DNA from: Candidatus Tepidiaquacellales bacterium OLB4/UTCHB1 | GTDB taxonomy: Bacteria > Bacteroidota > Ignavibacteria > Tepidaquicellales > Tepidaquicellaceae | Assembly (NCBI GenBank): GCA_002050165.1 | Contig: MWSW01000017.1 | Span: forward strand, 1-53,967 | Length of the DNA: 53,967 nucleotides | Direction: 5' to 3' | Shown here: positions 1-53,967 of the stretch, piece by piece | How positions within the stretch are numbered: position 1 is the first letter of the stretch | Layout of the letters: each line of letters opens with the position of its first letter | Translations under genes and position numbers: made by a program | The notes under the pieces: generated by a model | What the model saw: the letters and a program-made list of their open reading frames with translations, nothing else | Databases searched by the model: none | What the model was told of the DNA's origin: nothing

Positions 1-186
1 GGATATTTCTATTTGACCTTCTATCAGTGTTCTGTCATAAAGCAAATAATTTTTAGCACACTCAACGATACTTTCACTCATCTTTGGAGAGAGTTCATAG
101 CTATATCTTAAAGCATGAATGAACTCCCCCTCTGATGTTTTGTGTTGTTGTCTTTCAAAGAACTTTTTTCTTGCTACTTTTTTCAT
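1..186 (-). CDS. Partial hypothetical protein, 3' end beyond the window
   Basis: An open frame runs from an ATG at 186 to the left edge, giving 62 codons and no stop. The start is supported by a good ribosome binding site (GAGGA, 5 bases upstream). The visible protein begins MKKVARKKFFERQQHKTSEG and continues with an Arg/Lys-rich, probably helical segment and then LYDRTLIEGQIEIS. It has no signal peptide or membrane segment. I do not firmly recognise the family. The combination of a helical start and a GQI strand faintly recalls DUF1670-type proteins, but that is only a guess from memory. It is downstream of, and codirectional with, the T9SS cargo gene that ends at 251. Confidence 0.5.
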   Translation of the reverse strand, partial: MKKVARKKFFERQQHKTSEGEFIHALRYSYELSPKMSESIVECAKNYLLYDRTLIEGQIEIS

Positions 187-208
187 TGCCGTCCTCTTTA
201 TTTTTAAC

Positions 209-231
209 AAATTTAAGAAACCCTTAAATTT
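209..231. repeat. Perfect 9-bp inverted repeat between two minus-strand genes
   Basis: AAATTTAAG at 209-217 and CTTAAATTT at 223-231 are exact reverse complements separated by 5 bases. The arm is AT-rich and is not followed by a T-tract on either strand, so it is a weak terminator candidate. It lies 23 bases upstream of the partial gene that starts at 186, so an operator role is equally possible. Confidence 0.45.
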
Positions 232-237
232 TACAGG

Positions 238-251
238 ACGACAAATGTCGT
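238..251. repeat. Short 6-bp inverted repeat at a stop codon
   Basis: ACGACA (238-243) and TGTCGT (246-251) pair perfectly around a 2-base centre. The repeat touches the stop codon of the cargo gene that ends at 251. With such a short loop it is more plausible as a dyad DNA site than as an RNA hairpin. Its function is not evident. Confidence 0.3.
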
Positions 252-3229
252 TATTTCAATAATACCATCCTTTTGGTTTGAACGAAATCATCCGCTTCAA
301 TTCTGTAGAAATAAACTCCGCTCGCGAAATTCGTTCCATTGAATTCATAATCGTAAGCACCTGCCTGCAATTTTTGATTTACTAATTTCACCATCTCTCT
401 TCCCAACGCATCGAAAACAACAAGTTTCACATTACTTTCAACCGGTAAACTAAAACTGATTTTAGTAAAGGGGTTAAAAGGATTTGGGAAATTCTGTGAC
501 AGCGAAAATTCATCAGGGATAATTACTTCGGACTGATTCAAACCTGAAATACCATCCGGTCCACCGGCAAAACAAATCAATCTACCCTGCCTGTTTCCTG
601 CAACAAATTCAGTTGTAAAATTTCCGTCAATGCTATTCAGAGCTGCAATTTTCTGGACAGTATAACTCGAACCGGAACCAAAACTGTAATTGAACAATAT
701 TGTTCCACTATCACCTTTAACAATATAAAAATTTCCTGCCTGAGTGCCTGCAGCTATATCGGGAATACCATCGCCGCTAACATCACTACCGACTGCAACT
801 CCATGAATGTAGTTTCCATCAAGAGAATTCGACCAAATTTGATTTCCGTTATTGGAGTTTACTCTGTATAAAGAATTTAATCCCTGAAAGGTCATGTCAA
901 CAAATCCGTTACCATCGAGGTCATTTAGTATTATCGGCACACCGAAAACGCTGTTCCCATAATTTTGCGCCCATAGTTGAGCACCTGCATCGGAAGTGAT
1001 TGCAAATACGAAACCGTTGAATCCACTGAATCCAACAATTTCCGGCTGACCGTCATTATTAATATCCGGGATCAGATTAAGCCCTGAGGTAGCTCCGGAA
1101 GTTGCATAGCTCCATAACGCCTGACCGGTATTGCTGAATCCGTTCACCGAATACGGACCGCTATTGTTAACCAGTGAAACTGCACCGCCAAGTGGGATTG
1201 TCTGAACATCATATAGAAAATTTGAACTCTGCTGAGAAACAAAAATCTCCGATCCATTTATTCCATTGAGGCAAATGACACTTCGCCTTCCCGTATTATT
1301 AGCTTCACCGCTGGCCGACACGAGTACATCTGCAATACCATCGTTGTTAAAGTCTTTGTCAACCCTTACTCCGTTAATATCACCATTACTGTAATTCACG
1401 GAATCACCATATCCCCAGATGAGAACACCCGTCCTGCCACAAATAGTATAGACGTGTTCATTGCCACCGCTGCATCCCACAACAACATCTGAAATCCCAT
1501 CGCCATTTACATCCGACCGGATTTGCATCGCATTAAAGAAATCTGAAACTGATCCGGCATTGAACTGTGATTTGTACGTGTTAAATTTCCAAAGCGTATC
1601 AGCTGTTACCGAGGAATTACCATTGTATGCAATTACCCAGTAATTGCGCGTAGGAATTATAACGTCGTTTATTCCGTCGCCGTTTATATCATCAATTTGT
1701 CTCATTGATACCGGCTTGAATTCCTGGGAGGAAGTCATTGGGTTCACCGGGATGTAAGTTTCCCACATGATATTTCCCCTGGGTATTTGCTGATTATTAC
1801 CGGAACCGGATAAAGGGATTTTTAATTGAGATGAGTTTACCGCATTTGATACTACCGTTGCTGTATCACTAAAAACACTGCCGGTTGTTGGATTGAACCA
1901 AATCCGCATTGTTCGGGTTTTTTGTGTATCAATTTGAATTGGAAAGTTATTATTAATAGTATCGAACCAAAAATTTCCAGAATTGAAATTAATATCGTTA
2001 ATTACCAGCGGTTGACTTCCTTGATTTGATATATCAAGATATCCACCACAAAGTGAACCGGTCCGCCTGTCAGACCAATTTATATAACTTTGCAGTGATG
2101 AAATATAAGCCCCATTATAAACACCACGTCCGGTTAATATAATACGTTTAACGGGTGTTGCACCGTCGTTGCTAGTTATTTTTAATGTATCGGTTACATT
2201 ACCGAAAGTTGATGGATTGAATGTTACATCATAAATTTCCGATTGTGTTGGTGCAATTGTATCCGGTAAATTATTTGGCGCAATTGAAAAATTTGATCCA
2301 TAAAAAGAAAAATCAGAAATAATTAAATCTGCCGTACCTGTGTTCTCAATGCTGATTTGCAGGTTTGAAGGTGATCCGATTACAGTGTTACCGAAGTTCA
2401 AAGAATTCGGGTTAGTTGTAATCTGAGGATTTCCCTGTCCGGAAAGATCATATACAAATAATTCACGATACAGGAATTGATTGTTACCGATTCTGTCAGC
2501 AATGAGGTAAAGATAATTGCCATCCCAGTGAATTCCTCTGGGTGAACAATTTCCATCCGGGTCGGGAGAGGGAAATGACAAAACAGTATCACCGGTTGAC
2601 CTCGAGTAAATATAAAATCTCTCCGGGTCAGGATCGGGCGAAGTATGGAAATAATCGTTTACATAAACTATGGAATCCCCAACCCCTTTCACCGAAATCC
2701 CAGTAACCTGTCTTCCCCGAAGTGGAATGGTGTCTGTTATCTGTCGTGTAGAAAGATCAATTTTAAACGCATAACCATTCGGGTAACTCGTGTAATCCGG
2801 ATGGTAAACTGCGAACCACATTCCACTACCTTCGATTGAAAGACCCGACAACCCTAACCCTGTAGTGCCAAGCAGATTCGGAATTGAAATGGAATCAGTT
2901 TTCTGTCCGTTCATATTCAACTTGAAAAATCTCCAAGATTGCGAAGTATAATTCCTTGCAACCCAAAATCCTGAACCATCCCACGCTAAACCCTGATTAA
3001 AGGTAACCCCCGTTGCAATGCTATCAACGATCTGTCCGGTTTTTGTAATCTTATAGAGATACCCGCCATTGCTCGTACCGACCCAAAGTGTGTCATTTAC
3101 TTCTGTTAAACCATAAAAAGAATTGTAACGCGAATAATTCGGGAATGGATATGAAGCAATAATCGTCTGGCTGTTTACGTTACTCAAACAAGAAAATAAA
3201 AATATTACTGACAGTACTGTTTTTCTCAT
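251..3229 (-). CDS. Secreted T9SS cargo protein with ASH (choice-of-anchor D) and FG-GAP-like repeats
   Basis: The 992-residue protein starts with a clear signal peptide (about residues 1-20, ending NVNSQ). An N-terminal propeller-like region (about 25-265) is followed by two ASH/choice-of-anchor-D-like domains (about 270-475; LNFGNTVIGS and NTGTADLIISDF are typical). About 490-895 holds a series of FG-GAP/VCBS-like calcium-loop repeats of the DVNGDGISDV type. The last ~88 residues are a type A T9SS sorting domain (FPNPFNP, LVVFDALGREM, ASGVYFYRIEA). The protein should cross the outer membrane by T9SS and be surface-attached or released. The ATG at 3229 has a strong ribosome binding site (AAGGA). 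Its ligand and role are unknown; the domains suggest adhesion or display rather than catalysis, and I see no catalytic motif. Confidence 0.9.
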   Translation of the reverse strand: MRKTVLSVIFLFSCLSNVNSQTIIASYPFPNYSRYNSFYGLTEVNDTLWVGTSNGGYLYKITKTGQIVDSIATGVTFNQGLAWDGSGFWVARNYTSQSWRFFKLNMNGQKTDSISIPNLLGTTGLGLSGLSIEGSGMWFAVYHPDYTSYPNGYAFKIDLSTRQITDTIPLRGRQVTGISVKGVGDSIVYVNDYFHTSPDPDPERFYIYSRSTGDTVLSFPSPDPDGNCSPRGIHWDGNYLYLIADRIGNNQFLYRELFVYDLSGQGNPQITTNPNSLNFGNTVIGSPSNLQISIENTGTADLIISDFSFYGSNFSIAPNNLPDTIAPTQSEIYDVTFNPSTFGNVTDTLKITSNDGATPVKRIILTGRGVYNGAYISSLQSYINWSDRRTGSLCGGYLDISNQGSQPLVINDINFNSGNFWFDTINNNFPIQIDTQKTRTMRIWFNPTTGSVFSDTATVVSNAVNSSQLKIPLSGSGNNQQIPRGNIMWETYIPVNPMTSSQEFKPVSMRQIDDINGDGINDVIIPTRNYWVIAYNGNSSVTADTLWKFNTYKSQFNAGSVSDFFNAMQIRSDVNGDGISDVVVGCSGGNEHVYTICGRTGVLIWGYGDSVNYSNGDINGVRVDKDFNNDGIADVLVSASGEANNTGRRSVICLNGINGSEIFVSQQSSNFLYDVQTIPLGGAVSLVNNSGPYSVNGFSNTGQALWSYATSGATSGLNLIPDINNDGQPEIVGFSGFNGFVFAITSDAGAQLWAQNYGNSVFGVPIILNDLDGNGFVDMTFQGLNSLYRVNSNNGNQIWSNSLDGNYIHGVAVGSDVSGDGIPDIAAGTQAGNFYIVKGDSGTILFNYSFGSGSSYTVQKIAALNSIDGNFTTEFVAGNRQGRLICFAGGPDGISGLNQSEVIIPDEFSLSQNFPNPFNPFTKISFSLPVESNVKLVVFDALGREMVKLVNQKLQAGAYDYEFNGTNFASGVYFYRIEADDFVQTKRMVLLK

Positions 3230-3250
3230 TTTAAATTCCTTTTAATTGAT

Positions 3251-3258
3251 TAAATTTG
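3251..3258 (+). promoter_or_regulatory. Candidate -7 box (TAAATTTG)
   Basis: TAAATTTG matches the Bacteroidetes primary-sigma -7 consensus TAnnTTTG, 39 bases before the TTG start at 3298. I find no convincing TTTG -33 box at the expected spacing, so the call is tentative. Confidence 0.3.
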
Positions 3259-3297
3259 AAATAAGTTATAGTTTTCGCCTATCACAAAAAAGATAAT

Positions 3298-6081
3298 TTG
3301 AAAATTTGGATTCTTATATTTTTCACCCAAATTTTATATCCTTTCACAGGTTATTCACAAAGTTCAATTAACGGAAAACTTGATACCTTGCTGATGTTGC
3401 GCGGACTGAATAGTTTCGACGTTTCAATCCCAATTGATCTGAGGTCAAGAAGTGATAATAAACTTTTACTTCCGGTAGTTGAAAGGTTTATGTACGATCC
3501 GGTTTCATATAAGAAATTTACGGATTCAGTCGCGGGATGGGATATCTTGATTGAAGACAGCCTTGTACTGAAGATGTATGAACTTCTTGATACAAATCCT
3601 ACTTTGTTGAGTCATTTCAGACCAGTTAATTCACTTCGGTTCAAGCAGGAACTTGAAAACATTTACAATGGGTACACTGAAATTTACTCAATTTTTAGTC
3701 CGAATGAACGCGAGTACCTGAGCAGAAATTTACTTTCAATAATCTCTGAAGCGGAAGATGTTGAAAGCAATATAAATGACATTTTCAAATACAACGAGGC
3801 AAGAGATAAATCAATAGAGGTAGTTAAAACCACTCTCAAGCTTCTGGAAAAAATTCCGCGCAGGGATTTATTCACATTTAACATCAGGGCATGGATGCTG
3901 TTTAACGCAATATACACCGAATTAGTAAAGAATCCCGAATCAATAATACACATTTTCCCCGAAGCTGATGACGGTTCGCTTTTTGAAGAAACGATGGAAA
4001 TAGAGTTGTTTGATGACCGGAAAATAGTTATCGGTACCGAAGGAAACGACGTTCACTACATTGACGAAAATACTTTGTTCGTCTACGATATTTCCGGAGA
4101 TGACAAGTATATCTATGAAACATCTGATGAATATTTCCATTCACCTCCACATTTACAGATAGTAATTGACCTTTCGGGCAACGACAATTATACATCAAAA
4201 TCAGATAAGTTTGGTATTGCAGGTGGCTTTGCAGGAGCTTATATGGTATTTGATGCAAAAGGTAATGATAGCTATGACGGTGGAAACCTGAGTGTGGGGT
4301 CAGTAATCAACGGTATTGCATTAATCAAAGACGGAAGCGGAAATGATTTCTATTCCGGTAATTCTTTCTCAATAGGAGCTGCCTCATTCGGCTCAGCAAT
4401 AATAATTGATAATAACGGCAACGATATTTACAGCGCAAATTCCTATTCAAAGGCATTTGGTATGACGATGGGAATCGGAAGTATTATAGATAAATCAGGG
4501 AATGACTCTTATATTATCTCTGCAAGGAATATTGATATCGGCAGATACGAGGATCATTACATTTCAATGTGTCAGGGTTATGGGTTAGGTGTCAGACCAT
4601 ATTATGCCGGCGGAATAGGTTTACTCATAGAATCAGGTGGGAATGATATTTACAATACTGATATCTTCGGACAAGGTGGTTCGTATTGGTACGCACTTGG
4701 GATGCTGATAGATAAAAGCGGACACGACAAATACAACAGTTATCAATATGCTCAGGGTTCAGGAATTCACCTCTCCGTCGGTTTCCTTACGGATTATGCA
4801 GGTTGGGATTTTTATACTTCAAACGGAGTATCGCAAGGTTGCGGTCATGATTACGGCGTCGGAATTTTACACGATGTTTCCGGAAATGATAATTACTCAG
4901 CTTACTCACTCTCACAGGGTGCCGGCAATGCAAATGGTATCGGAATTCTGATTGATGAAGAAGGACGTGACGGATACCTGAACAAGGAACCGTCAAATAC
5001 ACGCGGTTATGGAAACCCGAGACGTGAATTCGGGAGCATCGGACTTTTTGCAGATTTGGAGGGAATAGATTTCTATTCAATTCCGAATAAGGATTCATCT
5101 TTCAGCACAGGATCTTATTGGGGTGGTTTTGCTGACTTCGGTGAAATTAAAAGTCCCTGGGAAAAAACTGTTCAACAATACAAAGTTCCGGTTGACTCCA
5201 CACTGAACTATAGCATCGAACAGTATTTCATAATGGCAAAAACAATCGAACCGAGATTCTCTCTTTGGCAGGATTTCGGTGAAAAACATTTGATTTCGGA
5301 TAGCGTTCAAACAGCGCATTATATCCTCACAAAGTTGGTTTCCGAAGATCACCGTGACGGATTCCTCATCAGGAACCTAATTTTCAAAATAAATGAATCC
5401 GTGAGTTCTGTTTTTTTATCTGAGCTTGCAAAATACGAAGAGGATAATTCAATTCTGAAACCGGAAGAATTAATTTTCATTGCGTACCTTTTTGGAGAAA
5501 CGCGCGATCCGAAAGGAGCGGAGGCATTGTATAAACTTCTCTCTAATCCGGATGAGAGAGTGCGATCAGCCGCCCTCGCATCAATTGGCAAAATAAATTT
5601 CGGGACCGAATTTCAAAAATTGAAATCTGAAATTGCTTTACAAATTCGAAATTTATACGTAAAAAATGCCGGAAGTAAAACTTACAGGAAAAATATCGCA
5701 TTCGCACTTGGAAATGTGTCAGAAGATGCAAACGTTAGCACGTTAATAAATATGCTCGGGGATGATTTCTTCGGAGTCCGGTTTATAGCTGCGAAAAACC
5801 TTACTAAATTTGAAGTCGAACTTTTCAATTCCATAGTTGCCGATGTTTTTAACCTATATTCATATAATCCTCAGGCGCTCGTGCCATTTATCAGCGCAAT
5901 GAAAAATATAGAACCACAAACCATATATGAAATTTATGAACTTTATTCTTCCGTGATATCCGAGAATATAATTTACCGGTATGTGTTCACTGAAATTACC
6001 TCCGGCTCCGATAATGAGCTCCTGAATAATATAAACGGTGACGTATCGTATGGTCTGGAATTAATGCACTTTGATGAATAA
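3298..6081 (+). CDS. Secreted protein with about twelve GNDxY repeats and C-terminal HEAT repeats
   Basis: The 927-residue protein has a signal peptide (residues 1-20, ending TGYSQ) and no T9SS sorting domain, lipobox or later membrane segment. It is therefore probably periplasmic or exported by another route. A helical domain (about 25-235) precedes a tandem repeat region (about 260-620). There a motif of the form sGNDxY recurs about twelve times with a spacing of roughly 26-35 residues, and later copies carry a QGxG element. Variants include SGDDKY, KGNDSY, SGHDKY, AGWDFY and EGIDFY. Residues about 690-870 look like HEAT repeats (DERVRSAALASIGKI; FGVRFIAAKNLTKF). The start is TTG: the first internal ATG would remove the signal peptide. 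I do not know a function. The repeats could form a beta-solenoid with Asp/Asn turns able to bind calcium, which is inference. The downstream lipoprotein gene overlaps its end, so the two are probably co-expressed. Confidence 0.85.
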   Translation: MKIWILIFFTQILYPFTGYSQSSINGKLDTLLMLRGLNSFDVSIPIDLRSRSDNKLLLPVVERFMYDPVSYKKFTDSVAGWDILIEDSLVLKMYELLDTNPTLLSHFRPVNSLRFKQELENIYNGYTEIYSIFSPNEREYLSRNLLSIISEAEDVESNINDIFKYNEARDKSIEVVKTTLKLLEKIPRRDLFTFNIRAWMLFNAIYTELVKNPESIIHIFPEADDGSLFEETMEIELFDDRKIVIGTEGNDVHYIDENTLFVYDISGDDKYIYETSDEYFHSPPHLQIVIDLSGNDNYTSKSDKFGIAGGFAGAYMVFDAKGNDSYDGGNLSVGSVINGIALIKDGSGNDFYSGNSFSIGAASFGSAIIIDNNGNDIYSANSYSKAFGMTMGIGSIIDKSGNDSYIISARNIDIGRYEDHYISMCQGYGLGVRPYYAGGIGLLIESGGNDIYNTDIFGQGGSYWYALGMLIDKSGHDKYNSYQYAQGSGIHLSVGFLTDYAGWDFYTSNGVSQGCGHDYGVGILHDVSGNDNYSAYSLSQGAGNANGIGILIDEEGRDGYLNKEPSNTRGYGNPRREFGSIGLFADLEGIDFYSIPNKDSSFSTGSYWGGFADFGEIKSPWEKTVQQYKVPVDSTLNYSIEQYFIMAKTIEPRFSLWQDFGEKHLISDSVQTAHYILTKLVSEDHRDGFLIRNLIFKINESVSSVFLSELAKYEEDNSILKPEELIFIAYLFGETRDPKGAEALYKLLSNPDERVRSAALASIGKINFGTEFQKLKSEIALQIRNLYVKNAGSKTYRKNIAFALGNVSEDANVSTLINMLGDDFFGVRFIAAKNLTKFEVELFNSIVADVFNLYSYNPQALVPFISAMKNIEPQTIYEIYELYSSVISENIIYRYVFTEITSGSDNELLNNINGDVSYGLELMHFDE

Positions 6082-6778
6082 AGTATTAGCATTATTGTTT
6101 TTCATTTTCCTGCTATTCCTGAGCTCGTGTATAAACTATGAACAAAAGACTGTCCTGAAAAATGACGGTAGCGGGAGTATGGTAATCACTTACTCAACGA
6201 AAAATTTTAATATCATAGGTGAGGAAATTTTTGGATTCGGATTTACCGATTCTAAAATCCGTGAAAATTTCTCATCTCCGGATATTGTCATCAAATGGAT
6301 TGATGTAAACAAATACGAACTTGACTCTACAACGCATGTGAGAGTTGATATAAATTTTAAAAACTTCTACACCCTTCCAAAAGCCAAAGCATTCCGAAAA
6401 GTAAAACCGTCCTTTGAGGTTTACCCTGATAGTATAAATTTTTCATTTACGATTTTAGAAGATTCATCAAATGCTATAATTGAAGGTATGGACAAATTTA
6501 AATTGTATTTCGATTTTGAATTTGAAGGCGATGTTATTGAGACAAACGGAACTGTTTCCGGAAACGTGGTCAGATGGGAATATTCAATTGCAGACTTATC
6601 CGAAAATATCGTGATGAAAGCTAAAATAAACAATAAGCCTTCTGGATGCGGCTTATTCGGAATTGAACTATTCGGTGTTTTAATTTTCGGTATCATATTG
6701 AAGGAACGGAAATTCCAGGCACGAATGGTTTCGTACTTCAGCAATTTATCGCAACTATTCAAATCCAAAAACATCTGA
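6074..6778 (+). CDS. Lipoprotein with C-terminal membrane segment, function unknown
   Basis: The 234-residue product starts with a hydrophobic signal and a lipobox (FLSSC), so it should be lipidated at Cys18. The body (about 20-190) begins EQKTVLKNDGSGSM and appears beta-rich, followed by a second hydrophobic stretch near 195-212 (GLFGIELFGVLIFGIIL) and a short basic tail. A lipoprotein signal plus a near-C-terminal membrane helix resembles LppM/DUF3153-like layouts, but I do not claim membership. The ATG at 6074 overlaps the preceding gene by 8 bases; a TTG directly precedes it and is a less likely start. The overlap suggests translational coupling with the GNDxY-repeat protein. Confidence 0.75.
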   Translation: MNKVLALLFFIFLLFLSSCINYEQKTVLKNDGSGSMVITYSTKNFNIIGEEIFGFGFTDSKIRENFSSPDIVIKWIDVNKYELDSTTHVRVDINFKNFYTLPKAKAFRKVKPSFEVYPDSINFSFTILEDSSNAIIEGMDKFKLYFDFEFEGDVIETNGTVSGNVVRWEYSIADLSENIVMKAKINNKPSGCGLFGIELFGVLIFGIILKERKFQARMVSYFSNLSQLFKSKNI

Positions 6779-6879
6779 CTTCAATAGACGGAGTTAATTT
6801 TTAAAAATATTTTTATCTATTCTCAACTATCCACAAATTTATACCACATTAGTAAATTGTAGAAAATTTTATATATGGA

Positions 6880-6887
6880 TATATTTA
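6880..6887 (+). promoter_or_regulatory. Candidate -7 box very close to a start codon (TATATTTA)
   Basis: TATATTTA ends only 6 bases before the ATG at 6894, which has no Shine-Dalgarno. It differs from TAnnTTTG by its last base. If it is a promoter box, the transcript would be nearly leaderless. Similar spacing is seen before the genes starting at 19064, 25401 (minus) and 27386. Confidence 0.3.
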
Positions 6888-6893
6888 AGCGAT

Positions 6894-8054
6894 ATGATAA
6901 AATCGCTGTTAAAAATAATCCTTACAGTTTTTATTCCATTCCAAATTGTAAACGCTCACGACTTTTCCAAAATAGACAACTTTATACTCTCAGGAATTTC
7001 AAACCATTACTTTCCCGGTGCGCAATTAGTAGTCGGTAACAGCAGAGGGATTATTTATTCCGAAAGTTTCGGTTACATTGATTACGAATCGGATGTAAAA
7101 GTAACAACGCATACTCTATATGACCTTGCCTCACTTACAAAAGTAATAGCTACTACTACTGCAATAATGAAATTGTACGAAGAAAAAAAAATTGACCTCT
7201 ACGATGTAGTTTCCTATTACATCCCTGAATTTGAAAAAAACGGTAAAAAATATATCAGGATCAGAAATCTTCTATTACATAATTCGGGACTCAGGGCATG
7301 GATCCCGTTTTATCAGACCTGCGAGAGTAAAGACGATGTGATTAATGCGATTTGTGACGAAACATTAGTTTCAGAGCCCGGCGAGGTTACGATTTACAGC
7401 GACCTTAATGCTGTACTGCTTGGTGAAATCATAGAACGGGTAACCGGGATGTCGCTTGATGATTATTGTGAACTGGAAATTTTTAAACCTCTCGGGATGA
7501 ACAATACTTTTTTCAATCCAAAGGATGTCAACAGGAATTCAATTGCACCAACTGAATACGATAAGATATGGAGGGGGAGGCTACTGCAAGGTGAAGTTCA
7601 TGACGAAACCGCTGCTGTCATGGGCGGTGTATCCGGGAATGCGGGATTATTTTCAACTGCGGAAGATGTTGCAGTGATAATGCAAATGCTCCTTAATCAT
7701 GGAGATTACATCAACCAGAACTCCACAAACGATAATGAAAAACATTTTTTATCCGAACTGACAGTAGAAAAATTCACTACAAAAGAGCTTTCATCCGAGA
7801 CTTCTTCTTCACGTGCTTTTGGCTGGGATACGAAGCCCGAACCTACAAAATGGGGTCGCCCTTGTGGAGAATTAATTTCAGAAAACTGTTTCGGCCATAC
7901 CGGTTATACCGGCACAAGCGTGTGGGCTGATAAAGACAGGGACCTTTTCATCGTATTCCTGACTAACAGGGTTTTTCCGACACGCGACAATTTGGGTATT
8001 CTGGAGTTCAGACCTGAACTGCACAACATGATTATAGAATTATTAGAAAACTAA
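6894..8054 (+). CDS. Exported serine hydrolase of the class C beta-lactamase/penicillin-binding family
   Basis: The 386-residue protein has an N-terminal signal (residues 1-21) and the full motif set of the beta-lactamase-related (S12) serine hydrolases. These are SxxK as S80-L-T-K83 in DLASLTKVIA, a YxN-like motif as YSDLN near residue 165, and a KTG-like box as HTG in CFGHTGYTGT near 330. In this family the serine is acylated by its substrate. Known members include D-amino-acid peptidases, esterases and beta-lactamases, so the substrate cannot be read from sequence. The location is expected to be periplasmic. The gene stands 115 bases after the lipoprotein gene and 12 bases before the aldehyde dehydrogenase gene. 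I would not predict antibiotic resistance from this alone. Confidence 0.88.
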   Translation: MIKSLLKIILTVFIPFQIVNAHDFSKIDNFILSGISNHYFPGAQLVVGNSRGIIYSESFGYIDYESDVKVTTHTLYDLASLTKVIATTTAIMKLYEEKKIDLYDVVSYYIPEFEKNGKKYIRIRNLLLHNSGLRAWIPFYQTCESKDDVINAICDETLVSEPGEVTIYSDLNAVLLGEIIERVTGMSLDDYCELEIFKPLGMNNTFFNPKDVNRNSIAPTEYDKIWRGRLLQGEVHDETAAVMGGVSGNAGLFSTAEDVAVIMQMLLNHGDYINQNSTNDNEKHFLSELTVEKFTTKELSSETSSSRAFGWDTKPEPTKWGRPCGELISENCFGHTGYTGTSVWADKDRDLFIVFLTNRVFPTRDNLGILEFRPELHNMIIELLEN

Positions 8055-8066
8055 AGAACAATAAAA

Positions 8067-9623
8067 ATGGGAATTTCAAAATTTAAAAACGAACCGTTCA
8101 CAGACTTTTCATCGAAAAAGGAAAAAAAGGCTTTTTTAAAATCTCTTGATAAAATTAAATCAAGATTTAATAATGAATATCCGATCAGGATTGGTAAAGA
8201 GAAGATTTTCACGGAGACAAAATTCGCATCTCACAACCCATCTAACTCCGATCAGATTGTAGGTGTTTTTCAAAAGGGAACAGCAGACCATGCAGATAAA
8301 TGCGTTAAGGTGGCGCACGAAACATTCGGAGATTGGAGCAGAGTTTCTCCAAAGAAACGTTCAGACTATCTGCTCAAAGCAGCAAAGTTAATGAGAAAAC
8401 GCAAACACGATTTTTCCGCAATGATGGTTTACGAAGTCGGAAAGAACTGGGCTGAAGCAGATGGTGACACAGCTGAGGCGATTGACTTTTTAGAGTTTTA
8501 TGCCCGTGAGATGCTGAGGTACGCTGAAGATCAACCGCTAACCAAAATTAAAGGTGAACTGAACAAACTTACCTATATCCCACTCGGAACATGTGTAATT
8601 ATTCCGCCGTGGAACTTCCCTCTGGCAATACTCGTAGGTATGACAACTGCTGCGATAGTCGCCGGTAATACTGTCGTTCTGAAACCTTCAAGCGACTCCC
8701 CCGCTATCGCACAAATGTTTGTTGAACTTATGGAGGAAGTCGGATTACCTGACGGAGTTTTAAATTTCATTACAGGTGGTGGTGGTACGATCGGCGATGT
8801 TTTGGTTGAACATCCATTAACGAGGTTGATTGCTTTTACCGGTTCTATGGAAGTTGGTTTAAGGGTAAACGAACTTGCAGCGAAAAAACAACCTTCGCAA
8901 ATTTGGATTAAGAGGGTTATTGCTGAGATGGGCGGAAAAGATAGTATAATAATTGACAAGGATCTCCACAACTTCGATGATGCCGTTGCAGGTGTGCTTT
9001 CATCTGCTTTCGGGTTTTCAGGACAGAAATGCTCGGCATGTTCAAGAGTGATAGTACACGAAAAAATTTACGATAAATTTTGTGATGCGCTCGCTGAGCA
9101 GGTTAAATCAATTAATGTTGGCGAAACAGTTGATAATCCTAAAATGGGTCCGGTCATCAATAAAAAATCAAAAGACAGTATTCTTAGTTACATTCAAAAG
9201 GGCGTAGATGAAGGCGGTACAATAATTGCCGGCGGAAAAGAGATTGAATCAAAAGGTTATTTCGTCGAACCTACAATCATAAAAAATGTCTCACCTAAAG
9301 ATACCATTGCACAAGAAGAGATTTTCGGACCAGTGCTTGCTGTCATTAAATCAAGTGGATTTGATGATTCGCTTGATATAGCAAATAATACAATGTTTGG
9401 ATTAACCGGCGCAGTATATTCAAAAAATCCGAAAAAACTCGAAAGAGCTGCTGATGAATTTCACGTAGGAAACCTTTATATGAACAGAAAATGTACGGGC
9501 GCATTAGTTGGTGTTCATCCTTTTGGTGGATTTAACATGAGCGGGACCGATTCGAAGGCAGGTGGCAGGGATTACCTCCAACTGTTTACTCAAGCTAAAC
9601 TTGTAAGCAATAAAATTAAATAA
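8067..9623 (+). CDS. rocA: L-glutamate gamma-semialdehyde (delta-1-pyrroline-5-carboxylate) dehydrogenase
   Basis: This 518-residue enzyme is an aldehyde dehydrogenase whose best fit is the monofunctional P5C dehydrogenase group. It oxidises glutamate-gamma-semialdehyde to glutamate with NAD+, the second step of proline degradation. The general base is E287 (AEMGGKD) and the catalytic cysteine is C322 in FGFSGQKCSACSR, a signature typical of P5C dehydrogenases. The NAD-binding segment IIPPWNFPLAI is at about 178-188. Length is normal for the group. It is cytoplasmic. No proline dehydrogenase gene is adjacent. A small lipoprotein gene follows after one base. The symbol rocA versus pruA is a naming choice. 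Confidence 0.9.
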   Translation: MGISKFKNEPFTDFSSKKEKKAFLKSLDKIKSRFNNEYPIRIGKEKIFTETKFASHNPSNSDQIVGVFQKGTADHADKCVKVAHETFGDWSRVSPKKRSDYLLKAAKLMRKRKHDFSAMMVYEVGKNWAEADGDTAEAIDFLEFYAREMLRYAEDQPLTKIKGELNKLTYIPLGTCVIIPPWNFPLAILVGMTTAAIVAGNTVVLKPSSDSPAIAQMFVELMEEVGLPDGVLNFITGGGGTIGDVLVEHPLTRLIAFTGSMEVGLRVNELAAKKQPSQIWIKRVIAEMGGKDSIIIDKDLHNFDDAVAGVLSSAFGFSGQKCSACSRVIVHEKIYDKFCDALAEQVKSINVGETVDNPKMGPVINKKSKDSILSYIQKGVDEGGTIIAGGKEIESKGYFVEPTIIKNVSPKDTIAQEEIFGPVLAVIKSSGFDDSLDIANNTMFGLTGAVYSKNPKKLERAADEFHVGNLYMNRKCTGALVGVHPFGGFNMSGTDSKAGGRDYLQLFTQAKLVSNKIK

Positions 9624-9624
9624 C

Positions 9625-9906
9625 ATGAAGAAAACAAAATTCATTATCGCCACATTAATCTTGACCGGAATACTATCGTGTGATTTCATCACTGATAAAA
9701 TTCAGCAAACAGCGGAAGACAAGGTTAAAGAGGAAATTCAAAAATCTCTCGAAGATCAAAACATTAATGTCAATATTGACTCAAGCAGGAAAATGCTCGA
9801 TTCTATCCTGAAATCAATTAACTCTGATTCAATTAAAATGGAGATTGATTCTGCAATGAAAGAACTTGAGAAAATCCAAAAAGACTTAAACAATAAGAAT
9901 AATTAA
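9625..9906 (+). CDS. Small lipoprotein with a charged helical body
   Basis: The 93-residue product has a lipoprotein signal with lipobox GILSC (Cys19). The remainder is charged and predicted mostly helical, with heptad-like stretches (DKVKEEIQKSLEDQ, MDSAMKELEKIQKDL-type sequence) that suggest a short coiled coil. It has no catalytic motif. It starts one base after the aldehyde dehydrogenase stop and ends 12 bases before sucC, so it is read as part of the same transcript. The family is not recognised. Confidence 0.65.
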   Translation: MKKTKFIIATLILTGILSCDFITDKIQQTAEDKVKEEIQKSLEDQNINVNIDSSRKMLDSILKSINSDSIKMEIDSAMKELEKIQKDLNNKNN

Positions 9907-9918
9907 ACTCAACTGTAT

Positions 9919-11136
9919 ATGAAACTTCATGAATATCAGGCGAAATCATTATTAAAAAAATTCGGCGTTACTGTACAAGATGGTCATGCATTAAACGATC
10001 TAAGGTACTTCGACGACGCTGTTAATGATTTAATGAAAAGGGGTATTAGTGAATTTGTAGTAAAATCCCAGATTCACGCCGGTGGCAGAGGCAAAGGTGT
10101 TATTTACAACCAGCATAATCCGAATGAAATTGTTGTCGAAGGTGGCGTAAAATATTTCGGGAGCGATGTTAAAGGCGCAAAAGAATACGCAAGTAAGTTG
10201 CTCGGAAATATACTCGTCACCCATCAAACCGGTCCTGAAGGCAAACAAGTTCGGACAATTTATGTTACTGAGGGTCTGAATTACAAAAAGGAACTCTATC
10301 TCGGAATACTTTTAGATCGGGAAAAGTCAAAAAATGTCATAATGGCATCAACCGAAGGTGGCGTTGAAATTGAGAAAGTCGCCGAAGAAACCCCCGATAA
10401 AATTATTAAAGTCTGGATTGACCCGGAAGTCGGTTTATCCGGTTACAAATCCCGGGAACTCGGTTATGGACTTGGACTTGAAGGAAATGCATTTAAGGAT
10501 TTCATTAAGTTTATAAATAATCTTTATCGTGCGTATGAAGAACTTGATGCATCCCTAATTGAAGTTAATCCTTTGGTAATAAGCAGTGACGATAAAATTA
10601 TTGCATTGGACGCAAAAGTTACAATTGATGATAATTCTCTTTTCAGGCACAAAGATATAGCTGAGATGAGGGATACAAATGAAGAGGATCCTCTCGAGGT
10701 TGAAGCTTCAAAATCGAATCTCAATTATATAAAGCTTGACGGAAATGTAGGATGTATGGTTAACGGTGCCGGACTTGCAATGGCATCAATGGATCTCATT
10801 AAGCTCGCCGGAGGTGAGCCTGCAAACTTCCTCGATGTTGGTGGTACAGCATCAGCGGAAACTGTTGAAAACGGGTTCAGAATAATCCTATCTGATCCAA
10901 ACGTCAAAGCAATCCTGATTAATATTTTCGGTGGTATCGTCAGATGTGACAGAGTTGCGCAGGGGGTTATTCAAGCTGCAAAAAACATTAATATTCAGGT
11001 ACCTGTTGTTGTCAGACTGCAAGGGACAAATTCAGTTGAAGCCAGAAAAATGCTTGATGAGTCCGGTTTAAAACTTATTCCCGCTGATACCCTTCAGGAT
11101 GCGGCCCAAAAAGTAACTGAAGCTATTGCAGCATAA
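9919..11136 (+). CDS. sucC: Succinate-CoA ligase (ADP-forming) beta subunit
   Basis: The 405-residue protein opens with the diagnostic MKLHEYQAKSLLKKFGV and carries an ATP-grasp nucleotide-binding fold with HAGGRGKG near residue 55. LIEVNPL lies near 214, and the C-terminal ligase/CoA domain includes the FGGIVRCD segment. With SucD it interconverts succinyl-CoA, ADP and phosphate with succinate, CoA and ATP in the citric acid cycle. Only the beta subunit is here: the next gene is a purine enzyme, so sucD must be elsewhere. It is cytoplasmic. Confidence 0.95.
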   Translation: MKLHEYQAKSLLKKFGVTVQDGHALNDLRYFDDAVNDLMKRGISEFVVKSQIHAGGRGKGVIYNQHNPNEIVVEGGVKYFGSDVKGAKEYASKLLGNILVTHQTGPEGKQVRTIYVTEGLNYKKELYLGILLDREKSKNVIMASTEGGVEIEKVAEETPDKIIKVWIDPEVGLSGYKSRELGYGLGLEGNAFKDFIKFINNLYRAYEELDASLIEVNPLVISSDDKIIALDAKVTIDDNSLFRHKDIAEMRDTNEEDPLEVEASKSNLNYIKLDGNVGCMVNGAGLAMASMDLIKLAGGEPANFLDVGGTASAETVENGFRIILSDPNVKAILINIFGGIVRCDRVAQGVIQAAKNINIQVPVVVRLQGTNSVEARKMLDESGLKLIPADTLQDAAQKVTEAIAA

Positions 11137-11142
11137 ACATTG

Positions 11143-12180
11143 ATGAAAAATCTTGAAAATATTTCCAACGGATACTCGTTAACTTACGACGATATTTCCA
11201 TAATTCCGGATAAAATTTCCGAAATTGATCACCGTTCAGATTGTGATACATCTGAAGAATTCCTCGGAGTGAAATTAGATGTACCGATAATAGCTTCCCC
11301 TATGAATACCGTATGTGGTGGAAGAATGGCGGATACACTTTCACAAATGAAGTGTCTCGGTATAATCCACAGATTTAATTCACCGGAAGAACAAATTTAT
11401 GAGTTAAATTTCGGTAACCTGCCGCACTCTGAATATCGTTCAGCTGCAATCGGCATTTCTATCGATAAGGATATTGACAGGTTAAAGCTAATAGCAGATC
11501 AAGGCGTAAAGATAATTTGCATTGATGTTGCCAATGGCGGTTCAAGAATGATTGAAAGGTTTATACATGCCTCTTCGGGAATTATATCATCATATCAATT
11601 AAAAGTTATTGCGGGAAATGTAGCTAGCTACGATACAACTGTATTCCTGATTGATCTTGGCGTGGATGCAATCAGGGTTGGAATAGGAAGTGGTGCAATG
11701 TGTTCTACTTCAGTCAAATCAGCAATAGGGATTGGTCAGGTAGATGCAATTATCCGTGCTCTTAGAGCTAAAGCTGATAAGCAAAGTAACGTAAAAATAA
11801 TCGCAGATGGTGGAATAAATACTCCCGGCGCAATGTGCAAAGCGCTTGCATTAGGTTGCGATGCTGTTATGTTCGGAAGAGTATTAGCAGGAACAGAGGA
11901 AGCTCCGGGTGACGTATTGAAATACAACAATCAACGGTGGAAAAAATATTGTGGTAGCGCATCGTTTGCAGTTAAACAGGATAACAAATCTTACATCGAA
12001 GGCGAGGAATCTTTGGTTCCGTACAAAGGTGCAGTTTCCAAAATTATCCGGGAGTACATAGAGGGTCTGCAGTCCTCTATGAGCTATTTAAATTCGAGAA
12101 ACCTGAAGGAATACAGAAGTAATGCAGGTTTTGTGAGACTTACAAGTCACGCTTTCAATGAACGCAAGCCCCAGGTTTGA
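11143..12180 (+). CDS. guaC: IMP dehydrogenase/GMP reductase family enzyme, more like GMP reductase
   Basis: The 345-residue TIM-barrel enzyme has the family start SLTYDDISIIP, the barrel motif IICIDVANG, the catalytic cysteine C188 in GIGSGAMCSTS, the phosphate site ADGGINTPG and a C-terminal VPYKGAVS segment. It lacks the CBS pair usual in IMP dehydrogenase and lacks a visible Arg-Tyr flap. Its length and the EGEESLVPYKG region fit GMP reductase better (GMP + NADPH to IMP + NH3). The cysteine loop is atypical: GMP reductases usually read GPGSVCTTR. I therefore hold the precise reaction at moderate confidence. The ATG at 11143 is preferred over the TTG immediately before it. Confidence 0.72.
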   Translation: MKNLENISNGYSLTYDDISIIPDKISEIDHRSDCDTSEEFLGVKLDVPIIASPMNTVCGGRMADTLSQMKCLGIIHRFNSPEEQIYELNFGNLPHSEYRSAAIGISIDKDIDRLKLIADQGVKIICIDVANGGSRMIERFIHASSGIISSYQLKVIAGNVASYDTTVFLIDLGVDAIRVGIGSGAMCSTSVKSAIGIGQVDAIIRALRAKADKQSNVKIIADGGINTPGAMCKALALGCDAVMFGRVLAGTEEAPGDVLKYNNQRWKKYCGSASFAVKQDNKSYIEGEESLVPYKGAVSKIIREYIEGLQSSMSYLNSRNLKEYRSNAGFVRLTSHAFNERKPQV

Positions 12181-12281
12181 AAATGATGGGAATTCTTCCC
12201 GTATTCAGAATATAAAAAATTATTCCTTTCACCGGATAATTATATCTCATTCAAAATTTTGATAAAACCTAATTCATTTAA

Positions 12282-13745
12282 TTGAACAATTCTTCGAAAT
12301 ACGAACCTGTAATTGGTCTTGAAATTCACGCTCAGATGCTCACAAACTCCAAAGCATTTTGTAAGTGTTCTACTGATTTCAACTCACCTGCCAATAGCAA
12401 CGTTTGTCCGGTTTGTCTCGGTCATCCGGGTGTATTGCCGGTCTTGAATGAAGAGTTGGTCAACTTTATCTTAAAGATGGGTATAGCAACAAATTGCCAT
12501 ATCCGGGAGCGGTCAATTTTTGCAAGAAAAAATTACTTTTATCCAGACCTCAGCAAAGGTTACCAAATCTCACAATTTGAAACACCGATATGTTACAACG
12601 GAAAAGTTAATATAAGAATAAACGGAACTGCAAAAACGATCGGAATTACTCGGATACACATGGAAGAAGATGCAGGAAAATCCATACACGATTTTTCTGA
12701 TAACGATACACTGATAGATTTTAACCGGTGTGGGGTACCGTTAATTGAAATAGTAAGTGAACCGGATATAAATTCAACAACCGAAGCGTTACAATACCTG
12801 CAGGACATCAGGCAGATTCTTATTTACCTCGGGATTAACGACGGCAATATGGAAGAAGGTTCACTCCGCTGTGATGCAAATGTCTCCATCAGACCAACCG
12901 GAACAACTGAACTCGGTACCAGAACTGAAATTAAAAATCTGAATTCATTTAAAAATGTTGTTGATGCAATTGAAGCTGAAATAAACAGGCAGTCAAAGAT
13001 ACTCGATGCAGGGAATAAAGTTAACTATCATACAATGAATTATAATGCAAAGGAAAAGACAACAACTCCAATGCGGACAAAAGAAGAAGCGCATGATTAC
13101 AGATATTTCCCCGAACCGGATCTTGTCTATGTCGTAGTAAATGAGCAACAAATTGAAAGGATTAAAAATGAACTTCCGGAATTACATGATAAGAAAATTC
13201 AAAGGTATATTTCTGATTACGGGCTTCCTGTTTACGATGCAGAAGTTATATCAGCTGATAAATCAATTGCAGATTTTTTCGATAAGGTTGTATCATCTTT
13301 AAAGAAACCGGAAACGAAATTAATTAAGCAAGCAAGTAACTGGATTATGACCGAAGTTTTGAGAATTCTAAATGAAAACAAGATCAACATTGATGAACTA
13401 AAAATTCTGCCACCTTCACTCGCGACCCTGGTTGAGATAATAGATTCAGGACAGATTAATCATAATGCAGGTAAAGAGGTTTTTAACGAACTATACAAAT
13501 CCGGTGGTACAAAAGCCCCGGTAGATATTATTAACGAAAGGAATCTCTCACAACTATCGGACAGTAGTGAAATTGAAACAATTGTGCAAAAGATTCTCAG
13601 TGAAAGTCAGGCAGAAGTTGAGAGATTCAAGGAAGGTGAAACGAAGCTTAGAGGTTTTTTTGTTGGCAAAGTCATGAAAGAGAGTAAAGGTAAAGCCAAT
13701 CCAAAAATTGTAAATGAAATCCTTTTAAAAAAATTATCTGAATGA
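12282..13745 (+). CDS. gatB: Aspartyl/glutamyl-tRNA amidotransferase subunit B
   Basis: GatB is the tRNA-binding kinase-like subunit of GatCAB. That complex activates misacylated Glu-tRNA(Gln) or Asp-tRNA(Asn) with ATP and amidates it. The 487-residue protein shows the hallmark YEPVIGLEIHAQM, the cysteine cluster FCKCSTDF/VCPVCLGHPG, FYPDLSKGYQISQ and RTEIKNLNSFKNV, plus the C-terminal helical/YqeY-like domain with the GFFVGKVMKESKGKANP end. The start is TTG: the first in-frame ATG would delete the invariant VIGLEIHAQ. No gatA or gatC is adjacent. It overlaps tpiA by 4 bases. Confidence 0.96.
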   Translation: MNNSSKYEPVIGLEIHAQMLTNSKAFCKCSTDFNSPANSNVCPVCLGHPGVLPVLNEELVNFILKMGIATNCHIRERSIFARKNYFYPDLSKGYQISQFETPICYNGKVNIRINGTAKTIGITRIHMEEDAGKSIHDFSDNDTLIDFNRCGVPLIEIVSEPDINSTTEALQYLQDIRQILIYLGINDGNMEEGSLRCDANVSIRPTGTTELGTRTEIKNLNSFKNVVDAIEAEINRQSKILDAGNKVNYHTMNYNAKEKTTTPMRTKEEAHDYRYFPEPDLVYVVVNEQQIERIKNELPELHDKKIQRYISDYGLPVYDAEVISADKSIADFFDKVVSSLKKPETKLIKQASNWIMTEVLRILNENKINIDELKILPPSLATLVEIIDSGQINHNAGKEVFNELYKSGGTKAPVDIINERNLSQLSDSSEIETIVQKILSESQAEVERFKEGETKLRGFFVGKVMKESKGKANPKIVNEILLKKLSE

Positions 13746-14500
13746 AAAAATTAATTGCGGGTAACTGGAAAATGAATCTCGATATAGGTGAAGCAGTTAA
13801 GCTGATCGATCAGTTAACTGCCGAACTCAACGATTATGACTTCGAAAAAGCTGATATACTAGTCTGCCCGAATTTTACTTGTCTGTATCCGGTTCATGAA
13901 TTGTTAAAAGATTCACAAATTTTACTCGGAGCTCAGAATATGTATCATGAAACAGAAGGTGCTTATACGGGTGAAACCTCAGGTTCGATGTTGAAAGCTG
14001 TGGGGTGCAGCTACGTAATACTGGGCCATAGCGAAAGGAGAAAATATTTCGGTGAAACAGATGAATTCATAAATCTAAAGATAAGCAAAGCTCAGAGTTA
14101 TGATTTAATCCCTATTCTATGCGTAGGTGAATCATTAGAGGAACGTGAAAGCGATAGGCACTTTGAAGTCGTGAAATCTCAGCTGTTGAAATCTCTGAGC
14201 GGACTTGATAAAGACGAAGTTTTAAAAACTACCGTGGCGTATGAACCGGTTTGGGCAATCGGCACAGGTAAAAATGCTACTTCGTCAGAAGCTCAAGAAA
14301 TGCATAAGTTCATTAGAGACGAAGTAATCTCAGGTATAGTTGGAGATGGGTCGAAATCGATAAGGATATTATACGGAGGAAGTCTAAACGAAAATGTATC
14401 AGAAGAACTGTTAAGTCAACCCGATATAGACGGTGGGTTAATTGGAGGCGCAAGTTTAAAATTTGGAAGTTTTACAAAAATTATTAGATCAATTAAATAA
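13742..14500 (+). CDS. tpiA: Triosephosphate isomerase
   Basis: This 252-residue enzyme interconverts dihydroxyacetone phosphate and glyceraldehyde 3-phosphate in glycolysis and gluconeogenesis. The active-site residues are all present: N8 and K10 (GNWKMN), H96 (LGHSERR) and E168 (AYEPVWAIGTGK). The phosphate-binding ILYGGSLN lies near residue 206. Its ATG overlaps the gatB stop (ATGA), which indicates coupled translation. It is cytoplasmic, and the length is standard. Confidence 0.97.
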   Translation: MKKLIAGNWKMNLDIGEAVKLIDQLTAELNDYDFEKADILVCPNFTCLYPVHELLKDSQILLGAQNMYHETEGAYTGETSGSMLKAVGCSYVILGHSERRKYFGETDEFINLKISKAQSYDLIPILCVGESLEERESDRHFEVVKSQLLKSLSGLDKDEVLKTTVAYEPVWAIGTGKNATSSEAQEMHKFIRDEVISGIVGDGSKSIRILYGGSLNENVSEELLSQPDIDGGLIGGASLKFGSFTKIIRSIK

Positions 14501-14511
14501 CATACAACAAG

Positions 14512-15684
14512 ATGAATGAAGTGGTAATTGTATCTGCAGTAAGAACACCGATAGGTTCATATTTGGGAAGCCTTTCATCCATAACTGCACCAAAGCTCGG
14601 AGCAATTGTAATAAAAGAATCTGTAAACAGAGCTAAAATAAAACCGGAAGATGTTTCTGAAGTTATCATGGGCTGTGTATTACCTGCAGGGTTGGGACAA
14701 GCTCCTGCAAGACAAGCAGCTATTTTCGCGGGTCTGCCAGATTCAGTACCTTGTCTCACAATAAATAAAGTTTGTGGTTCAGGGTTGAAAGCAGTAATGC
14801 TTGCTGAACAGGCAATAAAATCCGGTGATGCAGAAATTGTTATTGCAGGCGGTATGGAATCCATGAGCAATGTTCCTTATTATCTTGATAGAGCCCGCAC
14901 CGGATACCGTATGGGAAATGCAACTATAATTGACGGAATGATTCTTGACGGACTACACGATGTGTACAATAATTTTCACATGGGGAATGCAGCAGAAATA
15001 TGTGCAACCGAACTCAACATTTCGCGCGATGAACAGGATAATTTCGCTGAAGAATCATATAAACGTGCATTGAAGTCAATTGAAAACGGAGATTTCAAAA
15101 ATGAAATTGTACCGATAGAAATTGAAACCAATAAAAGTAAACATATAGTTTCTGATGACGAAGAACCGGGTAAAGTCAACTTTGAAAAGGGTCGTAGTTT
15201 ACGACCTGCATTCGTGAAAGATGGAACGGTAACAGCATTTAACGCTTCTTCTATTAATGACGGTGCAGCAGCCTTAACTCTAATGTCAAAATCGAAATCG
15301 GAAGAGCTCGGATTGAAACCACTGGCAAAAATTATAGCGCAAGGTTCCTTTGCGCAAAAACCTGAATGGTTCACTACAGCCCCTGCGTATGCTATCGAAA
15401 TGGTTTTGAAGAAAGCAAATCTTGGAGTAAATGATATTGACCTGTTTGAAGCGAACGAAGCATTTTCCGTTCAGGCTTGCGCTGTAAACAAAATAGCCGG
15501 GCTTGATACGAAAAAAGTAAACGTGAGAGGAGGTGCAGTCGCGCTTGGTCACCCGATTGGCGCAAGCGGCGCAAGAATATTGACAACTCTGCTTTACACA
15601 TTAAACGATTTAAATCTCAAACGCGGCCTTGCTACACTTTGCATCGGAGGTGGCGAGGCGAGTGCGATTATTGTTGAAAGATAA
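14512..15684 (+). CDS. Acetyl-CoA C-acetyltransferase (thiolase)
   Basis: The 390-residue thiolase has the nucleophilic C88 (NKVCGSGLKAV), H347 (LGHPIGASGARI) and C377 (CIGGGEA), matching biosynthetic and degradative thiolases of the AtoB/PhaA type. It condenses two acetyl-CoA to acetoacetyl-CoA or cleaves acetoacetyl-CoA. Together with the next two genes it gives three of the four steps between acetyl-CoA and butyryl-CoA. Direction (beta-oxidation or synthesis) cannot be decided. It begins 11 bases after tpiA. Confidence 0.93.
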   Translation: MNEVVIVSAVRTPIGSYLGSLSSITAPKLGAIVIKESVNRAKIKPEDVSEVIMGCVLPAGLGQAPARQAAIFAGLPDSVPCLTINKVCGSGLKAVMLAEQAIKSGDAEIVIAGGMESMSNVPYYLDRARTGYRMGNATIIDGMILDGLHDVYNNFHMGNAAEICATELNISRDEQDNFAEESYKRALKSIENGDFKNEIVPIEIETNKSKHIVSDDEEPGKVNFEKGRSLRPAFVKDGTVTAFNASSINDGAAALTLMSKSKSEELGLKPLAKIIAQGSFAQKPEWFTTAPAYAIEMVLKKANLGVNDIDLFEANEAFSVQACAVNKIAGLDTKKVNVRGGAVALGHPIGASGARILTTLLYTLNDLNLKRGLATLCIGGGEASAIIVER

Positions 15685-15700
15685 ACCAAATTAATCTGAA

Positions 15701-16564
15701 ATGAAAATAAATACAATCGGCGTAATTGGATCTGGAACGATGGGTAATGGTATAGCCCATGTTTTTGCACAATATGGTTTTAAAGTTATACTTGTTGATA
15801 TTGACCAATCGAGAATCGATAATGCGCTTGTAACGATTACAAAAAACCTCGACCGACAGGTGAAGAAAGAAGTAATAACAGAGGATATTAAAAATAAAAC
15901 CTTGACGAATATTTCAACTTCTACAGATCAGGATTACTCTTCGCTAAGCGCTTGTGAACTCGTTGTTGAAGCAGCATCAGAAGATTTTAACATTAAAAAG
16001 GGGATATTTAGTACTCTTGATCATGTTTGCAATCCGGATGCAATTCTTGCAACAAATACATCCTCAATTTCCATAACTGAAATCGCAGCTTGTACAAGCC
16101 GTGCTGATAGAATAATTGGTATGCACTTTATGAATCCGGTACCTGTTATGAAATTAGTTGAAGTCATCAGAGGACTTGCCACTTCACAGAAAACCTTTGA
16201 TGAGGTAAAAGAATTATCCGAGATAATTGATAAAATTCCTGTTGAAGTTCAGGATTACCCAGGATTCGTTTCAAACAGAATATTAATCCCAATGTTAAAC
16301 GAAGCGATGTACTGTGTTATGGAAGGAGTTGCGACACCGGAAGCAATTGATTCAGTCATGAAGCTTGGAATGAATCATCCGATGGGACCTCTTACATTAG
16401 CAGATTTCATAGGTCTTGATGTTTGCCTTTCTATTATGCGGGTACTTCACGAAGGTTTGGGAGATTCAAAATACCGACCCTGCCCGTTGCTGATTAAAAT
16501 GGTAGCAGCGGGATACTTGGGAAGAAAAAGTGGTAAAGGTTTTTACGATTATTCAAACAAGTAA
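15701..16564 (+). CDS. hbd: 3-hydroxybutyryl-CoA dehydrogenase
   Basis: This is a 287-residue NAD(P)-dependent 3-hydroxyacyl-CoA dehydrogenase of the single-domain-pair (Hbd/PaaH) type. The Rossmann motif [14 protein letters not shown] is at about 10-23. The [11 protein letters not shown] segment and the catalytic-histidine loop [17 protein letters not shown] lie in the middle. The C-terminal substrate domain has [16 protein letters not shown] and [15 protein letters not shown]. It interconverts acetoacetyl-CoA and 3-hydroxybutyryl-CoA. It sits 16 bases after the thiolase and 22 bases before the acyl-CoA dehydrogenase. A crotonase gene is not in this cluster. Confidence 0.94.
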
Positions 16565-16586
16565 CCTTAAATTAAAAATAATTCAA

Positions 16587-17729
16587 ATGAACTTTGATTT
16601 AACCGAAGACCAAATAGCAATTCGTGATGCAGCAAGGGATTTCGCCGAGAATGAGATAGCGCCAAGCGCTATTGAACGCGATAAAAATGCGGAGTTCCCA
16701 AAAGATATTGTTAAAAAACTTGGCGAACTTGGATTCCTCGGTATGATGGTTTCGCCTGAATGGAACGGCGCAGGAATGGATACGATTTCATACGTTCTAG
16801 CTGTCGAAGAAATTTCAAAAGTAGATGCATCAGTCGGAGTAATAATGTCAGTTAACAATTCACTCGTTTGCTACGGTATTGAAAAGTGGGGCTCGGATGA
16901 GCAGCGAAACAAATATTTAAAACCTCTTGCATCCGGTGAAAAGCTTGGAGCCTTTTGTCTATCTGAACCCGAAGCCGGGAGCGATGCTACACAACAGAAA
17001 ACCACAGCGGTAAAAGAGGGCGATTATTATGTTCTGAATGGAATGAAGAACTGGATAACTAACGGTATAAGCGCTGACTACTATTTCATGCAGGCTGTTA
17101 CTAATCCTGAAGTCGGTTATAAAGGAATCTCAACATTTATAGTTGAAAAGAATTGGGATGGAATAGAGTTAGGTGTTAAAGAAGATAAGCTTGGAATAAG
17201 GAGTTCCGATACGTGTTCAATTGGTTTGAATAACGTCAAGGTTCCTGTTGAAAATTTACTCGGCGAGGAAGGACTGGGATTTAAGTTTGCGATGGAAACC
17301 CTCAATGGCGGGAGAATCGGCATTGCTGCCCAAGCACTCGGAATTGCCGGTGCATCATATGAAGCTGCGGTAAAATATTCAAAACAAAGGAAAGCTTTTG
17401 GAAAACCAATTGCCGGCCTGCAGGCAATTCAATTTAAACTTGCCGATATGGCTGTTAAACTTGAATCTGCAAAACTATTGACTTTGAAGGCTGCATATAA
17501 AAAAGATATCGGTGAAAAGTACATTAAAGAGGCAGCGATGGCAAAATTAATGGCAAGTAAAGTTGCGGTGGAAAACTCACTTGAAGCAATACAAGTACAT
17601 GGTGGTTACGGTTACGTCAGAGAATATCTCGTCGAACGATACCTTAGGGATTCAAAGATTACTGAAATTTACGAAGGGACAAGTGAAATTCAACGCATCG
17701 TAATTGCCAGGGAGTTGCTTAAAGCATAA
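16587..17729 (+). CDS. Short-chain (butyryl-type) acyl-CoA dehydrogenase
   Basis: The 380-residue flavoprotein starts at the ATG at 16587 (MNFDLTEDQIAIRDAARDFA). A longer frame extends 19 codons upstream into the preceding gene but lacks family similarity. The FAD/substrate motifs FCLSEPEAGSDA and MKNWITNG are present, as are the C-terminal VHGGYGY and the catalytic glutamate in ITEIYEGTSEIQR. It removes the alpha,beta hydrogens of short acyl-CoAs and passes electrons to ETF or, in some systems, runs in reverse. No ETF genes are adjacent. It closes the operon at a strong terminator. Confidence 0.92.
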   Translation: MNFDLTEDQIAIRDAARDFAENEIAPSAIERDKNAEFPKDIVKKLGELGFLGMMVSPEWNGAGMDTISYVLAVEEISKVDASVGVIMSVNNSLVCYGIEKWGSDEQRNKYLKPLASGEKLGAFCLSEPEAGSDATQQKTTAVKEGDYYVLNGMKNWITNGISADYYFMQAVTNPEVGYKGISTFIVEKNWDGIELGVKEDKLGIRSSDTCSIGLNNVKVPVENLLGEEGLGFKFAMETLNGGRIGIAAQALGIAGASYEAAVKYSKQRKAFGKPIAGLQAIQFKLADMAVKLESAKLLTLKAAYKKDIGEKYIKEAAMAKLMASKVAVENSLEAIQVHGGYGYVREYLVERYLRDSKITEIYEGTSEIQRIVIARELLKA

Positions 17730-17771
17730 TCAGGATTGTAACAAACAGTGATTTGAAAATTATAACATAAG

Positions 17772-17804
17772 AAAACCCCGGAGTGGTTATCCGGGGTTTC
17801 TTTT
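17772..17804. terminator. Bidirectional intrinsic terminator
   Basis: AAACCCCGG (17773-17781) pairs perfectly with CCGGGGTTT (17791-17799) around a 9-base loop. It is flanked by CTTTT on the plus side and by a short A-run at 17772-17775. It lies between converging genes (acyl-CoA dehydrogenase and the YceI lipoprotein) and should stop transcription from both sides. Confidence 0.9.
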
Positions 17805-17837
17805 AGGGAAGTTAATCTGTCTGAAAGTCCGATCATT

Positions 17838-18497
17838 TTACTCAGCAATAATTTTAAACTTAATATTAAAATCATCGTTAATCATGTTATCACCAAGATT
17901 TTCAAAAAACTTTCCTGACCTGAACCTAATATCCCACTCTGTCCTGTCAATATTAAAATCAGAGCTTGCACTGACTGATTGACCGTTTACTTTAATTACA
18001 GCGGGGAATGTGATGTTTTTAGTAATTCCTTTAATTGTGAGATTCCCACTGACTTTATGCGTGTTCCCTGTTGCATCTGCCTTTTCAAATACTGATGTAA
18101 TTTCAAACTTTGCCTCCGGGTGTGAATCAACACTGAAAAAATCATCAGACTTCAAATGACCTGTAAGTTTTGCATTATATTCGGGATCAGTCAGATCGAG
18201 TACTTTTATAGTGTTCAAATCTATAACAAATTTACCACCTGTCACTTTGCCATCTTTTAAAAACAATTCGCCTGATTTTACATCTACGGTACCGTTGTGT
18301 TCTCCTGTAACTTTCCTGCCAATCCATTCGACAATTGATGAACTTTTATTTATTTTTAAAATTTCAGTTTCATCACTTCCATGATCGCCTGCTACTTCCT
18401 TTTTCTCCGATGTTTCTATTGTTTCAGTGCTTTCACAACCAACAATAAAAACGGTGAATGCTAAAAGTGATAGTGTTAACTTTAAAATTGATTTCAT
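17838..18497 (-). CDS. YceI-family lipoprotein
   Basis: The 219-residue protein has a lipoprotein signal with lipobox FIVGC (Cys21). A charged linker (about 22-45) is followed by a YceI lipocalin-like barrel. Family features include SSIVEWIGRKVTGEHNGT, GGKFVIDLNTIKVLDL, HPEAKFEITSV, VSGNLTIKGITKNITFP and the final DFNIDRTEWDIRFRSG. YceI proteins bind isoprenoid-like lipids in known structures; the ligand here is unknown. Most family members are soluble periplasmic proteins, so the lipid anchor is notable. It lies one base after the marR stop and is almost certainly co-transcribed with it. Confidence 0.9.
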   Translation of the reverse strand: MKSILKLTLSLLAFTVFIVGCESTETIETSEKKEVAGDHGSDETEILKINKSSSIVEWIGRKVTGEHNGTVDVKSGELFLKDGKVTGGKFVIDLNTIKVLDLTDPEYNAKLTGHLKSDDFFSVDSHPEAKFEITSVFEKADATGNTHKVSGNLTIKGITKNITFPAVIKVNGQSVSASSDFNIDRTEWDIRFRSGKFFENLGDNMINDDFNIKFKIIAE

Positions 18498-18498
18498 T

Positions 18499-18966
18499 TT
18501 ATTTTATCTTATTTTCTTTTGTTCTTGTTTTGTCTAATAACTGATTTAGTTTTTTTGCTTCAGCAGTATTCAATGAACTGACTAAAATTTTCCTGAATTC
18601 AGTCCGGTCATCAATTAAGCTAAGGATCTCGAGACCTTTCTGTGTAATTAATACATCAACTTTTCTCCTGTCATTTTTGCAAATATTTCTTACTACCAAT
18701 TTCTTGGCCAACAATTTGTCGACCAGTCGCGATGCATTTGACATTTTATCAATCATTCTGCCAATAAGCATATTAATTGTTGCGGGTTTCGGGTATTGTC
18801 CCCTCAGAATTCTGAGTATATTATATTGCTGAATGGTAATACCATACTCTTTGAAAATTCGCGAAATTTCGAGCTCAATCCAACCCGCTGTGTATAGTAT
18901 ATTGACAACCAATTTCTCATATTCATTTTTGAACTTACTTTGTTTTATTGCATCTTCAATTTTCAT
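18499..18966 (-). CDS. MarR-family transcriptional regulator
   Basis: The 155-residue protein has the winged-helix layout of MarR proteins. It has a dimerising N-terminal helix, the region ITIQQYNILRILRGQ, the recognition-helix region MIDKMSNASRLVDKLLAKKLV and the wing with the family signature NDRRKVDVLITQKG. It binds DNA as a dimer, typically as a repressor relieved by a small ligand. It is the first gene of a two-gene unit with the YceI lipoprotein, so that lipoprotein is a likely target. A 12-base dyad just upstream of its start may be the operator. Its ligand is unknown. Confidence 0.9.
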   Translation of the reverse strand: MKIEDAIKQSKFKNEYEKLVVNILYTAGWIELEISRIFKEYGITIQQYNILRILRGQYPKPATINMLIGRMIDKMSNASRLVDKLLAKKLVVRNICKNDRRKVDVLITQKGLEILSLIDDRTEFRKILVSSLNTAEAKKLNQLLDKTRTKENKIK

Positions 18967-18976
18967 AATACAATAT

Positions 18977-18988
18977 ATGTAGTTACAT
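18977..18988. promoter_or_regulatory. Candidate MarR operator dyad
   Basis: ATGTA-GT-TACAT is a perfect dyad 10 bases before the marR start at 18966. It overlaps a TATATTG-like box on the minus strand, where a repressor could block transcription of the marR-yceI unit and perhaps the divergent yihY-like gene. The assignment rests on position and symmetry only. Confidence 0.4.
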
Positions 18989-19051
18989 TTGATATTTCAC
19001 CAAATAAATTTTAACATTTCTATTATCAATTAAATTCTAAATTTGAACGGT

Positions 19052-19059
19052 TATATTTG
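19052..19059 (+). promoter_or_regulatory. Candidate -7 box almost abutting a start codon (TATATTTG)
   Basis: TATATTTG matches TAnnTTTG exactly and ends 4 bases before the ATG at 19064. No Shine-Dalgarno is present. The divergent marR gene has a closely similar stretch (TATATTGTATTATG) at its own start, whereas here it reads TATATTTGTATTATG. Confidence 0.35.
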
Positions 19060-19063
19060 TATT

Positions 19064-20062
19064 ATGAATTTGAAAAATCACCTTTCAAAATTCCGCACGA
19101 GAAGAATAATTGCCAAATCACGGGAACATTATAGGAAAATACCGAAAGTTCTGTGGGCAACGTTGATTGAATTTCTTGACGATAAAGCGCTTAAGATGGG
19201 TGCCTCGTTGTCTTACTTTACATTAATCTCCTTAGCACCAATACTTGTTATATTAATAGCTGTAATAGGATTTATTTACGGACAGGAAGCAGCAAAAGGC
19301 GAAATTGTGAATCAAATATCAGAATTTATTGGTGAATACCCTGCGCAGGTTATTCAGTCTTTAATCCTTAGTGCTGCAGCTCCTGACACTGGTTTCATCG
19401 CAACTCTCATCGGTGTGGGCGTACTTTTCTTCTCGTCACTTGCTGTATTTGTCGAACTGAAAGAATCATTGAACATCATTTGGGGAATCGAGCCTATTCC
19501 CGGCAGAGGATTAAAAAATATTTTTTATTATCGCTTAAAATCCTTCTTAATCGTTGGAATCATTGCAGCTCTTTTATTAGTCTCGACAATTTTAAGTACC
19601 ATATCTGTCGTAGTTTCCAACTTCGCTACAAAACATTTTCCGGATTTTGTAAATTACCTTGCACTGATAAACGCTTTTACTTCTATTGTTATGATCACTG
19701 TTCTCTTTGCGTGCATTTTCAAATTCCTCCCTGACGTAAAAGTAAAATGGAAATATGTCTGGTTTGGCGCTTTTATTACATCCGGACTGTTCTATATCGG
19801 AAAGTATTTAATCACAACTTATCTCCAATATGCTACTTTTTCTTCTACCTACGGCGCTGCAGGATCACTCGTGGTCTTCCTTGTCTGGATTAATTACAGT
19901 TCGCTGATTCTGTTTTTTGGTGCTGAACTTACCCAGGTTACAAGAAAGTATTATAGTAAAACAGAACTTGAGCCAAAGAACGGTTTTGTGAAAATTAAAA
20001 AAGTATCAACCCTCGTCGCAGATTCAGTTGAAAAGCTTAAAAACTCAAACAACGATAAATAG
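19064..20062 (+). CDS. YihY/BrkB-family inner membrane protein
   Basis: The 332-residue protein belongs to the YihY/virulence-factor-BrkB family, once misannotated as ribonuclease BN. The family hallmark LGASLSYFTLISLAP-type segment (here MGASLSYFTLISLAPILVILIA) lies near residue 50. About six membrane helices follow, with VFVELKESLNIIWGI near 135 and TFSSTYGAAGSLVVFLVWINYSSLILFFGAELT near 265-300. A short charged tail ends the protein. The molecular function is not established. I chose the ATG at 19064; an in-frame TTG at 19043 would add seven residues. Confidence 0.88.
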   Translation: MNLKNHLSKFRTRRIIAKSREHYRKIPKVLWATLIEFLDDKALKMGASLSYFTLISLAPILVILIAVIGFIYGQEAAKGEIVNQISEFIGEYPAQVIQSLILSAAAPDTGFIATLIGVGVLFFSSLAVFVELKESLNIIWGIEPIPGRGLKNIFYYRLKSFLIVGIIAALLLVSTILSTISVVVSNFATKHFPDFVNYLALINAFTSIVMITVLFACIFKFLPDVKVKWKYVWFGAFITSGLFYIGKYLITTYLQYATFSSTYGAAGSLVVFLVWINYSSLILFFGAELTQVTRKYYSKTELEPKNGFVKIKKVSTLVADSVEKLKNSNNDK

Positions 20063-20078
20063 CGTTTTCAGTTTTTCA

Positions 20079-20107
20079 TTGACACTAAAAAAAATATACC
20101 TTAAATT
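20079..20107 (+). promoter_or_regulatory. Candidate sigma-70-like promoter
   Basis: TTGACA (20079-20084) is separated by exactly 17 bases from TAAATT (20102-20107), four of six matches to TATAAT. The predicted start of transcription would be near 20114, only a few bases before the ATG at 20118. The -10 region lies in the loop of the inverted repeat at 20094-20119. Confidence 0.3.
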
Positions 20108-20119
20108 AATAAGGTATAT
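20094..20119. repeat. Perfect 9-bp inverted repeat covering a ribosome binding site and start codon
   Basis: ATATACCTT (20094-20102) pairs with AAGGTATAT (20111-20119) around an 8-base loop. The right arm holds the AAGG ribosome binding site and the first two bases of the ATG at 20118. In RNA it would hide the start; as DNA it is a 26-base dyad suitable for a dimeric repressor. Confidence 0.5.
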
Positions 20120-20420
20120 GAAAAATTTAAAAACACACCCAAAGGCATTAAGCCATTTAAAGAGAAAAACATTAGCCAGTCAGTTTGTACTGGAACTGGT
20201 TTATCATCCGGAGATAAATGACATTAACTTTAAAGTAACAGTCTCTGAAATAATTATTGTTGTCAATAATATTGAACACAGATTCAAGATTAATACTCCT
20301 TTTAACCTAATCAGAAGATATTTTGAACGATTTATCCTGAAAGACAATTTCTCCGAAAGCGCTGACATTCAGGACTCGATTTTCAAAAAACCTGATATTC
20401 ATCATCACGTTTATAATTAA
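20118..20420 (+). CDS. Small hypothetical protein
   Basis: The 100-residue product begins MKNLKTHPKALSHLKRKTLA and ends with a His-rich tail (PDIHHHVYN). It has a basic N-terminus, a central beta-like stretch (FKVTVSEIIIVVNNIEHRFKI) and a helical part (NLIRRYFERFIL). It has no signal peptide or membrane helix. The frame is open further upstream into the yihY-like gene, but the ATG at 20118 has an AAGG site 3 bases before it and is preferred. The family is not recognised. Expression may be controlled by the inverted repeat over its start. Confidence 0.55.
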   Translation: MKNLKTHPKALSHLKRKTLASQFVLELVYHPEINDINFKVTVSEIIIVVNNIEHRFKINTPFNLIRRYFERFILKDNFSESADIQDSIFKKPDIHHHVYN

Positions 20421-20839
20421 CCGTTAAACCGGAACACCCTAAGGTACGAAATCTTTTCAACTCTTAATCATAACTTGTATTATTGAAATTTCTGAGTCCC
20501 GTTAGTATTTTTAAAATCCGGCAACTATTTCCATTCACAACTGATAATACTTTTCCCGCTAACATAAATAAAGCAAGTTGAATAAAAATTAACCTTATTT
20601 TATAAGTGACTATTTCTGATTTTCTTCTGCAGGTAAAAGAAAGGATTTACATCAGATTTAAGAATTATACGATTGTACATGTCCGAATAAAGTTTGACAA
20701 TTCTAATTTCATTTTGTATTCGTTCCTAAACTAAATAAATACCATTAAACTTGTAACTGATATGCATAATTTTGATTCTGAAACATCAACTGAATGAAAT
20801 TCCCTAGAAATTTAATACAGTTAAAATAAGAGAAATTAA
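20421..20839. other. 419-base gene-free AT-rich interval
   Basis: No open frame of useful length, tRNA-like fold, obvious terminator or repeat is visible here. It holds the 5' region of ettA, whose ATG at 20840 has an AAGAGA ribosome binding site. A long leader or a small RNA cannot be excluded by eye. Confidence 0.6.
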
Positions 20840-22516
20840 ATGGCAGACAACAAAATAATTTTTTCAATGGTAGGGGTAAGTAAAACCTATCCACCAAACA
20901 AGAAAGTACTCAATAATATTTACCTCTCATTTTTTTACGGTGCGAAAATCGGTATCATCGGTTTAAACGGCACCGGTAAATCTACCTTATTGAGAATCAT
21001 TGCGGGTAAAGAAAAGAGTTTTGATGGTGAAATACATTTCTCAAATGAAGAATATACAGTCGGGTTTCTGGAACAGGATCCAATGCTCGATCATACCAAG
21101 ACAGTACGACAAATTGTGGAAGAAGGCGTTGGTGATGTGATGAAATTATTGCGTGAATATGAAGAAGTGAACGCGAAATTTTCTGAACCGATGGATGACG
21201 ATGAAATGACGAAGCTGATTGACCGGCAAGGAGTTTTGACAGACGAGATAGAGCGTCTCAACGGTTGGGATATTGATTCAAAACTCGAACGGGCAATGGA
21301 TGCTTTGAATTGTCCTGATGAAAATACACCGATAAATGTCCTTTCAGGTGGTGAAAGGAGAAGGGTTGCCTTATGCAGGTTATTGCTAAAAGAGCCCGAT
21401 GTATTGTTATTAGACGAACCGACAAATCATCTCGATGCTGAATCAGTAGATTGGCTTGAGCAGCACCTTCGACAATATAAAGGAACGGTAATTGCAATTA
21501 CACACGACCGTTATTTCCTTGATAACGTTGCAGGTTGGATTTTAGAACTTGATAGAGGTGAAGGTATTCCCTGGGAAGGGAATTATTCTTCCTGGCTTGA
21601 ACAAAAGAAGCAACGATTGGAAACCGAAGCCAAATCTGAATCGAAGCGAATGAAAACACTTGAACGCGAACTTGAATGGGTAAAAATGAGCCCTAAAGCG
21701 CGACACGCAAAATCAAAAGCCAGATTGAGCGCTTATGAAAAATTACTGAACCAGGATGTACACCAAAAGGAGGAAAAGCTTGAGATATACATTCCGAACG
21801 GACCAAGGCTTGGCAGCAAAGTAATTGATGTAATTAATCTCAGGAAGTCATTTGGTGAAAAACTTTTATTTGATAACTTAACGTTCAGTTTACCGCCTGC
21901 TGGTATAGTTGGAGTTATCGGACCAAACGGCGCCGGAAAAACAACACTTTTTAGATTATTGCTTAATGCAGAAAAACCCGACGCAGGTGAAATTAATCTC
22001 GGAGATACGGTAACCTTAGGGTATGTAGATCAACAACATGCTGACATTGATCCAGAGAAGACAGTCTGGGAGCAGATTTCCGGTAATGCTGAAACCATCG
22101 AGCTAGGCGGTAAGCAAATAAATTCACGGGCATACGTTGCAAAATTTAATTTTTCCGGTCCCGATCAAAACAAACTTGTAAAAATGCTTTCCGGTGGTGA
22201 GAGAAACCGGTTACACCTCGCAATGACATTAAAATCAAATGCGAATGTCCTGTTGCTCGATGAACCTACCAACGATATTGATGTAAACACTCTCCGGGCG
22301 TTGGAAGAAGCACTCGAAAATTTTGCAGGATGTGCGGTAATTATTTCGCATGACAGATGGTTTCTCGACCGGATTGCAACACACATTCTGAGTTTCGAAG
22401 GGAACGCAAACGTTTATTATTTTGAAGGGACGTATAGCGAATATGAAGAGAATAAAAAGAAACGACTTGGAGATTCAGACCCAAAGCGGTTCAGGTATAA
22501 AAAATTAATCGAGTAA
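20840..22516 (+). CDS. ettA: ABC-F translation factor EttA
   Basis: The 558-residue soluble protein contains two ATP-binding cassettes. The first has GLNGTGKST (41-49), LSGGERRRVALCR and DEPTNHLDAES. The second has GPNGAGKTT, LSGGERNRLHLAMTL and DEPTNDIDVNTLRALEEAL, a wording characteristic of EttA. The linker region between the cassettes contains EWVKMSPKARHAKSKARL. EttA binds the ribosomal E site and gates entry into the elongation cycle according to the ATP/ADP ratio. Length matches the family. It has no membrane part. The comF homologue starts within its stop codon (TAATG), so the two are translationally linked. Confidence 0.95.
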   Translation: MADNKIIFSMVGVSKTYPPNKKVLNNIYLSFFYGAKIGIIGLNGTGKSTLLRIIAGKEKSFDGEIHFSNEEYTVGFLEQDPMLDHTKTVRQIVEEGVGDVMKLLREYEEVNAKFSEPMDDDEMTKLIDRQGVLTDEIERLNGWDIDSKLERAMDALNCPDENTPINVLSGGERRRVALCRLLLKEPDVLLLDEPTNHLDAESVDWLEQHLRQYKGTVIAITHDRYFLDNVAGWILELDRGEGIPWEGNYSSWLEQKKQRLETEAKSESKRMKTLERELEWVKMSPKARHAKSKARLSAYEKLLNQDVHQKEEKLEIYIPNGPRLGSKVIDVINLRKSFGEKLLFDNLTFSLPPAGIVGVIGPNGAGKTTLFRLLLNAEKPDAGEINLGDTVTLGYVDQQHADIDPEKTVWEQISGNAETIELGGKQINSRAYVAKFNFSGPDQNKLVKMLSGGERNRLHLAMTLKSNANVLLLDEPTNDIDVNTLRALEEALENFAGCAVIISHDRWFLDRIATHILSFEGNANVYYFEGTYSEYEENKKKRLGDSDPKRFRYKKLIE

Positions 22517-23226
22517 TGTCCGGCATCAACATATCCCAAATACACAAATTGCTTTTTAATGACTTATTGGATTTCCTTTATCCACCGATTTGCATAGTTA
22601 CAAGCAATAAATTACCAAAGTCAAACTCAAACAATTTTGTTGATGATAATATTCTTAAATCGCTTACTACGATTGACAAACATTCACTGAATCAGATTTC
22701 AGCAAAACTTTTGTGCGATAAAGTAATTTCATTATTCAGGTTTGAAGATGGCAGTGATCTGCAAACAATTATACATCACCTCAAATATAAAAAAATGAGT
22801 AAGCTTGGATTTGTGTTGGGAAGCTTACTTGCCTCTGAACTTTCAACACTCGATGAGATAGGCTCCTATGTACTTCTGCCGGTACCTTTGCACAAATTAA
22901 AGGAAAAAGAGAGGGGGTATAATCAATCTGAATTTATCGCGCGTGGAATTTCTAAAGTTCTAAATATTGATGTTAATGTTGATTTGGTTAAGCGGACAAA
23001 ATATACACAGTCGCAAACGAAGCTAAACCAAACCGAGCGGGAGCTTAATGTAATGGACGCTTTTACATTAACCAATCCTCAAAAATCGTCACATGACGTT
23101 AAAAATGTAATTATCATTGATGATGTAATAACGACCGGGGCAACAATAAATGAAGTTACTAAAGTCTTGCGTAATAAAACCGGTATTAATAAGATTGTGG
23201 CAGCAAGTATTTCTATTGCTCATTAA
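22516..23226 (+). CDS. ComF-family phosphoribosyltransferase-like protein without the zinc finger
   Basis: The 236-residue protein has the ComF core: a hood region LLPVPLHKLKEKERGYNQSEFIARGIS and the PRPP-loop NVIIIDDVITTGATINE near 195-212. In naturally transformable bacteria ComF helps move incoming single-stranded DNA in the cytosol; elsewhere its role is unclear. The N-terminal FLYPPICIV aligns with the usual FPPRCPLC, but the CxxC pairs of the zinc ribbon are missing. Only two cysteines occur in the whole N-terminal part. It overlaps ettA by one base, and its 3' end overlaps the convergent aminotransferase gene by 14 bases. Confidence 0.85.
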   Translation: MSGINISQIHKLLFNDLLDFLYPPICIVTSNKLPKSNSNNFVDDNILKSLTTIDKHSLNQISAKLLCDKVISLFRFEDGSDLQTIIHHLKYKKMSKLGFVLGSLLASELSTLDEIGSYVLLPVPLHKLKEKERGYNQSEFIARGISKVLNIDVNVDLVKRTKYTQSQTKLNQTERELNVMDAFTLTNPQKSSHDVKNVIIIDDVITTGATINEVTKVLRNKTGINKIVAASISIAH

Positions 23227-24403
23227 AATGGTTTAGCTCATCAACAAGTTTTAAAATATCCTGCTCGTTATTAAAAATGTGAGGTGATATTCGAAGAAAA
23301 CCCTCCCTCAATGCGACGTAAATACCGCACTGCTCAAGATACTTTTGAATAGCTTCATTTTTCGAACTTTCTTTATGTGAAAAGATCAAGATACCCGACC
23401 GATGTTTTTTTTCAAGTGACGATTCAATCATAAATTTACTTTCATCAATTTTTTCAACGAACAAATCAAGTAACTTCAATATATGATTGAATATATTTTC
23501 CACTCCCAGCTTTAAAAATAGTTCTATAGAGCTAATTAAACCTATCATACCGAGGCAATTCAATGTTGAATTTTCATAAGCGCTTCCATCATCCGAAAAA
23601 TCAAGTTTATAATCCAGAAATTTTTTGAAATCATATTTCACACTTGAAGTACCTGCATAAGTTGGTGCAACTTTATCGCGATTTCTTCTGGCGATATATG
23701 CAAAACCAATTCCTGATGGCGACATCATCCATTTTTGTGATCCTGTAGCGAAATAATCTACATCATATAGTTTGACATCAAAGGGGACAATTCCGGTTGA
23801 CTGTATCCCGTCGGTTACCAGCAAACATCCATACTTACGGCAAATATCAAGAATACTTCCGATATCATTTCTGAAACCAAGAAACTCAACGATACTTATT
23901 GTCAACACTTTCACATTATTCTCAGAGATTGTCATTTCAATGTCGGCTAATTTCATTTTTCCGTTTTCGGAAGGTATCATTACACTTTTCAAACCGCGAA
24001 GTTTCTCCTGATTCATCCATGGATAAACTACTGCTGGAAACTCCGAATCAGCATATGCCACAGTATCCCCTGCATTTAATCTTATCCCGTTTGCAAAAAT
24101 ATTCAATCCGTGCGTTGTGGAACTTGTAATTATAATGTCATCCGGATCTGCATTAATAAGTTCTGCTGCTTTATCTTTTAATAGTCTCGAATTATGAAAA
24201 TTAGCAAGGCTCAGATTTACGTGGTTATGTGTGAAATTATAAATGAATTCATCGAGTCGCCTTTTAGATTCGAGCGAATACGGACAATAATGTGCGGAAT
24301 CCAAATAAACATATTTCTGTGCAAAAGGAAATAAATTTCTGCACTCTTCAATTGATGAAAGTTTCATAAAATATTCATTTATGGCACAATCAGATATACT
24401 CAT
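23213..24403 (-). CDS. Class V aminotransferase, cysteine-desulfurase-like
   Basis: The 396-residue PLP enzyme has the class V fold marks: YVYLDSAHYCPYS at the N-terminus and TSSTTHGLNIFANG binding the cofactor phosphate. D198 in LLVTDGIQSTG contacts the PLP ring nitrogen, and the Schiff-base lysine is K224 in FATGSQKWMMSPSGIGF. The family covers cysteine desulfurases, isopenicillin-N-epimerase-like enzymes and kynureninase-like enzymes. I see no clear desulfurase cysteine loop, so the substrate is left open. The ATG at 24403 overlaps the stop of the lytic transglycosylase gene by 4 bases, so they form one operon. Confidence 0.85.
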   Translation of the reverse strand: MSISDCAINEYFMKLSSIEECRNLFPFAQKYVYLDSAHYCPYSLESKRRLDEFIYNFTHNHVNLSLANFHNSRLLKDKAAELINADPDDIIITSSTTHGLNIFANGIRLNAGDTVAYADSEFPAVVYPWMNQEKLRGLKSVMIPSENGKMKLADIEMTISENNVKVLTISIVEFLGFRNDIGSILDICRKYGCLLVTDGIQSTGIVPFDVKLYDVDYFATGSQKWMMSPSGIGFAYIARRNRDKVAPTYAGTSSVKYDFKKFLDYKLDFSDDGSAYENSTLNCLGMIGLISSIELFLKLGVENIFNHILKLLDLFVEKIDESKFMIESSLEKKHRSGILIFSHKESSKNEAIQKYLEQCGIYVALREGFLRISPHIFNNEQDILKLVDELNHFNEQ

Positions 24404-25401
24404 TTATTTTTTATCTTTTTCTTTGAAGTGTTTTCCTGTTTTAAATTGCTTTCAAATATTTTTTTATATTCATCCCAATAGTACATAATTTTTTCAACAT
24501 AAAAATATGGTTCGCGCCAGTTATCTAAAGTACCGTAAATAGGGCGACCCGTACCCGGCCAAACCAATGAATGTATGGAATCTTGTGAACTGGCAAGCAA
24601 CGGGTAAGATTCTTTTACATCATCCCATTTTTTGTAATTACCGCCAACATAAGCTGTAATCGTCATAGCATCAATCACCCTACCCAAGCCCGCATTGTAA
24701 GCCGCGAGTGCGAATTTATACTTATCTTCTCCGAGAAATTCAAAACTTGCTACCAGAGTTGCATAATAATAAATACCAGCAATAAGATTATTGGCAGGAG
24801 TACGGGTGTCAGATAATTTCAATTCTCTTTGCAGTCCAGCTCCGGTACCCGGCATAATCTGCATAAAGCCGAATGCCCCTGCATGCGAGACTGCACTATC
24901 CATGAAAGCAGATTCCTGCTTAATTATTGCAAGTATCAATCTCCAGTCGAATTTATAGTAATCACATTCCCTGACTATTAAATCACCATATTCCTCCACA
25001 ACTTTAAACACATTTCCGGGACTGAATCCCTTCCTTACGAATTTTCTGCTTTGATATTCTTCATTTTCATCCTGCCTTATGACAACAGGACCGCTCAGAG
25101 AGTTTTCACCTGTAAATGTATTGAATAGTTTTCTCCAGTTTATCAACAAACTATAAATATAGAACCTGCTTTCAGAGGATTGGTAATCAACCAAAACATT
25201 AAGATCAAGTTGCGAGTCTTCACCATTAACTTCAGGGTAGATTAGGTTCCCTTCATTCATCTGATTCAATTCCATCGAAGCAGAGTAACTTTTATCGGGT
25301 TCCCTGTTAATCTCAGATAATGAAAAATATATTGCAATCATTACCATCAGCGATGCCGGGAAATAAAAAATGAGAACTTTATTTTTAAAAATTGAGATCA
25401 T
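24400..25401 (-). CDS. Membrane-anchored lytic transglycosylase (SLT domain)
   Basis: The 333-residue protein has one N-terminal membrane segment (about 9-29), a periplasmic linker and a C-terminal Slt-type domain (about 125-310). The catalytic glutamate is E163 in LAIIKQESAF, followed by the family motifs SHAGAFGFMQIMPGTG and ALAAYNAGLGRV. It cleaves peptidoglycan glycan strands with formation of 1,6-anhydro ends. A Lys-rich tail follows the domain. It is divergent from the sigma/anti-sigma/Spy unit. A TAAATTTG box precedes its ATG by only 5 bases and there is no Shine-Dalgarno. Confidence 0.9.
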   Translation of the reverse strand: MISIFKNKVLIFYFPASLMVMIAIYFSLSEINREPDKSYSASMELNQMNEGNLIYPEVNGEDSQLDLNVLVDYQSSESRFYIYSLLINWRKLFNTFTGENSLSGPVVIRQDENEEYQSRKFVRKGFSPGNVFKVVEEYGDLIVRECDYYKFDWRLILAIIKQESAFMDSAVSHAGAFGFMQIMPGTGAGLQRELKLSDTRTPANNLIAGIYYYATLVASFEFLGEDKYKFALAAYNAGLGRVIDAMTITAYVGGNYKKWDDVKESYPLLASSQDSIHSLVWPGTGRPIYGTLDNWREPYFYVEKIMYYWDEYKKIFESNLKQENTSKKKIKNK

Positions 25402-25406
25402 CAGTA

Positions 25407-25414
25407 CAAATTTA
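25407..25414 (-). promoter_or_regulatory. Candidate -7 box for the lytic transglycosylase gene (TAAATTTG)
   Basis: Read on the minus strand, TAAATTTG matches TAnnTTTG exactly and ends 5 bases before the ATG at 25401. No TTTG -33 element is obvious at the expected distance. Confidence 0.35.
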
Positions 25415-25509
25415 CCTATTTAATTTATTTTGTTTAACAGTAAAAAAGTTTACTATAAATTTAAACCTTAGATTAATAATTTTGTCATACGAAAGGGTAA
25501 CTGGAGTAT

Positions 25510-26103
25510 TTGGACAAAAATTATATAAACGTAAATTCAGACGACACAGAAATTATCGAAAGCTTCAGAACTGGAAACGACCAAGCTTTCAACCATCTTG
25601 TACGGAAGTATCAAAAAAGGGTTTACTGGGTTGTCAGAAAAATGATTTCAGACCACGATGATGCTGATGATATTACACAGGAGGTTTTCATCCGTGTCTA
25701 TAAATCAATAAACGAGTTTCGTGGGGATTCAAGTTTCTTCACTTATCTCTACAGGATTGCAATAAATTTATCTTTAAATTTTTTAAACAAAAGAAAACGC
25801 ATGAATGGAAAACGAGCTGACTTCGACTTTGAAATTTCAAAATTCGAATCTAATGAAAGTTCTGCTGAAAACCTGATAGACAGACCCCGCAATGAAAAAT
25901 TATTTAAATCAGCTATTGAACAACTACCCGAACAACAACGTGCTGTATTTGTTCTGAGATTTTACGACAACCTCACTTATGATGAAATTTCAAAAATTCT
26001 GAACCGGTCGGTCGGAGGTTTGAAAGCAAATTACTTTCACGCTGTAAAAAAATTACAGGTAATTTTAAAACCACATTTAAAAGATTTATCTGAAGCAATA
26101 TGA
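25510..26103 (+). CDS. ECF-type RNA polymerase sigma factor
   Basis: The 197-residue protein has sigma-70 region 2 (about 22-92; DDADDITQEVFIRVYKSINEFRG, FFTYLYRIAINLSLNFLNKRKR) and region 4.2 (about 135-190; LPEQQRAVFVLRFYDNLTYDEISKILNRSVGGLKANYFHAVKKL). It lacks regions 1.1 and 3, as in ECF sigma factors. The start is TTG with a GGAG site just upstream; the next ATG would remove much of region 2. It overlaps the next gene, a probable anti-sigma factor, by 4 bases, and a Spy-like periplasmic protein follows. It probably senses an envelope signal, which is inference from context. Confidence 0.92.
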   Translation: MDKNYINVNSDDTEIIESFRTGNDQAFNHLVRKYQKRVYWVVRKMISDHDDADDITQEVFIRVYKSINEFRGDSSFFTYLYRIAINLSLNFLNKRKRMNGKRADFDFEISKFESNESSAENLIDRPRNEKLFKSAIEQLPEQQRAVFVLRFYDNLTYDEISKILNRSVGGLKANYFHAVKKLQVILKPHLKDLSEAI

Positions 26104-26813
26104 AAAACGGTAACAAGGAAAATCTAATTTACGATCTCCCAGATTACATCGAGGGGAAAATTGATAATCCTGAAAAAGTTATTTTAATTGAATCGTTAAT
26201 TAAAAATGATTCAGATTTCAGGAAAGAATACGAGGAATTAAAAAATGTTCTTGTATTTGCACACGAGGTTGAGTTTGAACCGCCCGGCGATTTTTATTTC
26301 AACAATCTGCTCACCAATATCAGAAATAAAATTGATGATCAATCAAGTACGGGTGAATCCACCTTCTGGTATTCCATAAAACCTTTTATTCTCAAGTATG
26401 CATTGCCGGTAATTGTGATTGCAATCTTTTCCATATTTTATTTTTCCGGTCTTTTTCAAAATAACACTGAAAGGTTTACTGAGCATATCGGGAATACACA
26501 AAATAAAAGTATCACCGAAAATAACAATCAACCCATCATCTCTGATACAAAGGATGTACAAAAAGTCAAAACACAAGTTGAACACGTTGAATCACGGATT
26601 AAAAAGGAACCCCAAAAACGAAAATCAAACGTTACCACTCATTCTAATGACGAACCGGTTGTAAACACTGAAAGTGAAATTGAAGAATATGTAGAAGATA
26701 TTGCTCAATTATATACTGTTAACACCACCTATATGTCAGATTACGATGTTTCGGATTTATCTCCGGAGGATCAGGAGAGTATTCTTGAATCACTAACTAA
26801 ATCAGGACTTTAA
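26100..26813 (+). CDS. Probable anti-sigma factor, single-pass membrane protein
   Basis: The 237-residue protein has a cytoplasmic N-terminal part (about 1-92) with LPDYIEGKIDNPEKVILIESLI, resembling the helical anti-sigma start seen in Bacteroidetes. One membrane helix (about 100-117; ALPVIVIAIFSIFYFSG) follows, then a charged extracytoplasmic region of about 120 residues. The zinc anti-sigma motif HxxxCxxC is absent. Identification rests on topology and on the 4-base overlap with the ECF sigma gene. The acidic end (SDLSPEDQESILESLTKSGL) may be the sensor side. The family call is inferred rather than seen as a known motif. Confidence 0.75.
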   Translation: MKNGNKENLIYDLPDYIEGKIDNPEKVILIESLIKNDSDFRKEYEELKNVLVFAHEVEFEPPGDFYFNNLLTNIRNKIDDQSSTGESTFWYSIKPFILKYALPVIVIAIFSIFYFSGLFQNNTERFTEHIGNTQNKSITENNNQPIISDTKDVQKVKTQVEHVESRIKKEPQKRKSNVTTHSNDEPVVNTESEIEEYVEDIAQLYTVNTTYMSDYDVSDLSPEDQESILESLTKSGL

Positions 26814-26815
26814 TC

Positions 26816-27283
26816 ATGCAAACGAAACTAATTATTCAGGTACTATTTTTTATCTCTCTCCTCCCTGCAATTGTTTTCGCTCAGAGGGAGAATCATTATG
26901 ACTTCAGGGAAAGAGTGGAAAAGATAAGAAAAGAAAAAATGATGGAAGAATTGAACATCACTGAGGAAAAAGCAGATCAGATAATAAATACTGGCAAAAA
27001 ACACAGACAAAAGCTAAGGGAACTTTCCAAACGTAGAGATGAAATCGAAAAGAAAATGCTAACTGAAATCGAGTCAGACCGGTTATCGAACACAATCGAT
27101 GAATTTTTAAATATTCAAAGTGAAATCACAGTGAATCAGGAAAATTTTCTCCGCGAGATAAGAGCATTAGTAACTGATAAACAATTTGCAAAACTTATTG
27201 ACTTTCAACACCGGTTTGAGGAAAACCTTCGCAAAGAAATAAGAAAACGAAGGTGGGAAAACGGTAAACGTCGGAGACATTAA
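26816..27283 (+). CDS. Spy/CpxP-like periplasmic protein
   Basis: The 155-residue protein has a signal peptide (residues 1-22, ending VFAQ). A mainly helical, strongly charged body follows, with an EELNITEEKADQIINTGK segment equivalent to the LTxxQ motifs of Spy/CpxP/zinc-resistance proteins. A long helix (HRQKLRELSKRRDEIEKKML) and a very basic tail (RKEIRKRRWENGKRRRH) complete it. Spy-like proteins are periplasmic chaperones or stress sensors. It is 2 bases after the anti-sigma gene and could be an output or a regulator of that sigma factor. Metal binding is not supported by visible His/Cys clusters. Confidence 0.78.
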   Translation: MQTKLIIQVLFFISLLPAIVFAQRENHYDFRERVEKIRKEKMMEELNITEEKADQIINTGKKHRQKLRELSKRRDEIEKKMLTEIESDRLSNTIDEFLNIQSEITVNQENFLREIRALVTDKQFAKLIDFQHRFEENLRKEIRKRRWENGKRRRH

Positions 27284-27369
27284 TGGTCTGAACTTTTTAT
27301 TTACATACCACACTTTGTATCCGAATAACTTCATTGATATTCTAAATACGTAGATTTAACTTGACGGCT

Positions 27370-27377
27370 TATATTTA
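27370..27377 (+). promoter_or_regulatory. Candidate -7 box before ileS (TATATTTA)
   Basis: TATATTTA ends 8 bases before the ileS ATG at 27386. There is no Shine-Dalgarno between it and the start, so a leaderless or nearly leaderless transcript is possible. TTGACG at 27361-27366 is too close to be its -35. Confidence 0.3.
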
Positions 27378-27385
27378 GTAAATTC

Positions 27386-30300
27386 ATGAGCGATAAGTTC
27401 AAAATCTATTCTTCATTACCTGAACTTGAGAAAGAAGTACTTGAGTTTTGGAAATCTAACGACACATTTCAAAAAAGCATATTGACTAAGGAAGGTTGTC
27501 CTTCATTTACATTTTATGAAGGACCTCCCACAGCAAACGGGATGCCCGGAATTCATCACGTTATTTCAAGGACAATTAAAGATCTCGTTTGCCGTTACAA
27601 AACAATGTCAGGATTTCAGGTATTTAGAAAAGCCGGTTGGGACACTCAGGGTTTACCGGTAGAAATTGAGGTCGAAAAGACTCTTGGAATTAAAACTAAA
27701 TCAGAGATTGAAAACTTTGGAGTAATTAAATTTAACGATGCATGCAAAGAATCCATTTTCAAATACCTCGATAAATGGAAAGAACTTACAGAGCGAATGG
27801 GATATTGGATTGATCTCGACGACGCCTATGCTACATATCACAACGAATACATTGAATCTGTTTGGTGGGCACTCAAGAATTTCTTCGATGCGGGACTGAT
27901 TTATAAAGGGTACAAAATTCTGCCATTTTGCCCGATTTGTGAATCTTCATTATCTGCTCACGAAGTCGCACAGGGTTATCAGGATTTAAAGGACCCTTCT
28001 GTATTCGTAAAGTTCAAAATTACTGATGGCGAATTCGTCGGATCAGATTTTCTTGTATGGACAACTACTCCTTGGACGTTACCATCAAACGCAGCTCTTG
28101 CAGTTAATCCTGATATAGATTACGTAAAATTATCTGCAAGCAACAATGAAAACTTTATTCTTGCTAAATCCCGTCTGGAAATAATCTCCGGCGAATACAA
28201 GATTGAAAAAGAATTTAAAGGTTCTGAACTTGAATTTATTAAGTACGAACCTCTTTTCCCGTATTTTAATGATCAACCTAACGCGTTTTTTGTAACTCTG
28301 GGTTTATTTGTAACAACTGAAGATGGTACCGGGATAGTCCACATCGCTCCTGCATTCGGTGAAGATGATTACCAGACAGGATTAAGCTATAACTTACCTG
28401 TACTTCAGGCTGTTGGACGAGACGGTAAGTTTATCCCCGAGATTGAAAAGTATTCAGGGAAAAATTTCAAAGAAGCTGACAAAGAAATTATAGATGACCT
28501 CAAACTGAACGGCAGGCTTTACAGAAAGGAAATGTTCGTTCACTCATATCCACATTGTTGGAGGCATAAGGTACCCCTTATGTATTATGCAACCGATTCA
28601 TGGTTTATCAGAACTACCGATTATAAAGATAAAATGGTCTCAGTCAATAAAGAGATTAATTGGCATCCGCCGGAATACGGGACCGGTAGATTCGGGAATT
28701 GGCTGGAAGAGAACAGGGATTGGGCTTTATCGAGAAACAGGTTTTGGGGCACACCGCTACCGATTTGGTTTTATAAAGATAATGACGGAAAAGAGGTTTA
28801 CGAATGTATTGGCAGCTATGAAGAACTTAAGAGGAAAGCAAAAAATTACAATGAGGTTTATTCAGACCTGGAAGAATTTGACGTTCATAAACCTTTTATT
28901 GATGAACTTATCCTAATTTCAGAAACCGGTGAAGAAATGCATCGGGTAGAAGAAGTAATTGATTGTTGGTTTGACAGCGGTTCAATGCCCTTTGCCCAGC
29001 ACCACTACCCGTTCGAGAATCAGGAACTTTTCAAAAAAAGTTATCCTTCTGACTTCATAGCTGAAGGGTTAGATCAAACTAGAGGTTGGTTTTATTCTTT
29101 ACACGCCATCGGTACTTTCCTGTTTGATAAAATGGCTTACAAAAATCTCATTGTAAACGGAATGATCCTCGACAAAAACGGGAAAAAAATGAGCAAGTCT
29201 CTCGGCAATGCGGTAGATCCCTTCGAAATGATTACAAAATACGGCGCCGATGTTCTCAGATTTTACCTTATTTATTCATCTCCGGTAGGTAAATCAAAAC
29301 TCTTTAATGAGACAGAAATTGTAGAAGTTAAAAATAAATTTTTTGATACTTTAATCAATACATTCAGGTTCTATGTGATTTATTCTGAACTAACCGGTTT
29401 CAGTTACAATTCAAAAGAAACCGTACCGGTAAATAAACGGTCAGGAATTGATAGATGGATTTTATCCAAGATGACTTCAACCGAAAAAGAATATTTCCAA
29501 CTAATGGATGGTTACGATATTACGAAGGCATCACGAGTAATATTTAATTTCACGATTGATGAACTTTCCAACTGGTACGTAAGAAGAAACAGAAAACGAT
29601 TCAGAAATCCGATAGATGACGCAGATATGGCTTCTGCCTATCAGACTCTGTTTGAAGTTTTGAATCGCCTGTTGAAATTAGCAGCTCCGTTTGCACCATT
29701 TATCTCGGATAAAATTTTCATGGAGTTAAACAATAACGATACTTCAATTCACCTGAGTGAATTTTGCAAATCTGAAAATTATATTGACAGTGAATTGGAA
29801 TTGCAAATGAATTATGCGCAACAGATAGTATATTTGGTTAGAGCAGTCAGAGTTAAAAACAATTTAAAAACCCGTCAGCCACTCAGGCAAATAATAATCC
29901 CTGTAACGGATAAACGTGAAACTGAAGCAATAAGGAAAGTTGAGGATATTATTCTTGAAGAAGTAAACGTTAAGGAGTTGAAGATCATCGAAGGTGATTC
30001 AGATATTATAATTAAAAAGGCAAAACCGGATTTTAAATCAATTGGACCAAAGTTTGGGAAAGAAGTAAAAAAAGTGCAGGAGATTATTCGCGGATTATCT
30101 TCAAATGAAATTTCAATGCTTGAAAAAGGAAATGAAATCTTAAAAGATAATTTTAAAATAACCATGGATGATATTGAGATACTGACCGAACAGATTGAAG
30201 GCTGGATAGTAGAAACCGATGGGAGAACTACAATTGCACTCGATACGAAGCTTGATGATGAGCTTATAAACGAAGGTTTCGTTCGTGAAATTATAAACCG

Positions 30301-30532
30301 AATTCAGACTTATCGCAAGACCAATAATTTTGACGTAAATGATTCAATTGATATCACATATTTCGCTTCAAATAAGCTTAGCGGTATAATTAAAGATCAC
30401 ATCGATACTCTGAGGAAAGAGTTAATCGCAAATCAAATCGAAGAAGGAAATTCAAATAATGGTTTGCCTACTTACAAAACTGATATTAACGGTGAGTTAG
30501 TTGAATTTCTAATAACTAAACAAAGTAAATAA
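27386..30532 (+). CDS. ileS: Isoleucine-tRNA ligase (type 2, eukaryote-like form)
   Basis: The 1048-residue enzyme charges tRNA(Ile) with isoleucine. It is a class Ia synthetase with the HIGH-type motif at 55-58 (GIHH) and KMSKS at 601-605. The CP1 editing domain includes LVWTTTPWTLPSNAAL near 225-240. PFCPICESSLSAHEVAQGYQD lies before it. The WDTQGLPVEIEVEK segment and the C-terminal anticodon-binding region (from about 690) fit the longer type 2 enzymes, which are often less sensitive to mupirocin; that property is family knowledge and not tested here. It precedes the DksA-like gene by 10 bases. Confidence 0.96.
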   Translation: MSDKFKIYSSLPELEKEVLEFWKSNDTFQKSILTKEGCPSFTFYEGPPTANGMPGIHHVISRTIKDLVCRYKTMSGFQVFRKAGWDTQGLPVEIEVEKTLGIKTKSEIENFGVIKFNDACKESIFKYLDKWKELTERMGYWIDLDDAYATYHNEYIESVWWALKNFFDAGLIYKGYKILPFCPICESSLSAHEVAQGYQDLKDPSVFVKFKITDGEFVGSDFLVWTTTPWTLPSNAALAVNPDIDYVKLSASNNENFILAKSRLEIISGEYKIEKEFKGSELEFIKYEPLFPYFNDQPNAFFVTLGLFVTTEDGTGIVHIAPAFGEDDYQTGLSYNLPVLQAVGRDGKFIPEIEKYSGKNFKEADKEIIDDLKLNGRLYRKEMFVHSYPHCWRHKVPLMYYATDSWFIRTTDYKDKMVSVNKEINWHPPEYGTGRFGNWLEENRDWALSRNRFWGTPLPIWFYKDNDGKEVYECIGSYEELKRKAKNYNEVYSDLEEFDVHKPFIDELILISETGEEMHRVEEVIDCWFDSGSMPFAQHHYPFENQELFKKSYPSDFIAEGLDQTRGWFYSLHAIGTFLFDKMAYKNLIVNGMILDKNGKKMSKSLGNAVDPFEMITKYGADVLRFYLIYSSPVGKSKLFNETEIVEVKNKFFDTLINTFRFYVIYSELTGFSYNSKETVPVNKRSGIDRWILSKMTSTEKEYFQLMDGYDITKASRVIFNFTIDELSNWYVRRNRKRFRNPIDDADMASAYQTLFEVLNRLLKLAAPFAPFISDKIFMELNNNDTSIHLSEFCKSENYIDSELELQMNYAQQIVYLVRAVRVKNNLKTRQPLRQIIIPVTDKRETEAIRKVEDIILEEVNVKELKIIEGDSDIIIKKAKPDFKSIGPKFGKEVKKVQEIIRGLSSNEISMLEKGNEILKDNFKITMDDIEILTEQIEGWIVETDGRTTIALDTKLDDELINEGFVREIINRIQTYRKTNNFDVNDSIDITYFASNKLSGIIKDHIDTLRKELIANQIEEGNSNNGLPTYKTDINGELVEFLITKQSK

Positions 30533-30542
30533 AGGATTCCAA

Positions 30543-31385
30543 ATGTCGAAAACAACCACAAAAAAGAAGAGAACAACACCTAAAGAAAAAACAACGGTGA
30601 AAAAGTTTGTCTCTAAAAAGAAACCGTTAGCAGTTAAAAAGAAGAAGGCAACACCAAAAAAATCGGTGGTGAAAAAATCTTTAAAATCGGGTGCCATTAC
30701 CAAAAAATCTACTGCTAAGAAACCGGTTGCCAAGAAAACCGCTAAGCAAAAGTCTTTGACGAAAAAAACATCAATTAAAAAGTCCTCTGGAAAAGGTACA
30801 GTTGTTAAGAAAAAAGCTTCTGCAAAAATATCAGGTGCAGGTAAGAAACTAAATGCTAAACCGAAACAGTTGACAAAAAAGGTCAAAAAAACTTCAACGA
30901 AGAAAACCATTTCTAAAGTTAAAGAAAAACTTACGATACCCGTTGAAACCCGTGCTTCCAGAAAAAACAGGAAACCGAAAAAGTTGAAATATACTGAAAA
31001 GGAACTATTACATTTTAAAGAAATTTTACTAAATGAGAGAAACCGGATAATAGAAAGCGCTATGGCAAACAGGCGTTCACTTGTCGATGATGAAAGCGGA
31101 GAATACGTTGGTGATAATCAAACTTATGCATCACATATGGCGGAACAGGGTTCTGATGAAATGGAACGTGAAAAAAATTACATGTTCGTTCAAAGAGACG
31201 AAAAATATCTCGGTTACCTTAATGAAGCATTATTGAGAATTGACCTTGGAACTTACGGAATCTGCATCGATTGCGCAGAGACACCAAAGTTGCTCTGTAA
31301 TACTTGCCCTCTAATTCCAAAAGAAAGATTAGAGCTTGTACCTATAACCCAGCATTGCATCGAATGTAAAAATTTACGGGGATAA
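30543..31385 (+). CDS. TraR/DksA-family zinc protein with a histone-H1-like Lys-rich N-terminal half
   Basis: Residues 1 to about 140 of this 280-residue protein are low-complexity and very rich in Lys, with Thr, Ser, Ala and Pro (KKTT, KKPLAVKKKK and similar), like bacterial histone-H1-like DNA-binding tails. Residues about 150-280 are a TraR/DksA domain: a helical hairpin with SDEMEREKNYMF and a zinc finger. The finger has three CxxC pairs (C241/C244, C252/C255, C272/C275) instead of the usual two. DksA-type proteins bind the RNA polymerase secondary channel. The tail suggests added nucleic-acid contact, which is inference. It lies between ileS and lspA (gaps 10 and 3 bases), a frequent DksA-like context. 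Confidence 0.85.
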   Translation: MSKTTTKKKRTTPKEKTTVKKFVSKKKPLAVKKKKATPKKSVVKKSLKSGAITKKSTAKKPVAKKTAKQKSLTKKTSIKKSSGKGTVVKKKASAKISGAGKKLNAKPKQLTKKVKKTSTKKTISKVKEKLTIPVETRASRKNRKPKKLKYTEKELLHFKEILLNERNRIIESAMANRRSLVDDESGEYVGDNQTYASHMAEQGSDEMEREKNYMFVQRDEKYLGYLNEALLRIDLGTYGICIDCAETPKLLCNTCPLIPKERLELVPITQHCIECKNLRG

Positions 31386-31388
31386 ATT

Positions 31389-32120
31389 TTGAGGGTACTA
31401 TATTTCAGTTTGTTTGTCGTACTTATTGATCAGATATCTAAAATACTTGTAAAAGGTTTGTCTATCCCATCCTTGGGAATTAACATAAACGGGATGAACT
31501 ATTACCAGTCAATTTCGATAATCGGATCTTTCTTCCAGATAACTTTTATTGAAAATCCAGGTATGGCTTTCGGCTTACAGATTGGAGGTAAACTCTTTTT
31601 GTCAGTGTTTACAATCTTTGCTACGCTCCTGATTTTATATTTTATATGGAAAAACCGGTACGAATCGCTGTATTTAAGAATTTCACTTGCATTCATTTTC
31701 GGGGGTGCAATCGGAAATTTAATAGACAGAATTTTTTACGGTAAAATTTATGGATACGCACCGCTGTTTTATGGAAACGTTGTAGATTTTTTTCACGTGG
31801 ATTTTCCGGATTTCACCTTATTGGGAAAAACGTTTCACTCCTGGCCTATTTTCAATATTGCGGATATCGCGGTTAGTATCGGTTTCATAATGATACTCTT
31901 CGGGCATAAAAGATTATCGAAACATGAAAAGACCGTAACAGGAGATACAAGTTCCGCTGATGATGATAACCAAACGGAAGCACGATTTGCCGGTGGACAC
32001 CTGAATATGAATAAAATTGTCGAGACAAATGACTACAGTAACCAGACAGTAGATCCAGAATTTAATAGCAAAGATGCAGTGAGTGAGAATGATATTACTG
32101 ACCACAAGGAGAAACAATAA
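31389..32120 (+). CDS. lspA: Lipoprotein signal peptidase (signal peptidase II) with a C-terminal extension
   Basis: The 243-residue inner membrane aspartic protease removes signal peptides from prolipoproteins after lipidation. Catalytic aspartates are in GNLIDRIFYG and FNIADIAVSIG, with the conserved ENPGMAFG (usually ENxGAAFG) upstream. Four membrane helices are visible. The family is usually about 160-170 residues: here an extra loop lies between the first helix and ENPG, and a hydrophilic tail of about 60 residues follows the last helix (from about 182). The start is TTG, because later ATGs would delete the first helix. Several lipoproteins in this window are plausible substrates. Confidence 0.93.
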   Translation: MRVLYFSLFVVLIDQISKILVKGLSIPSLGININGMNYYQSISIIGSFFQITFIENPGMAFGLQIGGKLFLSVFTIFATLLILYFIWKNRYESLYLRISLAFIFGGAIGNLIDRIFYGKIYGYAPLFYGNVVDFFHVDFPDFTLLGKTFHSWPIFNIADIAVSIGFIMILFGHKRLSKHEKTVTGDTSSADDDNQTEARFAGGHLNMNKIVETNDYSNQTVDPEFNSKDAVSENDITDHKEKQ

Positions 32121-32122
32121 AA

Positions 32123-32154
32123 AAGTCTGAAACATCTTCCGACATTTCAGACTT
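32123..32154. terminator. Intrinsic terminator between convergent lspA and ferredoxin genes
   Basis: AAGTCTGAAA (32123-32132) pairs perfectly with TTTCAGACTT (32145-32154) around a 12-base loop. On the minus strand it is followed by a run of T, so it is a good terminator for the ferredoxin gene. It also directly follows the lspA stop and could serve the plus strand, where the T-tract is lacking. Confidence 0.85.
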
Positions 32155-32177
32155 GAAACCACAAACCAAAAGAGGGA

Positions 32178-32510
32178 TTATCGTCCTTCCTTATCAAGAA
32201 ATTCTTTCTTAGCGAGGAGAGTTTCCCGATCCTCTACATGATTTGGATCCGGCACACAACAATCAACCGGACATACTGCAGCGCATTGAGGTTCATCATG
32301 GAATCCAACACATTCAGTACATTTATCAGGTACAATATAAAAGAACTCCTGTGAATAAAAACCAATAGCACCCGAAGGTGCGGCGTCGTCCTCTCCATAA
32401 GTTTTGCCACTTAAAAACCAATCAGTACCACCTTCATAGATCGCAGTATTTGGACATTCAGGTTCACAAGCGCCACAATTAATACATTCAGTTGTAATCA
32501 TTATAGCCAT
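32178..32510 (-). CDS. 2[4Fe-4S] ferredoxin of the Chlorobi/Alvin type
   Basis: The 110-residue protein has two cluster motifs. The first is [12 protein letters not shown] near residues 9-20. The second is [18 protein letters not shown] near 64-81, whose extended spacing between the second and third cysteines is typical of the Alvin/Chlorobium ferredoxins. The insert between the clusters and a C-terminal extension with [10 protein letters not shown] are also typical. Such ferredoxins are low-potential electron carriers for, among others, 2-oxoacid:ferredoxin oxidoreductases. The ATG at 32510 has GGAG 11 bases upstream; an ATG three codons later is a possible alternative. Confidence 0.93.
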
Positions 32511-32684
32511 TTCAAGATAACTCCATTTTTAAACCAAATTAGAAATTAAAAAATTCTTATTCAATTTAGATTATTTGCCTCTATAAATTTGAACCTTACT
32601 TTTTCCAATTATCAGAATACTTTTAGACCTTACATTAGAAACTATAAACGTTATTTTTAATGTTCGTTTAATATAACCTATAAA

Positions 32685-35600
32685 ATGCTCGACTTTATAA
32701 CAAAGATATTTTCCACAAAACACGAAAAAGACATTAAAGAAATCCTTCCGATTGTTGAAGAGATAAACAATATATATGAAACATTACGGGACATTTCTGA
32801 TGACGAACTTAAACACAAAACTGTTGAGTTCAAAGAGAAAATCCAATCTGAACTTAACGAGACTGAAAGCAGATTAACCGAACTGAAAGAACAATTGAAG
32901 TCAGACCTTGAGCATGAAGTGAGAATCAATTACTATGATGAGATTGAGAAACTTGAAAAGGAAAACAAAGAGATATTGGAAGCAGTTCTGGATGATATTT
33001 TACCTGAAGCATTTGCTGTACTAAAAGAGACTGCACGACGGCTTTGCGGGAAAGAGTGGGAGGCAGCCGGTGAAAAGGTTAAATGGAATATGGTGCATTA
33101 CGATGTACAATTAATTGGCGGGATTGTTCTACATTCAGGTAAAATTTCTGAGATGGCTACTGGTGAAGGTAAAACCTTAGTTGCAACTCTTCCAATGTAC
33201 CTCAATGCCTTATCTGGAAAAGGTGTTCACCTTGTTACTGTTAACGATTACCTTGCAAAACGTGATTCAGAGTGGATGGGTGAACTATTCAAATTCCACG
33301 GCTTAACTGTAGGAGTGATTCTTAACAATATGGATTCAGAACAAAGACGGAATATGTACAACTGTGATATTACTTATGGCACAAACAACGAATTTGGATT
33401 TGACTACCTGCGTGATAACATGGTCATTGATAAGGAAATGATGGTACAGCGAGGTCATCATTATGCAATTGTGGATGAAGTTGATTCAGTTTTAATTGAC
33501 GAGGCGAGAACACCGTTGATAATTTCCGGACCGGTTGAATCCGGGACACAAAAATTTAACGAACTGAACCCAAGGGTAAAATCACTATTCAATGCCCAAA
33601 AGAGTCTCGTAAACAATCTCGTTGCCCGTGCTGAGAAACTTCTTGAAAATGACAATATCTCATCTAAAGACCGTGACGAAGCCGGACTTCTTTTGTTAAG
33701 AAGTTATCGCGGCTTACCCAAGCATAAGAAACTATTAAAGGTTTTATCAGAACCAGCTCACAAGAAATTGATGCAGGATACACAAATGTTCTACCTCCGC
33801 GATAATGCAAAAGAAATGTATATAGTTGATGACGAAATGTACTTTATCATTGACGAAAAATCACATGTAACCGATTTAACTGAAAAGGGCAGAGAACTTC
33901 TCGCACCATCAAGTGTAGAAAAAGATTTCTTTACATTGCCTGACCTTGGTTCAGGAATTGCTGAAATTGAAAACGACAGCTCTTTAACTATTGACGAAAA
34001 ATTATCAAAGAAAGATGAGCTCACAAATACTTATTCCGAGAGAAGCGAACGATTGCACATAGTACATCAATTGCTTAAAGCATACGCACTTTACGAAAAG
34101 GACGATGAATATGTAATTCAGGATGGAAAAATAATGATAGTTGATGAATTCACCGGGAGAATTTTACCGGGCAGGCGCTACTCTGACGGGTTGCATCAGG
34201 CAATTGAAGCAAAGGAAGGTGTTAAAGTTGAAAAAGATACACAAACTCTGGCAACTATTACACTTCAGAATTATTTCAGACTTTACGATAAGCTCGCAGG
34301 GATGACCGGCACTGCCGAAACTGAAGCATCAGAATTTATGGATATCTATAAACTGGACGTTGTTGTTATACCGACAAATAAAGAGATCATCAGAGACGAT
34401 TTAAATGACCAGATATATCGTACAAAGCGTGAAAAATATAATGCTGTGATAAACGATATCGTTGAAAAGCGTAGTGCCGGACGACCTGTACTTGTTGGAA
34501 CCACAAGTGTTCAAGTATCAGAAACAATCTCCCGTTTATTAAAAGTAAAGGGTATAAAACATGAAGTATTAAACGCGAAACAACATCAGCGTGAGGCTCA
34601 GATAGTTGCAAATGCCGGACTTCCGGGTGCAGTTACCATTGCAACTAATATGGCGGGACGAGGTACGGATATTAAGCTCGGTCCGGGAGTCGCTGATGAA
34701 GGTGGTCTTCATATTATCGGTACAGAACGACATGAATCGAGAAGAATTGACAGACAGCTAAGAGGTAGATCTGGCAGACAAGGCGATCCGGGATCTTCAA
34801 GGTTTTATATTTCGCTTGAAGATGATTTGATGAGATTATTCAGTAGTGAAAGAATTGCAAGCGTCATGCAAAGGCTTGGTTTTGAAGAAGGCGAAGCTAT
34901 TGAACATAAAATGATTACAAAAAACGTCGAGAAAGCGCAGAAAAAAGTAGAAGAAAATAATTTCGCTATCAGGAAACGATTACTTGAATATGATAATGTG
35001 ATGAATCAACAACGGGAAGTTGTTTACACAAGACGAAAGCAAGCACTTACGGGTGAAAGGCTGAAAGATGAAATATTCGATATGGTAGATGCTTCTGTAA
35101 AAGATATTGTGAAAAGATATTATGATGATACCGACATCGAAGGACTCCGCGATGAAGTTCAAAGAACTTTCTTAGTCAATCTGGATATCTCGCCCGAAGA
35201 GTTTCAAAAACTTGGGGAAGACGGATTGAAAGATTTCATACTAGAGGAAGCAAAAAGTTTTTACAAACGAAAGGAAGAAAAATACGGTGCTGAATTAATG
35301 GGAAGGGTTGAAAGATTTGCAATGTTGAGCGTTATTGACGAAAAATGGCGAGAACACTTGCGTGATATGGATGAACTTAAAGAAGGTATCAACTTCAGAG
35401 CTTACGGACAGAAAGATCCACTGATTGAATACAAAATGGATGGATTCGGACTTTTCGAGCAAATGTTAAACTCAATCTCTAAGGATGTGATTAATATGAT
35501 TTTCAAATTTACCACAAAAAGTCCGCAGGAACAAATGGAATCCAGACGTCCCAGGAGGATTGATACTTCAAGGCTCAGAACCGAACATTCATCAAGCTCA

Positions 35601-35750
35601 GGGATGGGATATATCGGCGGTTCAGATACTGGACAAAACAGAGAAGAAACGAAGCGAATGCCGGTAAAAGTTGAACAGAAAGTGGGCAGGAACGATCAAT
35701 GTCCCTGTGGTAGCGGTAAGAAATATAAAAACTGTCACGGAAAAGTATAA
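32685..35750 (+). CDS. secA: Protein translocase ATPase SecA
   Basis: The 1021-residue motor drives preproteins through SecYEG. Walker A is GEGKT at 160-164, later than in E. coli because of a coiled-coil insertion at about 55-105 that is usual in Bacteroidetes-type SecA. A second insertion lies near 285-380. Other motifs are IVDEVDSVLIDEART, LAGMTGTAETEASEF, TNMAGRGTDIKLG and QLRGRSGRQGDPGSS. The C-terminal zinc motif CPCGSGKKYKNCHG (C1006, C1008, C1017, H1018) is intact, as in forms that bind SecB or ribosomes. A small gene starts inside its stop codon. Confidence 0.97.
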   Translation: MLDFITKIFSTKHEKDIKEILPIVEEINNIYETLRDISDDELKHKTVEFKEKIQSELNETESRLTELKEQLKSDLEHEVRINYYDEIEKLEKENKEILEAVLDDILPEAFAVLKETARRLCGKEWEAAGEKVKWNMVHYDVQLIGGIVLHSGKISEMATGEGKTLVATLPMYLNALSGKGVHLVTVNDYLAKRDSEWMGELFKFHGLTVGVILNNMDSEQRRNMYNCDITYGTNNEFGFDYLRDNMVIDKEMMVQRGHHYAIVDEVDSVLIDEARTPLIISGPVESGTQKFNELNPRVKSLFNAQKSLVNNLVARAEKLLENDNISSKDRDEAGLLLLRSYRGLPKHKKLLKVLSEPAHKKLMQDTQMFYLRDNAKEMYIVDDEMYFIIDEKSHVTDLTEKGRELLAPSSVEKDFFTLPDLGSGIAEIENDSSLTIDEKLSKKDELTNTYSERSERLHIVHQLLKAYALYEKDDEYVIQDGKIMIVDEFTGRILPGRRYSDGLHQAIEAKEGVKVEKDTQTLATITLQNYFRLYDKLAGMTGTAETEASEFMDIYKLDVVVIPTNKEIIRDDLNDQIYRTKREKYNAVINDIVEKRSAGRPVLVGTTSVQVSETISRLLKVKGIKHEVLNAKQHQREAQIVANAGLPGAVTIATNMAGRGTDIKLGPGVADEGGLHIIGTERHESRRIDRQLRGRSGRQGDPGSSRFYISLEDDLMRLFSSERIASVMQRLGFEEGEAIEHKMITKNVEKAQKKVEENNFAIRKRLLEYDNVMNQQREVVYTRRKQALTGERLKDEIFDMVDASVKDIVKRYYDDTDIEGLRDEVQRTFLVNLDISPEEFQKLGEDGLKDFILEEAKSFYKRKEEKYGAELMGRVERFAMLSVIDEKWREHLRDMDELKEGINFRAYGQKDPLIEYKMDGFGLFEQMLNSISKDVINMIFKFTTKSPQEQMESRRPRRIDTSRLRTEHSSSSGMGYIGGSDTGQNREETKRMPVKVEQKVGRNDQCPCGSGKKYKNCHGKV

Positions 35751-36163
35751 TGATCTCAGATAATACATCTAAATTACTTTTAGAAGTTTCTTCGTGCGGT
35801 AACAGACCAATCATAAACTTTTTTGATGTTGGACTCCTGATAGAATATATCGGACAACCGGATAATTTAAATGAACTGATTTTCACTGCTAAATTTCTTA
35901 CAGGCTTGAGGAAGATTCTGGGGAATAAAGTTTCGCTTGGCAATGAGCCGGCTGAAAATATCAGGAGAGAATTTAATGACGCTATAATGAAGCTCAGGAA
36001 TTTGCTCGAGAAATTCACATCAAACCTTGATCTTTCACAAGCTCAAAGTTTCAAACAAAAATACCTTCTGTTAAATCAACAAAGTGTTGCATCATTTTTT
36101 TCAATAGCAGAAGACCTCTCTTTGTACAAAGAATATCTGAATCGAAACAAGTATCACCGTTAA
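35750..36163 (+). CDS. Small hypothetical protein coupled to secA
   Basis: The 137-residue protein begins MISDNTSKLLLEVSSCGNRP. It appears helical (FTAKFLTGLRKILGNK, IRREFNDAIMKLRNLLEKFTS) with no signal peptide or membrane segment, so it is probably cytoplasmic. Its ATG shares one base with the secA stop (TAATG), which implies translational coupling and a possible link to export. I do not recognise the family. The frame ends before a 143-base gap that precedes the next T9SS cargo gene. Confidence 0.7.
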   Translation: MISDNTSKLLLEVSSCGNRPIINFFDVGLLIEYIGQPDNLNELIFTAKFLTGLRKILGNKVSLGNEPAENIRREFNDAIMKLRNLLEKFTSNLDLSQAQSFKQKYLLLNQQSVASFFSIAEDLSLYKEYLNRNKYHR

Positions 36164-36306
36164 TCTTTAACCACACCGGATACTTTGTTTCGAACATATT
36201 CTTAACTGCATAATATAATTGTCAAGTGTATTTAAATTTTTAATTTATAACTTTCCGCAATACAATTATAAGAATTTTAAAAAATTATAAAGCTTTTAGT
36301 TTTAGA

Positions 36307-39138
36307 TTGAATACTGTTTCAGTAAACCGAATAAATTTCTTTGCTATATTTTTACTTCTCATTATAGCTGAAATTTTTATACCGGAAATTGCCTCAGCTC
36401 AACGATTTCGTTCATTAAATTTTGAGGGCGCTGGATATGTTACCGGTTTATTCCCTGTAAAATACAATTCAAACTCATTACCTGGAATAACAAAACAGGT
36501 AATTTACGCAAGAACAGACATCGGCGGTGTGTATAAAAGTACAAATAATGGAATTAGCTGGGTATTCATTTCAAATTTCAGAAAGAATATTTCGCCATCA
36601 GAATTAATGATTCAGGGAATTGCCGTAAAACCAAAACTTGGCCAACATAGCACGGGAGATACAATTTTAGTTGCATGGGGCAACAATCCCTCTGATGCGA
36701 TAGAAGGTGGGGTTTACCGCTCTATCTGGCGCTCTACTAACGGTGGTGATACATGGGAGCGACCGACTTTTGAACCGCCCGGTTTGGTTTTTGCTGGTAA
36801 CTGCTTGAAATTAAAAGTGGGCGGTGAATGCATTTTATATCATCCCGACAGCTCGAATGTGTTGTATGCCGGTGGAATTTCTCCGATCTCTACTCTCCCC
36901 CCGATTTTATATAAGAGCACGAATGGTGGAGCACATTGGGTCAAAGTTAACAATGTACCTTTTCAAACCGGCGATACAATTATCTGCATTTCAATGTTGA
37001 AGGGGCATCCCGAAATTTGGATCGGTACGACTCGAGGTATTTACAGAAGTACCGATTACGGATTAAACTGGCATTTTGAATATTATCACATCCCAGATGT
37101 AAGGCGAATTTTATTTCAAAAGTATTCGGGGAATAATTTCTTTGCATTCATAGCTGGCGGTGGTGATTCTACAACAAGATTTTTAACGAGATACAATTCA
37201 TCCGATAATTCTTGGATTGACCTTTCAATGAAGTTCGATTCTTCCATTGTGTATGGCGGAGAAAATGGTTTAACGCGAAAACTTTTTTCCGCTTTAACTT
37301 TGATTAATGATTTCGATGATTCTGAAAGTATGATACTAGCCGGGAGATATGAGAGACCATTAAGGTTATCGAGTAATTACGGTAGCACCTGGACAGGTAA
37401 CGGTGATCCTCGACCTAAAACTGGCTCACAGGTAGTTTTCAGATATTCAACTAATAGCCAGAATTTCCCGAACCACCAATACCAATCAGAGTTATCTGAC
37501 TTTATTTATACAGGTATGAATCATGTTGTTCAAAATCCGAATGAAGCTTACAGGAATATCTGGTATTGCAGTGGTGGGGCCGGCGCATTCAAATCTGAAG
37601 ATGGTGGGATAATTTATATTGACGAACAAAATCATTCAACGTGGCAATATACTGTCAACGGCATGAACATTCCGGTAGTTTACGATATCTCATTTGATCC
37701 GACTTTACAATCTTACATCCAATTACCGATAAGCGATTGGACAAACGCATATACTTCGTATTACGGCTCGTTAAATTACTCTAAACTCAATTACGACAGA
37801 CAAGGAACTAACATCCATATTTGCGATGGACAACCTGACTATGATGATACATATATTACGAATGTTACAAGGGTACTTCGACTTCCTGGTAAGAATAATA
37901 TTAGCTATAATATTGGTGGTAATGTTTACCATCATCGGGCAAAAATGTACAAACGGATTGAAAGTGGAATGGTGCTTTATCACGAGATTTGTGATTTACC
38001 TTGGGCATTTACCCCTAATCGTGTATTAAGCGACGGCATTGTCTTACCACTCGCAAATCATAATTACAGGCTCGTTGTTATGCTCGGTGCAAGTAATTCT
38101 AAACATAGCAGTATTGAACCAGGATATAGTGACCTTGGAATTTACACGGTAGATATAAATAGTCAATCTGACTTTATTAATGTTTCCAAGGCATCTTTTA
38201 TGGGGTGGGATAAAGATGATCTCATTACCCGGGATGCCTTTGAACATTCACAAATAACTCCGCTCGGGACTACGTCAGGTTTATTCACAAACCAATTCAA
38301 TCTCGCTAAGAGTCCGCAAGGGAAAGTTTTCCTGTATCTGGAAGGAATTATTGGTAACCAAAACGCAGGTGGGTTATTTGTCAGCACCGATAGAGGTACA
38401 AATTGGCAAAAAGTGAGCGATGTTGTCAGCAATAATCAATACAAAGACGAAGGTTGCCTGAGATATCATGACGGTGTTTTGTATGTTGCAATTCAGGACC
38501 ATGGAGTTTATTACTCTGCTGATCATGGCAATGACACAAATTGGGTGTTCACAAGAATTGAAGGATTTGTTTCTGCTGAGCAAGTTGAAGTAAAAAAATT
38601 GTCATTCAATCCGGGTGTAAAACAAATTTATGTTTTTGGACGTCGAGGGCAGGATAGGTTTAATAAAATATACAGATCAGTAATAGACAGTTCAGGGTCA
38701 TTTTCTTTATGGCAGGAAATTACCGGTTCAATCCCGGGAGTTAATTCATTGAGAATTAATCCTGATTCATTACATCAAAATGAACTATGGATAGCAACTG
38801 CAGGACAAGGCGTAATTATTTATGAGCACCCTGAAAACCAACTTTCAGTTAGCCAAGATCCAATAATTGCTATGAACAATTCATTAGAGCAAAATTACCC
38901 GAATCCATTTAATCCAGTTACTAACATCAGCTTTTCATTGGAGTCCGATGCAAGAATTAACCTGACAGTATTTGACATTTCCGGCAGAAAACTAATTGAA
39001 GTTCTGAAGGATAATCTTTACAGTGCAGGTAGGCATACAATAAAATTTGACGGAAGCTACTTACCGAGCGGAGTATATTTCTATAAATTGTCCACCGAAA
39101 ATTTTTCTGTAACAAAAAAAATGTTACTGCTGAAATAA
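36307..39138 (+). CDS. Secreted T9SS cargo protein with Asp-box (BNR/sialidase-like) repeats
   Basis: The 943-residue protein has a signal peptide (residues 1-32, ending IASAQ). At least six Asp-box motifs of the form SxDxGxxW follow (STNNGISW, STNGGDTW, STNGGAHW, STDYGLNW, SSNYGSTW, STDRGTNW), so one or two beta-propellers of the sortilin/WD-like type are expected. It ends in a T9SS type A domain (about 855-943; NYPNPFNP, LTVFDISGRKL, PSGVYFYKLS). The start is TTG: later ATGs lose the signal. Asp boxes occur in sialidases, xyloglucanases and photosystem assembly factors, but I see no catalytic set here. It is surface or extracellular. Confidence 0.9.
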   Translation: MNTVSVNRINFFAIFLLLIIAEIFIPEIASAQRFRSLNFEGAGYVTGLFPVKYNSNSLPGITKQVIYARTDIGGVYKSTNNGISWVFISNFRKNISPSELMIQGIAVKPKLGQHSTGDTILVAWGNNPSDAIEGGVYRSIWRSTNGGDTWERPTFEPPGLVFAGNCLKLKVGGECILYHPDSSNVLYAGGISPISTLPPILYKSTNGGAHWVKVNNVPFQTGDTIICISMLKGHPEIWIGTTRGIYRSTDYGLNWHFEYYHIPDVRRILFQKYSGNNFFAFIAGGGDSTTRFLTRYNSSDNSWIDLSMKFDSSIVYGGENGLTRKLFSALTLINDFDDSESMILAGRYERPLRLSSNYGSTWTGNGDPRPKTGSQVVFRYSTNSQNFPNHQYQSELSDFIYTGMNHVVQNPNEAYRNIWYCSGGAGAFKSEDGGIIYIDEQNHSTWQYTVNGMNIPVVYDISFDPTLQSYIQLPISDWTNAYTSYYGSLNYSKLNYDRQGTNIHICDGQPDYDDTYITNVTRVLRLPGKNNISYNIGGNVYHHRAKMYKRIESGMVLYHEICDLPWAFTPNRVLSDGIVLPLANHNYRLVVMLGASNSKHSSIEPGYSDLGIYTVDINSQSDFINVSKASFMGWDKDDLITRDAFEHSQITPLGTTSGLFTNQFNLAKSPQGKVFLYLEGIIGNQNAGGLFVSTDRGTNWQKVSDVVSNNQYKDEGCLRYHDGVLYVAIQDHGVYYSADHGNDTNWVFTRIEGFVSAEQVEVKKLSFNPGVKQIYVFGRRGQDRFNKIYRSVIDSSGSFSLWQEITGSIPGVNSLRINPDSLHQNELWIATAGQGVIIYEHPENQLSVSQDPIIAMNNSLEQNYPNPFNPVTNISFSLESDARINLTVFDISGRKLIEVLKDNLYSAGRHTIKFDGSYLPSGVYFYKLSTENFSVTKKMLLLK

Positions 39139-39182
39139 AATTTATACTTAGTAAACTCCCCTTCCAAAATTTAAACAATTTC

Positions 39183-42100
39183 TCAATCGTCAATCGTAAT
39201 TTGTTTTGATCCGTTCGTTACCGTTATTTTTTCAGGATAGGAAAAAATATCGCGCTTTTCTTTTTGCAAATAATTGCTTCTCATTTTTTCTTCCATTGCT
39301 TTTAACTTCTCTTCAATCTGTTGAACCTTTTTCCTTTTCTGGACCATATCCTCCCGATAGCGTTTCAGGAAATAACTGATAGTTTCAACTCTTATCTTAA
39401 TTGCGCCTGACGGTTTGTTTTCATCAATATCCTTGAACGAAAAATATGGAGTCCCGGACCTTTCTACAATTTCCTGAATTATTGTGTAAATTGGTGCATC
39501 GTGTCCACACTTAAAGGATGAAAGTTCAAGTGCAACGAGATTTGGATGTCGTGCAGTATACTTTGCAGCCCAAATTTTGCGTGAAGTATTTTCAGAATAA
39601 GAATTCTTCCAAACATCGGAGATATCAAACGGAGACTTAATATTACCGGCTCTGACTTCATCACCAAAAAGTTCATCAAGAATTTCAGGATTGGTTGGAA
39701 GCGCATCCTGATAGAAAACAGGATAGCCTAACTTTTGAAATTCCTCCAGTATTTCATGGTTAATACCCGGATCATTATGGTATGGTCTTGCGAGCACAAC
39801 TATCCCTATTTTCCCCTCTCTTTCAATTTCCCGTAAAACTTCAAGCGACCGTTCCTTCAATGAATTCACAAATTTGTTGTATGCTTTATAACCTTCGGCG
39901 ACTGCAAAATTATTTTCATCCTCTGAAAGTCCAAATCTGTCTTTGAATGCTTGAAACAACTGTCTCGCAGTAAGGTGTTCCGAGTTTAGCTGAATAAACG
40001 GCGATACATATTCAACTCCGAATTCTTTGAACAAATCACCTTCCTTTGTAAACGCTGCCTTAACTACTCCCATTGTTGCCGTGATTGTCGGACATGCATT
40101 GTGAGCTTGTGCATATTCAAGTTCCGACGGCATATTATCAACGATTGGCGAAAAAATAAAATCAATTTTCTTCCGTTTTGACTTTACATACAGCAGGTTG
40201 TGAACATGTGGAATCGCTACCTTTGAAGGATAACACGGATCAATACTTCCACGCTTTGCACCTGCTTTATATAATTCTTCAGTTGTATAATCTGAATAAA
40301 CAAAATTACCCGGCATAATACCCAGAGCTTCGAAGTATGCAGTAAAAAATGGATTGTGCTGATACATATTTAAAACTCTCGGTATTCCGATAACAATATT
40401 CTTTCGGTTTTCTATCAGCTCCTTCCGTTTAACATATTCCCTACGCTTTGAACCTGACACAAAAATACCTTTCGGTTCGTCAATTTGGGGATTAAATACT
40501 TCCGGTTTCCAGGAGCACCATGCAAGTTTTGCTGCTTCATCAACTATATTAGGATTTAACTTCTTAATTTCGTCTAATCCCTTTTTAATATCTTTCATAG
40601 AGCCAATATCTTCAACGGTACCTTTTTCACAGGTTGCAATAATCAAGCGCTTTGTATCTCCCGCCATAGGAACTTTGGAATTGGGATTAACAATCTCATC
40701 ATCAGAAAATTCTTTCTTATTTATGAAATCATTTTTAACTTCATCATAGGTTTTACCTTTCTCAATCTCAGTTTTAACGTCAATAAAAGTCCTGAGACAT
40801 TTATTCTTACAAAAATAGCAACGTGTATCTTCGTTCCTCGTAGTTTTAAAAATAATCTTCGAGACCTTGTCGAGACCGATGAAATCAGTTCGATGACCAA
40901 TTTTATAGAGCCGGCATGCTTCAATGGCACAACCAATTGCACCGGCTTCGCCGGTATGCTTGTGAACAAATATTTTCGGTTCGACACCACTTCCGGTGAA
41001 ACGCTCTTTGATGAAGTCAACCTGTGTTTTCACTGCAGCCAAATTATGCTGAGTTCCACCCTGAAGAACAAAATTAGATCCTAATTTTGCGAGATTCGGA
41101 ATTTGAGAAACATACAACCAGATATTTTTTGGTAGAACATTCGCCAGACCTGCCATAATTTCTTCAGGTTTCCAGCCTTGACGTTGGAAATCAACGATGT
41201 CCGACTGCATAAACACTGCACAACCATAACCAAATCGCGGATAAGCTCTTGCAGTAAACGCTATGTCAGCATATTTTTCTACCTCAAATCCAAAGGATTG
41301 TGCTGTTGACTGTAGAAAGTATCCATTACCAGCAGAGCATTGAGTATTCAATTTAAAATCCACTACCCTGCCCCGATGCAAAATTATAATTTTAATATCC
41401 TGGCCGCCAACATCACATATAACATCAGTATCAGGGTAATAATGAAGCCCCGCCTGAGTATGAGCAACAGTTTCGACAAGCGCAACATCAGCCTTTAATA
41501 CATCTTTTAAAATATCTTTTGCATAACCTGTAGTTCCAACTCCAAGAACTTCAAGAATTGCTCCTTGATCTTCAATCTGTTTTTGTATTTTCCCTATTAT
41601 CTCCATTGTATCTTCAATCGGATTCCCTTTTGAAAGCTGATATGCTTTTACGAGCACTTCGTTATCAAGAGAAAGAAGAGCTGCTTTGGTTGAAGTTGAG
41701 CCACCGTCAATACCTATGAACCCCTGCACAAGCTGACCTTTGGAAAATTCCGCCGGTTTAAATTTCCTTATGGTATATTCCCTTTTAAACTCCTCAAGTT
41801 CTTCTTCAGATTGGTACAAACCTTTATTGCTTCCACCTGAAAGAGTTTTCTTTTCAATTTCCCTGCCAACGTTAATATAATGCTCGAGCCCCTGCCATCC
41901 ACTGTATATACCTACCTCTTCACCCTCATCTTTACCAAACTCTACTGCTCCAATGGCTGCGAAGTACTGAGCATTCTCCGGAGCTTTTATAAGCTCAACT
42001 GGTGCAACACCCTCAGGTAACTGAACTTTTCGCTCTTCCCAAATTAACGGAATATTATACTTCCAACATTCCTGCATACCTTTTATATAAGTATTAGGAC

Positions 42101-42788
42101 CTCCAAGAAGTAATACCTCCGGTCGAAGAGTATGACCACGCGTTAGAACTGATATGTTTTGCTGAATGATAGATTCAAACAGTGAGGCCATAAGTTCTTC
42201 TGCAGGTACGCCGGATTTTTGCAATCCATTGATATCAGATTCAGCAAACACTCCACACTTTCCGGCAACTGGATGGAGTTTTAACCCGAGATAACCCATT
42301 TGGCAAAGTTTATCGGCGGGAATTTTCAATTTAGCATTTATCTTGTCAATCACAGCTCCTGTACCACCTGCACATTTATCGTTCATTGAAGGAATTTTTT
42401 TCTTCCTACCGGTCTCAGGATCATCTTTGAAAATGATTATCTTCGCATCCTGACCACCAAGTTCAATCACCGAGCCGGTATTCGGATAAAGCTTTTCTAC
42501 TGCGAGCGATACAGCATTTACTTCCTGGACAAATTTTGCTCCCACATATTTCCCGATATTTGCACCTCCTGACCCTGTTATAAATACTCTTAGTTCATCA
42601 GGCTTTTTTATTTCAAGATCGCTTTCAATTCGTTGAAAAAATTCGAGTGCCTTTTCCGGTTGTTTTGTATCGTGACGTTGATAGTCGCTCCACACAATTT
42701 CGTCTGTAACCACATCAACGACAATTGCCTTAACGGTTGTTGAACCGACATCGAACCCGACAAAATATTTAGTCTGCTTATCAGCCAT
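39183..42788 (-). CDS. BadF/HgdC-type acyl-CoA dehydratase activase with two ASKHA domains and DUF2229
   Basis: This 1201-residue protein has two complete activase domains in tandem. Domain 1 (about 8-285) has FDVGSTT, GGQDAK (111-116) and the cluster cysteines C139 (KCAGGTG) and C178 (CGVFAESD). Domain 2 (about 355-640) has IDGGSTS, GGQDIK, C484 (QCSAGNG) and C523 (CAVFMQSD). A CX2CX3C motif (657-664) follows, and the region from about 790 is DUF2229-like. In known systems the homodimeric activase uses ATP to push an electron from a [4Fe-4S] cluster into a 2-hydroxyacyl-CoA dehydratase or a benzoyl-CoA reductase. The true substrate of this long form is not established. It follows its putative partner by 89 bases on the same strand. 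Confidence 0.88.
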   Translation of the reverse strand: MADKQTKYFVGFDVGSTTVKAIVVDVVTDEIVWSDYQRHDTKQPEKALEFFQRIESDLEIKKPDELRVFITGSGGANIGKYVGAKFVQEVNAVSLAVEKLYPNTGSVIELGGQDAKIIIFKDDPETGRKKKIPSMNDKCAGGTGAVIDKINAKLKIPADKLCQMGYLGLKLHPVAGKCGVFAESDINGLQKSGVPAEELMASLFESIIQQNISVLTRGHTLRPEVLLLGGPNTYIKGMQECWKYNIPLIWEERKVQLPEGVAPVELIKAPENAQYFAAIGAVEFGKDEGEEVGIYSGWQGLEHYINVGREIEKKTLSGGSNKGLYQSEEELEEFKREYTIRKFKPAEFSKGQLVQGFIGIDGGSTSTKAALLSLDNEVLVKAYQLSKGNPIEDTMEIIGKIQKQIEDQGAILEVLGVGTTGYAKDILKDVLKADVALVETVAHTQAGLHYYPDTDVICDVGGQDIKIIILHRGRVVDFKLNTQCSAGNGYFLQSTAQSFGFEVEKYADIAFTARAYPRFGYGCAVFMQSDIVDFQRQGWKPEEIMAGLANVLPKNIWLYVSQIPNLAKLGSNFVLQGGTQHNLAAVKTQVDFIKERFTGSGVEPKIFVHKHTGEAGAIGCAIEACRLYKIGHRTDFIGLDKVSKIIFKTTRNEDTRCYFCKNKCLRTFIDVKTEIEKGKTYDEVKNDFINKKEFSDDEIVNPNSKVPMAGDTKRLIIATCEKGTVEDIGSMKDIKKGLDEIKKLNPNIVDEAAKLAWCSWKPEVFNPQIDEPKGIFVSGSKRREYVKRKELIENRKNIVIGIPRVLNMYQHNPFFTAYFEALGIMPGNFVYSDYTTEELYKAGAKRGSIDPCYPSKVAIPHVHNLLYVKSKRKKIDFIFSPIVDNMPSELEYAQAHNACPTITATMGVVKAAFTKEGDLFKEFGVEYVSPFIQLNSEHLTARQLFQAFKDRFGLSEDENNFAVAEGYKAYNKFVNSLKERSLEVLREIEREGKIGIVVLARPYHNDPGINHEILEEFQKLGYPVFYQDALPTNPEILDELFGDEVRAGNIKSPFDISDVWKNSYSENTSRKIWAAKYTARHPNLVALELSSFKCGHDAPIYTIIQEIVERSGTPYFSFKDIDENKPSGAIKIRVETISYFLKRYREDMVQKRKKVQQIEEKLKAMEEKMRSNYLQKEKRDIFSYPEKITVTNGSKQITIDD

Positions 42789-42877
42789 TTCAAAATAATT
42801 TTTTTTCTTTGAAAACAGATTCCCTTAATGAAATCATATTTAATACTTTTGATACTTCGTATTACAAATGTTTAAAA

Positions 42878-44659
42878 TTAAGTTGCGACAATATCTGATG
42901 TATTACCGGGTTCGATCCCGTCTTTACGCATTAATTCTGCAACATCTAAAATAAAATTTGCGCCAATCCCGGCAATTCCATCACGATGAGAGACTTTGAA
43001 AAACGGTCGCTGCAGTTCATCATGTGAACTTACATACGCGTTTATCTCTTCCAATTTATATCCGGATTTTTCAAGACACTCTTTAAATTCAAGTTTCGAT
43101 TTTGCCTTTGCTTCTCCAAGCGCCATCTGTACCCGCGAATGAGCATTAATATCACCTTCGCCGGAGGTTTCTATCGGGAGGAAAATCATCTCTTTATAAT
43201 GTGATGTTACAACAGACTGAACACCATCCGATTGAGTTGATGGCATGCAACCAAACGGTTTCAAAGAGAGAATCATATGACACAAATGATTTTCCGTATA
43301 ATAAATGCTTTTGCCCACTTCTAAGTGACCTTCACCGCCTTCAACACGTGAATGATAGAATTTATGCGCTAGGTTTGTTAATATACTTTGATCAACCAAC
43401 TCATGAGGTAGATAACCTAAAGTTTTCCTGAATCTGTTATATTCACGTTCAAATATTTTTTCAGCAAGAGATAAAATGAACTGTGATTTTTTATATTCTT
43501 TATCAATTTTAATTTTTTTAATAAAACTGACTTTCTCACCAAACTCATTCTCCAGGTCTAAGCCTTTTTCGTCATCATTGACCTTTTTCGCCTGATGGAG
43601 CATGTACATTATCCAGGTTGCAATAGGCTCGACGAGTACTTGCGCTCCTTCACGTTCCAGGAATTCAAACATATTAAAGTTTCCGTCGCCTTCTGTTGTT
43701 TGTGCCCAAAACTCGCCGGTAACTTTTACGATTGGTTTCATTTGTGTCCTGTCAACCTTAACTTCGTTGAACAAATCATAAACTTCATTCATTGTAGTTA
43801 AGTAATAATCTCCGAGTGACTGATCGAGCAATTTCATTATGTAATCAGAAGTCGGAATCTTTTTAATTAATTTACCAATCATAGAATTGAAGTCGAAATA
43901 TCGTTTTGATTTCAGCTTTTCGTAAAATAATTCAATTGCTTTTTGCATTGCTGCATTAGTTTCACCTTTGTTCACTTCATAAGGTCTTATCTGATAAGCG
44001 ATGTCATTTATGATATCGCCTATCATCATTGCGTTCAGGATTCCAAGAAAGAAATCGAGATTCATTTCAAGACCGGCTTCAGCTTCCTCTTGTGACAACC
44101 CACCTGTTTGCTGAAAGATTAACACCCGGAAACCTTCGAATCCGGAATTCCTTAGTGCAAGTCTGTATTCAGCTTCGTACATTCCAAACCTGCATGGTCC
44201 GCAAGCTCCGGCGGTAAAATAAACATAGTTGTCCAATATATCTTCGCGTGACATTCCGTTTCGCTCAAGTTCCTGAAGATATTTCACAAGGTTGCCAACT
44301 GTGAAATAAGTTGGGTTGCATTGACCGTTATTTCCGTATTCCTTACCTAATTGAAACGCCTTTTTGTCAGGTGTCGGAAGATAATCAGTTTTGTAACCCA
44401 AACCTTCAAGCGCGCCTTTGATTAACTTTTCATGTTTCCAAGTTAATCCACCGAAAAGGATGGTCGTAGTTGCCCTTTGATCTCTTGTAAAGAATCTTTC
44501 CAAAGGTCTCTTGAAATGTTCAATTGGTTTTGAATTTACACCGTGCTCTTCCTCGAGTTTCCTTCGCTCCTCAGACAACATTTTCTGAATAATTAATTCA
44601 GAATTATCGTGCCCGTTAGTAGCTGAAGTTCGGGTTGGCTTCTTTGTTAATGTTTCCAT
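42878..44659 (-). CDS. 2-hydroxyacyl-CoA-dehydratase-like (HgdB/CoA-activase C-terminal type) Fe-S protein
   Basis: The 593-residue protein has conserved cysteine segments typical of the HgdB-like partner of the long BadF activases. These are YGNNGQCNPTYFTVGNL, YFTAGACGPCRFGMYEAEY, LCHMILSLKPFGCMPSTQSDG and an FLPIETSGEGDIN end. In related organisms this region can be the C-terminal part of a single longer activase protein; here it is a separate gene. It probably carries a [4Fe-4S] cluster reduced by the activase. The ATG at 44659 has a CGGAG site. It starts 21 bases after hpnE with no terminator between, so it is likely co-transcribed with the squalene genes. Confidence 0.82.
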   Translation of the reverse strand: METLTKKPTRTSATNGHDNSELIIQKMLSEERRKLEEEHGVNSKPIEHFKRPLERFFTRDQRATTTILFGGLTWKHEKLIKGALEGLGYKTDYLPTPDKKAFQLGKEYGNNGQCNPTYFTVGNLVKYLQELERNGMSREDILDNYVYFTAGACGPCRFGMYEAEYRLALRNSGFEGFRVLIFQQTGGLSQEEAEAGLEMNLDFFLGILNAMMIGDIINDIAYQIRPYEVNKGETNAAMQKAIELFYEKLKSKRYFDFNSMIGKLIKKIPTSDYIMKLLDQSLGDYYLTTMNEVYDLFNEVKVDRTQMKPIVKVTGEFWAQTTEGDGNFNMFEFLEREGAQVLVEPIATWIMYMLHQAKKVNDDEKGLDLENEFGEKVSFIKKIKIDKEYKKSQFILSLAEKIFEREYNRFRKTLGYLPHELVDQSILTNLAHKFYHSRVEGGEGHLEVGKSIYYTENHLCHMILSLKPFGCMPSTQSDGVQSVVTSHYKEMIFLPIETSGEGDINAHSRVQMALGEAKAKSKLEFKECLEKSGYKLEEINAYVSSHDELQRPFFKVSHRDGIAGIGANFILDVAELMRKDGIEPGNTSDIVAT

Positions 44660-44680
44660 TTTAATCTCCGTAAGTTTAGA

Positions 44681-46036
44681 CTAAAAGAATTTTGAAATAT
44701 TGTATGCGCTGGTAATTGCTGATTCTATCGTTGCAGGTAATCCTGTATTTGTCCAATCGCCGGCAACGTAAAGATTTCCTATGTTACAACTTGCATCAAC
44801 TCTGTATTTGTAACTTTCATTATCAGGAATAAATGTTGCTCGTTTTTCTTTAATAACTTTCACACCTTTCAATGATAATTTTTCAATTCCATCAAAACAC
44901 AATGCGAGCTCCTTCATTGCGAGATTTGAAATATGAGCTTTCTCCTCTGCCGTAATTGTATCACCACTATCAAGTTTTATAAAATCAGAGCCACTTATTA
45001 TTAACGATAAGTGTACATTACTTCGCCTGAACACCCACTGAATTTTAGTCCCGATCAAACCGTTCATACCTAATGAATTCAGTGGAATCATAGTTTCAGG
45101 AACGGGTTCATTAAAGAATACATGTATCGAAGTAATGGATGATGCACGCAACATATCTGAATCTTTAAAATTCCCGGGATATTCTTTTTCATCAAATAAT
45201 CGTTTAAAGCTAAAAAACGGAACACCTGAAATAATAAAATCACATTCTACTGCTTCGTCATTTTCTAGAATAACAGAAGAGACATATCCATTTTCTGAAA
45301 CAATTCTTTTAACCCTCGAACCAGGTTTCAAATCAACTCCCCTGTTGCTGAGATAAGTTAACGCCGGATCAATAAACAATTTATTCAAATCTGTTTTTGG
45401 GATTATCAGGTTTGAGGTTTTTCGCCCTGAAAACCCATGTTTTAAAATTTCAACAAACATCTTCGCTGATACTTTTGTGGCTGGTGAGTTAAAGACTGCA
45501 TAGATAAATGGATTCCAAAAATATTTTCTTATACATTCCGATTGTTTTAATCTCGTCAAAAGTATATCGGCTGATACTGATAGTAGATATTCGTCATTAA
45601 ATTTTTCTACATTGATTAATCTCAAAACATGTATCAGCTTAATCTTGTCCGTTAGCCTTATTGCGTTATATTTCCATAAAGCGAAAATAATATTAAACGG
45701 AGCAATCACTCCGGGAACCTTCAGAACAAACGTTTCTCCGGAGATATCAATAAAATTAATCTCAAGATTCTCCTGAACATTTAACAGATTGGAACTTCCG
45801 ATTGTTTTTAAATAATTGAAAGTATTTTTATACCAGCCTGCAAGAATATGTTGCCCGTTATCAAAGAACGTATCGTAGTTTTTATCGAAATAACTGTAAG
45901 TTCTACCACCAAATTTAGGTGAAGCCTCTAAAATAGTAATATCATATTGATTCTCATCATCAGCGTTTTTTATGAATACAGCGGAAGATAAGCCCGCAAG
46001 CCCGCCACCTATTATTAATATTCTTTTCCTTTTCAC
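44681..46036 (-). CDS. hpnE: Hydroxysqualene dehydroxylase (HpnE-like FAD amine oxidase)
   Basis: The 451-residue flavoprotein has the dinucleotide-binding motif IIGGGLAGLSSAV at its start and the HpnE-typical KFGGRTYSY and FDNGQHILAGWY. A C-terminal FAD segment reads NLYVAGDWTNTGLPATIESAITSAY. In the bacterial three-enzyme route it reduces hydroxysqualene to squalene. It overlaps hpnD by 4 bases, and the order hpnC-hpnD-hpnE is the usual one. Carotenoid desaturases are the nearest alternative, but the neighbours favour squalene. Confidence 0.9.
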   Translation of the reverse strand: MKRKRILIIGGGLAGLSSAVFIKNADDENQYDITILEASPKFGGRTYSYFDKNYDTFFDNGQHILAGWYKNTFNYLKTIGSSNLLNVQENLEINFIDISGETFVLKVPGVIAPFNIIFALWKYNAIRLTDKIKLIHVLRLINVEKFNDEYLLSVSADILLTRLKQSECIRKYFWNPFIYAVFNSPATKVSAKMFVEILKHGFSGRKTSNLIIPKTDLNKLFIDPALTYLSNRGVDLKPGSRVKRIVSENGYVSSVILENDEAVECDFIISGVPFFSFKRLFDEKEYPGNFKDSDMLRASSITSIHVFFNEPVPETMIPLNSLGMNGLIGTKIQWVFRRSNVHLSLIISGSDFIKLDSGDTITAEEKAHISNLAMKELALCFDGIEKLSLKGVKVIKEKRATFIPDNESYKYRVDASCNIGNLYVAGDWTNTGLPATIESAITSAYNISKFF

Positions 46037-46917
46037 TGAAACTCCCGTCTTGGATCTTCAGCATTGTACAATAACTTGTATTTGTACAACGTAACAATTG
46101 CAATTCGTACTTTAGTAAATTTCGAGAGTTTTACATCGTAGTTGAGCACGTCGTAGCTTAATGCCTTAATCTTCAGAAGAATTTTATGGTAAATCTCTTC
46201 CATAATTTTCGCTGAAACCATTAATCCCTTATCTTCACTTTTTAAATAACTGTTCGCAATATCATAATAGCGCTCCGCACGTTTATATTGATAGTTCATT
46301 AAATCCCTGAACTCACGATTGTACTTATTCTCAAAAAGCATTTTCTCAGTGTAACCAAATTTCGCCATTTCATCCAGAGGGAGATAAATCCTGTTTTTAA
46401 CTGAATCGGTTTTTACATCCCGCATAATATTGGTTAGTTGAAGCGCAACCCCAAGATTCATTGCATATTTTTTCGTGTCTTGAGAATGATAACCAAAAAC
46501 TTCGAGACACATCAGACCAACAGTTGCAGCAACTTTGTAACAGTATTCTTTCAGTTCTGAAAAATCATTGAACCTGTTCTTTTTAATGTCCATTTCCATA
46601 CCGTCTATCAAATCGTGAAAGGGTTCAACAGGTATTGAAAACTTCCGTCGGATTAAATCTACTTTCTCAATAAACGTGTCCTCATAAATTCCACTGATTG
46701 CCTTAGTAAATTTCTCTCTCCACTCATCGAGATTTTTAAGTTTCTCATCCGGTGAATGCTTATCATTATCAACTATGTCATCAGTCTTCCTACAGAAAGC
46801 ATAGATTGTGTTTAGTGCGTCATTTTTCTCCCCTGAAAGTACTGAAAATGAGTAAAGGAAATTTGTATTGCTCGACTCTGCTACTTTACGGTGTTCATCT
46901 TTAAATGAATCTTTCAT
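46033..46917 (-). CDS. hpnD: Presqualene diphosphate synthase
   Basis: The 294-residue all-helical prenyl synthase has the two aspartate-rich motifs that bind Mg-diphosphate: the first in AFCRKTDDIVDND (about 43-55), the second in LTNIMRDVKTDSVKNR. YNREFRDLMNYQYKRAERYY is typical of the HpnD branch of squalene/phytoene synthases. It joins two farnesyl diphosphates into presqualene diphosphate, the first committed step. It overlaps both neighbours by 4 bases, so the three squalene genes are tightly coupled. A phytoene synthase is the alternative, disfavoured by the hpnC and hpnE neighbours. Confidence 0.91.
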   Translation of the reverse strand: MKDSFKDEHRKVAESSNTNFLYSFSVLSGEKNDALNTIYAFCRKTDDIVDNDKHSPDEKLKNLDEWREKFTKAISGIYEDTFIEKVDLIRRKFSIPVEPFHDLIDGMEMDIKKNRFNDFSELKEYCYKVAATVGLMCLEVFGYHSQDTKKYAMNLGVALQLTNIMRDVKTDSVKNRIYLPLDEMAKFGYTEKMLFENKYNREFRDLMNYQYKRAERYYDIANSYLKSEDKGLMVSAKIMEEIYHKILLKIKALSYDVLNYDVKLSKFTKVRIAIVTLYKYKLLYNAEDPRREFQ

Positions 46918-47795
46918 AAACCTGGGAGTAAAGTTTTACAAGCAATTTTAAATTTACCGGCATTATTCAGCGTTACACGGTTTTTCAGAACCCGGTAATC
47001 AATGCTTCTGATCAAATCCAAAATATAATTCCCACCAAGATACGTTGCCTTTAATTCTAATCTGAGCCTGCCTTTAACTTCATTTAGGATTGGAGCTCCA
47101 CTTTTGAAAATATCTTCAGTTTGATGTATGAGCGACCCAATCATCCTGATAAAATTATTGTTTTCCCTACCAGCAAAAAGATCATCGTATGAGTATCCAA
47201 ATTTTTTCATCTCAGTTGAGGGAATATATACCCTGTTTAAAGTCAAATCTACCGATACGTCCTGCCAGAAATTTGTGAGTTGCAGCGCAGTACAAATTCT
47301 ATCGGAATATGAAAATAAATTCATATCCCTTGACTCATCGTAACCAAATATTGTCAGGACAATACGTCCAACCGGATTTGCTGATCTTGAAGAATAATCC
47401 GTTAATTCTTCAAAAGTATCGTATCGGTTTTTAACAGAATCCTGTTTGAAAGCAGAAAGTAAATCTGTAAGATAAGTTAACGGAATTTTACCCTTATCTA
47501 TCGTATAAAAAAGCGCAGGCAAAAATTTACTAAATCCAAAACTATCCGGATTTAGATTTCCGGATACAAGCATTTCATTTAGTGAATTAAGTTTCTCTAG
47601 TTTCTCTTCCTGCAAATACTCCGGGTTGTCAGCAATATCGTCTGCGCTTCTTGCAAATGCGTAAATTGAGTAAACTAAATCTCTCTTATTTTTCGGAACC
47701 AGAATTGAACCTACAGGAAAATTCTCGTAATGAGATTTTGCAAGGTCCCTGCAATATTTCAAAGAGCGAATAACTATGTCATTCTCTGTGACCAA
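46914..47795 (-). CDS. hpnC: Hydroxysqualene synthase
   Basis: The 293-residue protein is a squalene/phytoene-synthase fold enzyme with the HpnC-typical opening ENFPVGSILVPKNKRDLVYS. AFARSADDIADNPE and LTNFWQDVSVDLTLNRVYIP are the two metal-binding regions. HpnC converts presqualene diphosphate to hydroxysqualene. Its ATG at 47795 has a GAGA site a few bases upstream and it leads the hpnCDE set. Squalene is a precursor of hopanoids or sterols, but no squalene cyclase is in the window. Confidence 0.9.
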   Translation of the reverse strand: MVTENDIVIRSLKYCRDLAKSHYENFPVGSILVPKNKRDLVYSIYAFARSADDIADNPEYLQEEKLEKLNSLNEMLVSGNLNPDSFGFSKFLPALFYTIDKGKIPLTYLTDLLSAFKQDSVKNRYDTFEELTDYSSRSANPVGRIVLTIFGYDESRDMNLFSYSDRICTALQLTNFWQDVSVDLTLNRVYIPSTEMKKFGYSYDDLFAGRENNNFIRMIGSLIHQTEDIFKSGAPILNEVKGRLRLELKATYLGGNYILDLIRSIDYRVLKNRVTLNNAGKFKIACKTLLPGL

Positions 47796-47822
47796 AAAGA
47801 AATAATTAATTTGAATGAGTAA

Positions 47823-48263
47823 TCAGATTCTCCAGACGGAGTTAATGGCAAGTGTTCGATGAACAGTATTTATATCGAACGTTTGAGATAAAGTGTTGTA
47901 CTTTATATTGAGTTGAATTTTTGTTGAATTAAGTAATTTCAGTAGAGAATAAGACAAACGCTTAAAATATCCGTTTATCCTGGTAATCGGTTCATACTTG
48001 CGACTTAACGCAGGATCTGACGGGTTGTAATAAAATGAAAAAAAGCATGAAACCATGAGGCTAATTGAAAAGACTATCCATCTCGTTGTAGTACTCTTAT
48101 CCTCGGTTTCTATGTTGCGCCAGTAAAAGTTGTAAAATATTCTGCGATAAAATTGTATCTGAAAAAGATTGTGCGAACACCAAATTAAATGATAAAGGTA
48201 CTGGTATCCCAAAATATAATCACTGGCATAGAAATAATTTAAATATGAGATGAGAATATCCAC
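47823..48263 (-). CDS. Doubtful small reading frame upstream of hpnC
   Basis: A 146-codon frame with a GTG start, 27 bases upstream of hpnC on the same strand. The product is rich in Tyr, Phe, Asn and Ile, with one hydrophobic stretch (WIVFSISLMVSCFFSFYY) and a basic C-terminal part ending NSVWRI. It has no recognisable domain, and the ribosome binding site is weak. It may be a divergent gene, a remnant or chance. It is listed because the interval is otherwise empty for nearly 600 bases. Confidence 0.3.
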   Translation of the reverse strand: MDILISYLNYFYASDYILGYQYLYHLIWCSHNLFQIQFYRRIFYNFYWRNIETEDKSTTTRWIVFSISLMVSCFFSFYYNPSDPALSRKYEPITRINGYFKRLSYSLLKLLNSTKIQLNIKYNTLSQTFDINTVHRTLAINSVWRI

Positions 48264-48340
48264 AGCCTAACTTACGTCATTAGATTTGAAATGTCAATCA
48301 ATTTACGATTTCTCTTTTGTTAAATTAACATTATTATTTT

Positions 48341-48375
48341 TTAAAGCGGGACAATACTACCTGGTCCCGCTTTAA
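48341..48375 (-). terminator. Strong hairpin after a T9SS cargo gene, no T-tract
   Basis: TTAAAGCGGGAC (48341-48352) and GTCCCGCTTTAA (48364-48375) form a perfect 12-base stem with an 11-base loop, 6 bases after the stop of the minus-strand gene ending at 48382. On the minus strand it is followed by A residues rather than T, so termination would have to work without the usual U-tract. Confidence 0.65.
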
Positions 48376-48381
48376 TTAAAA

Positions 48382-50388
48382 TTACTTTACCAAAAGCATT
48401 CTTCGTGTTGATACAAAACCTTCAGTTCTCAACGAATAAAAATAAACTCCACTGGGTAGCCGTGATGCATCAAATATAATTGAATGGTTCCCCGACTTCA
48501 TAAAACCCTCTGCGAGTTCGTAAATATCATTACCCAGCACGTCAAATACTTTTAGGGAAATTTTTGTATCAACGGGTAACGAAAATTTAATTTCGGTCGT
48601 TGGATTAAACGGATTCGGGAAATTCTGATACAAACTGTATTCTTCCGGTATTTCCGTTTCTGTTTGATGTACACCTACTGTATTAGTAACTACAAGTTGA
48701 AAGCTCCTGGTATGAATTCGAACATTATTATTTTCCGTTCCGGTAACATTTATAGTGTAATTACCAAGTGGTACATCTCCCGATACTTGATATGCAATTT
48801 CAGTTGAGCCGGGAAAAGTACTCACAGTACTTTGAGAAAATGTTAACCCGATTGTCCCGCTTGAGGGTACAGGGGTAACGTTCGCGGTGAAGTTTACGGT
48901 TCCGCTATACGGTCCCATTACAGGCAACTGTACTGTGTTAGACTTTTGACCACCAGGTGCAACCGAATCGGAGGACTTTGAAAATTGAATACCGAAATCG
49001 GGTAATTGCGCAGTAAAAGCGTCAAGCGTATTGAATCGTCCATCAGTCCAATACGGAAGTACGACACTTTTGCCTGAAATTTCCTGGTAATCACCGAGAT
49101 ACTTTGCTTCCCCGCTACCCTGACCAACCGCGACACTGTTCGGATTGAATGGCTGGTTTGAAACTTTAATGTTTGCTTGAAATGATACTCCACCGTCAGT
49201 TGAAACGGCGCAATAAGTTTCAGTTAGAAGATTATTGGGATCATTTCTTGAATCGTACCACATTACCCAGACCCATCCGTTATTATCCACGCATACATCA
49301 GGCATCCACTGATCTCGTAAATTTCCGAAAGCATCATCATTTACCCTTACCGGTGAAAATGTATTCCAAGAGACTCCACCATCAGTTGACCTTACCATAA
49401 ATATATCTGCTACATCCGGACCGGGTGGATTAGTACCATACACCATATAAACATTACCGCGGTGGGGACCATTTGATAAATCACATGCGAGCATGGGAAA
49501 CCCGTTAACCCTTATATTATTTTTAAGCACGTATCTTCCAACTGAGGAGTTAAATGTACCCGGATCGCTGTATGATCCGGCTATACCACCCAAATCAAAC
49601 GACACTCCACCGTTTGTGGAAACTTTACAAAAAGATTCGCTTCCCCCTCTCCATGCAAGATAAACTCTCCCATCAGGGCCGACTGCAATATTTGAACCTT
49701 GTGCATTCCCGGGCCCAAAGATTGTAACCGGAGTTGACCATGTGATGCCCTGGTCAGTACTTCGTAAAAACCGGATTCTTACAGGTTGAGAAAAATCACT
49801 GTAAGACATATAAAGGTTATTTGAATATGGACCACCGGTTTGATCGGCAACCATCCACTCTTTATCAACTCCACCGCTCTGAACAAAAGCATCACCAAGA
49901 TTTACCCAATTCGCGCCTTTGTTAGTAGATTTATAAACTCTGATTGTAACAATTTGTCCACCCGATTGTCTCATAGCGCAATAATAAGCATTCCCAAGGC
50001 TGTCGAAACACACTACAGGGTCACCTGCATTAAAAAATGTACTTGTTCGGGTCCAGTTCCTTCCACCGTCAGTAGTATAGTACATATTTAACGATGACAT
50101 AACTGACCCGTTATCTGTTGCAACAAAGTTCAGCGGATCTCTTGGATTTACCGCTATGGTAGTTTCTGCAAACCCGGGTGAAAGTGTTACTTCGATATTA
50201 TCGAATGGTCCAACAGATACAACCGCATCGGTTTCAGATGGTACCTGCTTAAACGGTGGATAAACTTTTTTCACCAGAGGTTTTTGAATGAAATCTGCAG
50301 GAGGTTGAATTTGGTCGGGATCAATCTGAGAAAATATTGTTTGCGAGAAGAAAAGTGATACAATTACCACCAAGAAATTCGTTTTCAT
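48382..50388 (-). CDS. Secreted T9SS cargo protein, sialidase-like Asp-box propeller
   Basis: The 668-residue protein (ATG at 50388; a TTG precedes it directly) has a signal peptide (residues 1-21, ending TIFSQ). A propeller with about six Asp boxes follows (TDGGRNW, TNKGANW, TDQGITW, TNGGVSF, TDGGVSW, TDGGVSF), with VAVGPDGRVYLAWRG-like strands between them. A beta-sandwich linker (about 480-575) and a type A sorting domain (about 580-668; NFPNPFNP, LKVFDVLGND, PSGVYFYSLR) complete it. An extracellular sialidase-like or adhesive role is possible, but the Arg triad of sialidases cannot be assigned by eye. A perfect hairpin follows the stop. Confidence 0.9.
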   Translation of the reverse strand: MKTNFLVVIVSLFFSQTIFSQIDPDQIQPPADFIQKPLVKKVYPPFKQVPSETDAVVSVGPFDNIEVTLSPGFAETTIAVNPRDPLNFVATDNGSVMSSLNMYYTTDGGRNWTRTSTFFNAGDPVVCFDSLGNAYYCAMRQSGGQIVTIRVYKSTNKGANWVNLGDAFVQSGGVDKEWMVADQTGGPYSNNLYMSYSDFSQPVRIRFLRSTDQGITWSTPVTIFGPGNAQGSNIAVGPDGRVYLAWRGGSESFCKVSTNGGVSFDLGGIAGSYSDPGTFNSSVGRYVLKNNIRVNGFPMLACDLSNGPHRGNVYMVYGTNPPGPDVADIFMVRSTDGGVSWNTFSPVRVNDDAFGNLRDQWMPDVCVDNNGWVWVMWYDSRNDPNNLLTETYCAVSTDGGVSFQANIKVSNQPFNPNSVAVGQGSGEAKYLGDYQEISGKSVVLPYWTDGRFNTLDAFTAQLPDFGIQFSKSSDSVAPGGQKSNTVQLPVMGPYSGTVNFTANVTPVPSSGTIGLTFSQSTVSTFPGSTEIAYQVSGDVPLGNYTINVTGTENNNVRIHTRSFQLVVTNTVGVHQTETEIPEEYSLYQNFPNPFNPTTEIKFSLPVDTKISLKVFDVLGNDIYELAEGFMKSGNHSIIFDASRLPSGVYFYSLRTEGFVSTRRMLLVK

Positions 50389-50401
50389 CAAATGAGATTT
50401 T

Positions 50402-50435
50402 AAAAAAACCCTTCCAGCAAGAGCTGAAAGGGTTT
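50402..50435 (-). terminator. Intrinsic terminator for the Asp-box gene at 50456-51808
   Basis: AAACCCTT (50406-50413) pairs with AAGGGTTT (50428-50435), extended inwards by CAGC/GCTG after one mismatch, and on the minus strand it ends in a run of about seven T (50402-50408). It lies 20 bases after the stop. Confidence 0.88.
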
Positions 50436-50455
50436 ATGAAGATTTTATAATAAGT

Positions 50456-51808
50456 TTACTTTACAAGCATTAATTTTTTTGTATCGGAGAAACCATCTGC
50501 AGTAAGTTTATAGAAATAAACTCCTGAAGTAAGGTTTGACGTTGCTGCAAATTGTTCACTGTAATTACCCGCAGGAAGGTATTTATTTACTATTGAGGCA
50601 ACCTCTTGACCAATTGAATTAAACACTTTTAAAGTAACATGCGACGATTTCGGAATTGAGAAATTAATCGTTGTTACAGGGTTAAAGGGATTCGGGAAAT
50701 TTTGCTGAAGTTTGAATTCAGTTGGAATTTCAGAATTAACCGGGTTTAGTGAAGTTACCATATCTACCAGCTTAATTACACTTCCATCTCCAGCCACTGC
50801 GTAACCATAAATTGTATTACCATCCTTAAAAAACTCCATATGGGTTAAACCGGTAATTCCACCGGTCGTCATGGTACTCCACGTAACTCCGCCATCGGTA
50901 CTTTTCTTTACTACTCCGGAGGCACCTGTTTCACCGGAAATATAAACTATATCAGTCCCTTCAATCCATTTTACTGTCCCATAACCTGTTACATCTCCAC
51001 CTGTATTAACGGAAGTCCAGGTTTGTCCGCCGTTTGTTGTTCGAGCAACGTTCGGCAATGAGGTATTTGATATTGCAATCCCTCTGAGTTTGTCGGTACT
51101 CATTGCAAAACCGGAAATGAAACTGCCCGCAATTCCCAGGTTTCCAACATTCCATGTAGATCCACCGTTTGAAGTATAATATACTCTTGAAGCACCTGCA
51201 TTCATACCAAATCCGTACCATTGGTCATCTATAACAACTATAGAATTTTGAGCGGATGCAGCGCCTGAAACTCCCGGAGGGTTAGTAACTGTCCATGTAA
51301 CTCCTCCATCAGTTGTAATGGGTAGATAATAAGGTTGACCTGCTCCTAAAGGTGGATCGGATTCGGTAACACCGAACATCGGATTTGTTTTTGAAAAAAC
51401 TATTCCGTTAATGAATCCTGCAGAACCACCGGTTGAACCAAGAACGGTCCACGTAGCACCTCCATCGGTTGTTTTATAATATGAAGCATTCCCGCCTGCT
51501 CCACCTACTGCGCCACCGTCACCTGTAAAAATTGTGTTGGCATCTTTCATCCAGATACAATAAAACTCTAAAGTACCTAAACCGGTAGTACCTAAAGTTG
51601 TCCAGTTTACGCCACCGTTTATACTAAGATATACTTTCGGTTGTCCATTCGGACCACCACCGATTGCAACAGTATTTGGACCTGACACGCTAATGCTCGG
51701 AAAAGAACCAACACCAGTTTGAAATCCTACAAATTGCCACTGCGTAAGTGCAAAATTTGAGAGGAAAAATGTTAACACAGTAAAGAAAAGTAATTTTTTG
51801 AGTGCCAT
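50456..51808 (-). CDS. Secreted T9SS cargo protein with YCF48/Asp-box repeats
   Basis: The 450-residue protein has a signal peptide (residues 1-22, ending ALTQ). A single propeller with about six Asp boxes (INGGVNW, TDGGATW, TDGGVTW, SNGGSTW, TNGGQTW, TDGGVTW) is of the YCF48/BNR kind. A type A sorting domain follows from about 360 (NFPNPFNP, LKVFNSIGQEV, TSGVYFYKLT). It starts at 51808 with a very good ribosome binding site (AAGGAG, 6 bases before ATG) and has its own terminator, so it is likely an independent, well-expressed gene. The partner or substrate is unknown. Confidence 0.9.
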   Translation of the reverse strand: MALKKLLFFTVLTFFLSNFALTQWQFVGFQTGVGSFPSISVSGPNTVAIGGGPNGQPKVYLSINGGVNWTTLGTTGLGTLEFYCIWMKDANTIFTGDGGAVGGAGGNASYYKTTDGGATWTVLGSTGGSAGFINGIVFSKTNPMFGVTESDPPLGAGQPYYLPITTDGGVTWTVTNPPGVSGAASAQNSIVVIDDQWYGFGMNAGASRVYYTSNGGSTWNVGNLGIAGSFISGFAMSTDKLRGIAISNTSLPNVARTTNGGQTWTSVNTGGDVTGYGTVKWIEGTDIVYISGETGASGVVKKSTDGGVTWSTMTTGGITGLTHMEFFKDGNTIYGYAVAGDGSVIKLVDMVTSLNPVNSEIPTEFKLQQNFPNPFNPVTTINFSIPKSSHVTLKVFNSIGQEVASIVNKYLPAGNYSEQFAATSNLTSGVYFYKLTADGFSDTKKLMLVK

Positions 51809-51920
51809 TGTTTGCTCCTTTTTTTAGTTTGTGCATTTTATGATTAATTTAAAGAAAATTCAAGTTCAATTTATTCAACCTAAATTTTATGATTAAATTT
51901 TATTTCCAGAATTATCTATA

Positions 51921-51952
51921 AAAAAGGCAGAACAAAATATCGCTCTGCCTTT
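51921..51952 (-). terminator. Intrinsic terminator for the right-edge T9SS gene
   Basis: AAAGGCAGA (51923-51931) and TCTGCCTTT (51944-51952) form a perfect 9-base stem with a 12-base loop. On the minus strand the stem runs into T residues and then TATAG. It is 27 bases after the stop of the gene ending at 51979. Confidence 0.82.
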
Positions 51953-51978
51953 AACCAATTGCTTCCCCCTATAACAAA

Positions 51979-53967
51979 TTATTTTACAAGCAACATTTTC
52001 CTGGATTGTGTAAACTCCCCGGCTTCAATTCTGTAATAATACACCCCACTTGAAAGGTGCGATGCGTCAAATCCAACTTCGTAACTGCCGGGCTTCAGAA
52101 CTTCATTTGTCAGAACCGATACTTCCTTCCCGGTAATATCGTAAACTGAAAGCCTGACCTTACCCGCTTTCATAATATCAAATCTGATGTTGGTTACAGG
52201 ATTGAACGGGTTTGGATAGTTTTGATTTAAACTGTAACTTGAAGGTGCTATGGCATTTTCGGAGATTTCATCACCTTTCGTCATACCTGCTATTAAAAGA
52301 ATTCCTTCACATACAATATTTCTTCGTTCTTCTTTGGACATGCTACGACCACTTAGAAGTAGCGTGTTTGATTTATTTATCAAATCTTTTTGCGTGCGGT
52401 TGTAAACTTTATTTTCTTTCTCGTTCCTGCTCATTTCTCTTACTTCACGGCTACTCAACTCTTTTGAATCAATTGAGGTTTTGTTAATGACTTTTTTATT
52501 CAATTGATTTTCAAACTGTCTGATTATCTTTTGTGTAACCGGGTCACTTTTGAAAAAGCTATTTAGTTTCTTTTTAAGCCGTTTGTATTTTTCTTCAGCA
52601 CTTAAATTCATTATACCCTGTCCCTCTCCAAGCATTTCCAATATCTCCTGATGATCGGCACTGGCAAGGAACCTCGCTTCTGGGTCAGGGTGATACATTG
52701 CTATAAATTCATATCCAGCTAAGGCATCGTTATACTTACGCATATTCACTTCGCACATCTGAATTATCTCATAAGCTGTGTAGTTAAAATTTTCTGAATG
52801 ACTCTCTGCAAGAATTATTGCAGACAAGAAATTTTTCAAATCGCTGTAAAGGTTGTCCGTATAACTTTGCGCGGAACTTGTATCAAGAGCCCGGTAATTA
52901 TCATAAAAATCGTACAGGCAAGATTCCGTGTAATCACTTTTCGGATGTCCTTGTATCAATATCTTGAAAGTATTTATTGAAGTTAAATAATCTCCTTCAT
53001 AGTATCCATAAATTGCCTGATTGTAAAGTTCTTGATCCTCCTCAAATTCGGGAGGGTAACCAATGTTGTTGTAATAAATAGTATCATAAATTCCAAATCC
53101 TATATCCTGCGTCGTGTATCCGTCCCACGATGTAGAAGGACATAATATCGTTGGCGTATGCAGGTATGGGATAGGTTGGTTTTCATGGTTTTTTATATTA
53201 AGTGCCGGAATATTACTTCCCATCCATCCGTACCAGGAGTTTTCTCTTATGTAATAGATCTGTTGTTGTGCAAAATTCCACTGTATTCCAAAACCCGAGA
53301 TGTGGTATTTGTCCTGTCCTTGTGTTGGTATTAAGAAACAGTTTTTACCATAATCCAATGTTGGCAACGCAGAACCACCCGTGACCAGAACATTATACTT
53401 TATGGACGAAAGATTATTATAACCGCTAAGCCAAATCCATTGACCGTTTTGGTAAACCGGAGACATTTTGCAACTTGATGAGGTGTTAGCCCATATATTT
53501 TGTAGATTAGCGCTTTGCAGCAGATTATTGAACATGTTTACTGAACTTTGAAGTAGGACAACATTTGTTCCGATTGAATTACCGGATGATGAGAAATTGT
53601 TTTGTTTGAAATCACCTGAAACCTTTCGACCTGCGATGGAAATAGAAGTCAAATCGGATATGTTATAGTTATAAAAGCCATTTCCTTGAACCATAAATGG
53701 TGTAACTTCAGAAGCGAAACAGTTCAGGTAAAGTTGCATTCCTCCGTTGTTAAAAGTGTTCCCAAGAATGTTCAGGTTATAAGAAGTATTGATACACGGA
53801 AAACCTGCCCCCTCACCACCTTCTGATGGCAGTCCTGCGTTAATAGTATTTGAAACTGCTACACCGATTTTCTGTGCTGCAATATTAAATGTATTTCCCT
53901 GAAGTAAAAGTTTGAAAACATTTTCTGCGCGGATTGAGTGTGAGCCAATGCTTGGTTGGTTAAATGT
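51979..53967 (-). CDS. Partial T9SS cargo protein with beta-helix-like repeats and a TPR-like region, 5' end beyond the window
   Basis: The frame is open to the right edge (662 codons visible); a Met at 53739 is internal, because similar repeat sequence continues upstream. The visible N-terminal part has right-handed beta-helix-like repeats (LLLQGNTFNIAAQKIGVAVSN, YNLNILGNTFNNGGMQLYLN, SGDFKQNNFSSSG). A helical TPR-like region follows (NQAIYGYYEGDYLTSINTFKILIQGHPKSD; MCEVNMRKYNDALAGYEFIAMYHPD), then a charged Lys/Glu-rich stretch and a type A sorting domain at the end (NYPNPFNP, LSVYDITGKEV, SSGVYYYRIE). Beta-helix folds often bind or cleave polysaccharides, but no catalytic residues can be assigned. 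It is surface or secreted. Confidence 0.85.
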   Translation of the reverse strand, partial: TFNQPSIGSHSIRAENVFKLLLQGNTFNIAAQKIGVAVSNTINAGLPSEGGEGAGFPCINTSYNLNILGNTFNNGGMQLYLNCFASEVTPFMVQGNGFYNYNISDLTSISIAGRKVSGDFKQNNFSSSGNSIGTNVVLLQSSVNMFNNLLQSANLQNIWANTSSSCKMSPVYQNGQWIWLSGYNNLSSIKYNVLVTGGSALPTLDYGKNCFLIPTQGQDKYHISGFGIQWNFAQQQIYYIRENSWYGWMGSNIPALNIKNHENQPIPYLHTPTILCPSTSWDGYTTQDIGFGIYDTIYYNNIGYPPEFEEDQELYNQAIYGYYEGDYLTSINTFKILIQGHPKSDYTESCLYDFYDNYRALDTSSAQSYTDNLYSDLKNFLSAIILAESHSENFNYTAYEIIQMCEVNMRKYNDALAGYEFIAMYHPDPEARFLASADHQEILEMLGEGQGIMNLSAEEKYKRLKKKLNSFFKSDPVTQKIIRQFENQLNKKVINKTSIDSKELSSREVREMSRNEKENKVYNRTQKDLINKSNTLLLSGRSMSKEERRNIVCEGILLIAGMTKGDEISENAIAPSSYSLNQNYPNPFNPVTNIRFDIMKAGKVRLSVYDITGKEVSVLTNEVLKPGSYEVGFDASHLSSGVYYYRIEAGEFTQSRKMLLVK

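Follow-up and report, generated by a model that had tools for sequence, protein, structure and literature searches.

We describe a 927-residue protein, encoded in a stretch of 53,967 nucleotides (hereafter the window), which we consider, with a probability of roughly 0.6, to represent an undescribed family of exported solenoid proteins bearing a conserved candidate site for binding or catalysis. Its strongest feature is a set of conserved residues lying outside the repeat motif, which a first-pass annotation of the same DNA had not mentioned. In the mechanism that we propose, a helical cap would lead into a right-handed beta-solenoid made of coils of about 27 residues and then into a HEAT arm, the whole acting as an exported protein. 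The turn D-x-x-G-[N/D]-D-x-Y, present once per coil, would probably hold one Ca2+ each, as in antifreeze and RTX solenoids. Loops that follow a Q-G-x-G segment on four successive coils would carry Arg433, Tyr463-Trp464, His491 and Asp518, and these residues, stacked into a single surface line, may constitute a ligand-binding or catalytic site.

Predicted architecture and resemblance to known solenoids

The gene and the parts of its product are the following:

3298..6081, + strand: GNDxY solenoid-HEAT protein, 927 aa, putatively exported (open reading frame with a TTG start; homologues)
3298..3360, + strand: hydrophobic N-terminus, probable signal peptide, MKIWILIFFTQILYPFTGYSQ (sequence; same kind of start in homologues)
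3367..3987, + strand: predicted helical N-terminal domain (helices at aa 24-219 in the full-length AlphaFold2 model; no Pfam match)
3994..5097, + strand: predicted beta-solenoid at aa 233-600, with some 12 coils of about 27 residues each (AlphaFold2 model of the region, fold matches)
4039..5076, + strand: 13 G-x-D-x-[YFH] turns (D-x-x-G-[N/D]-D-x-Y), proposed Ca2+ ladder (motif count, alignment)
5215..6027, + strand: HEAT/ARM-like C-terminal array, aa 640-910 (PF13646, AlphaFold2 helices, alphaRep matches)

The N-terminus is hydrophobic and its last residues read ..GYSQ, from which we infer export by way of an N-terminal signal. Pfam searches revealed no T9SS sorting domain (PF18962 or CHU_C) in the protein at E values up to 10, as the first-pass annotation had stated; PF18962 is found instead in the divergent upstream gene. 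With no C-terminal sorting domain, the protein was not taken to be a T9SS cargo. The HEAT repeats said to follow the GNDxY region were recovered as PF13646 (HEAT_2) at aa 728-767 (38.6 bits for a cutoff of 27.7). A Pfam scan found HEAT_2 in 29 of 30 homologues, and the C-terminal array aligns with alphaRep HEAT-like designs at a Z-score of about 17 with the VIA structural aligner. No Pfam model covers the repeat region in the window protein or in 29 homologues, no NCBIfam or PHROG model falls on it, and a literature search for the GNDxY-type motif returned nothing relevant.

The annotation had counted about twelve GNDxY-type copies, mostly 26-35 residues apart; the repeats are indeed present, but they number 13 and their period is tighter, at 27. 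The pattern G-x-D-x-[YFH] occurs 14 times in the protein: 13 occurrences lie at aa 248-593, with successive spacings of 18, 27, 28, 26, 26, 27, 47, 27, 27, 27, 27 and 33 residues, and the fourteenth stands alone in the HEAT part. Shuffled copies of the protein contain 0.8 such motifs on average and five at most (2000 shuffles). When 11 coils are compared in 78 distinct homologues (858 places), G-x-D keeps its Asp in 846 places and its Gly in 849, and the Asp upstream of it is kept in 797. The paired Asp residues of each coil are at most consistent with Ca2+ binding.

An AlphaFold2 model of the full-length protein, computed with 30 full-length homologues, displays a helical N-domain, a beta-solenoid and a HEAT arm (pLDDT 74.8). 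Because a Foldseek search with this model matched the HEAT arm only, the solenoid was also folded separately, using 50 solenoid sequences, and reached a pLDDT of 90.6 and a pTM of 0.90. The solenoid suggested by the first-pass annotation is thus confidently predicted. Foldseek found nothing in the PDB for the solenoid model at E <= 0.001; VIA was run on Foldseek's candidate structures, where the top solved match is a Ca2+-dependent solenoid domain, region IV of MpAFP, the Marinomonas primoryensis antifreeze protein (Z 22.3, rmsd 2.8, 260 aligned residues, 18% identity), ranking above CsgA, PL6 lyases and other right-handed beta-helices. A solenoid profile gave chance-level matches only against the sequences of solved structures (cytochrome c3, E 0.017), and nothing usable came from a viral fold library. 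When repeats are perfect, AlphaFold2 can predict solenoids too readily (PMC11795689); that the coils are imperfect and divergent and the alignment diverse lessens this worry but does not remove it. On the basis of the model, we assign the repeat region to the right-handed beta-solenoids.

MpAFP region IV binds Ca2+ and is built from 13 repeats, each about 19 residues long, whose consensus is xGTGNDxuxuGGxuxGxux (PMC3492233). Like this domain (PDB 3p4g), the window protein is modelled as a right-handed solenoid in which every coil has a single G-N-D turn with x-hydrophobic after it, and this shared turn makes Ca2+ ladders plausible by analogy. The two show no detectable sequence homology, however. 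The coils of the window protein have 27 residues rather than 19, and they include an additional Q-G-x-G segment and an R-YW-H-D site. They also lack the Thr/Asn ice-binding array: of 600 coil positions, just 13 have Thr before G-N-D as the antifreeze protein does, which leaves ice binding in the manner of MpAFP unsupported. The Gly/Asn-Asp turns and the Ca2+-type ladder also recall RTX repeats (hemolysin-type calcium-binding, GGxGxDxUx), but the solenoid is without the nonapeptide and has one turn per coil where RTX has two; RTX block V structures match it weakly (Z of about 6). RTX membership was rejected, as no RTX Pfam model appears among 30 homologues and the period is 27, not 9 or 18. Parallel beta-helix polysaccharide lyases fall in the same broad fold class (Z 17.9 for the PL6 alginate lyase 7o7a, about 11 for pectate lyases), and the site proposed below would likewise sit in loops beside a beta-sheet. 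Their repeat is different, however, and no homologue scanned matches a Pfam family of polysaccharide lyases or beta-helix CAZymes.

A candidate site on four successive coils

The conserved residues map to the following positions:

4594..4596, + strand: Arg433 of the conserved site (100% in 71 of 78 homologues; Y, E or P in the other 7)
4684..4689, + strand: Tyr463-Trp464 of the conserved site (100% in 71 of 78)
4768..4770, + strand: His491 of the conserved site (100% in 71 of 78; N or Y in the other 7)
4849..4851, + strand: Asp518 of the conserved site (100% in 71 of 78)

R433, Y463-W464, H491 and H517-D518 each come after the Q-G-x-G of one of four consecutive coils. The five site residues are invariant in the same 71 of 78 homologues, across architectures with a HEAT arm, with a PDZ domain or with neither; apart from Gly and the repeat motif, only Q385, Q426 and Q459, the Gln of the Q-G step, match this conservation. 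Coils 322 to 374 vary at the corresponding places. Since equivalent places of successive coils stack, the five residues would form one surface line, as judged by repeat register rather than by measured distances.

The seven homologues devoid of the site are all of the HEAT type and all belong to one family, f17, whose genomes additionally encode paralogues of the PDZ or short type in which the site is intact (L160, L182, L183). R433 is replaced in them by Y, E or P and H491 by N or Y, and W464 and D518 are retained in part of the clade. They form a single clade with a support of 100/96, in a tree whose alignment contained the site columns (5 of 380), so that the loss is most simply read as having arisen once. 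These seven proteins retain both the repeats (motif Asp in 65 of 70 places) and the HEAT arm. As the fold signature persists in this clade without R433 and H491, these two residues appear unneeded for the fold, and function accounts better than folding for the invariance of the site elsewhere. From these sequence comparisons, we conclude that R433 and H491 are probably functional rather than required for the fold. The longest end branches in the tree (1.7 and 2.2) belong to two of the site-less proteins, L157 and L180, in keeping with relaxed constraint once the site was lost.

A carbohydrate would best fit an aromatic pair placed near Arg, His and Asp on a beta-helix, which weakly favors a glycan as ligand. 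We may thus speculate that the ligand is an envelope glycan, either cut or merely bound, but we hold this idea tentatively. Equally tentative is the notion of a new exported enzyme family, in which an RTX-like Ca2+ solenoid would display an Arg-Tyr-Trp-His-Asp active site along four coils, with swappable PDZ or HEAT arms and one site-less pseudoenzyme lineage.

We may also hypothesize that the protein is a structural or adhesive Ca2+ solenoid, a rigid exported spacer whose conserved residues serve packing or coil register. Conservation is indeed dominated by the repeats, the Gly-rich turns and the Ca2+-type Asp ladder, and among solved structures the protein most resembles an ice-binding adhesin domain (PMC3492233). 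Such a spacer seems unlikely, however, given that three architectures share five invariant non-repeat residues although their equivalents in other coils vary, and that one clade retains the fold signature without R433 and H491.

Solenoid settings, distribution and gene neighborhood

Homologues of the 927-aa protein were found in 37 of 59 relatives, the named ones being Ignavibacteria and Bacteroidetes bins. Among 294 class genomes sampled, the solenoid profile detected family members in 97, about a third, representing 49 of 152 genera and at least 15 GTDB families; all homologues belong to one GTDB class, that of the cellular genomes searched. Some genomes carry three solenoid genes (for example, G056, G346 and G352). 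Single-sequence searches of phages and plasmids gave no solenoid match, and viral contigs contained no solenoid relative.

The solenoid occurs in three settings: with a C-terminal HEAT arm, with a longer N-terminus matching PDZ, and in a short form with neither. PDZ_2 scores above the cutoff in L084 and L175 and under it in L085, L159, L174, L182 and L183. The C-terminal arm of the window protein resembles HEAT-repeat proteins and alphaRep, with the difference that the solenoid carries such an arm in just one of its three settings. HEAT or PDZ domains, interchangeable on one solenoid, would probably recruit a protein partner. The presence of an N-terminal PDZ_2 in one subfamily and of HEAT in another may suggest an envelope quality-control or chaperone-like factor, whose arm would capture clients while the five residues bind a metal, a cofactor or a peptide; His, Asp, Tyr and Trp are able to bind metal or peptide. 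We regard this as doubtful and rather improbable, as no homologue scanned has a protease or oxidoreductase domain and the arms vary by subfamily whereas the site on the solenoid is constant.

The gene is flanked by the following neighbors:

6074..6778, + strand: LppM-like lipoprotein with a C-terminal Cys-Gly-x-Phe-Gly tail and a second membrane segment (PF21946, synteny; judged not to be a partner)
6894..8054, + strand: beta-lactamase-family serine hydrolase (PF00144, 224 bits), which stays beside the lipoprotein also where the solenoid gene is missing
251..3229, - strand: divergent T9SS-tailed FG-GAP/propeller protein (PF18962), an upstream neighbor conserved in the family

The description of the next gene in the first-pass annotation proved accurate: its open reading frame (ATG at 6074) overlaps that of the solenoid protein by 8 nt and encodes a lipoprotein whose lipobox reads LFLSSC (Cys19) and which has another hydrophobic segment around aa 189-211. 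The window lipoprotein scores 26.0 bits for PF21946 (LppM), just under the cutoff of 27, and all 24 lipoprotein relatives match this model at E <= 0.01 (best 3.6e-9); a lipoprotein profile found no match among the sequences of solved structures. Mycobacterium LppM (Rv2171, 2NC8) binds phosphatidylinositol mannosides (PMC6151718). Compared with the LppM domain, the lipoprotein family adds an invariant C-terminal CG-x-FG tail. LppM-domain lipoproteins form a multi-copy family that is present in many genomes without the solenoid.

The LppM-type lipoproteins of this taxonomic order (L111-L135) carry an invariant Cys-Gly-x-Phe-Gly-x-Glu-(L/F)-Pro, followed by a hydrophobic stretch and basic residues. 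The motif lies mostly 24-33 residues from the end and resembles tripartite C-terminal sorting tails with Cys; no convincing match to named CTERM models was obtained. All 24 occurrences of the C-terminal motif, in 20 genomes, belong to the LppM-type family. The tail is longer and altered in the window lipoprotein (6647-6775).

Of the 15 same-family genomes that could be tested, 9 have the solenoid and lipoprotein genes side by side; none of 13 sister-family genomes shows this arrangement. The T9SS gene, the lipoprotein and the hydrolase follow one another with no intervening solenoid gene in G005, G014 and G026, and in the first two of these the gap is about 150-235 nt and contains no remnant of the motif. 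In G007, of the same family, the lipoprotein has the T9SS gene and/or the hydrolase as its direct neighbor, again without an intervening solenoid gene. G004 has the trio intact and its solenoid gene on another contig. A periplasmic solenoid held at the membrane by this lipoprotein, as the first-pass annotation had proposed, could be argued from the overlap and from the adjacency within the family; however, the pair is adjacent in none of the sister-family genomes, the lipoprotein and hydrolase keep their order in other genomes with no solenoid gene beside them, each gene occurs without the other and solenoid genes outside the taxonomic order have different neighbors, so that docking is very improbable and the lipoprotein is probably a bystander.

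No constant partner of the solenoid emerged across the neighborhoods compared. In families f14 and f15, one flank of the solenoid gene is usually occupied by an rqcH-like gene and the opposite flank by ribD and/or a TPR gene, whereas in other families outside the window's own it is bordered by unrelated genes; at the f14/f15 loci L096-L099 and L104 it overlaps the rqcH-like (NFACT) gene or is a few bases from it, and the TPR gene product is exported. In one genome (G138, L070), a RibD C-terminal domain and, after it, the solenoid share a single open frame. In another (G327), the gene beside the solenoid gene (L101:3791-4888) has SBP_bac_3, Lig_chan and Ion_trans_2 matches and resembles a bacterial ionotropic glutamate receptor. 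The wider order in the window (251-11136) comprises the T9SS FG-GAP protein, the solenoid protein, the lipoprotein, the beta-lactamase-family hydrolase, an aldehyde dehydrogenase, a small lipoprotein and sucC; it is retained in several genera of the family (L105 and L106; partly in L107 and L108).

Significance of the family

RTX-like in its predicted construction, this solenoid family has no model in Pfam, NCBIfam or PHROGs. The PDZ, HEAT and site-less versions offer natural comparisons within it. With five residues that are invariant and yet appear dispensable for the fold, a repeat protein of obscure role becomes one with a directly testable candidate site.

Follow-up and report, generated by a model that had tools for sequence, protein, structure and literature searches.

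Why would genes for squalene synthesis run straight into genes for an activase-dependent, dehydratase-like enzyme? The question arises from a 53,967-nucleotide stretch of contig MWSW01000017.1 of Candidatus Tepidiaquacellales bacterium OLB4/UTCHB1 (the whole stretch is called the window here). A preliminary description had placed hpnC, hpnD, hpnE, an HgdB-like gene and an activase gene of this stretch in one apparent operon, and had proposed either a reductive or dehydrating step on an isoprenoid or another shared anaerobic function. Our preferred answer is that the run is probably a membrane-lipid operon that makes squalene and ether phospholipids, the last two genes together encoding a putative lipid ester reductase.

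The features of the gene run are collected in Table 1. The reading-frame coordinates bear out the 4-base overlaps described for hpnC/hpnD and hpnD/hpnE, and likewise the spacings of 21 bases between hpnE and the HgdB-like gene (44681 versus 44659) and of 89 bases between that gene and the next (42878 versus 42788). Neither gap contains a terminator-like match, as the preliminary description had stated for the 21-base one. Both scans stayed at shuffle level over the scanned region, with 5 terminator-like matches against 6.8 expected from shuffles and 26 promoter-like matches against 30.4; one minus-strand promoter-like match (42793-42764) overlaps the end of the 89-base gap, and the predicted folding of this gap is no stronger than that of shuffled sequence (z -0.22). 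The hairpin upstream of the run is missing from the terminator scan of that range because no T-run follows it.

Table 1. Features of the gene run and of the two enzyme subunits, given as positions in the window
Feature	Position	Strand	Basis or remark
Hairpin AAAGCGGGAC...GTCCCGCTTT	48343-48373	minus	Between upstream gene 48382-50391 (just past its stop) and the operon; read in the sequence
Small conserved ORF, 146 aa, GTG start, hydrophobic by eye	47823-48263	minus	Family alignment; 27 bases ahead of hpnC
hpnC, hydroxysqualene synthase type, TTG start	46914-47795	minus	TIGR03464, 274.4 bits (cut-off 250.45)
hpnD, presqualene diphosphate synthase type	46033-46917	minus	TIGR03465, 264.6 bits (cut-off 278.6); PF00494
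hpnE, hydroxysqualene dehydroxylase type, GTG start	44681-46036	minus	TIGR03467, 279.5 bits (cut-off 283.05), full length
HgdB-like gene, Red2 or PlsR-like reductase subunit, 593 aa (Cys114, Cys156, Cys471)	42878-44659	minus	Match to Listeria one-piece protein; conserved Cys; weak fold match
PlsA-like subunit, 1201 aa: activase 1, activase 2, 4-Cys linker, Red1 (DUF2229)	39183-42788	minus	PF01869 twice, PF09989; match to Listeria protein
Activase domain 1, residues 8-230 (Cys139, Cys178)	42099-42767	minus	In large subunit
Activase domain 2, residues 358-623 (Cys484, Cys523)	40920-41717	minus	In large subunit
Linker (Cys657, Cys660, Cys664, Cys720)	40629-40820	minus	Conserved in 13 of 13 sequences of the mixed set
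Red1 dehydratase-like domain, DUF2229 onward (Cys852, Cys899, Cys1094)	39477-40391	minus	PF09989, residues 800-1029

The run gains one member at its head, the 146-aa ORF at 47823-48263. Its family alignment has the common motifs FYRK..YW and DP, and the ORF precedes hpnC in 19 of the 21 split-type loci with that side visible (it is absent from G006 and G018); a Pfam scan of one relative gave no match. Gene order and strand recur across the order, and the layout is therefore beyond chance; the genes would be transcribed together.

HpnC scores above its NCBIfam cut-off. HpnD and HpnE lie slightly below theirs, yet both are full length and have these as their best-matching families, so that a complete HpnC, HpnD and HpnE set stands in pathway order. 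These three families make squalene from farnesyl diphosphate. Hopanoid producers have the same three enzymes in identical order; in the window's genome, however, there is no squalene cyclase or HpnH over the cut-off, and an ether-lipid-type reductase comes after hpnE. A search of 59 genomes for squalene-hopene cyclase (TIGR01787) found none over the cut-off: the window's genome has no match at all, and a single weak partial match appeared in G056. In a control set of 14 named genomes the same model matched two, one of them over the cut-off. Matches in the window's genome to HpnH (45 bits, cut-off 225) and to CrtI-type enzymes (33 bits, cut-off 238) also fell far short of the cut-offs, and with no cyclase, HpnH or CrtI above cut-off, use of the squalene for hopanoids or C30 carotenoids was rejected. 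Since no squalene cyclase exceeds the cut-off in the 59 genomes, squalene itself, or some derivative of it, is the likely end product.

The second half of the run is more than the dehydratase and activase of the preliminary description. The 1201-aa "activase" exceeds an activase, for it carries two BadF/BadG ATPase domains (PF01869) and DUF2229 (PF09989), with a match to TIGR00241 in the NCBIfam scan. For the 593-aa protein, Pfam and NCBIfam gave no match, and a PDB sequence search returned chance-level matches only. Conserved cysteines are laid out as two activase pairs, a four-cysteine linker and three residues per reductase domain. In chosen mixed sets of 13 and 14 sequences, from which a Paraclostridium protein was excluded, eleven cysteines of the large subunit are kept in 13/13 and the three of the small subunit (Cys114, Cys156, Cys471) in 14/14. 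Among split-type sequences, the three small-subunit cysteines are invariant in all 35, and the three of Red1 in all 30. The linker may hold an extra iron-sulphur site, to judge from its possible cysteine ligands. The pair thus has the features of the benzoyl-CoA reductase / 2-hydroxyacyl-CoA dehydratase (BCR/HAD) family: (i) an activase part with nucleotide fold and paired cysteines (PF01869 twice and TIGR00241; Cys139/178 and Cys484/523), (ii) a Red1 fold with three cluster-type cysteines and (iii) in the 593-aa protein a Red2 with three cluster-type cysteines and weak fold support.

Folds were predicted for the 593-aa protein (HGD, pLDDT 75) and for the C-terminal part of the 1201-aa protein (ACT, pLDDT 82). 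The best fold matches of both subunits, by Foldseek and VIA, are chains of 2-hydroxyisocaproyl-CoA dehydratase, DCCP, BzdNO and MbdON. For the Red1 part of ACT, the nine top rows are BCR/HAD-family chains with Z 9.8-12.6 over 259-277 residues, and the next, unrelated row has Z 9.1 over 119 residues. HGD gave weak matches, with Z 7.0-8.5 over 269-286 residues, seven top rows from the BCR/HAD family and a next row at 6.2; no Foldseek E-value for this model was below 0.001. Because the VIA Z values of HGD lie near background, we place the weight on the sequence match for this subunit.

That match is to a one-piece protein. Residues 13-622 and 631-994 of a 1484-aa Listeria protein are matched by the 1201-aa protein (E 7e-97 and 1e-27, respectively), and residues 982-1417 by the 593-aa protein (23%, E 6e-27). 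Since these matches are collinear, the pair corresponds to the whole Listeria protein, with the division falling between Red1 and Red2 and the gene order reversed. The same collinearity holds for one-piece proteins of Acetoanaerobium, Collinsella and Haliovirga and for a two-piece Fusobacterium pair. The reference proteins, none of which is a biochemically tested PlsA or Ger, share 25-33% identity with the large subunit and 20-23% with the small one; for a Paraclostridium protein near the one-piece type of the window's order, the match to the small subunit is not significant (E 0.84). In an unrooted tree of 29 rows, which includes neither a biochemically tested PlsA nor other activase enzyme types and has long branches, the split subfamily is a single clade (100/100). 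A further 100/100 branch groups it with the Listeria, Acetoanaerobium, Collinsella, Fusobacterium and Haliovirga proteins; on the other side stand the Ignavibacteria one-piece type, the Paraclostridium protein and a second Acidobacteria copy. The one-piece type thus belongs to a long-branched clade that is more remote still. Its position and the low identities to the references both count against the membrane-lipid reading.

In the available portions of PMC9702350 and PMC12838417, plsA and plsR of C. perfringens are described as converting sn-1 acyl esters into vinyl ethers, and the former portion attributes plsA/plsR orthologues to Listeria; the Listeria protein used here is presumably such an orthologue. 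The plan Act1, Act2, Red1, Red2, named in the accessible text of PMC12838417, is found in the window across two genes. PlsA/PlsR, a two-gene operon in C. perfringens and one-piece in Enterococcus, Lactococcus and Bifidobacterium, shares with the pair two activase domains, linker, Red1 and Red2; the conserved cysteines are the same as in the Listeria-type proteins compared, and a two-gene form was already known. The pair differs in being about 30% identical, in its total length of 1794 aa (21-28% above the lengths of the Listeria and Fusobacterium proteins), in having R before A and in standing behind hpnCDE rather than behind a TetR-type regulator. The glycerol ester reductase Ger of Thermotoga maritima and Desulfatibacillum alkenivorans (PMC11150832; first proposed for T. 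maritima in PMC8788747, each from the part of the article available) is likewise described in print as a PlsA-like protein that has two activase domains. This combination, the mark of Ger in the available part of PMC13274423, is present in the window too. Our comparison with Ger is with this description and not directly with its sequence, and an alkyl ether product is not assignable by sequence; the accessible text of PMC13274423 and PMC11868695 agrees that PlsA and Ger are not yet distinguishable in this way.

That the fold matches are exactly CoA-thioester dehydratases and double-cubane-like enzymes, and that identity to PlsA-type references is low, would also suit another BCR/HAD enzyme, a CoA-thioester dehydratase or double-cubane-like reductase acting on an unrelated substrate. 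We think this unlikely: the solved members (7yyl, 9gai) have activase and reductase as separate short chains, whereas here Act1, Act2, linker and Red1 are in one chain and Red2 is separate, which with the cysteines is the PlsA-type plan, and another activase cluster exists elsewhere in the genome. That separate cluster adjoins aromatic-degradation-like genes (names by eye); for this reason, and on account of the PlsA-type plan of the window's pair, a benzoyl-CoA reductase was rejected.

For this putative lipid ester reductase we propose a chemistry that is extrapolated from its kinship. The last two genes would together supply a single PlsA/PlsR-Ger-type enzyme, divided into two parts in reversed order. 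ATP hydrolysis by the two activase domains would drive an electron of very low potential through an iron-sulphur relay into Red1/Red2, which would reduce the acyl ester carbonyl of a phospholipid and, with loss of water, yield a vinyl (plasmalogen) or alkyl ether. HpnC, HpnD and HpnE would turn farnesyl diphosphate into squalene. Squalene and ether lipids would thus be produced together for the membrane and not in sequence.

The preliminary description had looked to related Ignavibacteria for conservation of the neighbourhood, and such conservation is found. All 44 genomes of the window's order were examined. Once proteins with just a short FAD-domain match are set aside, 37 have a real HpnE (24 of 29 in the window's family, 13 of 15 in a second family). 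In 34 of these 37 the enzyme follows hpnE on the same strand, as a split pair in 24 and as a one-piece protein of ~1430 aa in 10; the junction in G034 was taken from match coordinates only, and the one-piece gene of G004, which consists of two overlapping frames, was counted unmended. The other three are undecided: G001 has ~350 bases from hpnE to the contig end with no HGD in them, G016 meets a contig end, and G043 has a truncated HpnE match in a genome that is 64% complete. The split pair begins -20 to 99 bases after hpnE in 23 of the 24 loci with both genes, and the one-piece gene -17 to +18 bases after it in 10/10. G036 has two copies of the operon, in one of which 3.4 kb separate hpnE and HGD. 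Between the two split genes themselves, gaps of 0.45-7 kb occur in eight genomes.

The two enzyme forms are only 22-28% identical and occupy the same chromosomal site. Across the window's family, downstream of the enzyme lie orf137 (an ORF of 137 aa in the window) and/or secA, in the opposite orientation, at seven split loci (G000, G009, G010, G013, G016, G021, G022) and eight one-piece loci (G004, G007, G008, G015, G019, G023, G025, G028). Two split loci, G006 and G018, have different genes on the downstream flank, an observation that speaks against the membrane-lipid reading, and the remaining loci stop at contig ends. A secA tree parts the split from the one-piece genomes (split clade 99/97; 6 and 8 rows), which is compatible with a single exchange of the enzyme; the hpnE tree is poorly resolved. 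Because the diverged one-piece form stands at the same site, the link to the hpn genes has outlived an enzyme swap. The two parts can also come apart. At the site in G023 and G025 the one-piece enzyme stands without hpnCDE, and neither genome has a real HpnE. A one-piece gene occurs in seven genomes of the second family. Six of these also have a split pair or part of one, and in the five with HpnE the one-piece gene and hpnE lie on different contigs.

Inheritance could by itself explain such neighbors, if the genes had met by chance in the order's ancestor and had simply stayed together with no functional link. The link is restricted to one order among the genomes examined and the two parts are separable, as this would have it. 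We give the idea a small chance of being right, given that the junction was kept, at overlapping or near-zero spacing, with a 22-28% identical enzyme in ten genomes, while gaps of 0.45-7 kb opened between the two enzyme genes in eight.

Outside the order, the two halves are mostly found apart. Among 15 related genomes, HpnE exceeds the cut-off in 13; neither enzyme form is present in 10 of the 13, and the other three have one form on a different contig. Of 395 evenly sampled genomes of the phylum, four contain a strong match (E 1e-30 or better) to the 593-aa protein, three of them within the order. From the named-genome scan, the best 80 of 404 relatives were analysed. Nineteen are Ignavibacteria/Bacteroidetes MAG contigs (L075-L093), mostly duplicates of genomes already counted, and the other 61 loci among these best 80 of 404 come mainly from Acidobacteria (Bryobacterales, Terriglobia, Solibacter-like) and include Poribacteria, Dadabacteria, one Thermoleophilia and one Zixibacteria MAG. 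The large partner lies downstream on the same strand in 58 of these 61; at L112 and L113 the sequence stops within 0.9 kb, and at L109 the partner is absent from the 2.0 kb available downstream. None of the 61 loci, again among the best 80 of 404, has hpn genes near the pair, with at least 5 kb visible upstream in 41, of which 21 also show at least 8.5 kb downstream. A plasmid collection gave 10 matched records, six of which were used. That the pair stands without hpn genes at these loci outside the order, and that the hpnCDE of related families usually lack the enzyme, must also be set against the membrane-lipid reading.

The same distribution bears on the isoprenoid step of the preliminary description, in which the pair would reduce or dehydrate an isoprenoid, for example by hydrogenating squalene or a derivative, or would feed low-potential electrons to HpnE. 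HpnE dehydroxylation does require a reductant, the junction is tight and conserved with both enzyme forms, and the squalene has no cyclase to go to. We nevertheless regard such a step as quite improbable: the sequence of the pair runs collinear with lipid ester reductases of the PlsA type, the one-piece enzyme has been kept in two genomes (G023, G025) whose site lacks hpnCDE, the split pair stands without hpn genes in all 61 loci of other groups (best 80 of 404), and 10 of 13 HpnE genomes outside the order have neither enzyme form. Since the two parts are separable, it is unlikely that they act one after the other in a single pathway. The broader suggestion of another shared anaerobic function survives in part, in that both halves would make membrane lipids and may share a physiological role there.

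The enzyme kind itself is already known. The novelty seems to lie in the link to squalene, in the split and reversed subfamily of this order, and in the way it alternates with a distant one-piece version at one site. Among the paper titles listed, none dealt with an hpn-pls link or with ether lipids of Ignavibacteria, a weak absence since subscription papers mostly fall outside that coverage; nor did these titles offer lipid data on Ignavibacteria, which also counts against the membrane-lipid reading. The "CoA activase plus HgdB-like" genes beside squalene genes thereby gain a concrete, testable job, and the Ignavibacteriales and several uncultured groups become candidate producers of bacterial ether lipids, whose origins are still being sought in lipid biomarker work. 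The locus also suggests cyclase-free squalene as an end product tuned jointly with ether lipids, and with it an unstudied joint way of building membranes in a little-studied bacterial order. More tentatively, and with somewhat more doubt than confidence, we suggest that the Ignavibacteriales have a hopanoid-free membrane of squalene and branched alkyl or vinyl ether phospholipids made from one operon by the enzyme type that would serve Solibacter-like Acidobacteria for tetraether lipids, and are unrecognised natural sources of ether lipids.

Solibacter usitatus makes branched tetraethers, and PlsAR homologues have been proposed for its ether bonds (PMC10087280, in the part available). A split pair with R before A is present in Bryobacterales and Solibacter-like genomes, where no hpn genes are nearby, and the S. 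usitatus PlsAR proteins are presumably of this type; the small subunits of these pairs are 57-62% identical to that of the window.

The hpn operon is headed by a conserved small ORF, a counterpart of which occupies the same position in 19 of 21 split-type loci (HGD and ACT as two genes) and was not seen upstream of hpnC in any of seven one-piece loci, counting in both groups those in which that side is visible. A Pfam scan of one relative returned no match. Between hpnD and hpnE, four loci (L049, L051, L058 and L068) encode a protein of 100-104 aa, one copy of which was scanned and matched the ABM domain.

Coordinates of the features discussed
Feature	Location	Strand	Remark
Conserved small ORF	47823-48263	-	Head of hpn operon
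100-104-aa protein between hpnD and hpnE	L085:2899-3201		Same protein as in L049/L051/L058/L068
Second, diverged PlsR/PlsA-like pair	L154:4154-8592	-	Acidobacteriales contig
Second activase cluster	L063 = G000:C8:294000-313900		Window's genome

The hpn-HGD-ACT operon is present twice in the G036 bin (L051 and L068), one copy with two ORFs inserted between hpnE and HGD; the two copies may reflect duplication or mixed strains. On the Acidobacteriales contig, the diverged pair (453 and 1046 aa) and the split pair are neighbours encoded on opposite strands. In genome G014 (locus L157), a second squalene/phytoene-synthase-like gene (298 aa) lies directly 3' of the one-piece enzyme gene. The second activase cluster contains alcohol-dehydrogenase-like, hydrolase-like (364 aa) and enoyl-CoA-hydratase-like ORFs, named by eye from their sequences, and looks like anaerobic aromatic (benzoyl-CoA) degradation genes.
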